This document shows, in pieces, positions 1-53,643 of a stretch of 53,643 nucleotides of DNA. The translations under genes were made by a program, and so were the position numbers. The DNA comes from a virus, in IMG/VR virus record IMGVR_UViG_3300008267_000515, positions 1-53,643 of that record; one strand, written 5' to 3'. The notes beneath the pieces are model-generated. The model made no database searches. It was not told the DNA's origin and was given only the letters and a program-made list of their open reading frames with translations. Position 1 is the stretch's first letter, and every line of letters begins with the position of its first letter.

Positions 1-1
1 T

Positions 2-103
2 GCCCATCGACGCTGCATAGTCATGAGGCACGGGGACAGAGAGTACGTGCAGATCGGCCACAGGTATCTGGTCAGGAAAACAACCGAGGAGAATGTGAAA
101 TGA
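2..103 (+). CDS. C-terminal part of a small early protein, cut by the window start
   Basis: The second frame is open from the first base to a TGA at 101-103. It encodes about 33 residues ending in a basic and acidic tail. The stop overlaps the ATG of the next gene by the 4-base ATGA arrangement used all along this early operon, so it is very likely a real gene end. If the two window ends are joined, the frame continues exactly from the partial gene at 53468, giving a protein of about 92 residues. The family is not recognised. Confidence 0.6.
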   Translation, partial: AHRRCIVMRHGDREYVQIGHRYLVRKTTEENVK

Positions 104-315
104 AAAGAACAAACAGGATATTCGTTGCTTACAACTCAATGATGTTTTTGGGGACTGAGTACCGCCATGCGTTATGTGCCTTAAAAATGGCTAACTGGGG
201 GTACGCCCCCAAGTCCTGCACGATGTCGTACTACAACGTGTGCAAGGCCCGCTACCTGAACGCCATGCTAGAACTAAGAATTGCCTATACCTACCAAAAG
301 GAGAGTGCGAAATGA
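100..315 (+). CDS. Small early protein of unknown function
   Basis: Encodes 71 residues, basic and rich in Tyr, Met and Ala, with several cysteines and no recognised domain. The ATG overlaps the previous stop (ATGA) and its own TGA overlaps the next ATG, so it is translationally coupled in the early operon. A GAGGAGAA ribosome site lies just upstream. The frame is open upstream to base 1, but the ribosome site and the ATGA overlap support the start at 100. Such small early genes in phages often act on host processes; no such role can be assigned here. Confidence 0.6.
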   Translation: MKRTNRIFVAYNSMMFLGTEYRHALCALKMANWGYAPKSCTMSYYNVCKARYLNAMLELRIAYTYQKESAK

Positions 316-557
316 CAGCAGAAGAACTCCAAAAGAAGGCTCGCATATGGGAGCGCCAGATAGAAGACATGGTGATTGAAATGGCCCGTGTGACGACTGT
401 CGATGGGCTGCTTGTGTACTTTACGCCCGAGAAGATATTCGGTGCGTTTCAGGAATCTTTAGACGCGCTCATACACAACCACGCTACCGGGTCCGCTTTC
501 GTAACGGGGCACGTTGACGAGGAAGGCGAGAGCGCAGCGCAGGAGGATGTGAAATGA
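312..557 (+). CDS. Small early protein of unknown function
   Basis: Encodes 81 residues, acidic and mostly helical in appearance, with an N-terminal charged helix (residues 1-35) and an acidic C-terminus. The frame is open further upstream to an ATG at 240. The start at 312 is preferred because it overlaps the previous TGA (ATGA) and follows an AAGGAGAG ribosome site. The stop overlaps the next ATG. No family is recognised. Confidence 0.65.
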   Translation: MTAEELQKKARIWERQIEDMVIEMARVTTVDGLLVYFTPEKIFGAFQESLDALIHNHATGSAFVTGHVDEEGESAAQEDVK

Positions 558-817
558 CCGAACGCGAGTACATCGACTTATATTACCGCGACTTGGAATT
601 GAACCTTGTTGCGTTCAAGCGGGTGCTGGACTGCGAGCCGCATATACGAGCACTTGCTCAAATTGCTTACGACATAGGGTTCTCCGCCGCCAAAATAGGA
701 GAAGACAGAACGCTCCTTGATGACTGGGAGAAAATGCCCGAACGCTACATTCAAGCAGCCGACTCGCACGCGCTCAGGAGCAAACCGATGTACAAGTATA
801 AGGATGAGCCAAAATGA
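554..817 (+). CDS. Small early protein of unknown function
   Basis: Encodes 87 residues, acidic, with a Tyr-rich N-terminus and a likely all-helical fold; the last ten residues are basic. The start ATG overlaps the preceding stop and follows a GGAGGAT ribosome site inside the upstream gene. It belongs to the coupled chain of small early genes. No domain is recognised. Confidence 0.65.
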   Translation: MTEREYIDLYYRDLELNLVAFKRVLDCEPHIRALAQIAYDIGFSAAKIGEDRTLLDDWEKMPERYIQAADSHALRSKPMYKYKDEPK

Positions 818-1059
818 CTACAGCACTAATACTGTTCGTAGGCTTAACCCTTACTATGCTCACCGGCCTTGCACTAGCGGGTGCGGCGATACGGGAGGAC
901 CGGCGCCGCTTTAAAGACGAGCTGCCTGACATACAGACCGAGTTGGCGCTCAACGCCAAGATACGGGAACTGCAAGGGGTCACTCGGGTGGGCGACGAGC
1001 TGACGGAGCGATACAAGACTGTCGAGCACGTTGGGCGAGTGCGGGAGAGCGGGAAATGA
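814..1059 (+). CDS. Small membrane-anchored early protein
   Basis: Encodes 81 residues. Residues 3-26 are a hydrophobic stretch (Leu, Ala, Gly, Thr) that reads as one transmembrane helix. It is followed by a charged helical cytoplasmic tail beginning with a run of Arg and Asp. Start and stop both overlap neighbours by ATGA. A single-helix inner-membrane protein among early phage genes could take part in superinfection exclusion or envelope interaction, but that is inference only. Confidence 0.65.
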   Translation: MTTALILFVGLTLTMLTGLALAGAAIREDRRRFKDELPDIQTELALNAKIRELQGVTRVGDELTERYKTVEHVGRVRESGK

Positions 1060-1238
1060 GCGAAGAATCGTTTGAAGACGCCCATTCCAAATGGGTATGC
1101 GCTGAGTTTAAAAAAGAACGACAAGCATACTTAAAACAGGCCGAGCTTTTGCTTATCACTGACCTGATAAAACAATCTCAGGCCGCGCAGTGCCTGCAAA
1201 CTGTTGAGCCGGGAATCATCATTCACGAAAAGGCATAA
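1056..1238 (+). CDS. Small early protein of unknown function
   Basis: Encodes 60 residues, helical and Gln/Lys/Glu-rich, with two cysteines. The ATG overlaps the previous TGA. The gene ends nine bases before dUTPase, whose AAGGAG ribosome site overlaps its last codons. No family is recognised. Confidence 0.6.
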   Translation: MSEESFEDAHSKWVCAEFKKERQAYLKQAELLLITDLIKQSQAAQCLQTVEPGIIIHEKA

Positions 1239-1247
1239 GGAGACAAC

Positions 1248-1670
1248 ATGAAATTCAAAAAGCTGACTACTACTGCTATCACGCCAACGAGAGGCTCTCC
1301 CAACTCAGCAGGCTTAGACCTCTACGCTGACGCTGACGTTTTGGTTTCATCCGGCGCATCAGTCATGCTCGGAACGGGTATCGCAATTGAGATACCGATG
1401 AACCACGTAGGGCTGGTGGCTATACGCTCAAGCGTAGGCAAAGCAGGTGTTGCACTAGCTAACTCAGTCGGTGTCATCGACAGTGACTACCGGGGCGAGA
1501 TCAAGCTGTGCCTGACGTACACGGCAGGAAGTGGAGGGCACTACATCCGCAAAGGGCAGGCTATCGCGCAGTTGATCGTTACGCCGTACCACCATGTCGA
1601 ACTGGTTGAGGTTGACGCACTGAGCACGACTGATCGTGGTGCTGGTGGCTTTGGGAGTACAGGAAAATGA
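1248..1670 (+). CDS. dut: dUTP diphosphatase (trimeric dUTPase)
   Basis: Encodes 140 residues, the usual size of trimeric dUTPases, which hydrolyse dUTP to dUMP and pyrophosphate, keep uracil out of DNA and supply dUMP for dTTP synthesis. All five family motifs are visible in order: SAGLDLYA near residue 21, RSS near 62, GVIDSDYRGEI near 77, GQAIAQLIV near 103 and the C-terminal RGAGGFGSTG lid at about 130. The catalytic Asp lies in the third motif. A clear AAGGAG site lies 5 bases before the ATG. The stop overlaps the next small gene. It fits the replication role of the downstream polymerase and primase. Confidence 0.95.
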   Translation: MKFKKLTTTAITPTRGSPNSAGLDLYADADVLVSSGASVMLGTGIAIEIPMNHVGLVAIRSSVGKAGVALANSVGVIDSDYRGEIKLCLTYTAGSGGHYIRKGQAIAQLIVTPYHHVELVEVDALSTTDRGAGGFGSTGK

Positions 1671-1840
1671 AAGACATACCGGTAATTGAATGTCAGCACG
1701 AAGGGTCTCAGTTTACTTTTAAGTGCGAGCACTGCGGGGAAAAACATTATCATGGGGCGGCAGCGGAAGGGCATAGAGTTTCTCACTGCTTCGCGTATCC
1801 AAATGGTTATATTCTGAAAAAAGCGGAGCCAAAGCAATGA
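1667..1840 (+). CDS. Small zinc-binding protein (CxxC...GHRxxHC type)
   Basis: Encodes 57 residues. The start ATG overlaps the dUTPase stop and its own stop overlaps the next ATG, both by ATGA, which strongly supports it as a gene. Cys20 and Cys23 (CEHC), His27/His29, and His36, His40 and Cys41 (GHRVSHC) form a compact zinc-ribbon-like set of ligands. The pattern resembles a small protein found in many phages, with conserved CxHC and GHRxxHC segments. Function unknown; nucleic-acid binding is plausible. Confidence 0.75.
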   Translation: MKDIPVIECQHEGSQFTFKCEHCGEKHYHGAAAEGHRVSHCFAYPNGYILKKAEPKQ

Positions 1841-2049
1841 GCGACGGCTACTACTGGGTAAACGTGTATTGGAGATGCACGTACTGGCAGTTGGGGTACA
1901 TCTATGTAGACGGCTTGCCGTCTATCGGGTTTGCCTGCGTGGACGAGGATCAGGACGAACCCCCGGCAGGGGCGAACATCATTGGGGACCTCACAGACAA
2001 AGCACTCAACGAACTGAAGGTTGAGTTCTATCGAGCAATGAAAGAGTAA
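1837..2049 (+). CDS. Small early protein of unknown function
   Basis: Encodes 70 residues, unusually rich in Trp and Tyr near the N-terminus (residues 5-18), acidic in the middle, with a likely mixed beta-then-helix fold. The start overlaps the previous stop. It ends 13 bases before the XRE/sigma regulator gene. No family is recognised. Confidence 0.65.
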   Translation: MSDGYYWVNVYWRCTYWQLGYIYVDGLPSIGFACVDEDQDEPPAGANIIGDLTDKALNELKVEFYRAMKE

Positions 2050-2663
2050 CGAGCACTGGACAATGAAAGACTACGCGCTACAAATTAAAATAAAAAACAA
2101 CTACTTGCTGACCATGATGCGGCAGCACGGACTAGAAACTGCTGCGGAACTATCAAGAGCCTGCGGGGTAACTCAAGCCCGCATTGGAAGAATTTTGAAT
2201 TTGAAAATACCGGCGTACACCTTGAGCGGAGAAATGGTTTCAGCCGTAAGGAAACTGTGCGATTTTTTCCAGTGCACCCCGGACGACATTTTCCCAGAGC
2301 AGCACCTGCAAGAGAGCTTGCCGGTAAACAAGGTGTTTATGGAGGCTAACGCAGAAGACCTCGTCCCTATGTACGCCAGACTTGGAAGCCAAGACCCGCT
2401 TGATCTGCTTCTTGAGGAAGAGCAGGAAGAACTTGAGCATGACGCTCTTGCTTACGCCGCCTCAACCATTACCCCGATACAGCGAGCAGTGCTAGAGTTT
2501 CGCTACGGTGTGGGGCCGGACCCCAGTGAAGGTTTTACGCAAACGCAAACCGCAGAAATAATGGGGCTAAGCAAAACACGGATAGGGCAGATAGAAGGCA
2601 AAGCCCTTACGAGACTGCGCAACCCGGGGCGGGGTTTACAGAAACTACGAGAGTAACGAGCAC
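2044..2663 (+). repeat. 13-bp direct repeat bracketing the regulator gene
   Basis: GAGTAACGAGCAC occurs at 2044-2056 and again at 2651-2663. In both places it covers the stop codon of the gene just ended. The repeats are 607 bp apart and bracket exactly the gene at 2063-2656. Confidence 0.85.
2063..2656 (+). CDS. Hybrid regulator: XRE-type HTH plus sigma70 region 4
   Basis: Encodes 197 residues. Residues about 15-75 look like a Cro/C1 (XRE) helix-turn-helix domain (AELSRACGVTQARIGRIL, then a short C-terminal helix ending in CTPDDIFP). Residues about 138-190 match sigma70 region 4: a leading helix with the FRYGVG turn, then a helix-turn-helix with the TQTAEIMGLSKTRIGQIE pattern and a KALTRLRNP end like that of RpoD. 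No region 2 is present, so it cannot be a complete sigma factor. Region 4 normally contacts the -35 element and the RNA polymerase beta flap, so the protein may redirect host polymerase to phage promoters. This is inference. The Shine-Dalgarno site is weak. Confidence 0.8.
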   Translation: MKDYALQIKIKNNYLLTMMRQHGLETAAELSRACGVTQARIGRILNLKIPAYTLSGEMVSAVRKLCDFFQCTPDDIFPEQHLQESLPVNKVFMEANAEDLVPMYARLGSQDPLDLLLEEEQEELEHDALAYAASTITPIQRAVLEFRYGVGPDPSEGFTQTQTAEIMGLSKTRIGQIEGKALTRLRNPGRGLQKLRE

Positions 2664-2667
2664 GAAC

Positions 2668-2720
2668 CCCCCGGCCCACCACTAACAAGCGTAGTGGGTG
2701 CGCAGTCACGGGGCCGGGGG
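2668..2720 (+). other. Large GC-rich nested hairpin between genes
   Basis: A perfect 10-bp arm CCCCCGGCCC (2668-2677) pairs with GGGCCGGGGG (2711-2720). Inside it CCACTA (2679-2684) pairs with TAGTGG (2692-2697). No run of T follows, so it is not a classical intrinsic terminator. It may slow polymerase, protect mRNA ends or mark a processing site between the regulator and the downstream replication genes. Confidence 0.6.
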
Positions 2721-2746
2721 CCTAATAACTAATAAGGAGAAATCAA

Positions 2747-3055
2747 ATGAACGAAAACACAGCGCCCGTGATGTCCGCCGCGAAAAAGAAGTGGTGGCAG
2801 TGGCACCAAGATAACCCACAGGTCTACGAAATGTTTAAGAAGTTTACGTTTCAAGCAGTGGGTCGTAGGCACAAGCGGTTGAGCGCTTGGTTGATCGTGA
2901 ACCGAATCCGGTGGGAAACGAGCATCGAGACTACAGGCGTAGACTTTAAAATATCGAATAATTTTATTGCGTACTACGCTCGGCTTTTTATGCTGGACCA
3001 CCCGCAGTACAAGGACTTTTTTGCTACTAAGAAAATGAAGGACGACGAAGAGTGA
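2747..3055 (+). CDS. Conserved phage protein of unknown function
   Basis: Encodes 102 residues, basic, with aromatic-rich helices. The pattern of an N-terminal WWQWHQDNP segment, a central SAW-x-I-x-N-RIRWE core (about residues 46-60) and a later FKISNNFIAYYARL helix resembles a small protein that recurs in phage replication regions, but no function is known to me. A strong AAGGAGA site precedes the ATG. The stop overlaps the GTG start of DNA polymerase (GTGA), so the two are coupled. Confidence 0.75.
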   Translation: MNENTAPVMSAAKKKWWQWHQDNPQVYEMFKKFTFQAVGRRHKRLSAWLIVNRIRWETSIETTGVDFKISNNFIAYYARLFMLDHPQYKDFFATKKMKDDEE

Positions 3056-4968
3056 AACTAATAGTAGGAGACTTTGAAACGTACTGGTCGCAGACACACT
3101 CGCTGTCTAAGATGAGTCCCATAGACTACGTGATGCACCCGGATACAGAAGTCATATCCCTGTCCCTAAAGATAGACGACGAGCCGACACGGGTGTGGTT
3201 TGGCGAAGCGGCCATACGCAAACGCTTACAAGCACAAGACTGGTCGGACGCGATGCTCGTCGCGCATAACATGTCAGCGTTTGATGCGATGCTTTTTGCG
3301 TGGCGATTTAATGTACAGCCCAAGGTGTGGGGGTGCACGCTGGCAATGGCCCGACCCATCCACAGCAAGACTACAGGCAACTCGTTAGCCAAGCTGGTCG
3401 AGCACTACGGTCTTGGGGTCAAAGACAACACTGCCCTGCTAAACACCAAGGGGCGGCACCTGAAGGACTTCACCGCCGAAGAAGTTAACGCCATGCGTGA
3501 CTACAACCGTGACGACACCGACCAATGCCACGCGCTCTTCAAGGTCCTGCTCAAGCACTACAACTCCGCCGAGCTGTGGCAGATAGACAGCACGATACGG
3601 ATGCTGGTCGAGCCCAAGTTCATGTTGAGCCGACAGGTGCTGAACAAGGCACTCAGCGATGTCAGGATTCAGAAGCAGCAGGCGTTGGCGCAGATGGCAA
3701 GCGTGCTCTACGAGATGGAGGTAGATGACAACCCAGCGATAGAAGAAGTTGTTCGCAGTAAGTTGGCGTCCACCGCGCACTTCAGTAAGCTGCTGCGGGC
3801 CAGAGGCGTCCGGGTACCCATGAAGCAGAGCCCCTCAAACCCAGAGAAAAGGATACCGGCGCTGTCCAAAACAGACGAAGCGTTCCTTGCACTGCAGGAG
3901 CACGAAGACCCGGTGGTTGCACTGGCAGCGAGCACGCGACTGGACGTTAAGTCTACTATCCTGCAGACCCGGCTGGAGTCGTTCCTTGCAACAGGTAAGG
4001 CGCTGCGCGGACGACTGCCGATCCCACTCCACTACTGCGGGGCCGACACAACAGGCCGGTGGTCGGGCTTCATGTATAACCCGCAGAACCTGAACCGAAT
4101 AGACCCGAGCAAGCCGAAGCTGTCCGACGCACTGCGTAAATCGATGGCGGCTCCGCCCGGACACAAGGTTGTGGTAGCGGACTTGTCCGGTATCGAGCTG
4201 CGTGTAAACCACTTCTTGTGGAAGGTCTTAACTTCAATGGCGCTGTACAAGGCTTCGCCGGACAAGGCCGACCTGTACAAAGGATTTGCCGCAAAGCTGT
4301 ATAACATCCCCGAGGCTGACGTGTCGAAGGCACAGAGGCAGGTGGGCAAGGTTGCGCACTTGGGGCTGGGGTTTGGCGCCGGTGCACCCACCTTCCAGAA
4401 GGTAGCCAAGCTGATGGGCGGGGTCGACCTTGATTTGCCGGAGTCTGAGAAGATTACGTACCGCTGGCGCGACGAGTACGCTGAGATTGTTCAGGGGTGG
4501 AAGACCTGCCACGGGATGCTGGCGGGAATAGCTGCCGGTGACAGATACGAGGTTGACCCTTGGGGGTTGGTGACTACGACGCAGAACGCGCTGGTGCTGC
4601 CCAGCGGGCGTCACATACGCTACCCCGCACTGCATATAGAAGAGGGGGCGAAGGGCCGAGACGAGTGGTGGTACGGCACCGGGCGCAACCGGGCGCGGAT
4701 ATACGCCGGGAAGATTGACGAGAACATCGTGCAAGCACTTGCCAGAGACATCATCGCTGAGAATGCGTTCGCGGTGTACAAAGAGTTGAACGGGCTACGT
4801 CCGAGTCTGGCAGTGCACGACGAGCTGGTGTACGTGGTGCCTGAAGATACGGCTGAGCACGTACTGGACACAGTGCAGCGCATCATGCGAACACCTCCAG
4901 TCTGGTGGCCGCAGCTGATAACATGGTCGGAAGGCGACATCGCGGATACCTATGGAGATGCTAAGTGA
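3052..4968 (+). CDS. DNA polymerase, family A (PolA), with 3'-5' exonuclease domain
   Basis: Encodes 638 residues, the size of phage PolA proteins without the 5'-3' exonuclease. The N-terminal proofreading domain shows DFET (Asp7, Glu9) and a second motif with His72 and Asp78. Polymerase motif A is DLSGIELR (Asp377), motif B is R429-x3-K433 followed by HLGLGFG, and motif C is HDE at 589-591. By alignment to E. coli Pol I, Leu437 falls at the Phe762 position and Phe441 at Tyr766. The start is GTG, overlapping the previous TGA, and its own stop overlaps the GTG of the nuclease gene. It replicates the phage genome with the primase-helicase downstream. Confidence 0.95.
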   Translation: MKLIVGDFETYWSQTHSLSKMSPIDYVMHPDTEVISLSLKIDDEPTRVWFGEAAIRKRLQAQDWSDAMLVAHNMSAFDAMLFAWRFNVQPKVWGCTLAMARPIHSKTTGNSLAKLVEHYGLGVKDNTALLNTKGRHLKDFTAEEVNAMRDYNRDDTDQCHALFKVLLKHYNSAELWQIDSTIRMLVEPKFMLSRQVLNKALSDVRIQKQQALAQMASVLYEMEVDDNPAIEEVVRSKLASTAHFSKLLRARGVRVPMKQSPSNPEKRIPALSKTDEAFLALQEHEDPVVALAASTRLDVKSTILQTRLESFLATGKALRGRLPIPLHYCGADTTGRWSGFMYNPQNLNRIDPSKPKLSDALRKSMAAPPGHKVVVADLSGIELRVNHFLWKVLTSMALYKASPDKADLYKGFAAKLYNIPEADVSKAQRQVGKVAHLGLGFGAGAPTFQKVAKLMGGVDLDLPESEKITYRWRDEYAEIVQGWKTCHGMLAGIAAGDRYEVDPWGLVTTTQNALVLPSGRHIRYPALHIEEGAKGRDEWWYGTGRNRARIYAGKIDENIVQALARDIIAENAFAVYKELNGLRPSLAVHDELVYVVPEDTAEHVLDTVQRIMRTPPVWWPQLITWSEGDIADTYGDAK

Positions 4969-5633
4969 AGAACCCAACGTGGTCGTTCAGTGCCATTAAG
5001 TTGTTTGAGCAGTGCCCGAGGAAGTACTACCACCTCAAGATCAAGAAGGACGTTAAGGACGAGCAGCACGAAGCGGCGCTGTACGGTGAGCAGTTTCACG
5101 AGGCCGCAGAGTTTTATGTGTCCGACCAAGCGGAGCTGCCCAAGCAGTTCTGGTTTGCCAAGAAGGCGTTGGACAAGCTCAAGGCGCTGCCGGGTGAGAA
5201 GCTGTGCGAGTACAAGATGGGTCTGACTGAAGACCTTGAGGCGTGCGACATGGATGACCCCAAGGTGTGGTGGCGCGGTATAGCAGACCTCAGTATCATC
5301 GACGGAACAAAGGCGAAGGTGCTCGACTACAAAGCGGGCAAGAGTGCCAAGTACGCAGACACTGACCAGTTAGAGCTGATGGCGTTGGCGACGTTCAAGC
5401 ACTTCCCAGACGTCGAAGAAGTCGATGCGGCGCTGTTCTTTGTGATAGCAAAAGCGTTCATCCGCAAGAAGTACCAGCGCAGTGATGCACCGGGGCTGTG
5501 GGCGAAATGGTTGAAGCGGTACGGACGGATATTAACGGCGATAGAATCCGGGGTGTGGAACCCCAAAACATCAGGGCTGTGTAAAAAGTACTGCGTAGTA
5601 CTGAGCTGCCCTCATAACGGGAGGAACATGTGA
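4965..5633 (+). CDS. PD-(D/E)XK nuclease of the Cas4/AddB type, probable Fe-S protein
   Basis: Encodes 222 residues. The N-terminus has the RecB/Cas4-type SAIKLFEQCPRKYYH segment, and the catalytic core is visible as WRGIADLSII followed by VLDYKAGK (Asp and Lys of the DxK motif, near residue 122). A Cys near residue 17 and three C-terminal cysteines (CKKYCVVLSC) match the four-cysteine layout that holds a 4Fe-4S cluster in AddB and Cas4 proteins. It probably cuts DNA ends or ssDNA during replication, recombination or packaging. The GTG start overlaps the polymerase stop, and GGAG lies 7 bases upstream. Confidence 0.88.
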   Translation: MKNPTWSFSAIKLFEQCPRKYYHLKIKKDVKDEQHEAALYGEQFHEAAEFYVSDQAELPKQFWFAKKALDKLKALPGEKLCEYKMGLTEDLEACDMDDPKVWWRGIADLSIIDGTKAKVLDYKAGKSAKYADTDQLELMALATFKHFPDVEEVDAALFFVIAKAFIRKKYQRSDAPGLWAKWLKRYGRILTAIESGVWNPKTSGLCKKYCVVLSCPHNGRNM

Positions 5634-5911
5634 TGCCCAGTTCAAAAAACTATGTGCGTGACTACAAGCAAGAAGCCAAGACCGCCAAAGCCCGAGGAGA
5701 ACACGGGAACCGAATGGAGCGCCAGCGTGCACGGCGCGCAGTCGACAAGACCGGTGCGGACAAGAACAACAACGGCACGGCGGACAAGCGTGAGGGTAAA
5801 GATGTGTCTCACAACAAGATGCTCAAGGACGGCGGCAGTAACGCTGATGGATACACAATAGAGTCCGCAAGCGCTAACCGCAGCCGCAACGGCCAACACC
5901 CGAAGAAGTAA
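5633..5911 (+). CDS. Small basic HNH-like phage protein, probably degenerate
   Basis: Encodes 92 residues, very basic and Asn/Arg/Lys-rich. The N-terminal YVRDYKQE, the central KDVSHNK and the C-terminal SASANRSRNG segments resemble a small phage family that carries a DVDHxDGN...SNLRVxSKSxNRS HNH-like core. Here the first metal-binding Asp-His pair has become Ser-His and the Asn-rich centre is altered, so catalytic activity is doubtful. The ATG at 5633 is preferred over the GTG at 5630 because GGGAGG lies 8 bases before it. It touches the nuclease stop by one base. Confidence 0.7.
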   Translation: MPSSKNYVRDYKQEAKTAKARGEHGNRMERQRARRAVDKTGADKNNNGTADKREGKDVSHNKMLKDGGSNADGYTIESASANRSRNGQHPKK

Positions 5912-5919
5912 GGGCAACA

Positions 5920-7458
5920 ATGCAGATTTACGACAACAAAGCAGTGCTGCTGCGGGTACGCAATCCGCAGCAGATATTAAACACGATACCTAAAAGCAAA
6001 CAGATGTCAGACGGGAGGGTTGCAATAAACTGGGGATTGGAAGAAATGCAGGTGCTTAAAAACCTCGGCATTAAGCAAGTCCCTTCGCCCATAAATAAGT
6101 CATACGGCTGGCCGGGGCTGTACACCCCGTTCGCACACCAGCGCACCACGGCGGAGTTTTTGACACTGAACCGCAGGGCGTTCTGCTTTAGCCAGCAGGG
6201 TTCGGGTAAGACGGCGGCAGCGGCGTGGGCGGCAGACTACTTGATAACGGCCGGAGTTATTCAGCGCGTGTTGGTGGTGTGCCCCCTGTCCATCATGGAT
6301 GTGGCGTGGCGATCAGACTTCTTTAAAACCATCATGCACCGCAAGGTGGACATCGCCCACGGCAACGCCGCCAAGCGTAAAGCTGTGATAGAGGGCGACG
6401 CGGAGTTTGTAGTGACCAACTACGACACCGTGGTTAACTCTCTGGAAGACCTCAAGTACGGCCGATTCGACTTGATAATCTGCGATGAAGCAACGTATCT
6501 GAAGAACGTGCAGACCAAACGATGGAAGGCTCTCAAGCAGTTGGTGGGGCCAGACACATGGTTGTGGATGATGACAGGTACCCCTGCGGCGCAGTCCCCG
6601 GAAGACGCCTATGGACTAGCGAAGCTGGTGAACCCCAACGGCGTGCCCAAGTATTTCACAGGGTTCCGTGATCTGGTCATGTACAAGTTAACCCAGTTCA
6701 AGTATATACCACGGCCCGACTCTAAAAATATCGTGCATGAAGCACTGCAACCGGCGATACGGTTTACAAAGGCGGAGTGTATGGACCTGCCGGACATGGT
6801 TACCGTCAAGCGCAAGGTGGAGTTGACTCCGCAGCAGGCCAAGTACTACAGCATCATGAAGAAGCAGATGGTGATTGAGGCCGCCGGGGAACAGGTAACC
6901 GCGGTGAACGCGGCGGTGAAGCTGGGCAAGTTACTGCAGATTTCGGCAGGGGCTGTGTACAGTCAGGACGGGGAAACCATAGAGTTTGACATCAGCAGCC
7001 GCTACAACGTGCTCATGGAAGTTATTAACGAGACGGAAAACAAGGTGCTGATCTTTGCCCCTTTCCGCAGTGTCATTGGGATACTGACCGCTCGGCTGAA
7101 CAGCGATGGAATTACCGCAGAGATTATCAACGGCGGTGTTAGCGCGTCCAACCGCACGGACATCTTCCAGAGGTTTCAAACCACGGACAGTCCTCGGGTG
7201 CTGGTGATACAGCCGCAAGCTGCGGCGCACGGGGTAACCCTGACTGCAGCGGATACAGTTGTGTGGTGGGGGCCGACGTCATCGGTGGAAATATACGAGC
7301 AGGCAAACGCTCGGGTGCACCGAGCAGGGCAGAAGAATAAGTGCACCGTGGTGCAGCTACAAGGCTCGGAAGCAGAGGCTCACGTCTTTTCTATGCTGCA
7401 TACAAAAGTTAACGTGCATTCAGCAATGATAGATTTGTATAAAAAAGTACTTGCGTAG
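5920..7458 (+). CDS. SNF2-family DEAD-like helicase / DNA translocase
   Basis: Encodes 512 residues with all main SNF2 superfamily 2 motifs: an AHQRTT upstream Q-like motif, Walker A QGSGKT (Lys97), motif II DEAT (Asp189), motif III MTGTPA, and C-terminal motifs including the QANARVHRAGQ motif VI near residue 470. SNF2 proteins use ATP to translocate on dsDNA and strip bound proteins. Phage versions of this length lie among replication genes, as here, and may remodel forks or displace host proteins. It begins 9 bases after the HNH-like gene. Confidence 0.93.
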   Translation: MQIYDNKAVLLRVRNPQQILNTIPKSKQMSDGRVAINWGLEEMQVLKNLGIKQVPSPINKSYGWPGLYTPFAHQRTTAEFLTLNRRAFCFSQQGSGKTAAAAWAADYLITAGVIQRVLVVCPLSIMDVAWRSDFFKTIMHRKVDIAHGNAAKRKAVIEGDAEFVVTNYDTVVNSLEDLKYGRFDLIICDEATYLKNVQTKRWKALKQLVGPDTWLWMMTGTPAAQSPEDAYGLAKLVNPNGVPKYFTGFRDLVMYKLTQFKYIPRPDSKNIVHEALQPAIRFTKAECMDLPDMVTVKRKVELTPQQAKYYSIMKKQMVIEAAGEQVTAVNAAVKLGKLLQISAGAVYSQDGETIEFDISSRYNVLMEVINETENKVLIFAPFRSVIGILTARLNSDGITAEIINGGVSASNRTDIFQRFQTTDSPRVLVIQPQAAAHGVTLTAADTVVWWGPTSSVEIYEQANARVHRAGQKNKCTVVQLQGSEAEAHVFSMLHTKVNVHSAMIDLYKKVLA

Positions 7459-7507
7459 TATAAATAAGGATAGTAAAGTTCGCTAAACACCCAGCCCCGA
7501 GGACGAT

Positions 7508-7924
7508 ATGGCTACCGAGAAAGCAGTTGAGACGGAGGACCCCAAGCTTACAAAGCTGGTGCGGGTCTACCTTAAGATGAAAGAAACGAAGGAGGCAATA
7601 GCGAAAGAGTACGACGAGAAGGCAAAAGATATTAAAGATAAGATGGCGCTGGTAAAGGGGGCGCTACTTGATTACTGCAGGGAGCACGGGGTGGAGGGAG
7701 CCCGCACGAAGTCGGGGCTGTTCTACCGCACCACGACGACCAACTACTGGACAAACGATTGGGCGTCGATGCACGAGTTTGTACTGGAGCACAAAGTGCC
7801 CGACCTGCTTGAAAAGCGACTGCATCAAGGGAACGTGAAGCAGTTTTTGGAAGATAACCCCGACGTTCTGCCCCCGGGCATGAACACGGAAATGAAGTAC
7901 CAGATCAGTATTCGGAGAAAGTAA
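7508..7924 (+). CDS. Conserved phage replication-region protein of unknown function
   Basis: Encodes 138 residues. Residues 10-60 form a highly charged probable coiled coil rich in Lys and Glu. The second half contains a GARTKSGLFYRT beta segment, a TNDWASMHEFVLEH helix and a proline-rich PDVLPPGMN turn ending in basic strands. This architecture recurs in phages next to replication genes and superficially recalls Gam-like or Gp157-like proteins, but the assignment is not secure. A GAGGACG ribosome site precedes the ATG. The stop overlaps the start of the HTH gene. The 49 bases before it contain nothing recognisable. Confidence 0.7.
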   Translation: MATEKAVETEDPKLTKLVRVYLKMKETKEAIAKEYDEKAKDIKDKMALVKGALLDYCREHGVEGARTKSGLFYRTTTTNYWTNDWASMHEFVLEHKVPDLLEKRLHQGNVKQFLEDNPDVLPPGMNTEMKYQISIRRK

Positions 7925-8148
7925 TGAGTGGCGACAACCTTATCAAAATAGGTGAGCTGGCTGAGCGTCTGCAGGTATCTACCATCACGGTTAGAAATTG
8001 GATGGAGGACGGGAGAATACCTAAAAGCTCGTATATCGCCGTTGCTGGCGACACCAGAACAACATACAGGTTTGATTACGATAAGGTGCGAGACCATCTT
8101 AGCGCCGATAACGCCGAAGGGCGAAAGCAACTTGAACTAGATTTATAA
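7924..8148 (+). CDS. Excisionase/MerR-type HTH DNA-binding protein
   Basis: Encodes 74 residues. The sequence IGELAERLQVSTITVRNWMEDGRIP followed by an Arg/Tyr-rich wing is a winged helix-turn-helix of the MerR or excisionase class. There is no effector domain and no integrase in the window, so the role is more likely transcription control or replication-site binding than excision. The ATG overlaps the previous stop by one base. Confidence 0.82.
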   Translation: MSGDNLIKIGELAERLQVSTITVRNWMEDGRIPKSSYIAVAGDTRTTYRFDYDKVRDHLSADNAEGRKQLELDL

Positions 8149-8174
8149 CACCAAACTAAAATACAGAGGTTAGC

Positions 8175-9140
8175 ATGAGCAACATGACTTTGTTTGAAGG
8201 CAAGAAGTTTAAACTACCAGCAATGCCCGCTGGTTTTGAAGACAGCATAACCAAGACCCTTGCGGGCGGTGGCGGTGCTTCTTCTGGCGGACGCCGTATA
8301 TCCATCAAGGGCAAGGCGTTTCGGCAGGTAGTCAACGGCGAAGAGATTCACGTTAGCGAAGACCGCGTACTGGATGTCATTCTAGTTAACGCCGCACCAG
8401 TGTCACGCCAGTACTACCAAGGTGCATACGACCCTAAAGCACAAGCGGTTCCGCCTACTTGCTGGTCATCAAATACCCAAGCACCAGACCCATCAGTGCC
8501 AGAAGACCAACGCCAGAGCGACAAGTGCGGTACGTGCCCCAACAACATCAAGGGATCAGGCCAAGGCGATTCTCGTGCGTGCCGCTACTCCCAGCGCGTT
8601 GCTGTGATGCTTGATGGCGACATTGAAAAGAGAGAGGTGTATCAACTGCAACTGCCCGCCACCAGCGTATTTGGTGACGGCAAGGACGGCAAGCTGGGCC
8701 TGCAAGCGTATGGCAAGTTCTTAGCAGCCAACAACGTGCACGCAATCTCCGTAGTGACCCGCATGAAGTTTGACGTAGCCAGTGAACAGCCCAAGCTGTC
8801 CTTCAGCGCAGTGCGCCCACTGGATCAGGAAGAGCTGGAGACCGCTCTTGAAATGCGCGACTCTCAGGAATCCAAGGACGCCGTCACACTGACAGTGGGT
8901 GCATTTGATGGCGCTAAAAAGCAGCAAGCACCGGCTGCACCCGCTGCGCAAAAGAAGAAAGCTGCACCTGTCGTAGAAGAAGATGACGAAGAGCCTGCCC
9001 CTGCGCCCAAGAAGAAAGCGGCGCCGGTCGTAGAAGAAGATGACGACGAAGAGCCCGCTGTGCGATCCAGCAAGAAAGCGGCCACTAAAGAAACCCCTGC
9101 GCCAGCACTTGACGACCTGATAGACGAGTGGGATGACTAA
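8175..9140 (+). CDS. Putative single-stranded DNA-binding protein with acidic tail
   Basis: Encodes 321 residues. Residues 1-230 form a beta-rich domain with an early Gly-rich loop and a cysteine cluster (CWSSN, CGTCPNN, ACRYSQR, about residues 97-137) that could bind zinc as in T4 gp32. The rest is a low-complexity linker with two copies of a KKKAAPVVEEDD repeat and a final acidic DDLIDEWDD. A flexible linker ending in an acidic tip is the hallmark of phage and bacterial SSBs, where it docks replication partners. Its position between helicase and primase genes supports this. A GAGGTTAGC ribosome site precedes the ATG. Confidence 0.65.
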   Translation: MSNMTLFEGKKFKLPAMPAGFEDSITKTLAGGGGASSGGRRISIKGKAFRQVVNGEEIHVSEDRVLDVILVNAAPVSRQYYQGAYDPKAQAVPPTCWSSNTQAPDPSVPEDQRQSDKCGTCPNNIKGSGQGDSRACRYSQRVAVMLDGDIEKREVYQLQLPATSVFGDGKDGKLGLQAYGKFLAANNVHAISVVTRMKFDVASEQPKLSFSAVRPLDQEELETALEMRDSQESKDAVTLTVGAFDGAKKQQAPAAPAAQKKKAAPVVEEDDEEPAPAPKKKAAPVVEEDDDEEPAVRSSKKAATKETPAPALDDLIDEWDD

Positions 9141-9168
9141 GCTTAGGAGTTAGCAAGTACTTTATGGC

Positions 9169-9188
9169 GGGGGCGCTGCGGCGCCCCC
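9169..9188 (+). other. Perfect GC hairpin before the primase gene
   Basis: GGGGGCGC and GCGCCCCC pair perfectly around a TGCG loop. The following bases are pyrimidine-rich but lack a T run, so termination would be partial at most. It may set relative expression of the abundant ssDNA-binding protein upstream and the primase-helicase downstream. Confidence 0.6.
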
Positions 9189-9216
9189 TGTCGTCTCTAG
9201 CGATAAAGGTTAGCGT

Positions 9217-12105
9217 ATGGGCGCAATAAAATTCTTAGAACACGTGCTGGCGCAAGGGCAGAACTACTGCATATTTGCCGTCAAGGGGGGTTCGGGTCAG
9301 AAGCTGATTACACAAAAGTTTTTGGCATCGATACCGGAGATGGACGAGCTCGCGGACACTCTTAATGAAGATGATAACGATGTGTATTTTGCTCTGGCTT
9401 CTTTTGTTGCCCCGGGCAAACGCACCGCAGATAACGCCGAAAAGCTGCGATCATTCTTCCTTGACTTAGACTGCGGCAAGGACAAGGGCGACAAAGGTTT
9501 CCCTACGCAGCAAGCTGCGGTAAAAGCGGTTAGGGTATTCTGCCAAACACACCAGCTTCCAAAACCCACGATGGTTAACTCCGGGCGGGGGCTTCATGTT
9601 TACTGGGCAATGGATGAAGACTTGGAGAAGGACGACTGGCTACCACTGGCAGTGCGCTTCAAGCAGATGTGCCTTAACCACGGACTGAATATAGACCCGG
9701 TCGTCTCGGCCGATTGCGCTAGAGTGCTGCGATACCCGGGCACGCGCAACCACAAGGATAGCCCGCCTAAGAACGTGGCGGTGTTAGCAGACCTAGAACC
9801 AGCGCTGTCGCTGGATAAGTTCAAAGCCATTCTGGATCACTACATCCCAGAAGGCGTGGTGCCACCTAAAAAGGCTCGATCCAACGCAGCAGACCCCATG
9901 ATGGCGTCGCTGATGGGGAACTCCACCAGCCGATTCAAGACCATACTGGAGAAGAGTGCCAAGGGTCGCGGCTGTGCGCAGTTAGCCTACTCGGCCGCAA
10001 ACCAAGAGGACGTGGACGAGCCACTGTGGCGCGCGGCACTGTCCATTGCGGTCAACTGCGTGGACGGTGACAAAGCAATACACGTGGTTTCTAGGCGTCA
10101 CCCAGACTACGACGCCGACGTTACTATCGACAAAGCGAAGAAGACCTCCGGCCCGTATCACTGCACTACGTTTGATGGGCTTAACCCGGGGCTGTGTGGT
10201 AAATGCCCACACAAAGGGAAGATAACATCACCTATTCAGCTTGGCCGGGAGATCATTCGGGCGCAGGAAGAAGACAACGTCGTGTTTGATAGACCGGAAC
10301 AGATGAAGACTGTAGAACTGCAGGCGTACACCATACCCAAATATCCCTCGCCATACTTCAGGGGTAAAAACGGCGGCGTGTATGTCCAATCGGCGGACCG
10401 TGAGGGTGATCCCGTGGAGATGCTCGTGTATGAGCACGATCTCTATGTGCTTCGCCGCACAGACGACCCAGAAGACGGGGCGTCCATTGTCGTGCGTGTG
10501 CACCTGCCATACGACGGCGTAAAAGAATTTACCGTACCGCTTACCGCAGCAACATCGAGAGACGAGCTGCGTAAGTATCTTTCTAAAAACAGCGTAGCCG
10601 TGGCTACCGCAGCGCATTGGGATGCTCTTATGACATACATACTAAAGTGGGAATCAAGCTTAGAAAACACAGCGGCCGCAGACCTGAGCAGAAGGCAATT
10701 CGGCTGGGCTGACGACAACTTCACTTCGTTTACACTGGGTCGCGCTCGCGTGCTTCCAGACCGGGTCGAGCTGAACGCCCCATCAACTAAGACCTCGCAC
10801 CTGTTTCCAATGTTTGAACCGCAGGGGTCGTTGGACGAATGGAAGAAGAACTTGGAGTTCTTCAACAAGCCCGGGTTTGAATCGTACCAGTACATTATCG
10901 GCACCGCATTCGGCTCGGTGCTCACCAAGATGACAGCAATCAAGGGCTCCATATTCCACTTCCATAGCAAGGACTCGGGCTATGGCAAGACAACGGTGCT
11001 GCTGGCAGCGGCCAGTCTGTGGGCAGACCCGGCCAAGTTCGTCAAGTTTGAGCGCGATACATACCACGACAAAATGAATTATGCTGAGACGCTCAAAGAC
11101 CTGCCGCTGTACTGCGACGAGATGACGAACATGCAGCCCAAAGAGGCCAGCGACTTTATCTACCAGATTCCCAGCGGCAAGCAGCGCGGCCGACTGAGCC
11201 AAGGGGCCAACTCCTCCCGCTGGCGCGGAGACCCGTGGAGCTTTATCTGCGTGACTACTGGCAACATGAGCCTTATCTCAAAGGTGAACTCATACAAGGA
11301 CGCACCAAAGGCGGAAGCGCAGCGCGTGCTGGAGTTCTCCCCACAGAAGCAGCAGTTGCCTAAGCAGGATACCGACGAGCTGGCAAAATCCATTGAGCGA
11401 CACTTCGGGCACGCGGCAATACCGTACCTGCAGTACATCATGAATAACTTGGACGAAGTTCAAAAGCTGCTGGTTAGTATTCAACAGACCATCGATACCC
11501 GTGCAGGACTGACCGCAGAGAACCGATTCTGGTCCGCGCAAGCGGCATGTGATATTACAGGTCTACTGATTGCCAAGCGGTTAAAGTTCATAGACTTTGA
11601 TGTCAGGGCGCTGCTGGACTGGGTTGTCGACTACCTGCGAGATTACAAGCGAGAGGACACCAGCACGCACAATCAAGACGCGACGCAGGTTGTCAGCGAC
11701 TACTTCTACGCCAATGTTAACGATTTCCTGCGCATTCGTAACTCAGGTGAAGGCAGGCTCGATGCCAGCGGTCGACCGGATGTACTAGACCACCTAGTGG
11801 TCCCCGAAGCGATGCCGAGAAACGCGATGCTAGGTCGATTGGAGACGGACACCAACACACTGTTCCTTATGCCGAAACCGTTCAGATCATGGTGCGCGGA
11901 GCGCCAGCTAGACTTTACCGAGATTGTCAAAGAACTGCGCACCTTGCCGTGTGGCGCCAAGACCGTCTCAAAGCGTATGGGTAAGGGCACCAAGCTGAAC
12001 CTGCCGCCGGTAAGTGTGCTTAGGCTTAAAGGAGCGACGTGGATGAGCGACACGGGGACCGACGATGAAGTCATCAGTGATAACAAGAAAGCCGAGGAAG
12101 AATGA
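9217..12105 (+). CDS. Primase-helicase: AEP (PrimPol-type) domain fused to DUF927-like helicase
   Basis: Encodes 962 residues. The N-terminal third carries an archaeo-eukaryotic-type primase core: FLDLDCG (Asp83, Asp85), SGRGLHVYW (His127) and LRYPGTRNHK. A cysteine-bearing LCGKCPHKG segment follows near residue 330. The C-terminal part has a DUF927-like superfamily 3-type ATPase with Walker A SGYGKTT (Lys591), a Walker B LYCDEMT and a GKQRGRLSQGAN segment. Such fusions prime and unwind DNA at the fork. An AAAGGT site lies upstream of the ATG. With PolA and the SNF2 protein it makes a self-sufficient replication set. Confidence 0.92.
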   Translation: MGAIKFLEHVLAQGQNYCIFAVKGGSGQKLITQKFLASIPEMDELADTLNEDDNDVYFALASFVAPGKRTADNAEKLRSFFLDLDCGKDKGDKGFPTQQAAVKAVRVFCQTHQLPKPTMVNSGRGLHVYWAMDEDLEKDDWLPLAVRFKQMCLNHGLNIDPVVSADCARVLRYPGTRNHKDSPPKNVAVLADLEPALSLDKFKAILDHYIPEGVVPPKKARSNAADPMMASLMGNSTSRFKTILEKSAKGRGCAQLAYSAANQEDVDEPLWRAALSIAVNCVDGDKAIHVVSRRHPDYDADVTIDKAKKTSGPYHCTTFDGLNPGLCGKCPHKGKITSPIQLGREIIRAQEEDNVVFDRPEQMKTVELQAYTIPKYPSPYFRGKNGGVYVQSADREGDPVEMLVYEHDLYVLRRTDDPEDGASIVVRVHLPYDGVKEFTVPLTAATSRDELRKYLSKNSVAVATAAHWDALMTYILKWESSLENTAAADLSRRQFGWADDNFTSFTLGRARVLPDRVELNAPSTKTSHLFPMFEPQGSLDEWKKNLEFFNKPGFESYQYIIGTAFGSVLTKMTAIKGSIFHFHSKDSGYGKTTVLLAAASLWADPAKFVKFERDTYHDKMNYAETLKDLPLYCDEMTNMQPKEASDFIYQIPSGKQRGRLSQGANSSRWRGDPWSFICVTTGNMSLISKVNSYKDAPKAEAQRVLEFSPQKQQLPKQDTDELAKSIERHFGHAAIPYLQYIMNNLDEVQKLLVSIQQTIDTRAGLTAENRFWSAQAACDITGLLIAKRLKFIDFDVRALLDWVVDYLRDYKREDTSTHNQDATQVVSDYFYANVNDFLRIRNSGEGRLDASGRPDVLDHLVVPEAMPRNAMLGRLETDTNTLFLMPKPFRSWCAERQLDFTEIVKELRTLPCGAKTVSKRMGKGTKLNLPPVSVLRLKGATWMSDTGTDDEVISDNKKAEEE

Positions 12106-12121
12106 TAGCCGAGGGGTGGCC

Positions 12122-12325
12122 ATGGATTTGGCCCCCGACGGTTTGCGCATGGTGGTGAACTGGAAGACCTTTGATCCCGGGTCTTCTGTGTTCGTCCCCT
12201 GCCTCGATATGGTGGAAGCGGTGTCTCAGTTCTATGAGATCGCACGGCGCAAGGGCTGGCTGTGCGACCACCGGTACCGGGTAGAAAATAAACTGCAGGG
12301 GGTTCGTTTCTGGCGACTGGCCTAA
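12122..12325 (+). CDS. Conserved small phage protein of unknown function
   Basis: Encodes 67 residues. The GSSVFVPCLD segment followed by a helix and a GVRFWR C-terminus matches a small alpha/beta protein seen in many phages, function unknown. The start at 12122 follows GAGGGG; the frame is open to an ATG at 12065 inside the primase gene, but that lacks a good ribosome site. It is the last + strand gene of the early block and faces the end of the late block. Confidence 0.72.
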   Translation: MDLAPDGLRMVVNWKTFDPGSSVFVPCLDMVEAVSQFYEIARRKGWLCDHRYRVENKLQGVRFWRLA

Positions 12326-12363
12326 TGCACTCCCTGCACCCGCTTATCAGCCGAGGGTTATTT
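12326..12363. other. Convergent junction of early and late blocks
   Basis: Only 38 bases separate the two convergent stop codons. A weak CCCT...AGGG pairing is followed on the + strand by TTATTTTTA, which reaches into the late gene end. No convincing bidirectional terminator is visible. Confidence 0.4.
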
Positions 12364-15300
12364 TTACTCCGGGAAATCAACTCCCCAATCGTCCGCAGCT
12401 TCCTGCCACTCCGCACGACGAGACTCTCTTGGTAGCGTTCCCCCCATCATAGCCGCGCTGTTTCTGGCCCGAGTCCGCATCGACTGTTGGAAGTCTTCGT
12501 TTTCTATAGCTTCCTCCGGGTACTGCCGACTAAACTCAATCATCTTCTGCATGACTTGGGCAAGCCCAGCAGAGTCTCCCATTCTGAAAGCTGTGTACGC
12601 GGCCGCGTATAGGTTTGATTTGCGCTCCCCAATGCGGCGATCAACGCCCGCTTGAACGCTCTTAAACTCCATCGTGCGAGCGTAGTCGGCTGGGGTGAAC
12701 CCCATAAACTGCGAGACCACCGTAATGGGAGAGATTTCAACGACATCGTCCCCGCGCAGGGTTTCTATAGCGCCATCTGTGGCAAACCGTATCGACTTGA
12801 GCACGTTGCTCATCGTAACCGGAACCATGCTTTCTATCCCGCGCAGGATTTCCCCCTGTTCAATCAATGCTTTTCCTCTCATGCCGCGTTCAAATGACCC
12901 AAACGCAGGGCCTCCGAAGTGGGCTGCCATGGTTTCTGCAAAACTTGCGTCGTCGGGGAGGTTGGTGTCGCGTACCAACAAGTCTGTCAGGGACCCACGC
13001 TCTGACACGTTCATGTTCAACAGCGTGTTTGGCAACCCCTCATACACCAGCGGGTCTAGGTTAGCGCGCAGCATGTTTTGAATAAACTTCTCTTCCTCTT
13101 CGTCGTCAACAAAAGGCGCGGCGAGCACGTTGAGCAGAAGTGCTACAGGCCCAAACAACGGCATCCCTTGCACACCTACTATCGCACCAGATGTCAGAAG
13201 CACGGTCGAACCGAACTTACGGGCCGCCGCTTTTACTACAATGTTATCGTTCATGGTGGCGTCATATAGCGTCTTCACCTGCACATACATCTGACGGAAC
13301 GCAAAAGAACGGTACATAAACGCAACACGCCAGAAGTTGTCTCTCTGGAATCCGGGTCCAGTAACTGGAGTGGAGCCGCCGTTGAGCAGTCTGCTCATTT
13401 CCATGGCGTCGGTCGCTGCCTTTTCCATTTGCTCTTGAGTGGCGCGGTTGGGGTCGCCGTTATTGGTTACCTCTGCCAGCGCAAGATCGTAGTAGGCTTT
13501 TAACCCTGTTTCTCGCTTGTAGCGCTCACTGGTGCTCATCATGAACCCCATACGCGCTGACAGTTTTGACAACAGGTTCCCCTCACCAAACTCGGCACGT
13601 TCTTCCAAGTCAGAGAATCTTTCCGAGTGACCGTGGTCTTGCACTTTTTTTACAAGCGCTCTGAGGTACCCGTACTTCTTTGCTTGCTCGGGATTGTTGA
13701 AATCAATGTTCAGCATAGACGGCATCACTCGGCGCCGCGTCACATCTCGCTCATTGATGCCCGCGGTGGCCATCGCTTCTTGCAACGCCGCACCGTCCAA
13801 TCCTTGAGTAACCATGGTCTCTACGTCGGCAGTGGTGCCCATACCCAAAATATCACGGCCCGCTTTTACCAGCGCTGCATGTGCCTTTCTACGGCTCTTG
13901 AATCGGCCGGACAAGTATCCCCCCGTTACCATCAAGGACAGCATGTCCACCACCGCAGAAGACACGTTGAACCCCAACGTCCACCCATAGGTACCGGTTG
14001 TCAGCACATTTGAAATCATGTTTTGATTGGGGTTTGCCGCGTAGGCTGCTCGGTTGCGAACTTCGGCAATCAATAACTTAACAGTGGGATCGATTTTGAC
14101 GTTGCTGCGCGTGGCCTCCATGTCTCTAACTTCTTTTGACATCTGCGCGCTGTACTTCATGTTAACAAGTTTGCGCTGCAGGCCGACAACACTTTCTTGG
14201 AACGCAGCAAACGCATCCAGTGTGTAGCCCGGGGTTTCTTTCCGGGCAGCCAAACGCTCCATCACTACTTGAGCAGGGGACACGGATATACCCAGCTCCA
14301 TGACAGCCGCTAGTACATCAGCGCTCGCGCCGTTGTTTTTAAGGGTCTGCACAAGATCGCCCATGAAGCTGGTTGGAACGATGCCGTCAAACACATCTGT
14401 CTCCCCGTGCAAGAACGGTGTCATGGCGTCTTTGCTAACGCCATCTTCGGTCAACAACTGCTGCTGTCTAGCTTTCCAATCAGCTGAGTTTTCAAACGTC
14501 TCAAAGTATTGCTGATCGGAACCCGGTAGGAAGTACTTAATCCGGTATTCCCCGTTGCTACGAGTCAGCGCCGCGTAGCCCTCAAGTCCGCGCAGTTTCA
14601 TCTGCTCGGTGAACTTATTCTTGATAGTTGTAGCGAGGTCCGCGTTTTGCGTCTCTGAGTACACACGGTCGTAAACCTGCTGCGTTATACCGTTGAACAC
14701 TCTGTTGTAGATAGCGCGCATCTGTCGGTAGATCGCCGCGCCGCCTGACGGCTCTAGTTTTTTGAGCACTTTTTCAAGACGCTCGTACTCTTTAAGTTGC
14801 GCAGGGTTCCCGGCGTACGTGCTTTTAGGCTTGGTAAGATCAACTTTGCCGAGTGTGCCGCCGTACACCAACGCGTTCATGTCTTCGTATAGGTCCGGGT
14901 TAGCCTTGCGCCAATCACCCATGCGAGCAAGCTGCGCAGTGATACCGTCAATAAACTGCCGCATCTCCCCTTCTAACTTGTCAGCAATCTGCGTAAACCG
15001 ACCGAAGGACGCCGCAAACGGCGCATAGTCCGGCCCCTTTTTCTTCACGTATGACTGCACGTAGTCATTTATTTGATCCAGCCCGAGCCCCCATACCATT
15101 GCCCGAGTGACAGCTTCCTGTCCTTTATCAAACAGAGCGGCAACGGCACGTTTGAATTTCGGGGCTTTTACCGGAGTAGACGCCCTAATCAACTGCTGAC
15201 CTTGCACGTTCAGGAAGCGCACGTTGGCCGCAGGGGACTGGTCGGTGAGAGCCTGTTCGGCTGCCTTCTGAGTTCGTGTGATGTTTTCAGCGGCGCCCAT

Positions 15301-16209
15301 ACGTTTTGTCAGGTCAAGGAGTTCCTCTACCGTGCCGGATTCAGACGCCGGTAGGCCAACAACACGGCGTATGGCGTCAACAAATCGACCCCACCAGTTT
15401 TGCCGTTTGAGAAGGCTTTGGAACTTTGGATTTGTTATACCTTCGGCAACAAACTCATAGGGGTTTTCAAAACCGTACGCATCAGACTCCGGGTGCTGCG
15501 CCTTGTACTGTTCAAACAACCGCACTACCCGCGCGCCTTCAGGGGTGCCCCGGGCAATAGCGTTGACTGTCATGGGGTGCACAAACTCGTGCACAAAAGT
15601 CTGTGCAACCGAATCGGCTCGCGGGTCCAGATAGATCGCTTCGTCCCCCTTGGACGGGTGCACGTACTCCCCCACGATGCTTGGATCGTCGTATCGTTGC
15701 TCAATAACTGGGACTGCGATGTTTGGTGCAACACGCAGCATAGACCGCGCAATATTGCGCAAAGGCTGAGGTACGTCTTTGTCCTGTGTGATGGCCCGCA
15801 GTATCTGCGCCGGTGTCGTTTTCTTCTCCACCATCTGCATGATGCGTTGGTTGGCTGGAATGTTGGCAGCTTCTTCGCGCTTGGGTTGGACGGCGTTGAA
15901 CTTGTTGGGTAGCGCAATCTCGCTGCGCCTTACGCTGCGGGCGTAATCGTTGTAGATGGTAACCTGTTCGGGCAACGAGAACTGCGCAATCGCCCCCCTC
16001 ACATCAGCGGGGAGAGCTTTCCCTGTGGTATCTTGAAACACTTGCGCAAGTTGAGTTTGATCCGCGTTGTTAATCGCACGAGTAAGTTTCGTTCTAAACG
16101 CTTGCTCTTCTTTTGCCACCGGCGTAATTGGCTCAACGGCGGGCTCCACAACGGGTTCCACAACGGGCTCCACAACGGGCTCCACAACGGGCTCCACAAC
16201 GGGCTCCAC
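12364..16209 (-). CDS. Giant internal virion-type protein, C-terminal fragment (zincin motif, LPD-like)
   Basis: Encodes 1281 residues from an ATG inside the VVEP repeat, but it is better read as the C-terminal three quarters of one protein with the gene at 15999-17366. Residues 207-211 are HEFVH, an HExxH zinc metallopeptidase motif, in a FVHEFVHPMT context, with a later YEFVAEG that could supply the third ligand. The remainder is long and helical, with hydrophobic stretches near GYTWGTTL and VVDMLSLMV-type segments, as in the polyvalent proteins and DarB-like internal virion proteins injected with phage DNA. It is the last gene of the late operon. Confidence 0.8.
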   Translation of the reverse strand: MEPVVEPVVEPVVEPVVEPVVEPAVEPITPVAKEEQAFRTKLTRAINNADQTQLAQVFQDTTGKALPADVRGAIAQFSLPEQVTIYNDYARSVRRSEIALPNKFNAVQPKREEAANIPANQRIMQMVEKKTTPAQILRAITQDKDVPQPLRNIARSMLRVAPNIAVPVIEQRYDDPSIVGEYVHPSKGDEAIYLDPRADSVAQTFVHEFVHPMTVNAIARGTPEGARVVRLFEQYKAQHPESDAYGFENPYEFVAEGITNPKFQSLLKRQNWWGRFVDAIRRVVGLPASESGTVEELLDLTKRMGAAENITRTQKAAEQALTDQSPAANVRFLNVQGQQLIRASTPVKAPKFKRAVAALFDKGQEAVTRAMVWGLGLDQINDYVQSYVKKKGPDYAPFAASFGRFTQIADKLEGEMRQFIDGITAQLARMGDWRKANPDLYEDMNALVYGGTLGKVDLTKPKSTYAGNPAQLKEYERLEKVLKKLEPSGGAAIYRQMRAIYNRVFNGITQQVYDRVYSETQNADLATTIKNKFTEQMKLRGLEGYAALTRSNGEYRIKYFLPGSDQQYFETFENSADWKARQQQLLTEDGVSKDAMTPFLHGETDVFDGIVPTSFMGDLVQTLKNNGASADVLAAVMELGISVSPAQVVMERLAARKETPGYTLDAFAAFQESVVGLQRKLVNMKYSAQMSKEVRDMEATRSNVKIDPTVKLLIAEVRNRAAYAANPNQNMISNVLTTGTYGWTLGFNVSSAVVDMLSLMVTGGYLSGRFKSRRKAHAALVKAGRDILGMGTTADVETMVTQGLDGAALQEAMATAGINERDVTRRRVMPSMLNIDFNNPEQAKKYGYLRALVKKVQDHGHSERFSDLEERAEFGEGNLLSKLSARMGFMMSTSERYKRETGLKAYYDLALAEVTNNGDPNRATQEQMEKAATDAMEMSRLLNGGSTPVTGPGFQRDNFWRVAFMYRSFAFRQMYVQVKTLYDATMNDNIVVKAAARKFGSTVLLTSGAIVGVQGMPLFGPVALLLNVLAAPFVDDEEEEKFIQNMLRANLDPLVYEGLPNTLLNMNVSERGSLTDLLVRDTNLPDDASFAETMAAHFGGPAFGSFERGMRGKALIEQGEILRGIESMVPVTMSNVLKSIRFATDGAIETLRGDDVVEISPITVVSQFMGFTPADYARTMEFKSVQAGVDRRIGERKSNLYAAAYTAFRMGDSAGLAQVMQKMIEFSRQYPEEAIENEDFQQSMRTRARNSAAMMGGTLPRESRRAEWQEAADDWGVDFPE

Positions 16210-17366
16210 AAGGGCTCCACAACGGGCTCCACAACGGGCTCCACAACGGGCTCCACAACGGGCTCCACAACGGGCTCCACAACGGGCTCAGCCGCGACCG
16301 GCGCCTGTTCTTCTACTGCTGGCGGTGCTTGTTCCGCCTCTTGGCGTGCAATCTGTGCCCGTGCCGCACCGGGGTCAAACGCAGAAGTTGTGCCGCGAAT
16401 ACCACCACCGACCAATCCTCCAAGGTATGCAGTTTCACCGTATTCAGCAAGTGCATCATCAGAGAGCACATCAAGCCCTGCCTGCGCCCGCTCCATAATG
16501 GACTGCGCAACTTCCACCGGCATTTCGGTAGCTGCGCCGCGTACAACACCTCGTCCGGCTGCGCCAAGACGGGTCTGCTGCGCTGTTCTAACCAGCGCTT
16601 GTTGTGCTTGAGTAGTGGCCAGTGCGGCGTCATCAGTGATACCAAGTAGACCTTTAACCAGACGTTTGCCTAGTAGCAGACCTGTACCAACGCCTTCAAC
16701 TGCAGATTGTCCAGCTGCAGCCAGCAGCGCGTTACTCATATCAATGTCAACATCTTCCCCGCGCTCTAACTGCGTGGTTGCTTGACGCTCGACGTTGGAA
16801 CCCAACAACATCGGCAGGATAGAAGCTGTGGCGCCAAGACCGCCGCCTATGAGTTTTGCAACTGGAGTTGGGGGTGCTAACATCGCACCGGTTTTTGCTC
16901 CAGCCATCACTGTGCCAACATTAGCCGCTTGGCTTGCCAGTGCTCTTGGGATTTGCCCAACAAGTTCACCTACCGCAGACAAAAACCCTTCATCTTCATA
17001 GGTTTGGCTAAGCCCGGCTAAAGACGGCGCAACGCCATAGTCTTCGCTGATTGCTTGGCTTCGCTCAAGCCCTTGGGCAGCCGCTTCTTCCGGGTTAAGC
17101 AGTGACGCAATGCCTGTGCGCGTACCGGAGCCTATCTGCCTAAAGCCCCGTTTAAACTCCTCACCTACCGTCGAGTCGCGTGTTGGGGCCTTGTATTGGG
17201 CTTGGCTGGTCAAAAGTTCTTCCAGCCGAGATGTCCGCGCACCGCTGGTTTGTTGCGGCACGCTTTGGAGTTTACGTACTATACCGGCAAGGCGAGTCGC
17301 TGCCTCCACATCTCCTGCGTTATGCGCGTTGCGCAGCGCTTGCATCGCTTGCTGTAAGTCTGCCAT
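15999..17366 (-). CDS. Giant internal virion-type protein, N-terminal fragment (frameshifted)
   Basis: Encodes 455 residues. Residues 130-215 have Ala/Gly-rich hydrophobic helices (ALASQAANVGTVMAGAKTG region) that could insert in membranes. The end runs through VVEP repeats and then, after a one-base loss, into a spurious LWSPLWSP reading. Restoring one base in the repeat fuses it with the downstream frame to give about 1667 residues (5003 nt plus 1). The ATG follows AGGTAAG. This could be a sequencing slip in the repeat, a real inactivating mutation, or a phase-variable switch. Confidence 0.75.
   Translation of the reverse strand: MADLQQAMQALRNAHNAGDVEAATRLAGIVRKLQSVPQQTSGARTSRLEELLTSQAQYKAPTRDSTVGEEFKRGFRQIGSGTRTGIASLLNPEEAAAQGLERSQAISEDYGVAPSLAGLSQTYEDEGFLSAVGELVGQIPRALASQAANVGTVMAGAKTGAMLAPPTPVAKLIGGGLGATASILPMLLGSNVERQATTQLERGEDVDIDMSNALLAAAGQSAVEGVGTGLLLGKRLVKGLLGITDDAALATTQAQQALVRTAQQTRLGAAGRGVVRGAATEMPVEVAQSIMERAQAGLDVLSDDALAEYGETAYLGGLVGGGIRGTTSAFDPGAARAQIARQEAEQAPPAVEEQAPVAAEPVVEPVVEPVVEPVVEPVVEPVVEPLWSPLWSPLWSPLWSPLWNPLWSPPLSQLRRWQKKSKRLERNLLVRLTTRIKLNLRKCFKIPQGKLSPLM
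16141..16283 (-). repeat. 12-bp tandem repeat encoding VVEP, one unit short by a base
   Basis: Twelve head-to-tail units of GGGCTCCACAAC (on the + strand) fill 143 bases. The second has a T for a C, and the unit at 16201-16211 has only 11 bases, having lost its final C. On the coding strand each full unit encodes Val-Val-Glu-Pro. The short unit causes the reading-frame break between the two fragments of the giant protein. Confidence 0.95.
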
Positions 17367-17371
17367 TTTAC

Positions 17372-19741
17372 TTACCTATTGAGGTATTCGGTTACAAGCG
17401 CTTCGTCTCCCGGGGCTAACCCAGCTGCCCCCGCTTGCGCTGAGCCGTACTGCGTATCATCGTACATTCCCAGTATTCGCGCCCGTGCGGCAAGCAACTG
17501 TTGCATCAGTGATGCACGTTCAGCCACCGCGTCGCTGAGATCACTGCTAAATAATCCGTCTTTCAGATTTGGTATTTGTGAATCCAGCACCTGTATACTC
17601 TGCCGCAACATAGCTGTTTCCTCGTTGACCGCCGCATCAACCGCCTCTTGCTGGCGTTGATTTAACTGGTCGTAGCGGTACTGTAACATTTCGGAGGCAG
17701 CGAGTTGTTGCTGCGCAAGTTGATCCCGTCTAAGCGTATCCTGCAGATTAATGTTCCGTTCTTCGAGATTAAACCCACGTTCCTCCGCCGCCGCTCTGCT
17801 TTGGCGCTCTTGCTCGGCAATCGCCTCCTGCTCCATCCGCAGTTTTTCTTCGGCTGAGCCCGCCGCGTAACCTCCCAGTCCCTGAGCACCCAGTCCCCGT
17901 AGCCCTGCCAGCATACGGTCGTAGCGGTCATCTGAAGTGCCTGCGCTAGTGGGGCGTTCCGCTTGTGCTTTTTCAGGACGGAACTGACCGCGGAAGTACT
18001 GCTCCGGTGTGGCGTTCGGGCCCATTTCACTAGATGCAGGTTGACTTAGCAGCGTCTCAACAGCGTCCTGCGTAGCGGCAACGGGAGCTGCAGCGTTAGC
18101 GGTAGTAGGCGCAGAAGTGGACGCAGCGTCAACCGGAGCATCAGGCGGCAGCCCTTGCGCCACACGCACACCTTCCGCAGCTTGTTGTTGCGCAGCATTT
18201 ACACCTTCCGCAACTTGTTGCGTTGCCATTTGCACACCCGCCCCAATGTCTTGACCGACATCAGAATAAACTTTACCGGTGTCGATTCCCATGGCAGTGA
18301 GGTACGCTGCAATTTTAAACGCTAGCGGGCTGTTGTTAGCTTTAGCGTAGTCCACCACACGTTGAAGACTTGAATCGTCGTTTATTTCAACACCTAAACC
18401 GCCAAGATAGGTTTTAAGCCTTTCAAACGGCGGAATTGCAGGCCCCCCAAAGGCTTCCGCGTAATTGGGGTTAACCCCGGAACGCCGCATGTCGACGAGA
18501 CGTTGGTCTTCGCTGCCCGCGCCCATCGTGTACTGCCCCTCTCGACTGGACGCCGCACTCGGTGCGATTGACATCGCGTCAGTTATAAAACGCTTAGCGC
18601 CTCCAACGGCGTCACTGATTGAACTGGCTATGCCTTGCCCCATGCCAGCAAGCGTGCTGTCCTGACCTGTGCGGTCTCCTGCGCCGTAAGTAGACGAGGG
18701 CACGTTCCTCTCCGGTGCAGGGCGCGGCAAAGACGCTATCCCAGACCCATACTGCCCTTGTCGGGAGTCGCTACCATCGCCCTTCATTAAGTCCGCCGCT
18801 GCGCCCACAACGGCACGGCCCGGAGCTGTTGCCGCGCGCATTATACCCTCAGCAGGTGCCGTAAAATCTGGAGTGATGGCACGTAGTGGTGCCGTAAAGT
18901 CAGGTATCAAATTGCGGGACAACGTCCGGTCGGCTTCGACTGCGGCTTCTTCTGGGGGCATACCCACTGCAATTAACTTGCGGATCAGTGCCATGCGCGG
19001 GGTTTCATCTTCGACTTCGCCTCCGCCGCCTTTAGCAAAAGCAACAATGCCACCACCGGCCATACCGCTTTGTTGACTCATTTTCATGTGGGCTTCGGAC
19101 ACGATATCGGGGCTGTACGTCTGCTGCATTTCTTGCAGGCGTTGGTTAATAACAGCTTTCTGCTGTGGGTCTGTGGCAGCCTCCATGCTTGAGCGCAGAT
19201 TTGTGTAGTTGTATATGTACCGCGCTACGTCATCAGACACCGCTGCTTGTGCCCCTACGTTGGGCTGCCCCATCGGAACAGGTCGTGGAACCACTTTTGT
19301 GGAGGTAGGCGCGCCACCGTCCGCAAAAGCAACAATGCCACCACCAGCCATACCAGCCATATTAGGAGCTGGGAGCTGAGGTAACCCGCCCCCCTGTATG
19401 GCCTGCTGCGCTTGTTGCGCCGCCATCTGACCGCCACGCTGCTGTACCCCGGGAGACAGGCGCTGCGCCAACCCGGCAATACCCTGCTCGGCTGCAAGCT
19501 TAGTGCGCTCAGCAACGGTAGGGGCGGTAGGGGCAGGCTGCGCCGAGGCCATCATCTGGTCAGCCGCTTGCATCGCTTGAAGCGCGTCTTTGTACTTCAA
19601 CATCGCCAGCGTGCGTGGGTCCAGTATCTGCTCTTCGGCATCACTGGTTACCACGTCCATCGCAGCGGCAAGTCTGGGGTTATTCATTTGCGGCGCGGGC
19701 TGGCTTTGCATCAGCGCTTCTAAACCTTGGGGTTGCATCAC
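17372..19741 (-). CDS. Virion structural protein with GGGIVAFA-type motifs
   Basis: Encodes 789 residues, Gln/Ala/Pro-rich. Two copies of a MAGGGIVAFADGG-like motif (near residues 135 and 235) are a signature of large structural proteins in aquatic short-tailed phages. A long coiled-coil segment rich in Glu, Gln and Arg occupies about residues 640-720. It lies between the giant internal protein and other tail genes, so it is probably an internal virion or tail-tip protein. The GTG start, 7 bases after AGGAG, overlaps the upstream stop; an ATG three bases on is an alternative. Confidence 0.72.
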   Translation of the reverse strand: MMQPQGLEALMQSQPAPQMNNPRLAAAMDVVTSDAEEQILDPRTLAMLKYKDALQAMQAADQMMASAQPAPTAPTVAERTKLAAEQGIAGLAQRLSPGVQQRGGQMAAQQAQQAIQGGGLPQLPAPNMAGMAGGGIVAFADGGAPTSTKVVPRPVPMGQPNVGAQAAVSDDVARYIYNYTNLRSSMEAATDPQQKAVINQRLQEMQQTYSPDIVSEAHMKMSQQSGMAGGGIVAFAKGGGGEVEDETPRMALIRKLIAVGMPPEEAAVEADRTLSRNLIPDFTAPLRAITPDFTAPAEGIMRAATAPGRAVVGAAADLMKGDGSDSRQGQYGSGIASLPRPAPERNVPSSTYGAGDRTGQDSTLAGMGQGIASSISDAVGGAKRFITDAMSIAPSAASSREGQYTMGAGSEDQRLVDMRRSGVNPNYAEAFGGPAIPPFERLKTYLGGLGVEINDDSSLQRVVDYAKANNSPLAFKIAAYLTAMGIDTGKVYSDVGQDIGAGVQMATQQVAEGVNAAQQQAAEGVRVAQGLPPDAPVDAASTSAPTTANAAAPVAATQDAVETLLSQPASSEMGPNATPEQYFRGQFRPEKAQAERPTSAGTSDDRYDRMLAGLRGLGAQGLGGYAAGSAEEKLRMEQEAIAEQERQSRAAAEERGFNLEERNINLQDTLRRDQLAQQQLAASEMLQYRYDQLNQRQQEAVDAAVNEETAMLRQSIQVLDSQIPNLKDGLFSSDLSDAVAERASLMQQLLAARARILGMYDDTQYGSAQAGAAGLAPGDEALVTEYLNR

Positions 19742-20658
19742 TGTTGTACTCCTGACTTTACTACCGCGGTTTGGTCAGCCTTTTTAGGGAGAAAGTTAAA
19801 GTCTCGCAAAAGCGACAATATATCTGCAGAACCGCCAGCCAACGACTGCAATCCGCTGGGTTCATAGGACGAGTACGTCTGCGTCTCTAACGGCAACCCC
19901 TGCAACAACGACTGCATGAACAGCAGGTTCCGCTTAGGGTCGTCACGCTCTTCGGTAAACTGCGCCAAGTCTGCACTAATGCCCTGCTGCTCAATCGCAC
20001 GCTGCTCGGCACCACCAGCACGCTGCGCTCCCAGTACATCAAGGCCGTAACGCTGCGCTTGCCCCGCCGCCGCCATTTCCCGAGCCTGCTCGGTGTTGAA
20101 CTGATTCTGGGCCTGTTCAAACGCTTGGTTATATCCAGTGCCGGTTATGCTGTTAATTCGGTCTAACAACCCACGTTGAAGCTCGGCTTCTGCTACACCT
20201 TGACGTGACCCGCCATAAGCACCGGCTTTGCCGTACTGACTCTGCAACTGCTGCTGTGATATTTCGTTTTGTCTGCGTGCAGCGGCGTACTGTGGGTCTA
20301 GGACCGACTGCAAATACGGGGTCATGTACTGCTGTACGACGCTGTTTGACGCAGGAGTAAAGCTTGGTGAGGCCCCACCAGCAACTGCCGCAGCAGAAGG
20401 CTGCGTGTACGCAGAGCCAGTAAACGACATTGGGTTGTACGTCGTGCCGGTTGGGGTTTCCAGCGCCCCTAGCCCTGTAAAAGCATTAGTCTGCAGATTA
20501 GAGGCACCTGCAGTAAGCGGGCCGCCGTAAGCAGTATATGGCGTGTTGGATAACGCTGCGCCCCTGCCGAGCATCTGGGTTACGTACGGTCCGGCAAAAC
20601 TGGAAAGGGACGACTCTTCTGCCGTTCTTACACCCATCGGGTTTACTGGATCAGCCAT
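19738..20658 (-). CDS. Virion structural protein (DNA-injection-like)
   Basis: Encodes 306 residues. The N-terminal third is Gly/Thr/Ser-rich with a PLTAGASNLQTNAFTG motif. The middle has a conserved phage signature AYGGSRQGVAEAEL, then Gln-rich helices to about residue 225. Proteins of this pattern lie beside internal virion proteins in podoviruses and may be ejected with DNA; the function is inferred from context. Confidence 0.7.
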   Translation of the reverse strand: MADPVNPMGVRTAEESSLSSFAGPYVTQMLGRGAALSNTPYTAYGGPLTAGASNLQTNAFTGLGALETPTGTTYNPMSFTGSAYTQPSAAAVAGGASPSFTPASNSVVQQYMTPYLQSVLDPQYAAARRQNEISQQQLQSQYGKAGAYGGSRQGVAEAELQRGLLDRINSITGTGYNQAFEQAQNQFNTEQAREMAAAGQAQRYGLDVLGAQRAGGAEQRAIEQQGISADLAQFTEERDDPKRNLLFMQSLLQGLPLETQTYSSYEPSGLQSLAGGSADILSLLRDFNFLPKKADQTAVVKSGVQQ

Positions 20659-20667
20659 TTCATCACC

Positions 20668-21426
20668 TCACACGGGTGTAAATTTGTTGGGGGTTATCTT
20701 GCGCCCTTGTTCTTTTGTGCCGGTTCGCGCTTGACGCACCCTATCCATCATAGAATACAACACTTTAGCTCCCGCGTCCGAGTTACCGTTACCAAGGTGG
20801 CTAACCACATCGGCTGGCATTACAAACTCACCGTCGCTGAGCGCAGCGGGCTGGCTGCCGTTAATGTTCGCAGGGATACGATCTGCCATGCCGTCAGTGG
20901 TTCCGCCCAAGTAGTACCCTTGAGACTGGGGTAGTGAAGCGAGTCCGCCTTGTGCGAGGCCCTCGGTGTCATCCCCTAAATTAGAAATCCCTTGGCCGCT
21001 AAACAGTTTATTGAAGAAGTACTGTGCTTCCTCAGCTGATAACCCATCAAACACTCCAGCAGGCGCGCGGGTAGTGACGGGCACGTTTACGGGGTTAATG
21101 GCCGCTGACATTGTATTTCCCGTTGGGGTATACGTCATGTCGCTAAAGTACCGTCGACCGCCACTGCCCGGTCTGCGCGGCTCTCCTGTAGGGGTTGTGG
21201 TTGCAAACGCATCAGGCAAAAGCGTACGGTTGACGCCGTACTCTGGAATCCCCCCGGTGTACCCCACGGGCTGCTGCTTCTTACCCGTAATAAACTCACC
21301 AATCCCACTGTCGGGTTTAAGTGCGCCGTACGCCAACGCCCCCAGACCCGCGCTGGTAGCAGCCTTTACAGGATCAAACTTACCGGCAGTGCGGTACAAA
21401 TTTGATATAAACTCAGGAATACCCAT
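20668..21426 (-). CDS. Virion structural protein with conserved GEFVMPADVVSHLGNG motif
   Basis: Encodes 252 residues. The N-terminal 60 residues are helical. The C-terminal 90 residues hold the series YYLGGTTDGMAD, then AALSDGEFVMPADVV, then LGNGNSDAGAK, then MMDRVRQARTG, which recurs in phage tail or internal virion proteins of many families. Function unknown. Start ATG at 21426, five bases after the upstream gene. Confidence 0.72.
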   Translation of the reverse strand: MGIPEFISNLYRTAGKFDPVKAATSAGLGALAYGALKPDSGIGEFITGKKQQPVGYTGGIPEYGVNRTLLPDAFATTTPTGEPRRPGSGGRRYFSDMTYTPTGNTMSAAINPVNVPVTTRAPAGVFDGLSAEEAQYFFNKLFSGQGISNLGDDTEGLAQGGLASLPQSQGYYLGGTTDGMADRIPANINGSQPAALSDGEFVMPADVVSHLGNGNSDAGAKVLYSMMDRVRQARTGTKEQGRKITPNKFTPV

Positions 21427-21430
21427 GGGG

Positions 21431-22927
21431 TCAACCTCTCAGCAAACGTATAATTTCATCTATGTTGGCGTAAGGCGCTACTTTACCACCACTGTAGTAA
21501 GAACCCTCACTCTCGGTGCTATCTTTTCCTGACAAAGCTCGCATGAGGTTCTCTACGAACGTCGAGTCTAAATCAAACGTGCTATTTATATCTGCAAGCC
21601 CTGCCTTCTCGGTGGACTCCATCCGCATACCCTGACTGGGTGCAGGTGTTGCCGGGGTAACTGGAGTGGTTACTGTAGTTTTTGGTGGCCCCACTACTAT
21701 GGGTGGATTAACTACTACCGGTGTATCCTCTCCCAGATCAGCCGGTGTCAGAGTGACAGTAGATGGCCCCACTGGCGGAAAGTCCGTCTTTATAATTGAG
21801 TAGGGGTCTGTCTTCCTCATGTCACCTTCCGGATAGACTTGTGGACCCCTAATAACCCCAGTGTCCACGCTAGGTACTTTCGTAGGGAGTGTCGGCAAGC
21901 CAAGCTCTTCCAACGTCTTTATCGTGTCAACTTCCGGATAGACTTGTGGGCTTCTAATAACCCCAGTGTCCACGCTAGGTACTTTCGTAGGAAGCTGTGG
22001 GCCGGGGCCAGTGGGGTCAGCGGTTCCGCTTTGACCGTCAGTGACGATAGAGTAGGGGTCGTCGTTAACGACGTCATCTTCTTTCTTTGGCGTAAGGTTT
22101 ATACCAACCCTAGCCGCAGTATTTGCTACATCGGCGTTAGCGGTGGCAAGAATCGTCTCCAAGTCTTTCCCAAGAATAGTAGCGGTGGTAGCAGGGTCGA
22201 GCCCCGACTGTTTGGAAATAATATCAATGACCGAGTCTCGTATACTGCCAGAATCTAGCCCACCCGGCTTACTAAGCACCGAGTTAATGGCTTGGTCGAG
22301 GATCGGAATACCGGTTGTTACACCCACGTTGGTGTTTGAGCGAGGCAGCTGCCCTGCTTGTATAACGGGTTGCCCTGCTGGAGGGGTGCCGAATACTATG
22401 TTCCCAGTCCCTGTTACAGGGTTAAGCACTAGCTGCGATTGATCGTAAAACGGAAAGAAGTCTTTAATCTGACTGAGCAGCGTGTCAGCAGCGGATTGCG
22501 CCGCGACCACGGGGTTTGCTGCAAAGCTTGTCACATACGGGTTCTGCGCCAACTCCCCTGCCATATCGGTCATACCAAGCTTAGCGGCTTGGTCATACAA
22601 CGCTTGGTACTGCGCGTCGCGTCCTTCGGTATCCCCGGCTTGGAGCTGCCCTTCGGTGCTTTGCAGGAGGTTATACAGCGATTCAACTTGCCCTTCTGGA
22701 GTCTGCTCAATAGCTGGGGGCCGGTCTTTGTCGCCCCGGTTCAGTATCGCATTTACAGCCAGCGAAAAAAGGATACTCGCAGGGTCAACGCCAAACAGTT
22801 TAGTGCCAGAGCTTGCGGCGCCAGCTGCCCTAGCGGCAGCGTCTGCCCCACCCTGCAGACTTATAAGCCCTTGCGCGTTTACAGCGTTGGGGTACGCGAG
22901 GATGGTTGGGTCTACGGGATTTGGCAT
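21431..22927 (-). CDS. Virion structural protein with internal 35-residue duplication
   Basis: Encodes 498 residues. The first 330 are mainly helical and Ala/Asp/Gln-rich. A Pro/Thr/Val-rich stretch from about 330 to 440 contains a duplicated block (TKVPSVDTGVI...SPQVYPE, then a second near copy with GPQVYPE). The C-terminus ends in a helical ALSGKDST...IDEIIRLLRG segment. Its position suggests a tail or internal virion protein. No enzyme motif is seen. Confidence 0.65.
   Translation of the reverse strand: MPNPVDPTILAYPNAVNAQGLISLQGGADAAARAAGAASSGTKLFGVDPASILFSLAVNAILNRGDKDRPPAIEQTPEGQVESLYNLLQSTEGQLQAGDTEGRDAQYQALYDQAAKLGMTDMAGELAQNPYVTSFAANPVVAAQSAADTLLSQIKDFFPFYDQSQLVLNPVTGTGNIVFGTPPAGQPVIQAGQLPRSNTNVGVTTGIPILDQAINSVLSKPGGLDSGSIRDSVIDIISKQSGLDPATTATILGKDLETILATANADVANTAARVGINLTPKKEDDVVNDDPYSIVTDGQSGTADPTGPGPQLPTKVPSVDTGVIRSPQVYPEVDTIKTLEELGLPTLPTKVPSVDTGVIRGPQVYPEGDMRKTDPYSIIKTDFPPVGPSTVTLTPADLGEDTPVVVNPPIVVGPPKTTVTTPVTPATPAPSQGMRMESTEKAGLADINSTFDLDSTFVENLMRALSGKDSTESEGSYYSGGKVAPYANIDEIIRLLRG
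21826..21991 (-). repeat. 61-bp direct repeat inside a structural gene
   Basis: Copies at 21826-21886 and 21931-21991 differ at 3 of 61 positions. Their 105-bp offset is exactly 35 codons, so the duplication keeps the frame. Confidence 0.9.
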
Positions 22928-22935
22928 GTCTCACC

Positions 22936-23589
22936 TCAAGGTGGCGTTGGCAAAGGGTCAGGGAGAATGGAGACGAACATTACCGCAATCACCGCCGACG
23001 AAATTCCCGGGTGGGGAGACGTAGGTGCCACGGCGTCCAAGAGCATATTCAAATGATCTCCGGTCCACATAATTTTAATGTACTGCCCTGCCTGTAGGTC
23101 AATATTGAAGCTCCAGTTAAGCTCAAGCACTCCACCCGACCCGGATATCAAATACTCCCGCGCAGAGTAGCCAATGTCGACGCCGTTGCGGTTAATCCAG
23201 ACGTATGCAATTTTACTGCTTGCGTTAGTACTGCGCAAAATGGCGCTGAACTGAAAATTGTACACGCCCGAGTACGTTGCCGTTATCAGAGTTTCAGTGG
23301 CAGCATCAATGGTAATGGCGTTGTTCAGGTAAGTTTGGTTGAACCGCACCGGCTGAGCGACGTTTATTGTTACGAGCGCTTGGTCCGCGGTATCAAAGAA
23401 CAACCCGTTGGGGCTGTCAATAAACCGGCCACCGTCGGCCCCCGTTACCAAGTTGATGTTGTTGGCAGCTCGGTTAAAAAATAGACGTAGTATGTTATTT
23501 AGATCGCTAAGGTACCCCCGCACCGAGCTCTCAGCGGGAACGGGCAGTGCAGGCGCCTGCAGTTTTTCAATTGAAGACTTACCGGCCAT
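22936..23589 (-). CDS. Tail fibre-like protein with C1q/TNF-type jelly-roll end
   Basis: Encodes 217 residues. The first 50 residues look like a short trimerising stalk (LNNILRLFFNRAANNIN). From about residue 95 the pattern ATYSGVYNFQFSAIL, VWINRNGVDIGYSAR, LNWSFNIDLQAGQYIKIMW and a final PGISSAVIAVMFV is a beta-sandwich typical of C1q-like heads of phage fibres, which bind surface ligands or trimerise. The ATG overlaps the upstream stop (TGATG). Confidence 0.75.
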   Translation of the reverse strand: MAGKSSIEKLQAPALPVPAESSVRGYLSDLNNILRLFFNRAANNINLVTGADGGRFIDSPNGLFFDTADQALVTINVAQPVRFNQTYLNNAITIDAATETLITATYSGVYNFQFSAILRSTNASSKIAYVWINRNGVDIGYSAREYLISGSGGVLELNWSFNIDLQAGQYIKIMWTGDHLNMLLDAVAPTSPHPGISSAVIAVMFVSILPDPLPTPP

Positions 23590-24572
23590 CAGCCTCTCCT
23601 GCCATCAGGTCGCAGGTCTATTCTCGGAATGCCCAGTTTCCACGTAACGCCAAGCCCGGTTGACTCAATCTTCACCGCAATCTGCCGACCTCTGATACGA
23701 ACGAAAGCCTGCCCAGTAAACTCTTCAATCGGCACCGAGGCAGAGCGCACAACCGAGCTTGAACTATTGCCCCCAGCAGAGAGCGGGTTGTTGTACCCAG
23801 AACCTGAGTTTTCCAACGGCAGCAGTGTCATGGTGGCCGAAGGCGAACCGGCGGTTGAACCCACAAACGTCATGTCGGGCAGGATACGGTTTATCATCAT
23901 AAACTTGTCGCCTTCGTCCAACGAAAACTCACCGGAAGTAATTGTCGCGGTGATTGCAACGGCGGTGCCCAGTTCGTTAGAGTCGACCCCATTCTCGTGG
24001 TATACCAAGTTATTGCTAAACGTGGCTGCTAACGGGTAGTTGCGAAGGTCTGAATCCAGCCACGCCGCGCGGCTAAGGCTGCCGTAGTACCAAATACTTT
24101 CTATGTAGTTATAGACCACGTACAAGTCGTTTTGAGTGGCATCGGCAGACGGATAGAACCACCACACCTCGTCAAACTGCTCTATCGTGCCACAGACAAC
24201 TTGGTCAAACTGATTTGGGTTAATGTCGTTGAACACGTAGCTTCTGACAGAACAGGGCAGTGTCTTGACCGTACCGTCGTAGTAGTAAAACTTGTCTTTC
24301 CCCATCCAGTACGCGACGTTGTTTGCGTAGATTGTCGCGTTAGGGCTTATGACTGTGATGTTATCACCAAGCAGCTGCGCTCCCCACACGTCAGGAGCGC
24401 CTAAGTACTGCAGACCGTAAAGTGCAGCGTCCGTAAACACCAGAATTTCTTGTCGCGCTTGTCTAATAGTAATGATCTCGGTGCCCTTGGACACGCGCAG
24501 GCTCCCCGCTTGGTTAGTAGCGGAGGGCGTCCAATTCGCTACGTCTTCTTGATCTGACCAACGGATCAGCAT
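23589..24572 (-). CDS. Tail protein, C-terminal fragment of a broken gene
   Basis: Encodes 327 residues starting at MLIRWSDQEDVANW, which in related aquatic phages is an internal segment. The frame is open upstream of this ATG through DIFRFAFCFGSNELGSAALDP, showing that the coding sequence continues back into the fragment at 24601-25413. Segments such as YYDGTVKTLP, DEVWWFYPSADA and VYNYIESIWYYGSL suggest a beta-rich tail or tail-hub protein. An independent start here is possible but there is no ribosome site before it. Confidence 0.72.
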   Translation of the reverse strand: MLIRWSDQEDVANWTPSATNQAGSLRVSKGTEIITIRQARQEILVFTDAALYGLQYLGAPDVWGAQLLGDNITVISPNATIYANNVAYWMGKDKFYYYDGTVKTLPCSVRSYVFNDINPNQFDQVVCGTIEQFDEVWWFYPSADATQNDLYVVYNYIESIWYYGSLSRAAWLDSDLRNYPLAATFSNNLVYHENGVDSNELGTAVAITATITSGEFSLDEGDKFMMINRILPDMTFVGSTAGSPSATMTLLPLENSGSGYNNPLSAGGNSSSSVVRSASVPIEEFTGQAFVRIRGRQIAVKIESTGLGVTWKLGIPRIDLRPDGRRG

Positions 24573-24600
24573 TGGGTCAAGGGCTGCGCTGCCAAGTTCG

Positions 24601-25413
24601 TTAGAACCAAAACAAAACGCAAACCGGAAGATGTCCGATCAAAGTGGACACAAAAACAGCACGAGTGTTAACGCCGTTATCCGCTTCCCAATAATACGGT
24701 TGGCCGCCACGGTAAGTAAAAAATAAGTCCTCACCAAAGTTGTTCTGGCTCCACAACCGCATCGGAGCAAGTGTTGTTTCACCAATTCCCCACTCACCAA
24801 AACCCCATCGCCCAGCACCCCACCCGGCAAACGGCACTTCAATCGCGTTGCCTACTGGTATCTGGTAAGCCGCTACCGTTGCCGATCCGCCGTTACCTAC
24901 GTCAGACGCATTAGCTGTTGCTGTGGCTACAATCGTGTAAGTGTTGGCAGTGGGGACCGTGGCGACGGTGTACTCTTTGTTTATTACCACCGCTGTGATG
25001 TTACCGCCCAGACTTACGGCGCCAGAGAAAGTAACGTAATCGCCCTGCTGCGCACCATGAGCTGTTTCAGTGACTGTCAAAATAGCAGAGCCGTTAGTCG
25101 CAGCAAACGTCGCGTCTCCGGCAGCGGTAGTCAGTCGAATCGGCGTCACGTCAAAGTAAGCACCGCCTCGCTCAATGTAGTACTTGAGGTTTGTGCCCAC
25201 GGACACGAGGTTCTGCCCAGACAGCGTGCTCCAGTTAGTTAGGGACCGCGCTATACCGAGGTACGTAGACGAGGATACCCGCTCCCAGCCGCCTATCTTC
25301 TGGGGCAAGCCAAAGCGGAACCTGACCTTATTGATGTCATACCACGTGCCTTCGGCTGAGTACCGCGTGTTTTCTCGGTTGACACCGGCTTTGAATTGTA
25401 TTTTCTTCAACAT
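24601..25413 (-). CDS. Tail protein, N-terminal fragment of a broken gene
   Basis: Encodes 270 residues. It opens with a good ribosome site (GAGG) and a typical start (MLKKIQFKAGVNRENT), runs through LRSLTNW-like and VGTNLKYYIERGG segments and a beta-rich HGAQQGDYVTFSG region. It leaves the family-like frame after NTRAVFVSTLIG and stops 11 residues later. The other frame resumes the expected sequence at DIFRFAF immediately downstream, so an indel lies near 24635-24640. Repaired, the protein would be about 600 residues. Confidence 0.75.
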   Translation of the reverse strand: MLKKIQFKAGVNRENTRYSAEGTWYDINKVRFRFGLPQKIGGWERVSSSTYLGIARSLTNWSTLSGQNLVSVGTNLKYYIERGGAYFDVTPIRLTTAAGDATFAATNGSAILTVTETAHGAQQGDYVTFSGAVSLGGNITAVVINKEYTVATVPTANTYTIVATATANASDVGNGGSATVAAYQIPVGNAIEVPFAGWGAGRWGFGEWGIGETTLAPMRLWSQNNFGEDLFFTYRGGQPYYWEADNGVNTRAVFVSTLIGHLPVCVLFWF

Positions 25414-25440
25414 GGTGGGGCAACCTCAACAGGTGGGCAC

Positions 25441-25926
25441 TTAACCGCCGGACAAGAATAGCACTCTTTCAGCTTCTCTGCGACGCACAAGACCTTGCAG
25501 GACTTTACCGCTGGACTTGTTCCACTTCAGGAACTCGTTTGCCGCGCCGTCGTAGTCACCGCGATTGTACTTCATTCGGAGCGTAGATGATTGCAGGTTG
25601 CCTAGTCCCACGTTGAAACTAAAGCTGACAAGCGCGTCAAACTGAGGCTGACTATCATCACTAGCAGGACATAGTCGGGATACTCCATTCTCAAATCTTT
25701 GTAAATCTTGTTCAAGTAACGTATCAATTTCGTCATTGGCAAACACCCGATTGTGTTCAGTCCGCAGCGAGTACGCTGATCTCTCAGGCGTCTTTAACCG
25801 CGCCTGCTCAGGGTACAGCACGTGGCCGTAACCGACGGTGTAAAGCAGCGCGGGGCACTTGTAGGGCATATTGTGGCAGCCTTCAAAAGACTTGATTAGC
25901 TGAATGCCAGCCTCAGATGTCTTCAC
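25441..25926 (-). CDS. Endolysin, lysozyme of glycoside hydrolase family 24
   Basis: Encodes 161 residues, the T4/P1-type size. The catalytic Glu is Glu15 in SFEGC, and the active-site strand YTVGYGHV lies at 30-36, followed by the FDALVSFSFNVG helix and a C-terminal RRREAERVLFL helix of this family. It cleaves the peptidoglycan beta-1,4 bond at lysis. There is no signal peptide, so release depends on the holin encoded just upstream. The GTG start overlaps the holin stop (GTGA). Confidence 0.92.
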   Translation of the reverse strand: MKTSEAGIQLIKSFEGCHNMPYKCPALLYTVGYGHVLYPEQARLKTPERSAYSLRTEHNRVFANDEIDTLLEQDLQRFENGVSRLCPASDDSQPQFDALVSFSFNVGLGNLQSSTLRMKYNRGDYDGAANEFLKWNKSSGKVLQGLVRRREAERVLFLSGG

Positions 25927-26405
25927 TTATTAAACGCTCTTCCGCCGAAGTGGAACGCAATAATAGCTGCAAGGATACTCATCTCATCATCACTGAACAC
26001 CATGTTCATCGCGTCAGCAAAAGCCACGCCAGTGCTGTAGGCATACCAGATGCCCGCAATATCCACGACGACTAATAGCAAAACAAAAATGTACGTCACG
26101 ATGGGCCTGACAGAGACTCGCAAGTTAATCGCCCACGTAGACGCACCTTCACCAATCTTCATGTCGTGTTTCCACATAGCCAACTTCTCTTGGGCCTGTG
26201 TCTGCATGGCAATCTGCTCGGTCTTGATCTCTTCAACCCGCGCTTGGGCAACAAAGCCCTCCTTAGCAAGTGCGATCTCGCGCTCACGATTAGCAGCCAT
26301 CAGCGCCAGTTCGTGCTTCTTGTCACCCCGGTCTTGGACGAAATCCAGCACCTTCGGCAGACCGCCAGAGGCAAAGCCCAGCAGTGTAGATATTAATGCC
26401 ATCAT
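25923..26405 (-). CDS. Holin of the three-TM (GTA-type) family
   Basis: Encodes 160 residues. A short hydrophobic N-terminus is followed by a long charged helix (residues 28-90), then two strong transmembrane stretches (TYIFVLLLVVVDIAGIWYA and a later SILAAIIAFHFGGRAF end). This matches the holin_3TM family found in gene transfer agents and environmental phages. It should permeabilise the inner membrane for the lysozyme. Start at 26405 (ATGATG), with GAGG upstream, overlapping the previous stop. Confidence 0.85.
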   Translation of the reverse strand: MMALISTLLGFASGGLPKVLDFVQDRGDKKHELALMAANREREIALAKEGFVAQARVEEIKTEQIAMQTQAQEKLAMWKHDMKIGEGASTWAINLRVSVRPIVTYIFVLLLVVVDIAGIWYAYSTGVAFADAMNMVFSDDEMSILAAIIAFHFGGRAFNK

Positions 26406-26659
26406 TGTTTGTTACCTCGGCATGGGGGTTCAGCATCGGCGTTACTGAGTTTTACGCCAGCAAGAAGGCCGATAAAGCCCCCGATAATTGTTTGGAAAGC
26501 AGGGGAGATCAGTTTGAAGACTTCTGCGTTGTCGATATTGTCAAACCAGAGGCCGACAACTAGCGCAATGACCATTACCAGCACAGAGAAACAAAGCGTG
26601 GCAGAGACCATGAGTGTCACCGCGAATGTGAGCTTGCCTTTCATGTCACTTTCGTTCAT
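26402..26659 (-). CDS. Small two-TM membrane protein of the lysis cluster
   Basis: Encodes 85 residues with two hydrophobic helices (about 12-39 and 50-68) and a hydrophilic Cys-bearing tail. Its place next to the holin suggests a second holin, antiholin or lysis regulator. No sequence family can be named. Coupled to the holin gene by ATGA. Confidence 0.65.
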   Translation of the reverse strand: MNESDMKGKLTFAVTLMVSATLCFSVLVMVIALVVGLWFDNIDNAEVFKLISPAFQTIIGGFIGLLAGVKLSNADAEPPCRGNKQ

Positions 26660-26662
26660 TCC

Positions 26663-27142
26663 CTACCCCCTGAGTTTTTCAATGATACCGACAACAAACG
26701 CGACGAGCGTTCCAGTCAGACCCGCGATAGCCGCAATCGTTGCGCTGTTCATAATGAAGTTTCGCATCTTGCGCCGCTGTGTCGCTTCAGTCGCGGTACG
26801 CGTTTCCTTGATCTTCATCCTGTCGCGGATCATGTCTTTGTACGCATCAACGCCGTAACGGTAGACGATCAGCTCGCGCAATTCCTTTTCCTGCTGCTCA
26901 ATCTTTTTACGGCGCATCAGGTTCTGCATCGCTTCTTGTTCGACCGAGCCTTTGTACAGCAGCTTCTTAAATAACGGGGGGTTCTTGGCTTCTTCCTCGG
27001 CTGCCTTTACGTCTGCAACAGCACCAAACCAAGTGCCGAGCTGCCCACCCATGTCCTCAATCTCACGGCCCATCTCAATGCCACGCTTGATCGCACTGTA
27101 CGCAGCGTTTGCAAGAGCGAAGGCCGAGACGGGATCAATCAT
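26663..27142 (-). CDS. Conserved phage membrane protein, candidate spanin-like
   Basis: Encodes 159 residues. It starts with a conserved DPVSAFALANAAYSAIKRGIE segment and an NPPLFKKLLYKGSVEQEA core that recur in aquatic phages. A highly charged coiled-coil region (about 80-130) and a C-terminal transmembrane helix follow. A membrane anchor with a coiled coil beside holin and lysozyme could act at the envelope, but no spanin lipobox or signal is present. Confidence 0.68.
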   Translation of the reverse strand: MIDPVSAFALANAAYSAIKRGIEMGREIEDMGGQLGTWFGAVADVKAAEEEAKNPPLFKKLLYKGSVEQEAMQNLMRRKKIEQQEKELRELIVYRYGVDAYKDMIRDRMKIKETRTATEATQRRKMRNFIMNSATIAAIAGLTGTLVAFVVGIIEKLRG

Positions 27143-27393
27143 TCTGGACCATCTCCACCATTGATTTTAGCCCACGCACCCAGCATCAGGATGCCCAGAA
27201 CAAACACTGTTCCTGCCTTGGCAATGGTCTGCCAAACAACTTTCTTCATGCCGCGCCAATCACCAACTAAGGATCGCAATTCGCGTACATCGTTGCCCGC
27301 GTCATCGTCGTGCAGGCCGACTTCTTTGAGGACAGATTTCATCTCTTCGCGGACTATCATGCGTAGGGCTATTTCAGCATCGTGAGTCCTCAA
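27139..27393 (-). CDS. Small membrane protein, DUF6127-like
   Basis: Encodes 84 residues: an amphipathic REEMKSVLKEVGL helix, an acidic DDDAGNDVREL turn, a WRGMKKVVWQTIAK helix and a C-terminal transmembrane helix. This pattern matches the small DUF6127 phage membrane proteins. The start is TTG at 27393, overlapping the kinase gene; an ATG at 27360 is an alternative but would remove part of the conserved helix. Probably part of the lysis cluster. Confidence 0.6.
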   Translation of the reverse strand: MRTHDAEIALRMIVREEMKSVLKEVGLHDDDAGNDVRELRSLVGDWRGMKKVVWQTIAKAGTVFVLGILMLGAWAKINGGDGPE

Positions 27394-27796
27394 CCAGTTT
27401 GGTAATTAAATCCACGTAGTAGGTGGGGTAATCGCACTCTGCCGTCACTCGCACATCGTACTGCTCAGGCGGGACAAAGAGCCGATTGGTATCCTCAAAG
27501 CGCCCTGCTTTAATGCGATCTACCCACACTACAAAGTCTGCATTAAACACCTTTCGGGTGGTCTCGGTGGGGCAAACAAAATCCGCAATAACATTTCCAT
27601 ACTTACCGGCTATGTCACACAGGTGCCCCATCCTGCGGGCTTGCTCGATCCTGTCCTCAAAGCTAAAACCCAAGTCCTTGTTGATGTGCTTACGGATGTC
27701 GTCTGCGTTAAAGTGCGGACACCGCAGTCGTTCTGCCAGAGCTGTCGCCAGTGTGGTCTTACCGGCGTTGGGCAATCCCATCACAAGGATTTTCAC
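27374..27796 (-). CDS. Adenylylsulfate (APS) kinase-like P-loop kinase
   Basis: Encodes 140 residues. The P-loop is GLPNAGKTT (residues 7-15), followed by FNADDIRKHINKDLGFS and EDRIEQARRMGHL, close to the substrate-binding loops of APS kinases, and by an ADFVCPT segment matching their lid region. APS kinases make PAPS, the sulfate donor of sulfotransferases. The protein is shorter than bacterial CysC and lacks part of its C-terminus, so the true substrate is uncertain. Similar genes are common in aquatic phages. The nearby sulfotransferase domain makes a PAPS role attractive. Confidence 0.8.
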   Translation of the reverse strand: MKILVMGLPNAGKTTLATALAERLRCPHFNADDIRKHINKDLGFSFEDRIEQARRMGHLCDIAGKYGNVIADFVCPTETTRKVFNADFVVWVDRIKAGRFEDTNRLFVPPEQYDVRVTAECDYPTYYVDLITKLVEDSRC

Positions 27797-28185
27797 AGCA
27801 GAGCATCAAGCTCGTCGTGAGTCGTAGCAGCTTCAATCGCAGCGATCTTAGGCGCAACGGCGTCCTTAGCAGCTTGCAACTTAGCCGGGTCATAGGCAGT
27901 CGGGTCGTTCATCTGCTTCTGCATCTCTTGTTGAAAACCAAAGCTGGCATTTGCCTTCATGCCGTTCTTACGGTCTGCAACTTCAATGTTGTAAGTGCCG
28001 TACACAATCTGCACTGGGTCAGTGGTCAGATCAAACGTGTGGGCAGTGTAGCCCTGACGGTGTGCAGTGATAGCAGGGCGTACTTCAACGGCATTCTTCC
28101 AGCCATCGTTGCCCACGCCAGCAGGTGGCAAAGTGTCCCAGCATTGTTTAACTTCGTTGTTCTGTACTTGTACGTAAAGTGCCAT
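27793..28185 (-). CDS. Tail assembly/structural protein of unknown type
   Basis: Encodes 130 residues. The first 75 are beta-rich (MALYVQVQNNEVKQCWDT, then VQIVYGTYNIEVADRK). The C-terminal 50 are an Ala/Gln-rich helix. The mix resembles small tail-fibre assembly proteins that lie after fibre genes, which is also its position after the RCC1 genes in transcription order. Confidence 0.55.
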   Translation of the reverse strand: MALYVQVQNNEVKQCWDTLPPAGVGNDGWKNAVEVRPAITAHRQGYTAHTFDLTTDPVQIVYGTYNIEVADRKNGMKANASFGFQQEMQKQMNDPTAYDPAKLQAAKDAVAPKIAAIEAATTHDELDALL

Positions 28186-28216
28186 TGTTGTTACTCCTAG
28201 TGTAAAAAGTTAAGAT

Positions 28217-29371
28217 TTAAACTGCTATTGTGCACGATTGCCCAGTTGTTATTTGAAACCAAACACCAGAACCCACCTGCACAGGGCTGGAACGGTTAGT
28301 TGCGTCGCCCAGACCTAATTGACCGGAGGTGTTTTTCCCCCAAGCCCATAATGTGCCGTCTGTTTTGATAGAAAAAGCTTGCCCCTCACCGCCAGAAGCC
28401 ACCGTTAGCCAAGTAGTCAATGCACCAACTTGTTTGGGTGAATTATAAGATGTAGTGTTTCCTAAACCTAACGACCCAACAGCGCCGTAACCCCATGTCC
28501 AAAGAGTACCGTCTGTCTTAGAAGCAACAGCGTTTGCATAATAACCGCCGCCAGACACATTTAACCACGCCGTTAATGCGCCTACCTGCTTAGGACTAGA
28601 ATAACTAGTTGAATTTCCCAAACCAAGTGCGCCGGTATTATTTTTACCCCAAGACCAGAGTGTGCCATCGGTCTTGATGGCCCAAGTTGAATAACTTGTG
28701 GCTACCTTCAACCAACTAGTAAGTGCGCCGACTTGAACAGGTGATGAATAGTTAGTTACGTTGCCTAAGCCTAATTGGCCATTGGCGTTTACTCCCCACG
28801 CCCATAGCGTACCGTCCGTCTTAATGGCTAAAGAAGAACCGACAAGATAATTTCCACCTGCAAAACTTAACCAGTTTGTAAGTGAACCAACTTGCTTGGG
28901 GGAAGAATAGTTGGTTGTATTACCTAAACCTAATCTGCCTGAATTACCCGAACCCCATGCCCAAAGAGTGCCATCTGTTTTTATGGCAACACAACTTTGC
29001 CTTACTTGATATACCTTCAACCACGTAGTCAAAGCGCCAACTTGTTTAGGAGATGAATAGTTGGTGGTGTTTCCTAAACCTAGCTGTCCAGAGGAATTAG
29101 CTCCCCATGTCCAAAGGGTTCCGTCAGATGCAACCGCAGCAGCAGCATTGTCGCTGATTGAGGCAGATCGCCAGTACAAAGCTCCAACGTGTTTAGGTGA
29201 GGAATAGGTAGTGGTGTTGCCTAAGCCAAGTTGACCGCTGCCATTTATCCCCCAGCTATACAGCTCAAAAGTGTTATAAGCCGCAGGCCAAGTCCCCAAC
29301 GCCTTAGCATTAGCTTGGCTGCTGAGGTTCCAGATTCCACTGTATTGAACGCCTGATATGATTATGGGCAT
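28217..29371 (-). CDS. RCC1-repeat beta-propeller tail protein, type A (7 blades)
   Basis: Encodes 384 residues. After an N-terminal anchor (SGVQYSGIWNLSSQANAKAL) come seven repeats of about 50 residues with the pattern LWSWG, GQLGLGNTTxYSSPKQVGALT, AIKTDGT, which is the RCC1 fold and predicts one seven-bladed propeller. RCC1 proteins of phages lie among tail genes and probably act in receptor binding. The anchor matches that of the gene at 32278-33438. Sequence is AT-richer than the rest of the late block. Confidence 0.85.
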   Translation of the reverse strand: MPIIISGVQYSGIWNLSSQANAKALGTWPAAYNTFELYSWGINGSGQLGLGNTTTYSSPKHVGALYWRSASISDNAAAAVASDGTLWTWGANSSGQLGLGNTTNYSSPKQVGALTTWLKVYQVRQSCVAIKTDGTLWAWGSGNSGRLGLGNTTNYSSPKQVGSLTNWLSFAGGNYLVGSSLAIKTDGTLWAWGVNANGQLGLGNVTNYSSPVQVGALTSWLKVATSYSTWAIKTDGTLWSWGKNNTGALGLGNSTSYSSPKQVGALTAWLNVSGGGYYANAVASKTDGTLWTWGYGAVGSLGLGNTTSYNSPKQVGALTTWLTVASGGEGQAFSIKTDGTLWAWGKNTSGQLGLGDATNRSSPVQVGSGVWFQITTGQSCTIAV

Positions 29372-29378
29372 AGTTGTC

Positions 29379-30503
29379 TCAGTATTTAAGGGCTATGGTA
29401 CGGGAACGCCCACCAGCAGTTTTATACCACGTAGTGAGTGCGCCTACTTGGTTAGGGGATGAACGGTAAGTCACATTACCCAAGCCTAGTTGCCCAAATT
29501 GACTATTGCCCCAAGACCAAAGAGTTCCATCAGTTTTAATAGCTAGTGAAAAACCAAAACCGCCCGCAATCACTGACCAGCTAGTTAAAGCTCCTATTTG
29601 TTTTGGGGAAGAGTAATAAGTGAGGTTGCCTAAGCCAAGTTGACCGTTTTGGTTTTTTCCCCAAGCGTAAAGCGCGCCTGCTGTTGTAGTTGCTAGGGTG
29701 TGGTAGTTTCCGCACGCAACAGTGAGCCACGTAGTTAATACACCAACCTGTTTGGGAGACGAGTAAGCAGTTGTGTTCCCTAAGCCAAGCTGTCCATCTG
29801 AGTTAGCTCCCCAAGACCATAGAGTGCCATCGGTTTTAGTAGCTACGGTTAAGGCAGAACCTGCGGCAATTTTATACCACGTAGTTAATGCACCTACCTG
29901 TTTTGGACTAGAGTAGTATGTAGTGTTGCCTAAACCAAGTACACCTTGTGTACCAGCTCCCCAAGACCATAGCGTTCCATCGGTTTTAATTGCAATAGCA
30001 CTGCTAGTGCATGACGCAATAGTTGACCACGTAGTTAAAGCACCTATTTGTACTGGTGAGGAGTAACTGGTTGTATTTCCTAAACCTAATTGTCCTGCCG
30101 ATCCTTTTCCCCAAGACCACAATGTACCGTTTGTTTTAATGGCTAATGAAAAAGCATACCCACACGCAACAGTGAGCCACGTAGTGAGTGCGCCTATTTG
30201 TTTTGGGGATGAGTAGTAAGTTGTGTTGCCTAACCCCAATCTGCCATTTGCATTTACACCCCAAGACCAAAGAGTTCCATCTGCTTTAGCTGCAATTGTA
30301 TGGTACTGCCCACACGCAATACTTAACCAATTAGTTAATGCACCAACTTGTTTAGGGCTAGAGTAGTTAGTGAGGTTGCCTAAACCAAGCTGCCCATACG
30401 CTCCTTGCCCCCAACTATACAGCTCATAGGTAAACGTAGTCGTCTGCGCCCCCAGAGCATTAAACCCCGGCTTGTTTATGCCAGAACCGTATCTAAAGCT
30501 CAT
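29379..30503 (-). CDS. RCC1-repeat beta-propeller tail protein, type B (7 blades)
   Basis: Encodes 374 residues. The N-terminal anchor reads KPGFNALGAQTTTFTYELYSWG, shared with the gene at 33447-34430 and not with the type A pair. Seven RCC1 repeats follow, each with a WG at the blade core. The ATG overlaps the stop of the sulfotransferase-glycosyltransferase gene (ATGA), so the two are coupled. The two anchor types suggest attachment to two different virion partners. Confidence 0.85.
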   Translation of the reverse strand: MSFRYGSGINKPGFNALGAQTTTFTYELYSWGQGAYGQLGLGNLTNYSSPKQVGALTNWLSIACGQYHTIAAKADGTLWSWGVNANGRLGLGNTTYYSSPKQIGALTTWLTVACGYAFSLAIKTNGTLWSWGKGSAGQLGLGNTTSYSSPVQIGALTTWSTIASCTSSAIAIKTDGTLWSWGAGTQGVLGLGNTTYYSSPKQVGALTTWYKIAAGSALTVATKTDGTLWSWGANSDGQLGLGNTTAYSSPKQVGVLTTWLTVACGNYHTLATTTAGALYAWGKNQNGQLGLGNLTYYSSPKQIGALTSWSVIAGGFGFSLAIKTDGTLWSWGNSQFGQLGLGNVTYRSSPNQVGALTTWYKTAGGRSRTIALKY

Positions 30504-32269
30504 CCAACGCTCCTCAGCATGGGCTTCTCGCCCAAGCGGTTTCTAATGTGGTCAAACGGAGCTTCCCACTCGCCAAAGGTCTCCTGACGGAACAGCTTCA
30601 TTGTATCGTAGTAAGGGCAGGTATCGCCCTCCATTGCGTACATAAAGTAGCCCATCACCGGGATCACGACCCAAGTCTCTACGCCCATCGCAGCAGCCAA
30701 GTGACTTACCGAAGTGCAGGAGGATATTACCAAATCACATGACGCAACAGCATTGCGGGTGTCTTCCCAAGTGTTCAACGGAACCTGCTTCACCCACGCT
30801 GGGCACGAGTCAGCGCCCTCGTCTCTCTGTAGGCTAATGAACTCAGCATCACAGTCCTTCACAGCATGGAACATCAGCTCGTATGGAAACTTCTTGTGAT
30901 GCTCATGTTCAAACTTAGACTGACCCTGCCATCTAAGCCCAATGCGCTTCTTGCGGTTCTTAATTGTCTTAGGCTTGGCGATGTACGGAGCGCCCGACAG
31001 GTCGTCTAGTTCTAGTCCCAACGGCACCACAGCGGACATACCCTGCACAAAGTAGTCATGGTAAATGCCAAAGGTAGCCTCGTGCTGAATGACTGCACTA
31101 ACGCCTTCTACGCCTACAAACAGACTAGCTAAAGCACCGGAGCAGGACACGACTACCTTGCAGCCACGTTGAGCGATGAGCTTAGCAAAGCGTACTTGGT
31201 GAATCTGGTCGCCTAAGCCGCCTTCTAGGTACAGCATGACGACGCCTTTAGACTTACCGTCCCACGGCTGGGTGGGCACATCAGGACGCTTGTTACCGAA
31301 TACACCTGACTGACGACCACGATCCATCAACTGATAGCCTTTCTGTATTTGCCCTTGTGACAACAAGTACCAGCCTCGGTTGTAGGCTGCTCGATGATTA
31401 GCAGGCTCTTCGGCTTCTAGCTTCTGGGCCAGTCTCCAGCCTTCAGCAAAGTCACCAATAGTAGAAGCAGCTAACTGTAAGTCTAAATCGTGTAGCTCAG
31501 GGATGGTTCTAGGCTGTGGTAGCCAGAACTCAGGCTGGCAGAACGTGCTGTAATGGTGCTTCAGTAAGTCTTTAGGGTCTTGTCTGTGCTGGGCTTCTAG
31601 GACGGGTTTAACATCGTGCATACCGGCAGTGCCGTGAAGTTGCTCGTCATCTTCGGCTACTGTAGAGCCGTCAATGTTATTGAAGTCGTACTCAAACGCA
31701 GGCAGGTCTAGGAAGGCGTGTACCCGCGCCAGTTGCTCTTTAGGGCTGGCGATAAGGTCTTCATACTCTACAAACAGGAAGTTCTCAGGAGCGTAGTTGT
31801 AGCCTTCTTGCAGGGAGATGTACGCAGCCCGCAGGTGATCCATTAACTGACCAGATGCCATGAACTCGTCCAAATCGGCAGGCTTCTCAATGCGGACAAA
31901 GGAAGCAGCGCAGTCAGGGACAGAGCGAACGGTAGCGATGATCTTAGGCTTACGGTCGAGCACTTGCGTCATTGCCGCCATGATCTGGGAGATAGGCCAG
32001 CCCCTAGACTTATCAATCACTACCGGCTTGTCAGTGTCCTCGTAGAACGCATCAATCATCCCGCGCATGGTCTGAGCCAGCTTGGTACGGGTAGGATCGT
32101 TCTGGTTGAGCAATCCAGCAGAGTGCCACGTGTTAGCCAAGCCATCCAGCGCATGAACCAGACCAGACGTAGTGGATACGTGGGTCATGGGGTTCTGGTT
32201 GAGGATAGCCGCTAGGACTGTTGAGCCTGAACGCGGTACGCCTGAGAGAAAGTGTAGTTGTTTTTGCAT
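30500..32269 (-). CDS. Sulfotransferase-glycosyltransferase fusion with TPR linker
   Basis: Encodes 589 residues. Residues 1-260 are a PAPS-dependent sulfotransferase: the 5'-phosphosulfate loop is SGVPRSGST (9-17) and a 3'-phosphate-binding segment reads ATVRSVPDCAASF near 110. Residues about 285-335 look like TPR helices (AAYNRGWYLLSQGQIQKG). Residues 350-589 form a GT-B-type glycosyltransferase C-terminal region with GGLGDQIHQVRFA, IGLRWQG and SCTSVSHLAAAMG, as in TPR/GT9-type enzymes. The ATG at 32269 follows AAAGGA and avoids overlap with the upstream gene, unlike the upstream in-frame ATG at 32332. It may modify virion proteins or host glycans. Confidence 0.85.
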   Translation of the reverse strand: MQKQLHFLSGVPRSGSTVLAAILNQNPMTHVSTTSGLVHALDGLANTWHSAGLLNQNDPTRTKLAQTMRGMIDAFYEDTDKPVVIDKSRGWPISQIMAAMTQVLDRKPKIIATVRSVPDCAASFVRIEKPADLDEFMASGQLMDHLRAAYISLQEGYNYAPENFLFVEYEDLIASPKEQLARVHAFLDLPAFEYDFNNIDGSTVAEDDEQLHGTAGMHDVKPVLEAQHRQDPKDLLKHHYSTFCQPEFWLPQPRTIPELHDLDLQLAASTIGDFAEGWRLAQKLEAEEPANHRAAYNRGWYLLSQGQIQKGYQLMDRGRQSGVFGNKRPDVPTQPWDGKSKGVVMLYLEGGLGDQIHQVRFAKLIAQRGCKVVVSCSGALASLFVGVEGVSAVIQHEATFGIYHDYFVQGMSAVVPLGLELDDLSGAPYIAKPKTIKNRKKRIGLRWQGQSKFEHEHHKKFPYELMFHAVKDCDAEFISLQRDEGADSCPAWVKQVPLNTWEDTRNAVASCDLVISSCTSVSHLAAAMGVETWVVIPVMGYFMYAMEGDTCPYYDTMKLFRQETFGEWEAPFDHIRNRLGEKPMLRSVG

Positions 32270-32277
32270 GGAATCCT

Positions 32278-33438
32278 TTAAGTTGTTTTGATTGCAAGGG
32301 TAAAGTATGCCCCGCCAGATACAGAACCCCAAGCTGTTAGAGAGCCTACTTGCTTAGGGCTGGAGTATTGAGTGGTATTACCTAACCCTAATTGTCCATT
32401 GGCGTTACCACCCCATGACCACAAAGTGCCGTCAGTTTTAGTTGCTACTGAATGTATGTATCCAGTGGCAATGTTCAGCCAAGTCGTTAAAGCTCCAACT
32501 TGATTAGGGGATGATTTGTATGTGAGGTTGCCTAAGCCAAGTTGACCGTTACTATTTGATCCCCATGACCATAACGCACCGGAAGTAGTAGTTGCCAGTG
32601 TAAAGTTACTTTTATGGGCTATATTAGCCCATGTAGTAAGAGCACCAACTTGTTTTGGTGAAGAGTATGCGGTTATATTGCCCAACCCTAATTGCCCATT
32701 AGCGTTGTACCCCCACGCCCAAAGCGTACCGTCTGTCTTTGTTGCTATCGTAGAATCCGAACCCCCTGCTATTTTAAACCAAGCAGTTAAAGCACCTATT
32801 TGTACTGGCGATGAATAGGAAGTAATGTTGCCTAAACCAAGTCGCCCATTTGCCCCATTTCCCCAAGCCCATATAGTGCCGTCAGTTTTGACAGCCACAG
32901 TGTGATTATTCCCACACGTTATTGCAGACCAAGTAGTAAGTGCGCCTACTTGTTTGGGGCTAGAATAGTTAGTTGTGTTACCTAGACCTAGTTGCCCTGA
33001 AGTATTTAAACCCCAAGTCCACAGCGTACCGTCTGTTTTGATGGACGCAATATAGTTTTTTCCTGTTGCAACTTTGTACCAACTAGTAAGAGCACCGACT
33101 TGTTTGGGCGATGAATAGTTAGTGGTATTGCCTAATCCCAACTGACCAAAAACGTTACGACCCCAAGTCCAAAGCGTCCCATCTGTCTTAGCGGCTACAG
33201 AAAAGTAGGCATCATAGCCCCCGCCTGCAATATTAAGCCAATTAGTTAATGCACCAATTTGTTTAGGAGATGAGTAACTAGTGGTGTTGCTTAACCCTAG
33301 CTGACCGTAAGTGTTTTGCCCCCAACTATACAATTCTGGCAATCCCGTCCAAGTCCCCGCAGCCAAAGCAGCGTTCACCTGATTCATTGTCCAGATGCCT
33401 GAGTATTGAACGCCTGATATTACTGTTGAGGAGGGCAT
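32278..33438 (-). CDS. RCC1-repeat beta-propeller tail protein, type A (7 blades)
   Basis: Encodes 386 residues. The anchor VISGVQYSGIWTMNQVNAAL is of the same type as that of the gene at 28217. Seven RCC1 repeats are visible, so one full propeller is expected. Repeats within and between the four RCC1 genes are so alike in DNA that recombination between them is likely. It is followed nine bases later by the sulfotransferase-glycosyltransferase gene. Confidence 0.85.
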   Translation of the reverse strand: MPSSTVISGVQYSGIWTMNQVNAALAAGTWTGLPELYSWGQNTYGQLGLSNTTSYSSPKQIGALTNWLNIAGGGYDAYFSVAAKTDGTLWTWGRNVFGQLGLGNTTNYSSPKQVGALTSWYKVATGKNYIASIKTDGTLWTWGLNTSGQLGLGNTTNYSSPKQVGALTTWSAITCGNNHTVAVKTDGTIWAWGNGANGRLGLGNITSYSSPVQIGALTAWFKIAGGSDSTIATKTDGTLWAWGYNANGQLGLGNITAYSSPKQVGALTTWANIAHKSNFTLATTTSGALWSWGSNSNGQLGLGNLTYKSSPNQVGALTTWLNIATGYIHSVATKTDGTLWSWGGNANGQLGLGNTTQYSSPKQVGSLTAWGSVSGGAYFTLAIKTT

Positions 33439-33446
33439 ATTGTTTC

Positions 33447-34430
33447 CTAATACTTAAGAGCTACACAGAAATAAGTGCCCGATACAGAACTCCACGTAGC
33501 AAGTGCCCCTATTTGTTTAGGGGATGAATAACTAGTCGTGTTGCCTAAGCCTAATTGACCGCTGCTATTACTTCCCCAAGACCATAGTGCGCCGTCAGTT
33601 TTTACTGCGCTTGAAGCGTTAGCACCACAAGTCACCTTAGACCACGTAGTTAACGCTCCAACTTGCATAGGGGATGAATAGCTAGTGGTGTTGCCTAACC
33701 CTAGCGCACTAGAACCTCCACTCCCCCACATCCATAGAGTGCCGTTGGTTTTGATTGCTGCGCCTACATAACTAGCCCCTGCAACGGTAGCCCAAGCAGT
33801 AAGTGCGCCTACTTGCATTGGGGAGGAGTAGTAAGTGGTGTTACCCAAACCTAATTGCCCAGTGTTGTTAAGTCCCCATGTCCAAAGCGTACCGTCTGTT
33901 TTAACGGCAAGGCACATACTGGCTCCCCCGCCCGCAATACTTGCCCACGTAGTTAATGCGCCAACTTGTTTGGGAGAAGAATAATCAGTCGTATTACCTA
34001 TACCAAGTTGACCATAAGTGTTTTGTCCCCAAGCCCATAAAGCGCCGCCTTTAATGGCAAGGGAGTGGTAATACCCAACAGCTACTTTAGACCACGTAGT
34101 AAGCGCGCCAACCTGCTTGGGTGAGGAGTAGTAAGTGACGTTATTTAAACCTAGCTGCCCGTTGTTGTTATACCCCCACGCCCAAAGAGTGCCGTCGGTT
34201 TTAGTAGCTAAACAATGGTAGTAACCGGCTGCAATAGTTGACCAAGTAGTAAGTGCGCCAATTTGTACCGGAGATGAGCGATTAGTTGAAGTGCCATCGC
34301 CTAGTTGACCAAGATTATTTTTACCCCAGCTATACAACTCATAGGTAAAAGTCGTGACATTAGTCTGCGCCCCCAAAGCGTTAAACCCCGGCTTGACTAT
34401 GCTACCTAGATTGTTATTCCGGATGCTCAT
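33447..34430 (-). CDS. RCC1-repeat beta-propeller tail protein, type B (6 blades)
   Basis: Encodes 327 residues with the KPGFNALGAQT anchor of type B. Only six RCC1 repeats are present, one fewer than in the other three proteins, and the length difference from the type B partner (47 residues) equals about one blade. One repeat also lacks the usual KTD (IKGGALWAWG), and one has GSGGSSALG instead of GQLG. A six-unit protein could close imperfectly or pair with another chain. The ATG overlaps the preceding stop by one base. Confidence 0.83.
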   Translation of the reverse strand: MSIRNNNLGSIVKPGFNALGAQTNVTTFTYELYSWGKNNLGQLGDGTSTNRSSPVQIGALTTWSTIAAGYYHCLATKTDGTLWAWGYNNNGQLGLNNVTYYSSPKQVGALTTWSKVAVGYYHSLAIKGGALWAWGQNTYGQLGIGNTTDYSSPKQVGALTTWASIAGGGASMCLAVKTDGTLWTWGLNNTGQLGLGNTTYYSSPMQVGALTAWATVAGASYVGAAIKTNGTLWMWGSGGSSALGLGNTTSYSSPMQVGALTTWSKVTCGANASSAVKTDGALWSWGSNSSGQLGLGNTTSYSSPKQIGALATWSSVSGTYFCVALKY

Positions 34431-34807
34431 TACGCAGCGATGCTCTCATAACTGATCGTGTAAGTGATTCCGCTTGATGTGCCAGACGTAACTACAATGG
34501 AGCTATTCTCCATCAGGTAGATCGCCGTTGTCTTGTCTACCGCTATCACCGAGGCACTCGCTGGCACTGAGATGGTAGAGATAACAGGGAAGTTCGTACC
34601 CGCACCAGCGGCTGCGTTGTTGATGGCTACCGTTGCGTTAACCGCCGAGGAGCCGTTGACGTTAGCGCAGACAATCTGGTTGATCTTAAAGACCAAGCCA
34701 GAAGATGCGGCATTAGACAGCAGCGTGTTGGCCGTTGTGTTAGCAGGGGTAAGGTACGTTGTCGTACCGTAGATTGCGGTTACTGCGACTATATTTGGCG
34801 AAGCCAT
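34430..34807 (-). CDS. Small beta-rich virion protein
   Basis: Encodes 125 residues, Thr/Ser/Ala/Val-rich, with alternating hydrophobic residues: a start ASPNIVAVTAIYGTTTYL, a KINQIVCANVNGSSA core, VISTISVPASASV, and a final ITYTISYESI. This is a compact beta-sandwich pattern found in small phage tail or head-attachment proteins. AGGAG precedes the ATG. It opens the RCC1 gene set in transcription order. Confidence 0.68.
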   Translation of the reverse strand: MASPNIVAVTAIYGTTTYLTPANTTANTLLSNAASSGLVFKINQIVCANVNGSSAVNATVAINNAAAGAGTNFPVISTISVPASASVIAVDKTTAIYLMENSSIVVTSGTSSGITYTISYESIAA

Positions 34808-34821
34808 TTGAGTTTCTCCTA

Positions 34822-35328
34822 TTATTGGGCGGCAAACGCGCCGTGGAATTTTTGACGCGCTTCATGGGCAACCAGTTCCGCAAGCTCAAAATCATCAAAA
34901 TATCCGATGTGTTTGATTGCCCGCCTCACGCCTACATACACTTGCCATTTGCTAATACGTTTGTGCCACACAACGCCTTTTGCCCCAGATTTGTTATTCT
35001 TGAACAACCCGCGATTTTGCATGTTTTCGCAACTATCAGCCACTCGAATATTTTCAACACGGTTGTCGAGCGAATTTTTATTGACGTGATCGACCTGCTC
35101 AGGCCACTGCCCGTAGTGCCACAAGTATACAAGTTTATGAACGCAGTAATGCTTTCCGGATATTTTAGTAATTAAGTATTTTTTGTCCGGCCTTTCTGCT
35201 CCACCCGTAGCAATAGAACCTATTTCCCTGCCAATCTGACCAGCAGGGCCACCGACCGCCACTTTGCGAATCAGTGCGCCGTCTTCTCGGTAGTCAAAAA
35301 GCCTGCGGACTTCTTCCTGTGTAATCAC
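34822..35328 (-). CDS. HNH homing endonuclease with AP2 DNA-binding domain
   Basis: Encodes 168 residues. The HNH core reads VHKLVYLW, then QVDHVNKNSLDNRVENIRV (about 78-97), then ENMQNRG. An AP2-like domain follows (SGAKGVVWHKRISKWQVYV, then HIGYFDDFELAELVAHEA). This is a free-standing mobile endonuclease that cuts at cognate sites lacking it, then copies itself by repair. It has a GTG start and lies between two tail genes without disrupting either. Confidence 0.92.
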   Translation of the reverse strand: MITQEEVRRLFDYREDGALIRKVAVGGPAGQIGREIGSIATGGAERPDKKYLITKISGKHYCVHKLVYLWHYGQWPEQVDHVNKNSLDNRVENIRVADSCENMQNRGLFKNNKSGAKGVVWHKRISKWQVYVGVRRAIKHIGYFDDFELAELVAHEARQKFHGAFAAQ

Positions 35329-35339
35329 GGGGTAGTCTC

Positions 35340-36071
35340 CTACAAACCAAAAATTAACGAGAAAGCGATGGCTTGGCCTACGGAGGCTCCACTCGCTGCT
35401 GGGGTTGCAAACGCTGGTGCGCCACCTGTTGTTGCTGTTAGAACCTGACCAGTGGTGCCTGCTGCTGTTGCTACAGGGACCGCCCCTGCACCGCCGCCGT
35501 ACACAACGCCATACTGCGTAAGCAAAGCCGATGAGGCCAGCGTTCCTGATGCTGTGTATGCAAGGACACCGCCAGAAGTGCCTGAAGCTAAGTTCGTGCC
35601 GCCGTTGGCAACTGGGAGGATACCCGTAACACCAGAAACCAAACTCACCGTGGGGTTTGCCAGCGTGACCGCTGCGCCAGCGCCAGCGCCATCCGTTACT
35701 ATCATCGCCTTTGTGCCGGTGGCAATGGTTATCGTAGCACCAGAGCCCTGAGCAATCGCAATTGACTGACTGCCGCTCGTAGCGTTCTCAATGATCCAGA
35801 CCTTGGATACCGTGTTCGGCCCCAGTGTAACGGTACGCGTTACAGTCAAGGACACTGCAGAGGTGATCTTCAGGTACAGCGAGCGCGTACCGTCAGCCGT
35901 TGCATCCGGCATCGTGAAGGTTTCATTGGCGTCAGCGGCCATCTGCTTGGTGCCAAGGCTAAACGCATCAGCGATCAGAGACAGGTTGGTGTTGGTGCTG
36001 GTGCCCCATGTGCCGTCTTCGTCCCCCGTGGTTATCTCTTTTAGTCGGAGGTCATTTACGTATGATGCCAT
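35340..36071 (-). CDS. Tail fibre or spike protein, short
   Basis: Encodes 243 residues. The N-terminus ASYVNDLRLKEITTGDEDGTWG is the phage tail-protein opening seen in many aquatic phages. The remainder is Thr/Ser/Ala/Gly-rich and beta-like, with a SGVTGILPVANGGTNL segment, a common phage fibre motif that precedes trimeric tips. It probably forms part of a fibre with the neighbouring RCC1 proteins. Confidence 0.75.
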   Translation of the reverse strand: MASYVNDLRLKEITTGDEDGTWGTSTNTNLSLIADAFSLGTKQMAADANETFTMPDATADGTRSLYLKITSAVSLTVTRTVTLGPNTVSKVWIIENATSGSQSIAIAQGSGATITIATGTKAMIVTDGAGAGAAVTLANPTVSLVSGVTGILPVANGGTNLASGTSGGVLAYTASGTLASSALLTQYGVVYGGGAGAVPVATAAGTTGQVLTATTGGAPAFATPAASGASVGQAIAFSLIFGL

Positions 36072-36081
36072 GTTTTAGCTC

Positions 36082-36945
36082 CTAAGCCGCTTTATCTACG
36101 CTGACCCATGTGGGGGTCTGAGCGTCGTTTATGTTACCCCAATTCGGTGTCTGTGTATCGTTGACATTTGTCCATCCAGCTATTCTAACGGTACCTACCG
36201 CGCCTACACCAGCTACTCCGGTTGGTATAACGGCATCGTCAACCGATATGACTACACCACCTACAGCCCCAGTCCCAGCTACGCCCGTAACAGCCTTTCT
36301 AACCAGCGGCACTACGTTTTGGACCGCACCCGTGCCAACCACTCCGGTCACTGCGACATCGGTATCGTACGCAGGGGTAACAGTGCCTATCTCGCCGTCA
36401 CCTTCAACCCCGGCAAACACCGGGGAAAGCGACACACCCGCCGCTTCAACCGCGCCAGTGCCCTCAACGCCGGTTACTGCAAACGTAATGCGTGGGACTG
36501 CGCTGCCTATCTGTCCAGTGCCTTCAACACCTACGGGGATAAAGATAGCCGCTATAACTAGGTCTACGGTGCCTACTGCGCCTGTACCTTGCACCCCTAC
36601 AGGGATGACGATGTCATCAACCTGTACTTCAAACCCGCCCATCTCTCCAACGCCTTGTACGCTAGCAGAGACGATTGCTACTCGGGTTAGTACGGTGCCT
36701 ACTGCGCCTGCGCCTTCAACACCTACGGGGATAACAGAATCATTTACTGCAGTTACAACGTCCCCAACGGAACCAGTACCCGCTACGCCTGTAACACCAA
36801 TATTGGCGTCATAGATAAGCGCAACGGTACCAACTGCACCAGTACCTTGAACACCGTCCACCACATAGGCAGGAGCGATGCCCCCGAAGCCATTAAAGCC
36901 CCAAGCGCCTTCGCCCCAACCTTTATTGTAGGTGGTCGCGCCCAT
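36082..36945 (-). CDS. Tail protein made of eleven GVxGTGxVG repeats
   Basis: Encodes 287 residues. After a short aromatic N-terminus (KGWGEGAWGFNGFGG) come about eleven repeats of a 20-27 residue unit with core GVEGTGAVGTV and often an IPVG lead. The repeats read as a beta-solenoid or stacked beta-strand rod. The C-terminus has two copies of a NDTQTPNWG-like segment (TPNW, TPTW). It is likely an elongated fibre part. Copies differ enough to keep the gene stable. Confidence 0.72.
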   Translation of the reverse strand: MGATTYNKGWGEGAWGFNGFGGIAPAYVVDGVQGTGAVGTVALIYDANIGVTGVAGTGSVGDVVTAVNDSVIPVGVEGAGAVGTVLTRVAIVSASVQGVGEMGGFEVQVDDIVIPVGVQGTGAVGTVDLVIAAIFIPVGVEGTGQIGSAVPRITFAVTGVEGTGAVEAAGVSLSPVFAGVEGDGEIGTVTPAYDTDVAVTGVVGTGAVQNVVPLVRKAVTGVAGTGAVGGVVISVDDAVIPTGVAGVGAVGTVRIAGWTNVNDTQTPNWGNINDAQTPTWVSVDKAA

Positions 36946-36953
36946 GAGCTATC

Positions 36954-37409
36954 TCACGCAATACGGATAATTGCAGTAGCTGCAGCGGCTGCAGGCATTT
37001 GAATCTGGAAATCACCGGAACTCACGGTCTGGTCGCCGCCAAAACTCAGCACCGCGCACGCAGAGTTTGAGTTGTTGGTGTTGTAAATCATCGCCCCGCA
37101 AGTTGTGAACGACGCGCTTGACCATGTGGTGTCAGCAAAGTCCGTAATAGCCGTAGTGCTGTCAGCAGTAGGAGTGACGTTAGTGAGCGTGTTGCCGCCC
37201 GCCGAGTACCCTGTGCCGCTAGCCTCATCGGTGTTGCCGGTAATGTTGGAGTAGTTTGTGCTCGCCGCTCCGTACGTGCCGGTGCCTGCCGCAGCAGATT
37301 TAAGCAGCGCGATCTTGAACACATCCGCGCCGTTGGTGAAGTCGTGAAGACCCTTGAGCAGCTCAACTTTAAAGCTGGTGGGCATTGCGGTAGTGACGGT
37401 AATAGCCAT
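36954..37409 (-). CDS. Virion structural (tail or decoration) protein
   Basis: Encodes 151 residues, Thr/Ser/Ala/Asn-rich, beta-like. The N-terminal FKVELLKGLHDFTNGADVFKIALLKS segment is conserved in phages, and the middle has SGTGYSAGGNTLTN and DTTWSSASFT motifs. Proteins of this pattern lie near fibre genes in aquatic phages. Role unknown. Confidence 0.68.
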   Translation of the reverse strand: MAITVTTAMPTSFKVELLKGLHDFTNGADVFKIALLKSAAAGTGTYGAASTNYSNITGNTDEASGTGYSAGGNTLTNVTPTADSTTAITDFADTTWSSASFTTCGAMIYNTNNSNSACAVLSFGGDQTVSSGDFQIQMPAAAAATAIIRIA

Positions 37410-37410
37410 G

Positions 37411-37698
37411 TTAACTCTCCAGTAATTTCACAAGTTCCGGGTGCCCAGCGGCGCGGAATCTATTTGCCAACGTAGTGTGATTAGACCGCACCGCTTGTTT
37501 CATGTAGTGTACTAACACCCCACGAATATCATTTTTGAACGCTTCCGCTTGATCGCGGATGACAGGGTGGCAGTTACCGCCTACCGAGATTATCTTGTTC
37601 AGCGCCTGCTCGGCTACTTCTTCAGGAGTAAAGCCTCGCCCAGACACCAGCGTTGCCTTGATCTCTCCTATTTCCCCACCACCCAACGCGCTAAGCAT
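37411..37698 (-). CDS. Small helical late protein of unknown function
   Basis: Encodes 95 residues, mainly helical, with two histidines and one cysteine in GGNCHPVIRDQAEAFKND. The pattern of this mid segment recurs in phage late operons, always small and next to tail genes. Start and stop closely touch its neighbours (8-base overlap with the upstream gene). Confidence 0.62.
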   Translation of the reverse strand: MLSALGGGEIGEIKATLVSGRGFTPEEVAEQALNKIISVGGNCHPVIRDQAEAFKNDIRGVLVHYMKQAVRSNHTTLANRFRAAGHPELVKLLES

Positions 37699-38326
37699 TG
37701 CCGGTCTTCCTCTTTATCTGGCCGTCGCGGTATGCGTCTCCACGCAGTTTACCGTCACCCACTTGAATAAGCAAAGTGAGTGCCTGTACGTACAACTTCT
37801 CATACAGCGCCACCATATCAACCTCACCCTTCTGGAATCGGATCGCTTCAACCAGTGCACCATTAAGCAGTGCGGAGTCAAACTCCTCGCCAAGCCAAGT
37901 AGTACCCGCCGTAACAATCGACTCTGGGTAGTACGAGAAGTGAATCTCAGAACTGTAACTGGCATCAGGGGTCGGGCCAAGTATGAACGAGTTCTGGTCA
38001 AACACCGCGTAATACTTAGGCTTAGCTGTATCGGTAGGGGTGGGGTACGCCTCGCGTATGAAGTTCACGTCTTTGTTTATTAAAAATTCATAGCTGCCGT
38101 TGGCGGCAATTACGGCCAAAGAGTAGACGTACAGCATACCCGTTGGCATCGTCAGGTACTTATTGCCAGAGGTCATCGACCCCGTTTGATTCTTACGAAA
38201 CGCAGGCAGGTCTACTGTGGTGTAGATTTTCTGTTCGGCCTGCTGCGTAAACATGGCGAGCTGACCTGCTGTAAACGTCTGTTCGCAGATGTCTTCTATA
38301 TTTGTCGTCAGTTCGCTGTAGTTCAC
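37691..38326 (-). CDS. Head-tail connector-like or virion protein
   Basis: Encodes 211 residues. An N-terminal helix region (MNYSELTTNIEDICEQTFTA) is followed by a beta-rich middle (YLTMPTGMLYVYSLAV, then INKDVNFIREAYP), a FILGPTPDASYSSEIHFSYYP beta segment and a C-terminal helical end. The same fold pattern appears in phage tail-tube-adjacent (gp6/gp4-like) proteins. The start is GTG 38326 after GGGGG. Placed among connector and tail genes. Confidence 0.72.
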   Translation of the reverse strand: MNYSELTTNIEDICEQTFTAGQLAMFTQQAEQKIYTTVDLPAFRKNQTGSMTSGNKYLTMPTGMLYVYSLAVIAANGSYEFLINKDVNFIREAYPTPTDTAKPKYYAVFDQNSFILGPTPDASYSSEIHFSYYPESIVTAGTTWLGEEFDSALLNGALVEAIRFQKGEVDMVALYEKLYVQALTLLIQVGDGKLRGDAYRDGQIKRKTGNA

Positions 38327-38336
38327 AGATCACCCC

Positions 38337-38504
38337 CTACGCCATCGGCCCACGGGCCATTGTGCCTTTGGTTGCCGCGCCATTGCCACGGGTTACATAC
38401 CCAGTGGTTTTTACCCCGGTGGACAGGTTTACGGTTTCAACTTTATACACTGAGGGTGTTGCGGGCATCACTACAACTTTGGGGCCATTGCCACTAGTCT
38501 TCAT
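38337..38504 (-). CDS. Mini-protein of the late block (RGNGAATKG motif)
   Basis: Encodes 55 residues, basic, Gly/Thr/Lys-rich. The C-terminal RGNGAATKGTMARG segment recurs as a small conserved piece in phage late operons. A perfect AGGAG lies 8 bases before the ATG, and the gene fits the gap between its neighbours exactly, ending 10 bases before the next start. Function unknown; a minor virion component is possible. Confidence 0.7.
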   Translation of the reverse strand: MKTSGNGPKVVVMPATPSVYKVETVNLSTGVKTTGYVTRGNGAATKGTMARGPMA

Positions 38505-38514
38505 AACCTATCTC

Positions 38515-38826
38515 CTAGAATATTACTATTTTTACGTACCCTACGGTACCACCGGCGTGCACGCCCAATACTGGAAGGATCAACGCACGTTCTTGCGGGA
38601 ACTCACTAAAATCGGGTCTTGGATTTCTAAGCGCTTGCGGATCATCCACTGGGAACTCGCCAAGGTGCAGCTGCGGGTGATCGGGATTCCAGCACTCGGG
38701 GCACGCGCGCACGTTTGTGTTTCTGCCTTTAACAATCAACTCCCGAAGCTCTCGGAGTTTGTACGGGAACCCGCACACGTCGCACAGCGATAGCGCTTTT
38801 TGACTGGAAGCAAACCGGTTGCTCAT
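38515..38826 (-). CDS. Small zinc-finger-like late protein
   Basis: Encodes 103 residues. Two CxxC pairs, CDVC (near residue 16) and CPEC (near 38), with the stretch between them basic and helical, indicate a zinc ribbon. A following NPDHPQLHLG segment and a beta-rich C-terminus complete it. A small protein of this design is common in phage late regions and may be a minor virion part or regulator. Confidence 0.72.
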   Translation of the reverse strand: MSNRFASSQKALSLCDVCGFPYKLRELRELIVKGRNTNVRACPECWNPDHPQLHLGEFPVDDPQALRNPRPDFSEFPQERALILPVLGVHAGGTVGYVKIVIF

Positions 38827-38828
38827 CG

Positions 38829-39533
38829 CTACCTCGTATAATACATGCGCGGAACAAAGCGAACCGGGGCTTTCTCACGGTCCTCGCCGCCAGCCAGCTC
38901 AAACTGTCTCTCATATTCCGCTTGAATCATCGGCACTCGGGGCATCAGCGCGGGGTCTTTCTGCGCTATGTAATAGGCAAGCCCTGCAACCAGCGCCGGT
39001 AAGAACCTGAAGTTCACATCCGGTGTCTGTATCCCGCTTCCCGCGTCCTCAATCCTGCGCATACGCCAGTACTTTATTATGTAGTACGGGGCGTTAATGG
39101 TGCCTTGGTCTGGAACAGGCCACACCGTAACGACTGGGTTCTCTTGCCCCCGGTCAATATACAGCTGAATCGGCCTACCTTGGGTAAGCTTGTTGGGGAT
39201 AGTCGAGTACGTGGAGACGCTTATTCTGGAGATGTTCAGGTCTGACTGCGTAGACGCACTGCCCGCACCGGTGCGCACGACGTGCTCCAGCAGGTCTATG
39301 GTATCTGCCGGTAAGTTGTAAGACGCGACACCCTGACCTAGATTGATGGTGCCTTCTTCAATCGTCCACATGTTAATGCCGCGGTTCTGCCACTCAATGG
39401 TCAGCAGATTCATGGATCGACGCGCGGTACGAAGATCGTAACCAGAGCGCATCTCACGCCCAGCCCGCTCCCATGCTTCTTCTGCAATCTCGGTGAAGTC
39501 TAGGTTGAACGATGTTGTGCCCGAAGTTGCCAT
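38829..39533 (-). CDS. Head-tail connector protein (P22 gp4/tail-accessory-like)
   Basis: Encodes 234 residues. The N-terminal FNLDFTEIAEEAWERAGREMRSGYDLRTARRSMNLL helix pair and the beta-rich remainder with LGQGVASYNLPADTIDLL and ISVSTYSTIPNK match a widespread podovirus structural family that forms the ring below the portal. The C-terminal helix contains EYERQFELAGGEDREKAP. It should link the portal to the tail. Confidence 0.8.
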   Translation of the reverse strand: MATSGTTSFNLDFTEIAEEAWERAGREMRSGYDLRTARRSMNLLTIEWQNRGINMWTIEEGTINLGQGVASYNLPADTIDLLEHVVRTGAGSASTQSDLNISRISVSTYSTIPNKLTQGRPIQLYIDRGQENPVVTVWPVPDQGTINAPYYIIKYWRMRRIEDAGSGIQTPDVNFRFLPALVAGLAYYIAQKDPALMPRVPMIQAEYERQFELAGGEDREKAPVRFVPRMYYTR

Positions 39534-39543
39534 AGTTAGTCTC

Positions 39544-39993
39544 TTACGTTACAGGTCCGCCGAACAACCAAGCATCGCAGGTTCTAGCCCCCGCGCACTT
39601 AAAGTGAAACAGCTGGCAATACCCCAAGTTTGCAGCATCGCTAACTATTTTAGCATTTTTAGTCTCTGGGGTGTCCCCCTTTCCAGCCTCATGGCCTGAC
39701 AGCCCCGACTCTATACAACCCATCATCATGGGCGTCTGGACAAATGCCGCGCAGTTCCCGCAGCGGGCTGTCTTAGTTTCTTCGGGGCTTATCCCCCACA
39801 TCTCACCTAACCGGTCCCAGAAATCAGAGTTATCTTCGTCCGGGTTGAGTGGCCCGTACCCGTACTCTTCAATGGCGTGGTTCCTGTTTTTCAGGTTCAC
39901 CTCTACATCTAGCGTAGCCACGGGACATGAGGTCGGGTCTTTGTACCCCTTGACCAGTGCCGTTCCACGCTTGGACGTTTTTCTTTCCGCCAT
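39544..39993 (-). CDS. Cysteine-rich late protein of unknown function
   Basis: Encodes 149 residues. Seven cysteines fall mostly in the second half: CGNC near residue 78, GCIES near 92, GYCQLFHFKC near 125 and RTCDAW near 138. The arrangement resembles an iron-sulfur or structural-zinc fold and is recognisable in phage late operons. The ATG overlaps the previous stop (TAATG). Its role could be in the virion or in redox assembly, both inference. Confidence 0.72.
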   Translation of the reverse strand: MAERKTSKRGTALVKGYKDPTSCPVATLDVEVNLKNRNHAIEEYGYGPLNPDEDNSDFWDRLGEMWGISPEETKTARCGNCAAFVQTPMMMGCIESGLSGHEAGKGDTPETKNAKIVSDAANLGYCQLFHFKCAGARTCDAWLFGGPVT

Positions 39994-40268
39994 TACTTTT
40001 TCCTCTTCAGCGGATCAACCCGTTTAGGCGCTCCGGCAGGCTGACCTAAACTCTTCTTCTGGGCTATGCGCGAACTTTTTTCCGCAGAAGTCATTTCACT
40101 TGAGGTCTTCGGAGTTTTCTCGGAGACCCGCTTGCTCGGTCTACAGTAAGGCGTGCCGCGTTTTTCACCTTCTTGGCGACCGCACGCTTTGCCAGTGCGG
40201 ACGTCTTTCCAGTCCTCTTTGAACCAGCGTTTTAGCGACGCACCTTTCTCAGTTTTCCGGATGGCCAT
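39993..40268 (-). CDS. Small basic late protein with SLKRWFKEDW motif
   Basis: Encodes 91 residues, very basic. The N-terminal SLKRWFKEDWKDVRTGKACG segment and the CRPSKRV element with two cysteines are a small conserved phage pattern (DUF5872-like). The ATG at 40268 directly follows the previous stop and uses its GGGGG tail as ribosome site; an in-frame upstream start at 40304 overlaps the previous gene and is less likely. It may bind nucleic acid. Confidence 0.7.
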   Translation of the reverse strand: MAIRKTEKGASLKRWFKEDWKDVRTGKACGRQEGEKRGTPYCRPSKRVSEKTPKTSSEMTSAEKSSRIAQKKSLGQPAGAPKRVDPLKRKK

Positions 40269-40269
40269 T

Positions 40270-40443
40270 TTAGCCCCCGCGCTTACGGCATTTGGCAATG
40301 GCACCAGAGGCGTACGCTGATGGAAAAACTTTGTACGACGCTTTCACCTTATGGTAGCAGGCGTCTTTAACGGTTCCGCCTTTTTTAAAGGCAGGCCCGG
40401 GCAGCTTAGTGGGGGCCACAGCCCCCATCCCGCGACAAGGCAT
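40270..40443 (-). CDS. Mini-protein of the late block (PSAYASGAIxKCRK motif)
   Basis: Encodes 57 residues, basic, with Cys3, Cys29 and Cys52. The C-terminal FPSAYASGAIAKCRKRGG segment is strongly conserved in small phage proteins, which gives good support. It is followed immediately by the next start. Function unknown; basic mini-proteins of this type could condense or bind packaged DNA. Confidence 0.75.
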   Translation of the reverse strand: MPCRGMGAVAPTKLPGPAFKKGGTVKDACYHKVKASYKVFPSAYASGAIAKCRKRGG

Positions 40444-40448
40444 CACGA

Positions 40449-40652
40449 TCAGACCATCCGACCTTTGGTGTGGCCCTTCATGCAGCAGCCGTCACCGCGA
40501 GTCATCCCGCCTTTGGCGTAGCCCTTGGTCATGCCGCCACCCATCATTTTCTTGGTACCACAGGAAGAGCCGCCTTTGGCCATCTTCACAGTCACACCCG
40601 AGCCTTCCATATCCATACGCTTACGTGGGGACATCATCTTCATATCCATCAT
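40449..40652 (-). CDS. Mini-protein, Met/Gly/Lys-rich
   Basis: Encodes 67 residues with repeats of a KGGM-like unit (MAKGGSSCG, KGYAKGGMTRG, MKGHTKG), extreme in Met, Gly and Lys, with three cysteines. A GGAG site lies 7 bases before the ATG. It is coupled by ATGA to the upstream mini-protein. The composition suggests a disordered protein that binds nucleic acid or fills the capsid. Confidence 0.66.
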   Translation of the reverse strand: MMDMKMMSPRKRMDMEGSGVTVKMAKGGSSCGTKKMMGGGMTKGYAKGGMTRGDGCCMKGHTKGRMV

Positions 40653-40789
40653 TTCTTTGCTCCTTTGCGCTTATCAGCGCCGCTGAATTCTTTGCCTACC
40701 TTCTGGGGAACGCCCACTTGTTTGGCAAATTTAGGGTTATTTGCTACGGCCATCATGAACTTGCGCTGTCGTTTAGAAACGGCTGGCAT
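40649..40789 (-). CDS. Mini-protein, DUF3008-like
   Basis: Encodes 46 residues, strongly basic. The start MPAVSKRQRKFMMAVANNPKF is close to the MPAKSKAQQRxM opening of the DUF3008 small phage proteins. A GAGGT site precedes the ATG and the stop overlaps the next start (ATGA). Function unknown. Confidence 0.7.
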   Translation of the reverse strand: MPAVSKRQRKFMMAVANNPKFAKQVGVPQKVGKEFSGADKRKGAKK

Positions 40790-40796
40790 AACTACC

Positions 40797-41066
40797 TCAA
40801 CAATTCCAAGCCCGGAGGCTCTTATTTATCCTGCTGTTTGGGTCATTAGCCGTCTTAGCGCTGGTATTCTTAGCCTTCATCCCTGACATTCTGGCACAGA
40901 ATGACTTCTTTCTCGCTGCGGCTTTCTCTGTTTTAGGCTTCGGCGCGGGGGGCTTTAGCCCGGGTTTGCCCGGGTTTGCCTTGTTATAGCTCGCGCGGCC
41001 CTTGGCGTTTAGCCCGCCAGCTTCCGCTTTACCTTCTTTTCGAGTCCACGCCGGAGTTTTAGCCAT
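40797..41066 (-). CDS. Small basic late protein (DUF6321-like)
   Basis: Encodes 89 residues, basic. The pattern WTRKEGK, then GGLNAKGRASYNKANPG, then RKKSFCARMSGM and SRINKSLRAWNC is a distinctive phage small-protein signature (DUF6321-like). The start MAKTPAW at 41066 overlaps the previous stop by 8 bases and is preferred; an in-frame ATG 21 bases further up also exists. Function unknown. Confidence 0.75.
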   Translation of the reverse strand: MAKTPAWTRKEGKAEAGGLNAKGRASYNKANPGKPGLKPPAPKPKTEKAAARKKSFCARMSGMKAKNTSAKTANDPNSRINKSLRAWNC

Positions 41067-41565
41067 AATAGATTTGCGCACCGTCAATGCCGTTCAAGTA
41101 CCCGTATACTCCGTTCTGCACTAATACACCTTCCCCCGGAATGGACGGCGCGTTTTGGAACTCATCAGTGCTATGAGTTTCGTAGGTTAGTATCCACGCA
41201 GAAGAATACACAGCCGCCGGAGACCCTGTAATGGTTCCGGTATTGAGGTCGGTGACACTAAAAGAGTTAGCGTCAATTCGAGTTACTACGTAGTTACCGT
41301 CTGTTGCGGCGCCGCCTGAACCAGCAACAAAGTGGATACCAATTACAGCCCCCGTAAGCAGGCCGTGGCTCGTTTTTGCTATGGTAACAAGCGTCCCCGA
41401 TCTACCGTAGGTAACGCTTGAAGTCACAGGGGCTGTTACAGTATCAAACAGCACAATTGTCCCACTGCCACCGTAGTAAGAAACGCCCTTTACGCGATTT
41501 CGCCCAAGAACAAAAAATCCGCTTTGGTTGAGGTGGCCTTGTTTGACATCATATTGCATAGCCAT
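41059..41565 (-). CDS. Virion structural protein, beta-rich
   Basis: Encodes 168 residues, Gly/Thr/Ser/Val-rich. The N-terminal SGFFVLGRNRVKGVSYYGG and the central TIAKTSHGLLTGAVIGIHFV (a fibronectin-like or Ig-like turn common in phage tails) point to a beta-sandwich surface protein. It follows the capsid region in transcription order. Probably a decoration or tail component. Confidence 0.65.
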   Translation of the reverse strand: MAMQYDVKQGHLNQSGFFVLGRNRVKGVSYYGGSGTIVLFDTVTAPVTSSVTYGRSGTLVTIAKTSHGLLTGAVIGIHFVAGSGGAATDGNYVVTRIDANSFSVTDLNTGTITGSPAAVYSSAWILTYETHSTDEFQNAPSIPGEGVLVQNGVYGYLNGIDGAQIYYG

Positions 41566-41577
41566 AGCACTCCCCTA

Positions 41578-41997
41578 TTAAGCGGTGCGTGTGAACACGT
41601 ACGCTGTTGCGCTTGAGAACATGAGTGTAAAGCGGGCCAGTCCAGTTACACCAGAAGCAACAGTCAGGTCGCCAAAGCTACCAGCAGTGTCGGCAGCGGC
41701 AGTAGACAAGATGCCATTAGTTGCCACAGCGATGGTCACGGTATCAGCGCCGCCGGTGTTGTCGATGTAAAGGTCAAGGGATGTACCTTTAACTGCACCA
41801 AGAGCGGCGCCCAACAGCGTGCCGGTAGGCAAAGTAATAGTTGTTGCTAAGGCAGAAGTAGAAGTGATGTAGCCGGTTGCTACTTGCGCGGCGGTTGCTA
41901 CGGCAGTTGCGTTGATTGCGTTGGCAGCAGTAACTTGGTGGCCTGCAATGAAGCCGTTTTGAGATACTACGGGACCGTTAAATGTGCTGGTAGCCAT
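41578..41997 (-). CDS. Virion structural (decoration-type) protein
   Basis: Encodes 139 residues, Ala/Thr/Gly-rich and beta-like. It begins MATSTFNGPVVSQNGFIAG, the pattern of phage capsid decoration and stabilising proteins. The start at 41997 follows GAGGAAAT; an upstream in-frame start at 42120 would overlap the GIY-YIG gene and carry an unrelated Arg-rich leader, so it is rejected. Confidence 0.72.
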   Translation of the reverse strand: MATSTFNGPVVSQNGFIAGHQVTAANAINATAVATAAQVATGYITSTSALATTITLPTGTLLGAALGAVKGTSLDLYIDNTGGADTVTIAVATNGILSTAAADTAGSFGDLTVASGVTGLARFTLMFSSATAYVFTRTA

Positions 41998-42097
41998 TTT
42001 TATTTCCTCACATGCGAGTAGGGTGCGCTTCAGTCTGCATGTCGTCCGCCCGGTCGGTCTGCGGCGCGTAAAATGTTCCGGGGATACGCGTTTTATA

Positions 42098-42940
42098 TCA
42101 CGTTGCTGGAGGTAGGTCAACGTACTGAAAAACCAAGCCCGTAAATTGACCTTTTGTTATGGGGGAATTGGAGAGCAGCGCGCGTCGAAGCGTGGGCATC
42201 TTCATGCCGTAATGCTGCAGTACTGCGGTTAAGCTTGGGAATTGCATACCCGTTGTGGCCTCTAGCACCTGCTTGCTCATCTTCAGCTTTGACTCTTCCG
42301 AGTGCTTCTTTCCTAGCCAATTCTGGTTGCCCGTATTCGCTATAGAAAGGTTGCGGCGGTGTTCTTCGGTTCGGATGTGCCCCTTGGTGTTTTGGTTCCC
42401 CATCAAAGACGCAGACATTTTCTTTCGGGTTTCCTCTGAGGGGATAAAGCACCCGCCGCGCCCTTCAGCAACAACTTGCTGCACCTTAGCGGATATCAAC
42501 GCCTTAGTTTCATCGGTGTGTTTTTGCCCTGTACGGGGGTCTGAGGTGGTCCACTGATGTTTTGTCGCTATAGAAAGGATGGATTTAGCGTCCGCAGACA
42601 TAACTTTCCCGTAATTGGGGGTTGTATGCGCTGGGGCGTTTCTCCATGGGGCACTCGCGCTATACCCCGAATTGTAACAGTGCTCCTTGCCCACGTGCTG
42701 AACTAGGTATGTGTCCTCCACATCTAACAATGACCGGGTATCGGGCACTTCTTCTATAACTAGGAAGTCAAACTTGGACTCTCCATACTTATTCCACGCG
42801 GCTTGCAAGTGCTTGCAGTGGTGCCTATTCCCCCGTAACAGGTTACGGTGTTGTCGGAACCGTACTTTCTTATTAATAGTGCTGCCGACATAGAACTTGT
42901 CGTTTACTAAGTTGATAATTTTATAGATTACCTGCGTCAT
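42098..42940 (-). CDS. GIY-YIG homing endonuclease with NUMOD3 motifs
   Basis: Encodes 280 residues. The N-terminal catalytic domain shows IYKI...FYVGSTINKKVRFRQHR, matching the GIY-YIG family with a catalytic Arg and later Glu. The C-terminal half has several NUMOD3-like segments (SEETRKKMSASLMGNQNTKG, TEEHRRNLSIANTGN, HSEESKLKMSKQVLEA) followed by a helix-turn-helix-like end. Free-standing endonuclease placed just after the capsid gene, with its own promoter-like sequence upstream. It may spread by cutting capsid-adjacent DNA of related phages. Confidence 0.93.
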   Translation of the reverse strand: MTQVIYKIINLVNDKFYVGSTINKKVRFRQHRNLLRGNRHHCKHLQAAWNKYGESKFDFLVIEEVPDTRSLLDVEDTYLVQHVGKEHCYNSGYSASAPWRNAPAHTTPNYGKVMSADAKSILSIATKHQWTTSDPRTGQKHTDETKALISAKVQQVVAEGRGGCFIPSEETRKKMSASLMGNQNTKGHIRTEEHRRNLSIANTGNQNWLGKKHSEESKLKMSKQVLEATTGMQFPSLTAVLQHYGMKMPTLRRALLSNSPITKGQFTGLVFQYVDLPPAT

Positions 42941-42979
42941 ATACTTCTCCTATACAAGTCTAGTTAGCTGTATAGTTCT

Positions 42980-43008
42980 ATAGTACCGACGGAACACCAC
43001 AAATGCAA
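42980..43008 (-). promoter_or_regulatory. Candidate sigma70 promoter for the GIY-YIG gene
   Basis: Read on the minus strand, TTGCAT (43003-43008) lies 17 bases before TACTAT (42980-42985). This sits just after the capsid terminator and about 40 bases before the GIY-YIG start, so it could restart transcription of the genes downstream of the terminator. Confidence 0.5.
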
Positions 43009-43011
43009 GGC

Positions 43012-43036
43012 AAAAGAAAGGGGCCGAAGCCCCTTT
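43012..43036 (-). terminator. Intrinsic terminator after the capsid gene
   Basis: On the minus strand AAAGGGGC pairs perfectly with GCCCCTTT around a TTCG loop (stem 43017-43036), followed by CTTTT. It lies 25 bases after the stop of the major capsid gene. Partial readthrough would grade expression of capsid against the genes beyond. Confidence 0.85.
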
Positions 43037-43061
43037 CAAATACTACTTATAAAACAACAAC

Positions 43062-43979
43062 TTAGGTCGCGCCCGGAGACCCGAAGATACCCAAGGGGTC
43101 GCTCACTCCGAACGAATATCGCTCACGCGCTTTGTAGCGAGCGTTGCCCGTGTCAAAGTCGGCGTCCATAGATGTCTGCATAGGCGTACGAACAAAGTGC
43201 TTCAGTCCGTTGGGCACGTCAGTCATCAGGAACCACGCGTTCGTGTCGGTCAGGTAGTTGTTAACCGTGTACCCGCCGGGGATAGAACCGTTGTTTTTCA
43301 GGGCGTTGATATCGTTGTCAGCAGTGCCTACACGCAGCTCAGTTTCGAGCAAACGAGTTGCAACGAACTGCAGCGCGGGAGGGATCACCAACTTGCTCGG
43401 CTTGGCAGCGATCAACAGGCCACGTTCATCAGTCCACGCAGCGATCTGAATAACGGCGGCTTCCAAGGAAGTCTCGTTCAAGTCAGCGCCAGTGGTAGGA
43501 CGGTTACTGTTAGTTCCACCAGACACCAGCGGGTGCGCGGTAGAGCACAACACCTGACCGTCGCCGTATGTCGGATTGCCCGACCCAGTGAACGCGGTGT
43601 TAAGGATAGCAGCAGCCTTTACTTGCTTGGTGTATGCCATAGCACGGGCCAGCGCTTTGGTATAACGAGTAGACAGTGAGTCATACAGGTTATCTTCAAC
43701 AGCTTCTTCAGTGATGGAGAAGCCCATTGCGATGGTTTCGTGAGTGTAGCGAGCAGTAAACGCTTCTTGCGCGTTATCGTAAGAAATAGCGGAGCCTTCG
43801 TTTTTAACGGGGGCAGCGCCAAAGCCAGACAGCTTAGTTTCTTCTTCAAACGAACGGTCCGAACTTTCGGTCTCATAAATCTCGGCGTGTTGCTCGCCGT
43901 ATCTTGCGTACTCCATGCCAAACAGAGCATTAAGCCCCGGAAGCAGTTCTTTGAGTAGCTGTGCACGTGAAATAGCCAT
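43062..43979 (-). CDS. Major capsid protein, HK97 fold (Mu-like subclass)
   Basis: Encodes 305 residues with the pattern of HK97-fold capsids of aquatic phages: an N-terminal LLPGLNALFGMEYARYGEQH segment, a conserved YTHETIAMGFSITEEAVEDNLYD stretch forming the spine helix, and a C-terminal RTPMQTSMDADFDTGNARYKARERYSFGVSDPLGIFGSPGAT domain. The terminator just downstream and the scaffold-like gene upstream support the assignment. It assembles the icosahedral shell. AGGAG lies before the ATG. Confidence 0.9.
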   Translation of the reverse strand: MAISRAQLLKELLPGLNALFGMEYARYGEQHAEIYETESSDRSFEEETKLSGFGAAPVKNEGSAISYDNAQEAFTARYTHETIAMGFSITEEAVEDNLYDSLSTRYTKALARAMAYTKQVKAAAILNTAFTGSGNPTYGDGQVLCSTAHPLVSGGTNSNRPTTGADLNETSLEAAVIQIAAWTDERGLLIAAKPSKLVIPPALQFVATRLLETELRVGTADNDINALKNNGSIPGGYTVNNYLTDTNAWFLMTDVPNGLKHFVRTPMQTSMDADFDTGNARYKARERYSFGVSDPLGIFGSPGAT

Positions 43980-43992
43980 ATTCGTCTACTCC

Positions 43993-44604
43993 TTAAATAC
44001 CAGTGTTCACAGACATGCTGTGGAAACTAGGGTTGATTTTAACCAGCACGTCGGGGAACGCATCTGAGACCGGGGAAACAAACGCCACGATACGCATGGC
44101 TGCTGGAACAGTAACCGTCGAAGACTCTATCGCGCTGGTTGAGTTGCCAGTACGGGTACTGCCCGTAGAGGTGCTCTGTGCAGCAGCGAAGAAAGTATTG
44201 GCGCCAATCGCGGCCTGTGTGGCAGTGCCATCAAGTTGCGCTTGGAACAGGACCATGGGGTCGTCCACAACAAAAGCTTGGACCACGCCGGTAGTACCAG
44301 AAGGGTAGTACTGACTGAAAATCACTTGCCCCTGTGCGTTAACAAAACTACAACCGACGAATACGCCAATTGCGCCTGTGACGCTGGTGGTGCCTGTGGG
44401 CCAGTCATTGGTAGTAGCATCTGCACCGGTACCGGTGACGATGGCGATGTATCCGTTGGCGTTGTTGTACACGACACTTCCGTAGAAGATGTTGGTGTTA
44501 ACGCCAGCAGGATCAATCAAGTAGGTAGAGAAGGCGCCCGCGTAGGGCAGCCCGTCTACACGTTTAACGGGGCGAAGCCCGTACGGTGCAGCAGTTGTAG
44601 CCAT
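43993..44604 (-). CDS. Capsid-associated (decoration/stabilising) protein
   Basis: Encodes 203 residues, beta-rich, with a conserved start TAAPYGLRPVKRVDGLPYAG and a middle VTGAIGVFVGCSFVNAQGQVIF element. Its location directly upstream of the capsid gene in transcription order and its size fit decoration proteins of HK97-type heads. GAGG is placed before the ATG. Confidence 0.74.
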   Translation of the reverse strand: MATTAAPYGLRPVKRVDGLPYAGAFSTYLIDPAGVNTNIFYGSVVYNNANGYIAIVTGTGADATTNDWPTGTTSVTGAIGVFVGCSFVNAQGQVIFSQYYPSGTTGVVQAFVVDDPMVLFQAQLDGTATQAAIGANTFFAAAQSTSTGSTRTGNSTSAIESSTVTVPAAMRIVAFVSPVSDAFPDVLVKINPSFHSMSVNTGI

Positions 44605-44619
44605 GATAAAATCCTCAAA

Positions 44620-45066
44620 TTAACCTTTACCGAAAGTTACCGTTGTTTTCCTCTCATTAAAGAGAGGCATTCTCGGGTCGTTTTCCCGCATAAGATTTTG
44701 GTCCACAGCGAGCATCTGAGACTTGGTTTGGTGGGCATAATAAGCATTACGCTCTTCAACCAGCTCGATAGGCGCTTTACACAGAAGCAGGCCACCAATG
44801 ACGACATTATCCTTGAAGCGCTCATTCTCGATGCTGCTTAGGAAAATCTCTGGGTGATCTACCGCGCGTACGGGCTCCCAACCTTCGCGGAGTTTAGAAG
44901 ATACATTGATCGCATCAGCTTGTCCTCGGGTACTAACACGGACCCAGTGAAACGTATACCCTGCTTCCGGACTCGGAGAGGGCAACAGCTCTGGGCGACG
45001 CCACGCTTGTTTACGTGGGGTACGTTCGCGTTTTTCTAGTTCTCGATCTATTCTGTTATCGGCCAT
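44620..45066 (-). CDS. Conserved late protein between scaffold and decoration genes
   Basis: Encodes 148 residues. The start is very basic (ADNRIDRELEKRERTPRKQAWRRPE). The middle contains TFHWVRVSTRGQADAINVSSKLREGWEPVRAVDHPEI, a conserved phage motif, and the C-terminus is charged and helical. It could be a scaffold partner or minor capsid protein. The ATG overlaps the previous stop. Confidence 0.65.
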   Translation of the reverse strand: MADNRIDRELEKRERTPRKQAWRRPELLPSPSPEAGYTFHWVRVSTRGQADAINVSSKLREGWEPVRAVDHPEIFLSSIENERFKDNVVIGGLLLCKAPIELVEERNAYYAHQTKSQMLAVDQNLMRENDPRMPLFNERKTTVTFGKG

Positions 45067-46115
45067 TATGTTCTCCTCAATATCGCAACCTGTTTGGCGT
45101 AGTCCGCAAGAGACACCCCGAGTTTTTTAGCTAACGCAATTTGTGTACCGCTTAAATGCACCTTGATGGGTGCTGTGCTCCGCGTAGCGGGTGCGACCAC
45201 ATTTGCTGCTTTCTTTACCTTTTGGGGTTCTTCTGTGTCTTCAATATCTTCATCAAAGTTCTCTGGAAACAATTTTCGCATACGAGCATTCACTTTCTCG
45301 TAGTATTCATCCGATCTAGGGTCTACACCCTCTTTCACTAACTTGCTGTGGTAACCCAGAGCCGACGCCGTCATTTCATCGTCACTGCCAAACCACGAAT
45401 TATCATTTCTCCATTCCTCGGCTTTTTCGTCTCTCGACGGTTGCTGCTGGGGAGTGGTGGGTATTTTCTGCTGTTGTACACTAGCTGCTTGATTTTGTAA
45501 AGTGCCCCCCTCTGGAGGTTGCACTCTAGGAGCTAGGTTGTTGACCTTGTCCATGCGTATCTGCGCGGAGTTCAGACTCTCTTGAGCGGCGATAATAGCG
45601 TCAGTCTCGCCAGCCTCGTAAGCTTCCTTGTACTTGCGCTTTGCGTTCTGTACCTCGTCCTGAACCTGCTTTTTAGCAGACTCGATCAGCGCGTTGTGCC
45701 CCTTATCAACAGACCCCTTTAACTTCTGATTCTCGTCAATAAGAACTCTGGCATACCGCTCCAGCTCCTCGCGCTCGCGCAGGGCTTGCTCTTTTGCCCG
45801 CCGCTCGTCGTGGTAGCCTTTGCTGATGTGTTGAATTCGTTTTTTAACTTTGGTGGAGTAGCTATCCAACTCGTCATCGGTGACTTCTGGGGGCGTTGAC
45901 TGCTTTCTGTTCCTGTCCCCAAGCGGCACGTCGTTAACCACTTCTATCTCGACGTCGTCAACTTTTAGGTTCTTCTTTTTCTTAGCGACGGTCTCTCTTC
46001 CAACAGCTCCTTCAATCTCAAGGCCCTCATCAGCAACCTCCTGTTCTACTTCTACAGTGACTGCCGACGGTTTGTCGGGTTCTGGAAAATCAAACTCTAC
46101 CTGTTGCATTGCCAT
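45066..46115 (-). CDS. Scaffold-like head assembly protein
   Basis: Encodes 349 residues, highly charged (Glu, Lys, Gln, Asp) and mostly coiled-coil between residues 75 and 210. It carries a DRNRKQ basic patch near 75, a KKRIQHISKGYHDERRAKEQ helix and a proline-rich linker at 200-230. The C-terminus has a SGTQIALAKKLGVSLADYAKQVAIL helix. The composition and its place just before capsid genes fit an internal scaffold, which guides shell assembly and leaves. AAGGAG lies at the start. Confidence 0.8.
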   Translation of the reverse strand: MAMQQVEFDFPEPDKPSAVTVEVEQEVADEGLEIEGAVGRETVAKKKKNLKVDDVEIEVVNDVPLGDRNRKQSTPPEVTDDELDSYSTKVKKRIQHISKGYHDERRAKEQALREREELERYARVLIDENQKLKGSVDKGHNALIESAKKQVQDEVQNAKRKYKEAYEAGETDAIIAAQESLNSAQIRMDKVNNLAPRVQPPEGGTLQNQAASVQQQKIPTTPQQQPSRDEKAEEWRNDNSWFGSDDEMTASALGYHSKLVKEGVDPRSDEYYEKVNARMRKLFPENFDEDIEDTEEPQKVKKAANVVAPATRSTAPIKVHLSGTQIALAKKLGVSLADYAKQVAILRRT

Positions 46116-46125
46116 AGGTTACTCC

Positions 46126-46548
46126 TTACGCGCGAGAGATGGCTCTCGGATTGGGTACAGTAGCTTGGACAGAATCGTCGTTCATGAGTCGGTACTCCTG
46201 CGTACCAATTTTGAACCGCGTGCCTGTATTTGCTCGGAACATCACGTAGTCCCCCGGTTTGCACCATGGGCCTGCGGAAAAACGGTCTTTGTCGTTATAG
46301 GCTTGATCGCCCATATCGAGCACCAACCCAATGGTGGAGAGGATGTATTCCTCACGCACTGTTTTGTCGGCCTTTAGCAGCATGGATTCCCCGAAGGTTT
46401 CTTCCACGTTTGGTAGCGCAATCAGGATGTGATACCCCGTTGGTTTAGGAATAGCGGCGTCAAGCGCGGCTTGCGCTACTTCCGCTTCATTTATTTTTAC
46501 TTTGCGTTTCTTTTCAAGCTGCGTCATCGCTGCCGTAGGTTCATTCAT
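46126..46548 (-). CDS. GroES-like co-chaperonin
   Basis: Encodes 140 residues. After a 40-residue helical N-terminal extension, residues 42-130 read as the Cpn10 barrel: PKPTGYHILIALPNVEE, then the VREEYILSTIGLVLDMGDQAY mobile-loop region, then CKPGDYVMFRANTGTRFKIG. Like T4 gp31 it would replace or modify GroES to help host GroEL fold the capsid protein. The ATG at 46548 follows AGGAC and overlaps the stop of the previous gene; the longer start at 46575 adds an unrelated leader. Confidence 0.85.
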   Translation of the reverse strand: MNEPTAAMTQLEKKRKVKINEAEVAQAALDAAIPKPTGYHILIALPNVEETFGESMLLKADKTVREEYILSTIGLVLDMGDQAYNDKDRFSAGPWCKPGDYVMFRANTGTRFKIGTQEYRLMNDDSVQATVPNPRAISRA

Positions 46549-46738
46549 CGTCCTGTTCCATATAGTTTTTCGCAAGGTCTTGTAGTTCTCGTCGTGCCAG
46601 AGTTAGACCCCGGATTACCCCGCACGCTTCTTTATACCCCTCTAGGGTCTTAGCCCCGCCAGAGGTTAAAAAGTCTTCGTTATCGTGGATAGCTTTTACT
46701 ATCCGGTCATCCAGCACATCAAATACGGTTTTAGCCAC
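46541..46738 (-). CDS. Small helical late protein
   Basis: Encodes 65 residues, helical and acidic, with DVLDDRIVKAIHDNEDFLTSGGAKTLEGYKEACGVIRGL as a conserved phage pattern. It overlaps the portal stop by 8 bases and the co-chaperonin start. Function unknown. Confidence 0.66.
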   Translation of the reverse strand: MAKTVFDVLDDRIVKAIHDNEDFLTSGGAKTLEGYKEACGVIRGLTLARRELQDLAKNYMEQDDE

Positions 46739-49178
46739 GGCCAGTCTCCGTCATTCGAGATTTAGTAAGGTCCATAATCGCCTTGGCTTCATCCAAGTTC
46801 TGTCGTGCATCGGCCTGATCGGTCATTGCCGCAATTCGGCTGGACTCCAACGCCGAAGTGTTCTGAGCTTTCTGGGCATCCAACGACAATCTCGCGGCTG
46901 CGAGTTGTGCATCAGTCTGATCCTTCTGCCCCTTGCGCTGCTGTTCTGCTGCCTTAATCTGCAGCTCTTGCATCTGCATCTGCATGATCGGGTCTTGGGC
47001 TTGTTGCTGCGCTTGTTGCTGCGCGGCTGCCGCTTGTTTCTGCTGGGTGTTCTGCTGTGCAGCCTCGGCAATCATACTAGCCAACTTAACTTCCAGTTCT
47101 TCTGGCAGCTCGGCGTTTGGCGCTGGCAGCGGTGCGCCCAGTGCATTTTCTATCTGCTGTCGGTACGAGAACGCGATGTGCTCCGCGATGTGAGCGGTCA
47201 AACCCCCCATCATTTGCTGCGCTGCTGGGTTCTGGCCCATAAACGCCGCAATCTGCGGGTCTTGCATAAATGACTGGTGCGTAGCGATGTGGGCATCATG
47301 GTCTTGAGTGATAAATGCTTTGATCGGCTTGTTCACCAGCACGTTCATATTCTCGCTAACGGGGTCCGTCGGCCTCATATCGTCACTCGTCGGTATGAGT
47401 TTGTCCGCGTTTTTAACCCCCAACACCTCGATCATCTGCTTGTGCAGCTGGGGTAAGTCGTAAATTTGTGGGGCGGTTTGCGACATCTGGAGCACCGCTT
47501 GGTACTGCACCACTCGCTGTGCCATTGTGCTGCTGTTAGGGTCGCTTACTGGGATGACGTCGACCACTGCATAATCCGACTGTTTGGCAGGAGACTGCGC
47601 TCTGTCGGGGGTATATGTGTATTCAGCGGGGGCGTACTCGGCAATTATCGCTTTAAGGAGCTTAAACTCCTGCTTCATCGCGTAGTGAACCCGCGATTGG
47701 ACTGCTGCCATGGGCTTTAGCGTGCGTTCTAGCAGGGCAAGTGTGGTCCCTACTGGCGCGTTCGCGCTCATATCACTGATGTTCATGTCCGAGATTGCTC
47801 CCAAACGACGCCCTTCTTCAGTGATTTGGTTCAAGAGCGCCAGTAGGGTTTGGCTCGGCTCTTGGTACGGCAGCGTCATGATATTGTCGCGGATAGACCC
47901 GCTTGGGACGTCTACATCACGAAATTCACCCGGAGAAATGGGCGTATCGTCGCCTTTTATGCGCAAACCGCGGGTTTTTAGCCCACCCGGCAGGTTTGAC
48001 AGGGTGCCAGCGTCAACAAGTTGACGAATTATCGAGGTTCCAGCCTTTGCGTAGCCCCCAATGATGTGAATCAGCCCCAAACCGTAGAATCCGAAGCCCG
48101 GGACGTACACGTAGTGCACGAAATGCTGACGTTTTAGCATCAATTCGTCGTCTGGGTTCCAGTTTCGGCGGATCGCCAGCACTGTATTGTCCCCGCGCTC
48201 GATAGTGACAACGTACGGCTTGGCTATTTGTATGTCGTCGTCGTCTTCAGCGTCAACTCCTTCGATAATAAGCTCGGCGTGTATCTCATAAATGCTATAT
48301 CGGTCGTCGTCAGTAAGAGAATATCCGCCTTCCTCGGCCTTTTTCTCCTCGATATCGGTGCGGTACGGCACTGGATCGCCCAGTGAGACATCTACGTAAA
48401 ACCCGGAGGCTTGAAGTTTAGCCATCTCGTTCTTGGTTTTACGCATCACGTGCGTTACTCGTTCAGCGCTCTCTATGTTCGAGGCGCCATACGGCACAAT
48501 GACGTCTTCAGGCGGTATAAAAATCGCAACCTGCCTGCCGATGTTCGGGTCAAAATACACTTTCTTAAACGCAGAACCTGCTAGCCCAAGGGTGTACAGC
48601 ATCCGCTCGTGCTCGGGGCGGTACTCGCTCATTACCTCGGTTATCTCGTAGTTCATGTCCGCTTGAACACGCGCGGCGGCGTCTTCTTTTTCTCGGGTAA
48701 TTTCCCCGATAATCTTAGTTCTAACCGGGCCCGCTGCGGGGAACGTCTCAGACATCGCCTCGGCTTGAAAACGAATTACCGCTTCGGCCAGCACAGTAGA
48801 GTACACGCCACAGGCGCCTTCCCACGGATCGGTGCGCTCCTCGTACTTGAACCCCAGCACGGCAAGACCTTTGACAAACGTATCCGCCCAGTCCTTGCGA
48901 CTGTTTATATCAGACTGCACTGACCCAACCAGATCGTTGGCAAGTGTTAACAGCACGCCGTCATCAATGTATTCGGCCAAGTTGGCGTCAAACGGAGCGG
49001 AGTCGATGTCTGTGTCAACGTCTTCGGAATCTTCAGGGGACAGGGTAATTTCCGCGCTGCCGTCGTCCAGCATCACGATCTCAGCTTCCGCTGGTCCCAT
49101 GTCCATCTCAATCTCGACACCAAACTCATCAGTCGGTATACCCTGCGGCATCTCATACAAACTGCGTTCAATTGCCAT
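46731..49178 (-). CDS. Portal protein
   Basis: Encodes 815 residues, large as in podoviruses, and with the portal pattern: an acidic N-terminus, then WTDTFVKGLAVLGFKYEERTDPWEGACGVYSTVLAEA wing residues, a clip-like PGFGFYGLGLIHIIGGYAKAGTSIIRQLVDAGTLSN stretch, and a C-terminal Gln-rich coiled coil (740-790). It forms the dodecameric ring through which DNA enters and leaves. Start chosen at ATG 49178, eight bases after GAGGG; a TTG at 49193 overlapping the terminase stop is possible. Confidence 0.9.
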   Translation of the reverse strand: MAIERSLYEMPQGIPTDEFGVEIEMDMGPAEAEIVMLDDGSAEITLSPEDSEDVDTDIDSAPFDANLAEYIDDGVLLTLANDLVGSVQSDINSRKDWADTFVKGLAVLGFKYEERTDPWEGACGVYSTVLAEAVIRFQAEAMSETFPAAGPVRTKIIGEITREKEDAAARVQADMNYEITEVMSEYRPEHERMLYTLGLAGSAFKKVYFDPNIGRQVAIFIPPEDVIVPYGASNIESAERVTHVMRKTKNEMAKLQASGFYVDVSLGDPVPYRTDIEEKKAEEGGYSLTDDDRYSIYEIHAELIIEGVDAEDDDDIQIAKPYVVTIERGDNTVLAIRRNWNPDDELMLKRQHFVHYVYVPGFGFYGLGLIHIIGGYAKAGTSIIRQLVDAGTLSNLPGGLKTRGLRIKGDDTPISPGEFRDVDVPSGSIRDNIMTLPYQEPSQTLLALLNQITEEGRRLGAISDMNISDMSANAPVGTTLALLERTLKPMAAVQSRVHYAMKQEFKLLKAIIAEYAPAEYTYTPDRAQSPAKQSDYAVVDVIPVSDPNSSTMAQRVVQYQAVLQMSQTAPQIYDLPQLHKQMIEVLGVKNADKLIPTSDDMRPTDPVSENMNVLVNKPIKAFITQDHDAHIATHQSFMQDPQIAAFMGQNPAAQQMMGGLTAHIAEHIAFSYRQQIENALGAPLPAPNAELPEELEVKLASMIAEAAQQNTQQKQAAAAQQQAQQQAQDPIMQMQMQELQIKAAEQQRKGQKDQTDAQLAAARLSLDAQKAQNTSALESSRIAAMTDQADARQNLDEAKAIMDLTKSRMTETGRG

Positions 49179-49189
49179 TTTCTTGGCCC

Positions 49190-50782
49190 TCAATAATATG
49201 CGTTTCGGCTCCGAAACATTCTCGGCTCATCTTTCTGATCTGTGGCCAGCTGGGCGAACCCACCCTGCCTGAATCGGGTCAACGCCATGATAGTGGTATC
49301 CACGCAGTCGTCGTGGTCACCATACGGGAACTCGGCAAGTTCTTCAACCAACTGCTCGGCCCAACGCGTATGCGGGACCCACACGAGCCCCTCTCGTATC
49401 ATGTCTATTATAGAGTTAAGTCGCGCGTACTTGTTGTTGGGGTTGTTAATACTCCCGCGGTGGGGGGTAAACTCCGTCGCCAGCACGCCCATTCTTCGGA
49501 GCTCTTGGTACAGCGCGGTGCCGCTGGACTTCTTTTCCACCAGCGCACTGTCCGGCTGCCAGTAATTATACTCGTCTAACACCTTTTGTTTAAGCTCTGG
49601 GAACTCCAGTCTCTCACGCACCGAGTTGAGCAGGATGATGTTGTTCAGTGAGGTGGCGTCATTCCAGAAAATACCCCACGTAGTGATAGAGGTGAAGTCC
49701 GCACGGTTGTTGAGCTCGGCCGCCGCGTCGATGGCCTGTATTATATAGTCGCAGTCGGGCGGCTCGTCCTCCTCCCATTTCTGCCACCACTCCCGCTTGC
49801 ATATTGAACTTGTGTCCCCGGTGGGGTTCTGCTGGTACTGGGCATTCCACTGGTAGGCAGGCATTGTCGAGCGGGTGCGGCGCAGGGCTTCAAGGTCAAA
49901 GAACTCAGGCCACAGCGCCTTCTCGTTGTCGGTGTCCTCGTTGAGGATCGCAGGGAACTCAACCACGTGGTACTGGTCGACGTCCTCGCTCTTGGACATG
50001 TCATTGATGAGTTTCCCGATCAGGTCACTCTTGTGCCAGCGTGTGGCTACAATTACTACGCGCCCACCGGGCATCAACCGCGTCCGCGCGCCAATCAAGA
50101 ACCACTGATACGCAATGTCCAGAGCGTCAAAGTTGCCCGCCAACATGTCCTGTTCCGAGTGGGGGTCGTCCACTATCAGCAGATCAGCACCCCGTCCGGC
50201 CAGTGAGGAGCCCACACCTGTGGCGTAAAACACCCCCCCTTTATTAGTATTCCATCGGCCCGCGCTCTTTGAGTCCACCGCCAAGTGGACCCCGGGGAAG
50301 ATGCTCTGGTACTGCTCGGTGTCAAACAAGTTACGCACCTTACGACCAAAGTCGACGGCCAAGTCTGCAGTGTGTGACACCAACATCACCTGCTTGTTCG
50401 GGTTCCTTCCCAAAAACCACGCGGCAAAGAATATAGACGTCATCTGGCTCTTGCCGTGGCGCGGGGCGATAGACACAGTCACCCGGTCTTTCTCCCCTCT
50501 TTCGCAGTCCATCAACAGATCAGCCAAGTGCCGGTGGTGGGTGCCCACCTTGTACCCTTCCTGCATGGCTTTGCAGAACTCAATCAAATCTTCTCGGCAA
50601 CGCTGGGAGAACTCTCGCTCCTCCAGCACCTGCGTTATCTGCAACAACTCCTGCGCCTCATCCGGGCTCAAGCTATCGATGTTATCCAGCAGAAAATCCA
50701 GCTCGTCTTGGCTGAACTCCACCGGTTCTCGGGCCACAATAAGCCCGTTGACGCTCGTAGGCTTACTTGACGTAGTTTTCAA
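49190..50782 (-). CDS. terL: Terminase large subunit
   Basis: Encodes 530 residues. The ATPase shows Walker A APRHGKSQ (Lys111), Walker B LLIVDDPHS (Asp205-206) and a coupling ATRWHKSD motif. The RNase H-like nuclease has AIDAAAE (Asp352), a second acidic ADFTS (Asp362), and the C-terminal PYGDHDDCVD end. It powers DNA packaging and cuts the concatemer. The gene starts at TTG with GGAGG upstream and overlaps the small terminase by 20 bases. The stop TGA overlaps a TTG before the portal gene. Confidence 0.95.
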   Translation of the reverse strand: MKTTSSKPTSVNGLIVAREPVEFSQDELDFLLDNIDSLSPDEAQELLQITQVLEEREFSQRCREDLIEFCKAMQEGYKVGTHHRHLADLLMDCERGEKDRVTVSIAPRHGKSQMTSIFFAAWFLGRNPNKQVMLVSHTADLAVDFGRKVRNLFDTEQYQSIFPGVHLAVDSKSAGRWNTNKGGVFYATGVGSSLAGRGADLLIVDDPHSEQDMLAGNFDALDIAYQWFLIGARTRLMPGGRVVIVATRWHKSDLIGKLINDMSKSEDVDQYHVVEFPAILNEDTDNEKALWPEFFDLEALRRTRSTMPAYQWNAQYQQNPTGDTSSICKREWWQKWEEDEPPDCDYIIQAIDAAAELNNRADFTSITTWGIFWNDATSLNNIILLNSVRERLEFPELKQKVLDEYNYWQPDSALVEKKSSGTALYQELRRMGVLATEFTPHRGSINNPNNKYARLNSIIDMIREGLVWVPHTRWAEQLVEELAEFPYGDHDDCVDTTIMALTRFRQGGFAQLATDQKDEPRMFRSRNAYY

Positions 50783-51413
50783 TCCCCAACTCCTCCATGG
50801 CGTTGTACGCGTGGAGCTCTTCTGACTCTATCTGCGGCACGTCGTTAAATTCCACAGCCTCGTAGATGCCGTCTTTATTAGGCACAAGTGTCAGGGTGCT
50901 TTCACGCAGCCTTTGAAGTTTCTCTTTGAGCTTGCTCTTGAGGTCGTCGGTGCTCTGGTGGGTTATGAGCACCTCGCTTCGTTCCGTAAACAACGCAACG
51001 TCTGACATCTTACCCAGCATCTCAACCGCCTTCATGCGAATGCGGGCGTCGGGGTTCTCCGACTCTATAATGAGCTTATTAACAACGAGGTTTCGGATTG
51101 CCTTTGAGCTCTCTGCGATCTCATGGCCGAACTCGTCAAGGATTGTCTTAACCAGCGCAATGGTAGCAGGGGCCAGTGAAGAGGCACGTCTGTGGGTAGT
51201 GGCTTTGGAGGTTTTTATAGGGTCTTTGGCAAAGGATTCTGCCAAGTCGTTGGCCGCTGCGACATCTTCCTCGCTCACGTCAAACTCATACCCGACCTCA
51301 GATAGCAGGTCTAGGGTCGCAGCAGCTGAGCTGATGCGTTCGCGCAGATCAATGTTCTGCGCCTCGTCCGTCATTGGAACCGCACGGTCTGCGTTCAAGA
51401 TCATCACCGTCAT
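50763..51413 (-). CDS. terS: Terminase small subunit
   Basis: Encodes 216 residues, acidic, helical, in a typical small-terminase layout: an N-terminal helix-rich region (ERISSAAATLDLLSEVGY), a central oligomerisation coiled coil (KSKLKEKLQRLRES) and a C-terminal acidic end. Recognition is by position directly before terL and by size rather than motifs. Start ATG at 51413 is chosen since upstream in-frame residues are Arg/Pro-rich leader-like sequence. Confidence 0.75.
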   Translation of the reverse strand: MTVMILNADRAVPMTDEAQNIDLRERISSAAATLDLLSEVGYEFDVSEEDVAAANDLAESFAKDPIKTSKATTHRRASSLAPATIALVKTILDEFGHEIAESSKAIRNLVVNKLIIESENPDARIRMKAVEMLGKMSDVALFTERSEVLITHQSTDDLKSKLKEKLQRLRESTLTLVPNKDGIYEAVEFNDVPQIESEELHAYNAMEELGIENYVK

Positions 51414-51777
51414 GTTTGCAAGCCTACTATGGCTGATGCGCAAGTGTGCGCTGTATACCCCCCGGCTGTCAACGCTTGGGTCCCCTTGACGGGGGGTGTT
51501 CCTATAAACAGGGGGGTGGGGTCTACGGCGGCCGATTCGTATAAAGAAGGGGTGGGGGGTCACGTATCTTTCTTTATGTGGGGCGTTTTGAAATTTTGGC
51601 GAAATTTTTAACGGGATTTTGAAAATTATAAAAAGTGGAATTTGTTTGAGCGGTTTAGTTTGATATAGACGTGGCCTACTGCTCGGCTCAAAACGGGGGG
51701 TACGGGGTATGTGGGTCAGTGAGCGGCGCTGATTTCGCCCGTTCAGGCGAAAAACCCATATAAATCAATGACTTACA
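51414..51777. other. Late-leader region with G-rich tracts and inverted repeats
   Basis: About 360 bases without a gene between divergent blocks. It has G runs on the + strand (51486-51560, several of 4-6 G), an inverted repeat ATAAAGAA (51541-51548) with TTCTTTAT (51570-51577), and AT-rich DNA around 51600-51650. On the minus strand TATAAT (51625-51630) is a perfect -10, but no -35 lies at 16-18 bases, so a late promoter is only possible. Its position before terS makes it a candidate packaging site. Confidence 0.45.
51733..51752. other. Perfect 7-bp stem hairpin
   Basis: TTTCGCC (51733-51739) and GGCGAAA (51746-51752) enclose a six-base loop. No T run follows on either strand, so it is not a terminator; it could be a protein-binding inverted repeat between the divergent transcription units. 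Confidence 0.55.
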
Positions 51778-51797
51778 ATTACTAGAATCCTAGTAAT
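51778..51797. promoter_or_regulatory. CTAG-centred palindrome, copy 1 (candidate operator)
   Basis: ATTACTAG and CTAGTAAT, perfect 8-bp arms with a 4-bp centre AATC, lie 11 bases before the -35 of the promoter at 51809. The core is the reverse complement orientation of copies at 52636 and 53422. Confidence 0.7.
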
Positions 51798-51808
51798 CAT
51801 AATATTGA

Positions 51809-51836
51809 TTGACACAGTGTGAAAAAGGAGTATACT
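51809..51836 (+). promoter_or_regulatory. Strong sigma70 promoter of the orphan gene
   Basis: TTGACA (51809-51814) and TATACT (51831-51836) are 16 bases apart. Transcription would start near 51843. The -10 continues as TATACTGTACAC, identical to the promoter at 53348. The gene start at 51885 follows. Confidence 0.85.
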
Positions 51837-51884
51837 GTACACAGATCGGCGACATTCGTTGCCGACAAAAAGGAGCTACAAAAA

Positions 51885-52460
51885 ATGACTACTTCAAATG
51901 TTCAGGCCTTCGTCATCACCAAAGCTATGGCAACAATGATTCGCGAGGGTGCAGCCGCTTCCGCTTCCGCGACAGAAATCAAGAAAAAAGCAGCGGCAGA
52001 TATTGCCCGTTTGGGCGGCCGCGGCGCGATGTTCTCACTGGCTGGCGTAAAGTCTGGTCAGATCAGCAAAGAAACTTGGGTAAGTCTACAGGCTACTGTC
52101 GCGGCCGGATTGTTCGCGAATAAAAAAGATTCGTTTGCTCTCTGGGCGACGGATTCAAAACTAGCCAACAAAGAAGGAAAACAGCAGGAGCGCAACAAGC
52201 TTGTCGGCCTTGTCGGAACGTATGTCCGCGACTTCGGCAAAATGATCGAAACCGCTTTCCGCGAACACTTCCCCGAAGCGGCCGCGCTGGAAGCCGAAGC
52301 CGACGAAGCCGACGAAGCCGAAGCCGCGCCAGTCACTGGCGCCGATCTGCGCAAAAGATTGCTTGATCTGATCGCCGATGTCGCTGCTTCTGAGGTGAAA
52401 GATCGCGAGCACATTCTGGCAAGTCTCAATCAGGCGGAAGGACGTATGTCCGCTTGGTGA
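51885..52460 (+). CDS. Orphan + strand protein of unknown function
   Basis: Encodes 191 residues. The ATG at 51885 follows AAGGAG at 51869 and sits 50 bases after the promoter; an in-frame ATG at 51819 overlaps the promoter and is not used. The N-terminal half is helical (VITKAMATMIREGAAASA, then SKETWVSLQATVAAGLF). A region near residue 145 has an EAEADEADEAEAA repeat, followed by GADLRKRLLDLIADVAASEVKDREHILA. It is a stand-alone unit with its own promoter and terminator. No family recognised; a regulator or host-takeover protein would suit, which is inference. Confidence 0.8.
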   Translation: MTTSNVQAFVITKAMATMIREGAAASASATEIKKKAAADIARLGGRGAMFSLAGVKSGQISKETWVSLQATVAAGLFANKKDSFALWATDSKLANKEGKQQERNKLVGLVGTYVRDFGKMIETAFREHFPEAAALEAEADEADEAEAAPVTGADLRKRLLDLIADVAASEVKDREHILASLNQAEGRMSAW

Positions 52461-52492
52461 TCTACCCGCGCAGGGATGCGCTGCTACACCTT

Positions 52493-52516
52493 GCCGCCTT
52501 CGGGCGGCTTTTTTTT
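52493..52516 (+). terminator. Intrinsic terminator after the orphan gene
   Basis: GCCGCC and GGCGGC pair perfectly around TTCG, followed by eight T. It lies about 30 bases after the stop, closing this single-gene unit. Confidence 0.95.
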
Positions 52517-52583
52517 GTCCGCGATTTGTGGACTTTTGAAAACAGTAGTTGAAGTTAGTAGTAGATTGAGAACAGTAGTAGCA

Positions 52584-52632
52584 GTGAGCAGTGAGCAGTG
52601 AGCAGTGAGCAGTGAGCAGTGAGCAGTGAGCA
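52584..52632. repeat. Seven tandem GTGAGCA heptamers
   Basis: Seven exact copies of GTGAGCA fill 49 bases, with a partial unit before and a broken one after. Heptamer tracts of this type can slip in replication, and iteron-like arrays can bind a replication initiator. It ends 4 bases before palindrome copy 2. Confidence 0.95.
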
Positions 52633-52635
52633 GCG

Positions 52636-52655
52636 TTTACTAGGATTCTAGTAAA
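52636..52655. promoter_or_regulatory. CTAG-centred palindrome, copy 2
   Basis: TTTACTAGGATTCTAGTAAA, perfect 8-bp arms with a GATT centre. It directly follows the heptamer array and lies before the 48-bp direct repeats. Identical to copy 3 at 53422. Confidence 0.75.
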
Positions 52656-52707
52656 AAGTGGTTGACTTGCTGAAGGTCGCGCCGTTGCTGGGTTGTGGGT
52701 GAAGTAT

Positions 52708-52834
52708 AGAAGTGGGCCACCTCGTTTTTCCAAAAGACTCGGATAACAAGTTATACCATCCACAAATACTAGAGGTATGGAAGTAGAGAAGTAGGCCACC
52801 TCGTTTTTCTAAAAGACTCGGATAACAAGTTATA
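52708..52834. repeat. 48-bp direct repeat, two copies
   Basis: Copies at 52708-52755 and 52787-52834 match at 46 of 48 bases and are offset by 79 bp. Each ends in a GATAACAAGTTATA stretch, an inverted-repeat-like site (ATAAC, AA, GTTAT) related to the element in the promoter at 53348. Confidence 0.92.
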
Positions 52835-52882
52835 GTTCATGAAAAGGGAAAAGGTACGGAAGTGGACATTTGTAGAAACGCG

Positions 52883-53099
52883 AAATCGAGCTGGAGGCCG
52901 CGAACGGCGCGGCAGGTATAGAAGTAGGCGTTTGCTCGACCTTGTTCAGGTTTGACCGACCAAAGCGCGGCGATTTCGGTTCGGGAGCACGGGCGAGGTG
53001 GGAAAAAAGCTATTAAATTCTATGAGGTCAAATAAGAGTTACTTTAGAAAACACCTACTTCTATACCTCCCGCGTCTTTCGGGGCTTCCAGCTCGATTT
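52883..53099. repeat. 51-bp imperfect inverted repeat around 115 bp
   Basis: The arm 52883-52933 matches the reverse complement of 53049-53099 at 45 of 51 positions. Each arm contains the GGTATAGAAGTAGG motif and a GC-rich hairpin (CCGCG/CGCGG in the left arm). The structure could form a cruciform, be a miniature transposon-like element, or frame an origin. No flanking target-site duplication is evident. Confidence 0.85.
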
Positions 53100-53128
53100 T
53101 GCCTTTTTTCGACCTCCCACTTCTCGAC

Positions 53129-53321
53129 CTCCCGCGTCTTTCGGGCCTCGTATGTATTACACCGCCCGTTCTAGACAATAAATTCCCCACTTCTGCTCAA
53201 AGTTTAACCAAACCCGCCATTCTCCACTTTTACACTCTCTGTAACTTGTTATTGTTGTTTATTCAGAAAACGTGGTAGTCTACTTCCACACCTCGGCTAC
53301 CTCCCGCGCCGTTCGTGGCTT
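53129..53321. repeat. Further copies of the CCTCCCGCG...TTCG motif
   Basis: ACCTCCCGCG followed by a TCTTTCGGG or CCGTTCGTGG half occurs at 53129-53151 and 53299-53321, matching the GC core of the inverted repeat arms. With those arms there are four copies within 440 bp. The stems are short (CCCG/CGGG). Confidence 0.7.
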
Positions 53322-53347
53322 ACAGACTTTCAACCCGTGCCTCCTAC

Positions 53348-53376
53348 TTGACAAACACGCTATAACGTGTTATACT
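53348..53376 (+). promoter_or_regulatory. Strong sigma70 promoter facing the early block, with overlapping operator
   Basis: TTGACA (53348-53353) and TATACT (53371-53376) are exactly 17 bases apart. TATAAC-GT-GTTATA (53361-53374), a near-perfect inverted repeat, overlaps the -10. A repressor bound there would block RNA polymerase. The transcript would run into the small early genes if the ends join. Confidence 0.85.
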
Positions 53377-53421
53377 GTACACTAAGAAATGGAGATTTAC
53401 TTGAAGGAAACCAACCCCCGA

Positions 53422-53441
53422 TTTACTAGGATTCTAGTAAA
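53422..53441. promoter_or_regulatory. CTAG-centred palindrome, copy 3
   Basis: TTTACTAGGATTCTAGTAAA lies about 40 bases after the likely start site of the promoter at 53348 and 26 bases before the next ATG. It is placed in the mRNA leader, where the same sequence can also form an RNA hairpin. Confidence 0.78.
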
Positions 53442-53467
53442 TCCAACCACCAACCGGAGCAACACCT

Positions 53468-53643
53468 ATGCGAACGATAACCCTGCACATCACGCCCACC
53501 GAAGTAGAACAGATGACCGCTGTCATGCACGACGACATCGAGAAAGCCAAGATCGCAGCCACTGCCGCACAAGACGGGCGTACATATAGAATGCTGCTCA
53601 AAACCAGTGTTCAAACCCAAGTGCGCGTAGCTATCGGTCACCT
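53468..53643 (+). CDS. Small early protein, N-terminal part, running off the window end
   Basis: The ATG at 53468 follows GGAG (53456-53459) by 8 bases. It encodes 58 residues in the window (MRTITLHITPTEVEQMTAVM...) with no stop. Joined to the left end, the frame passes a Leu codon across the junction and continues to the TGA at 103, giving about 92 residues. Its beta-helix pattern is not recognised. Shorter in-frame readings from 53389 lack a ribosome site. Confidence 0.75.
   Translation, partial: MRTITLHITPTEVEQMTAVMHDDIEKAKIAATAAQDGRTYRMLLKTSVQTQVRVAIGH

Follow-up and report, generated by a model that had tools for sequence, protein, structure and literature searches.

The question raised by this locus is why a virus should encode a sulfotransferase and a glycosyltransferase in one polypeptide, and why the gene should lie among genes for RCC1 propeller proteins. 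The DNA analysed is a viral stretch of 53,643 nucleotides (IMG/VR record IMGVR_UViG_3300008267_000515), referred to here at its full length as the window. The fused gene, its parts and its neighbours are as follows.

33447-34430, minus strand: RCC1 propeller protein, proposed substrate (Pfam RCC1, 5e-69)
32278-33438, minus strand: RCC1 propeller protein, proposed substrate (Pfam RCC1, 8.7e-82), 8 nt upstream of the fused gene
30500-32269, minus strand: fused sulfotransferase, TPR-like and GT-B glycosyltransferase protein (open reading frame, Pfam, AlphaFold2)
31520-32269, minus strand: sulfotransferase domain, aa 1-250 (Sulfotransfer_3, profile against the PDB, Foldseek)
32219-32236, minus strand: PAPS 5'-phosphosulfate loop PRSGST, aa 12-17 (conserved to at least 97% across 60 diverse fused proteins)
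31901-31927, minus strand: PAPS 3'-phosphate motif R115...S123 (at least 97% conserved in the same 60; aligns with VR...S of PAPS enzymes)
31307-31489, minus strand: two TPR-like helical hairpins, aa 261-321 (four helices in the AlphaFold2 model)
30530-31243, minus strand: GT-B glycosyltransferase domain, complete in the AlphaFold2 model, aa about 343-580 (Foldseek: OGT, SPINDLY, TibC, WaaF)
31208-31219, minus strand: GLGD motif with D354, the catalytic Asp position of GT9 enzymes (Asp in 78 of 79 sequences)
30701-30718, minus strand: C518-T-S-x-x-H523 donor-site motif, with Asp in GT9 (Cys in 77 of 79, His in 78 of 78)
29379-30503, minus strand: RCC1 propeller protein, proposed substrate (Pfam RCC1, 7.5e-84), its start overlapping the stop of the fused gene (ATGA)
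28217-29371, minus strand: RCC1 propeller protein, proposed substrate (Pfam RCC1, 7e-67)
27793-28185, minus strand: 130-aa protein adjoining the RCC1 cluster on its downstream side (with homologues in nearly all of the first 80 loci)
27374-27796, minus strand: APS-kinase-like protein of 140 aa, proposed PAPS supply (PF01583, PDB profile match)

The fused open reading frame runs from an ATG at 32269 to a stop at 30500 and translates into 589 aa. The sequence AAAGGA lies immediately 5' of this ATG; an alternative longer frame starts at a TTG at 32332, within the upstream RCC1 gene. A first-pass annotation had located the gene correctly, on what is the minus strand, and had described it as embedded among propeller genes and overlapping the next one. 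This agrees with the gap of 8 nt upstream and the overlap of 4 nt downstream. The APS-kinase-like gene was overlooked by the annotation. The four RCC1 genes and the fused gene are co-directional and lie inside the late block. From 50.8 kb downwards, the order in the window is terminase, portal, major head protein, virion structural proteins and the RCC1 cluster, followed by endolysin, further virion structural proteins and an ejection protein. From gene position, we infer that the RCC1 proteins are located in the virion tail. The 130-aa protein at 27793-28185 matched no Pfam or PHROG family.

The same annotation had claimed a three-part architecture of sulfotransferase, TPR-like helices and GT-B glycosyltransferase, which is now supported by Pfam for the sulfotransferase and by AlphaFold2 and Foldseek for the rest. 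The AlphaFold2 model used was built with an alignment of 83 relatives and has a mean pLDDT of 93.9 and a pTM of 0.81; from the single sequence, pLDDT was only 34. Loss of the PAPS site or of the sugar-nucleotide site had been named as the result that would overturn the claim, and both appear intact in the predicted structure.

The sulfotransferase half scores 58.8 bits with Sulfotransfer_3 (PF13469; 1.2e-15, cut-off 27) and 3.8e-11 with Sulfotransfer_1, the sulfotransferase matches in Pfam spanning aa 7-197. A profile search against the PDB gave a match of 1e-10. The GVPRSGST loop occupies aa 10-17, and both features of PAPS-dependent sulfotransferases, the 5' loop (P12-T17) and the 3' Arg/Ser motif (R115 and S123), are present. 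In Foldseek against the PDB, tyrosylprotein sulfotransferases (TPST) take ranks 1-13, the best at 2.4e-8, with olefin synthase sulfotransferase and heparan 3-O-sulfotransferases below them. TPST1/2 are thus the closest solved fold as well as a profile match. They differ from the phage half in being Golgi enzymes with a catalytic Glu, whereas the phage protein would work in bacterial-virus cytoplasm and the Glu is absent. The catalytic residue of TPST is a Glu in the GEETR region, and this position aligns with Thr34 in the fused protein (Thr in 64 of 65 sequences). Membership of TPST was therefore rejected, and catalysis must differ from that of TPST. The best-named family for the loop is NoeE, which sulfates a Nod-factor sugar.

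Models for TPR match the relatives L158, L161 and L356, one of the three above the cut-off; in the window's protein, TPR_16 and Glyco_transf_9 both stay under their Pfam cut-offs. In Foldseek against the PDB, the glycosyltransferase half matches Thermobaculum OGT (1.8e-5), SPINDLY (2.4e-5), TibC (3e-5) and WaaF (2e-4). In GT9 enzymes, the Asp of GxGD is catalytic and a second Asp acts at the donor site in a D-[TS]-G/S-x-x-H motif. The phage half has the first (D354), but Cys518 replaces the second, and its Glyco_transf_9 score is 11.4 bits against a cut-off of 22. OGT and SPINDLY (GT41) join TPR to GT-B as the phage protein does, although GT41 enzymes are without a sulfotransferase and the phage protein has just two TPR-like hairpins. 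Glyco_transf_41 (PF13844) gave no match up to E=1 in the fused protein, so the likeness to GT41 is one of fold only. TibC forms a dodecamer, has an N-terminal domain of its own and lacks a sulfotransferase, and the phage protein differs from it also in having Cys518 for the GT9 donor-site Asp. Genes for autotransporter heptosyltransferases of the TibC type adjoin the gene of the repeat adhesin that is modified. Against the viral library BFVD, the top match (A0A6J5KP87) spans the TPR and glycosyltransferase half of the model, and no full-length fused entry was found among the matches listed. By architecture, a near parallel is FlmG, a TPR and GT-B protein of Caulobacter crescentus that O-glycosylates flagellins (PMC7591256). 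In both proteins a TPR region precedes GT-B (in the model, helices 261-321 and then GT-B), and in both a self-assembling surface protein is, or in the phage would be, modified in the cytoplasm. FlmG is bacterial, however, and lacks a sulfotransferase. In fold, both halves most resemble protein-modifying enzymes, TPST for the sulfotransferase and OGT, SPINDLY and TibC for the glycosyltransferase, as judged from the model.

Across 60 diverse fused proteins spanning 38-86% identity, G351, G353, D354, C518, T519, S520 and H523 are at least 97% conserved, as are the PAPS motifs. Both activities therefore appear to be under selection. On sequence grounds, the fused gene is not a chance join, as hundreds of relatives retain the two halves together with the active-site motifs of each. 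In IMG/VR, pattern scans recovered at least 426 stretches encoding the fused protein, on contigs from a few kb to more than 100 kb, and additional relatives occur at 38-60% identity.

The fused gene travels with RCC1 genes. In a non-redundant set of 173 fused genes, 168 are no more than 5 kb from an RCC1 gene, and the direct upstream neighbour encodes RCC1 in 149 of the 164 whose neighbour is known; some of the five without RCC1 inside 5 kb are near the edge of the scanned DNA. The linkage was also approached from the RCC1 side, with 60 loci chosen by RCC1 similarity alone and collapsing to 41. A sulfotransferase, a glycosyltransferase or both were present in 31 of these: 15 fused, five with split sulfotransferase and glycosyltransferase, nine with glycosyltransferase alone and two with sulfotransferase alone, some of the single-enzyme loci being cut by contig ends. 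Seven of the ten loci without either enzyme are short or break off close to RCC1, and three long ones (L374, L392 and L393) lack both within the DNA scanned. In INPHARED, this type of RCC1 occurs in four of five records with a TPR-glycosyltransferase (hypergeometric 6e-14, or 1e-10 minus a RefSeq copy, shared ancestry being ignored), and MW202512 has a distant TPR-glycosyltransferase gene without RCC1. Three loci carry a second, divergent stand-alone sulfotransferase near the fused gene (L033:11105-11884, L034:11459-12241 and L233:9746-10528).

The same set of genes is also found unfused. The cyanophages S-SRM01, S-SKS1 and BUCT-ZZ01 encode a homologous sulfotransferase (25-29%) or glycosyltransferase (26-33%) as separate proteins. 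In S-SRM01, a cultured Synechococcus phage, both are surrounded by genes for RCC1 proteins and tail fibres. The order RCC1, RCC1, glycosyltransferase, RCC1, sulfotransferase is shared by S-SRM01, AG-345-E08 and L275. After a run of RCC1 genes, sulfotransferase precedes glycosyltransferase in L356, L367 and L387 and follows it in L378 and L385. The set of sulfotransferase, glycosyltransferase and RCC1 thus persists through changes of order and fusion, and this is stronger evidence than mere shared synteny. The TPR-glycosyltransferase protein of BUCT-ZZ01 continues into a methyltransferase-like domain (below the cut-off), and its gene (L160:5857-7572) immediately follows one for RCC1 ('BNR repeat'). 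In the viral contig L275 (3004-16922), three RCC1 genes are accompanied by 2OG-Fe(II) oxygenases, an APS-kinase-like gene and separate TPR-glycosyltransferase and sulfotransferase genes that flank an RCC1 gene.

In quick FastTree trees of each half, which contain some long branches, the fused proteins group in a single clade, apart from truncated rows and a few cases that appear to have split later. The fusion was thus computed to be mostly a single event, as far as the sequences indicate. The separate sulfotransferase of L158 is sister to the fused sulfotransferase clade, and its glycosyltransferase falls within the sister group of the fused glycosyltransferase clade. This MAG contig (L158:1990-10956) carries cysD, cysN, cysC, a separate sulfotransferase, a separate TPR-glycosyltransferase and two GT41 genes, with the cysD, cysN and cysC matches directly before the sulfotransferase gene. 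Its appearance is that of a bacterial locus for sulfation and protein glycosylation in a pre-fusion state. An origin of the fusion itself on a bacterial chromosome was considered and rejected: six loci came out of a genome scan, and L154-L157, the four with the fusion, resemble phage contigs inside MAGs and have RCC1 genes no more than 5 kb away.

A source of PAPS may lie downstream. The gene at 27374-27796 scores 50 bits with APS_kinase (PF01583; cut-off 21.1), and in the PDB it is closest to PAPS synthetase 1 (6.8e-9). It has NADD in place of the DGDN substrate motif and is therefore named APS-kinase-like. Such a gene is found downstream in 72 of 102 fused loci (those with at least 5 kb downstream), three of five split loci and none of 14 loci with glycosyltransferase only. 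This amounts to 75 of 107 sulfotransferase-bearing loci against 0 of 14 (Fisher 3e-7, shared ancestry ignored; single-enzyme rows at contig ends were set apart as truncations). The NADD motif would also fit a protein that makes no PAPS but provides the glycosyltransferase with an activated sugar or other small-molecule donor, or serves sulfur assimilation. About half of the matched genes (57, against 48 of short form) are of a long form, and those checked carry a C-terminal cytidylyl/NMN-adenylyltransferase-like domain (GRxQPWHxGH), which points the same way. Such a role is nevertheless considered rather unlikely, given that APS_kinase is the best Pfam match in most of the genes scanned and scores 29 bits above its cut-off in the window gene, that PAPS synthetase 1 is the nearest solved structure, and that the gene accompanies the sulfotransferase and is missing from all 14 loci tested that have only the glycosyltransferase.

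The fusion almost always adjoins RCC1 genes, and in many loci an APS-kinase-like gene is close by, so the phages probably add sugar and sulfate to tail proteins of their own. The preferred reading, drawn from sequence and models and judged probable, is that, ahead of virion assembly, a bifunctional cytoplasmic enzyme glycosylates and sulfates the RCC1 tail propellers of the phage itself. Docking of the RCC1 substrate would probably fall to the TPR-like linker, and the GT-B half would use a nucleotide sugar to glycosylate surface loops of the propeller. Sulfation by the PAPS-dependent half would follow, most likely on that sugar and less likely on Tyr, and the APS-kinase-like gene would replenish PAPS. 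The phage tail would thereby carry an anionic sulfated glycoprotein, which perhaps tunes receptor binding, stability or protease resistance.

Phages alter host surface glycans, and the first-pass annotation had offered these as a target beside the RCC1 proteins. Modification of RCC1 is strongly favoured by a linkage that persists through fusion, splitting and reshuffling in unrelated phages, while no positive support emerged for the host surface. On the latter reading, sugar and sulfate would be added to LPS, capsule or exopolysaccharide, blocking superinfection or aiding release, and the RCC1 proteins would be linked to the enzyme as binders of that surface. It could draw on the resemblance of the glycosyltransferase half to the LPS heptosyltransferase WaaF, which is cytosolic, and on the likeness of the sulfotransferase loop to NoeE. 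However, WaaF is outranked by OGT, SPINDLY and TibC, TPR domains suit protein substrates, and linkage to RCC1 in late co-directional structural blocks fits the timing of virion assembly better than an early surface change. A host-surface target is thus improbable, though it is the main competitor of the preferred reading. Least likely is direct, TPST-like sulfation of RCC1 tyrosines with the glycosyltransferase acting separately and no sulfated sugar formed, since the fold of the sulfotransferase half and the Tyr that precedes SSP in 61% of RCC1 loops in close relatives are set against the Thr at the TPST catalytic position and the Arg/Lys that replaces this Tyr in distant fused and split loci retaining the sulfotransferase.

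The candidate acceptor loops were compared between loci. The SSP motif occurs in 85-93% of RCC1 loops across the enzyme-bearing groups. N-X-S/T sequons are present in 82% of SSP loops in close relatives and in 68% of fused-locus loops, but in 35-50% in distant fused, split and glycosyltransferase-only loci, so the sequon is no signature of the enzyme. Similarly, the loop Tyr was rejected as a signature, as it varies by clade. An RCC1 control from Clostridioides and Brevibacillus yielded no usable loops when the loop pattern was applied. In L001 and L002, the fused protein is 97-98% identical to that of the window and the RCC1 proteins just 53-64%. This gap suggests rapid turnover of the adhesins and is expected if receptor-binding proteins evolve faster than their modifier.

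The function of phage sulfotransferases has been described as unclear (PMC10580990), and phage cysC is usually read as assimilatory sulfur metabolism (PMC9611531). For one large and widespread group of aquatic phages, the RCC1 linkage provides a concrete and testable answer on the first point, and the proposed module an alternative on the second. The fused protein is a candidate for a single polypeptide that places a sulfated sugar on a protein. More tentatively, the genes may form a complete virion-decoration module, in which the APS kinase makes PAPS and the fused enzyme builds a sulfated glycan on the RCC1 tail propellers. The product may then be the first virion protein of a phage to be sulfated, and part of phage cysC would serve virion modification. 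If true, phage-encoded enzymes set the virion surface chemistry of abundant aquatic phages, with consequences for receptor binding, decay and host range. The kinds of enzyme involved are known. In a literature search with most subscription papers and preprints outside it, no published description was found of a sulfotransferase-glycosyltransferase fusion or of a phage module joining it with RCC1, nor any publication joining 'regulator of chromosome condensation', phage and sulfotransferase.

Several other features of the window were recorded. A near-identity DNA search of its first 24 kb against INPHARED gave no match, and no tRNA genes were found in the window. A 287-aa protein (36082-36945, minus strand) consists of degenerate V-x-G-V-x-G-x-G-A-V-G-x-V repeats and has no family match. 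The 1281-aa protein at 12364-16209 (minus strand) resembles DarB-like antirestriction proteins in its C-terminal part. An HNH endonuclease with an AP2-like domain (34822-35328, minus strand) lies between the structural genes and the RCC1 cluster, and a second homing endonuclease is encoded at 42098-42940.
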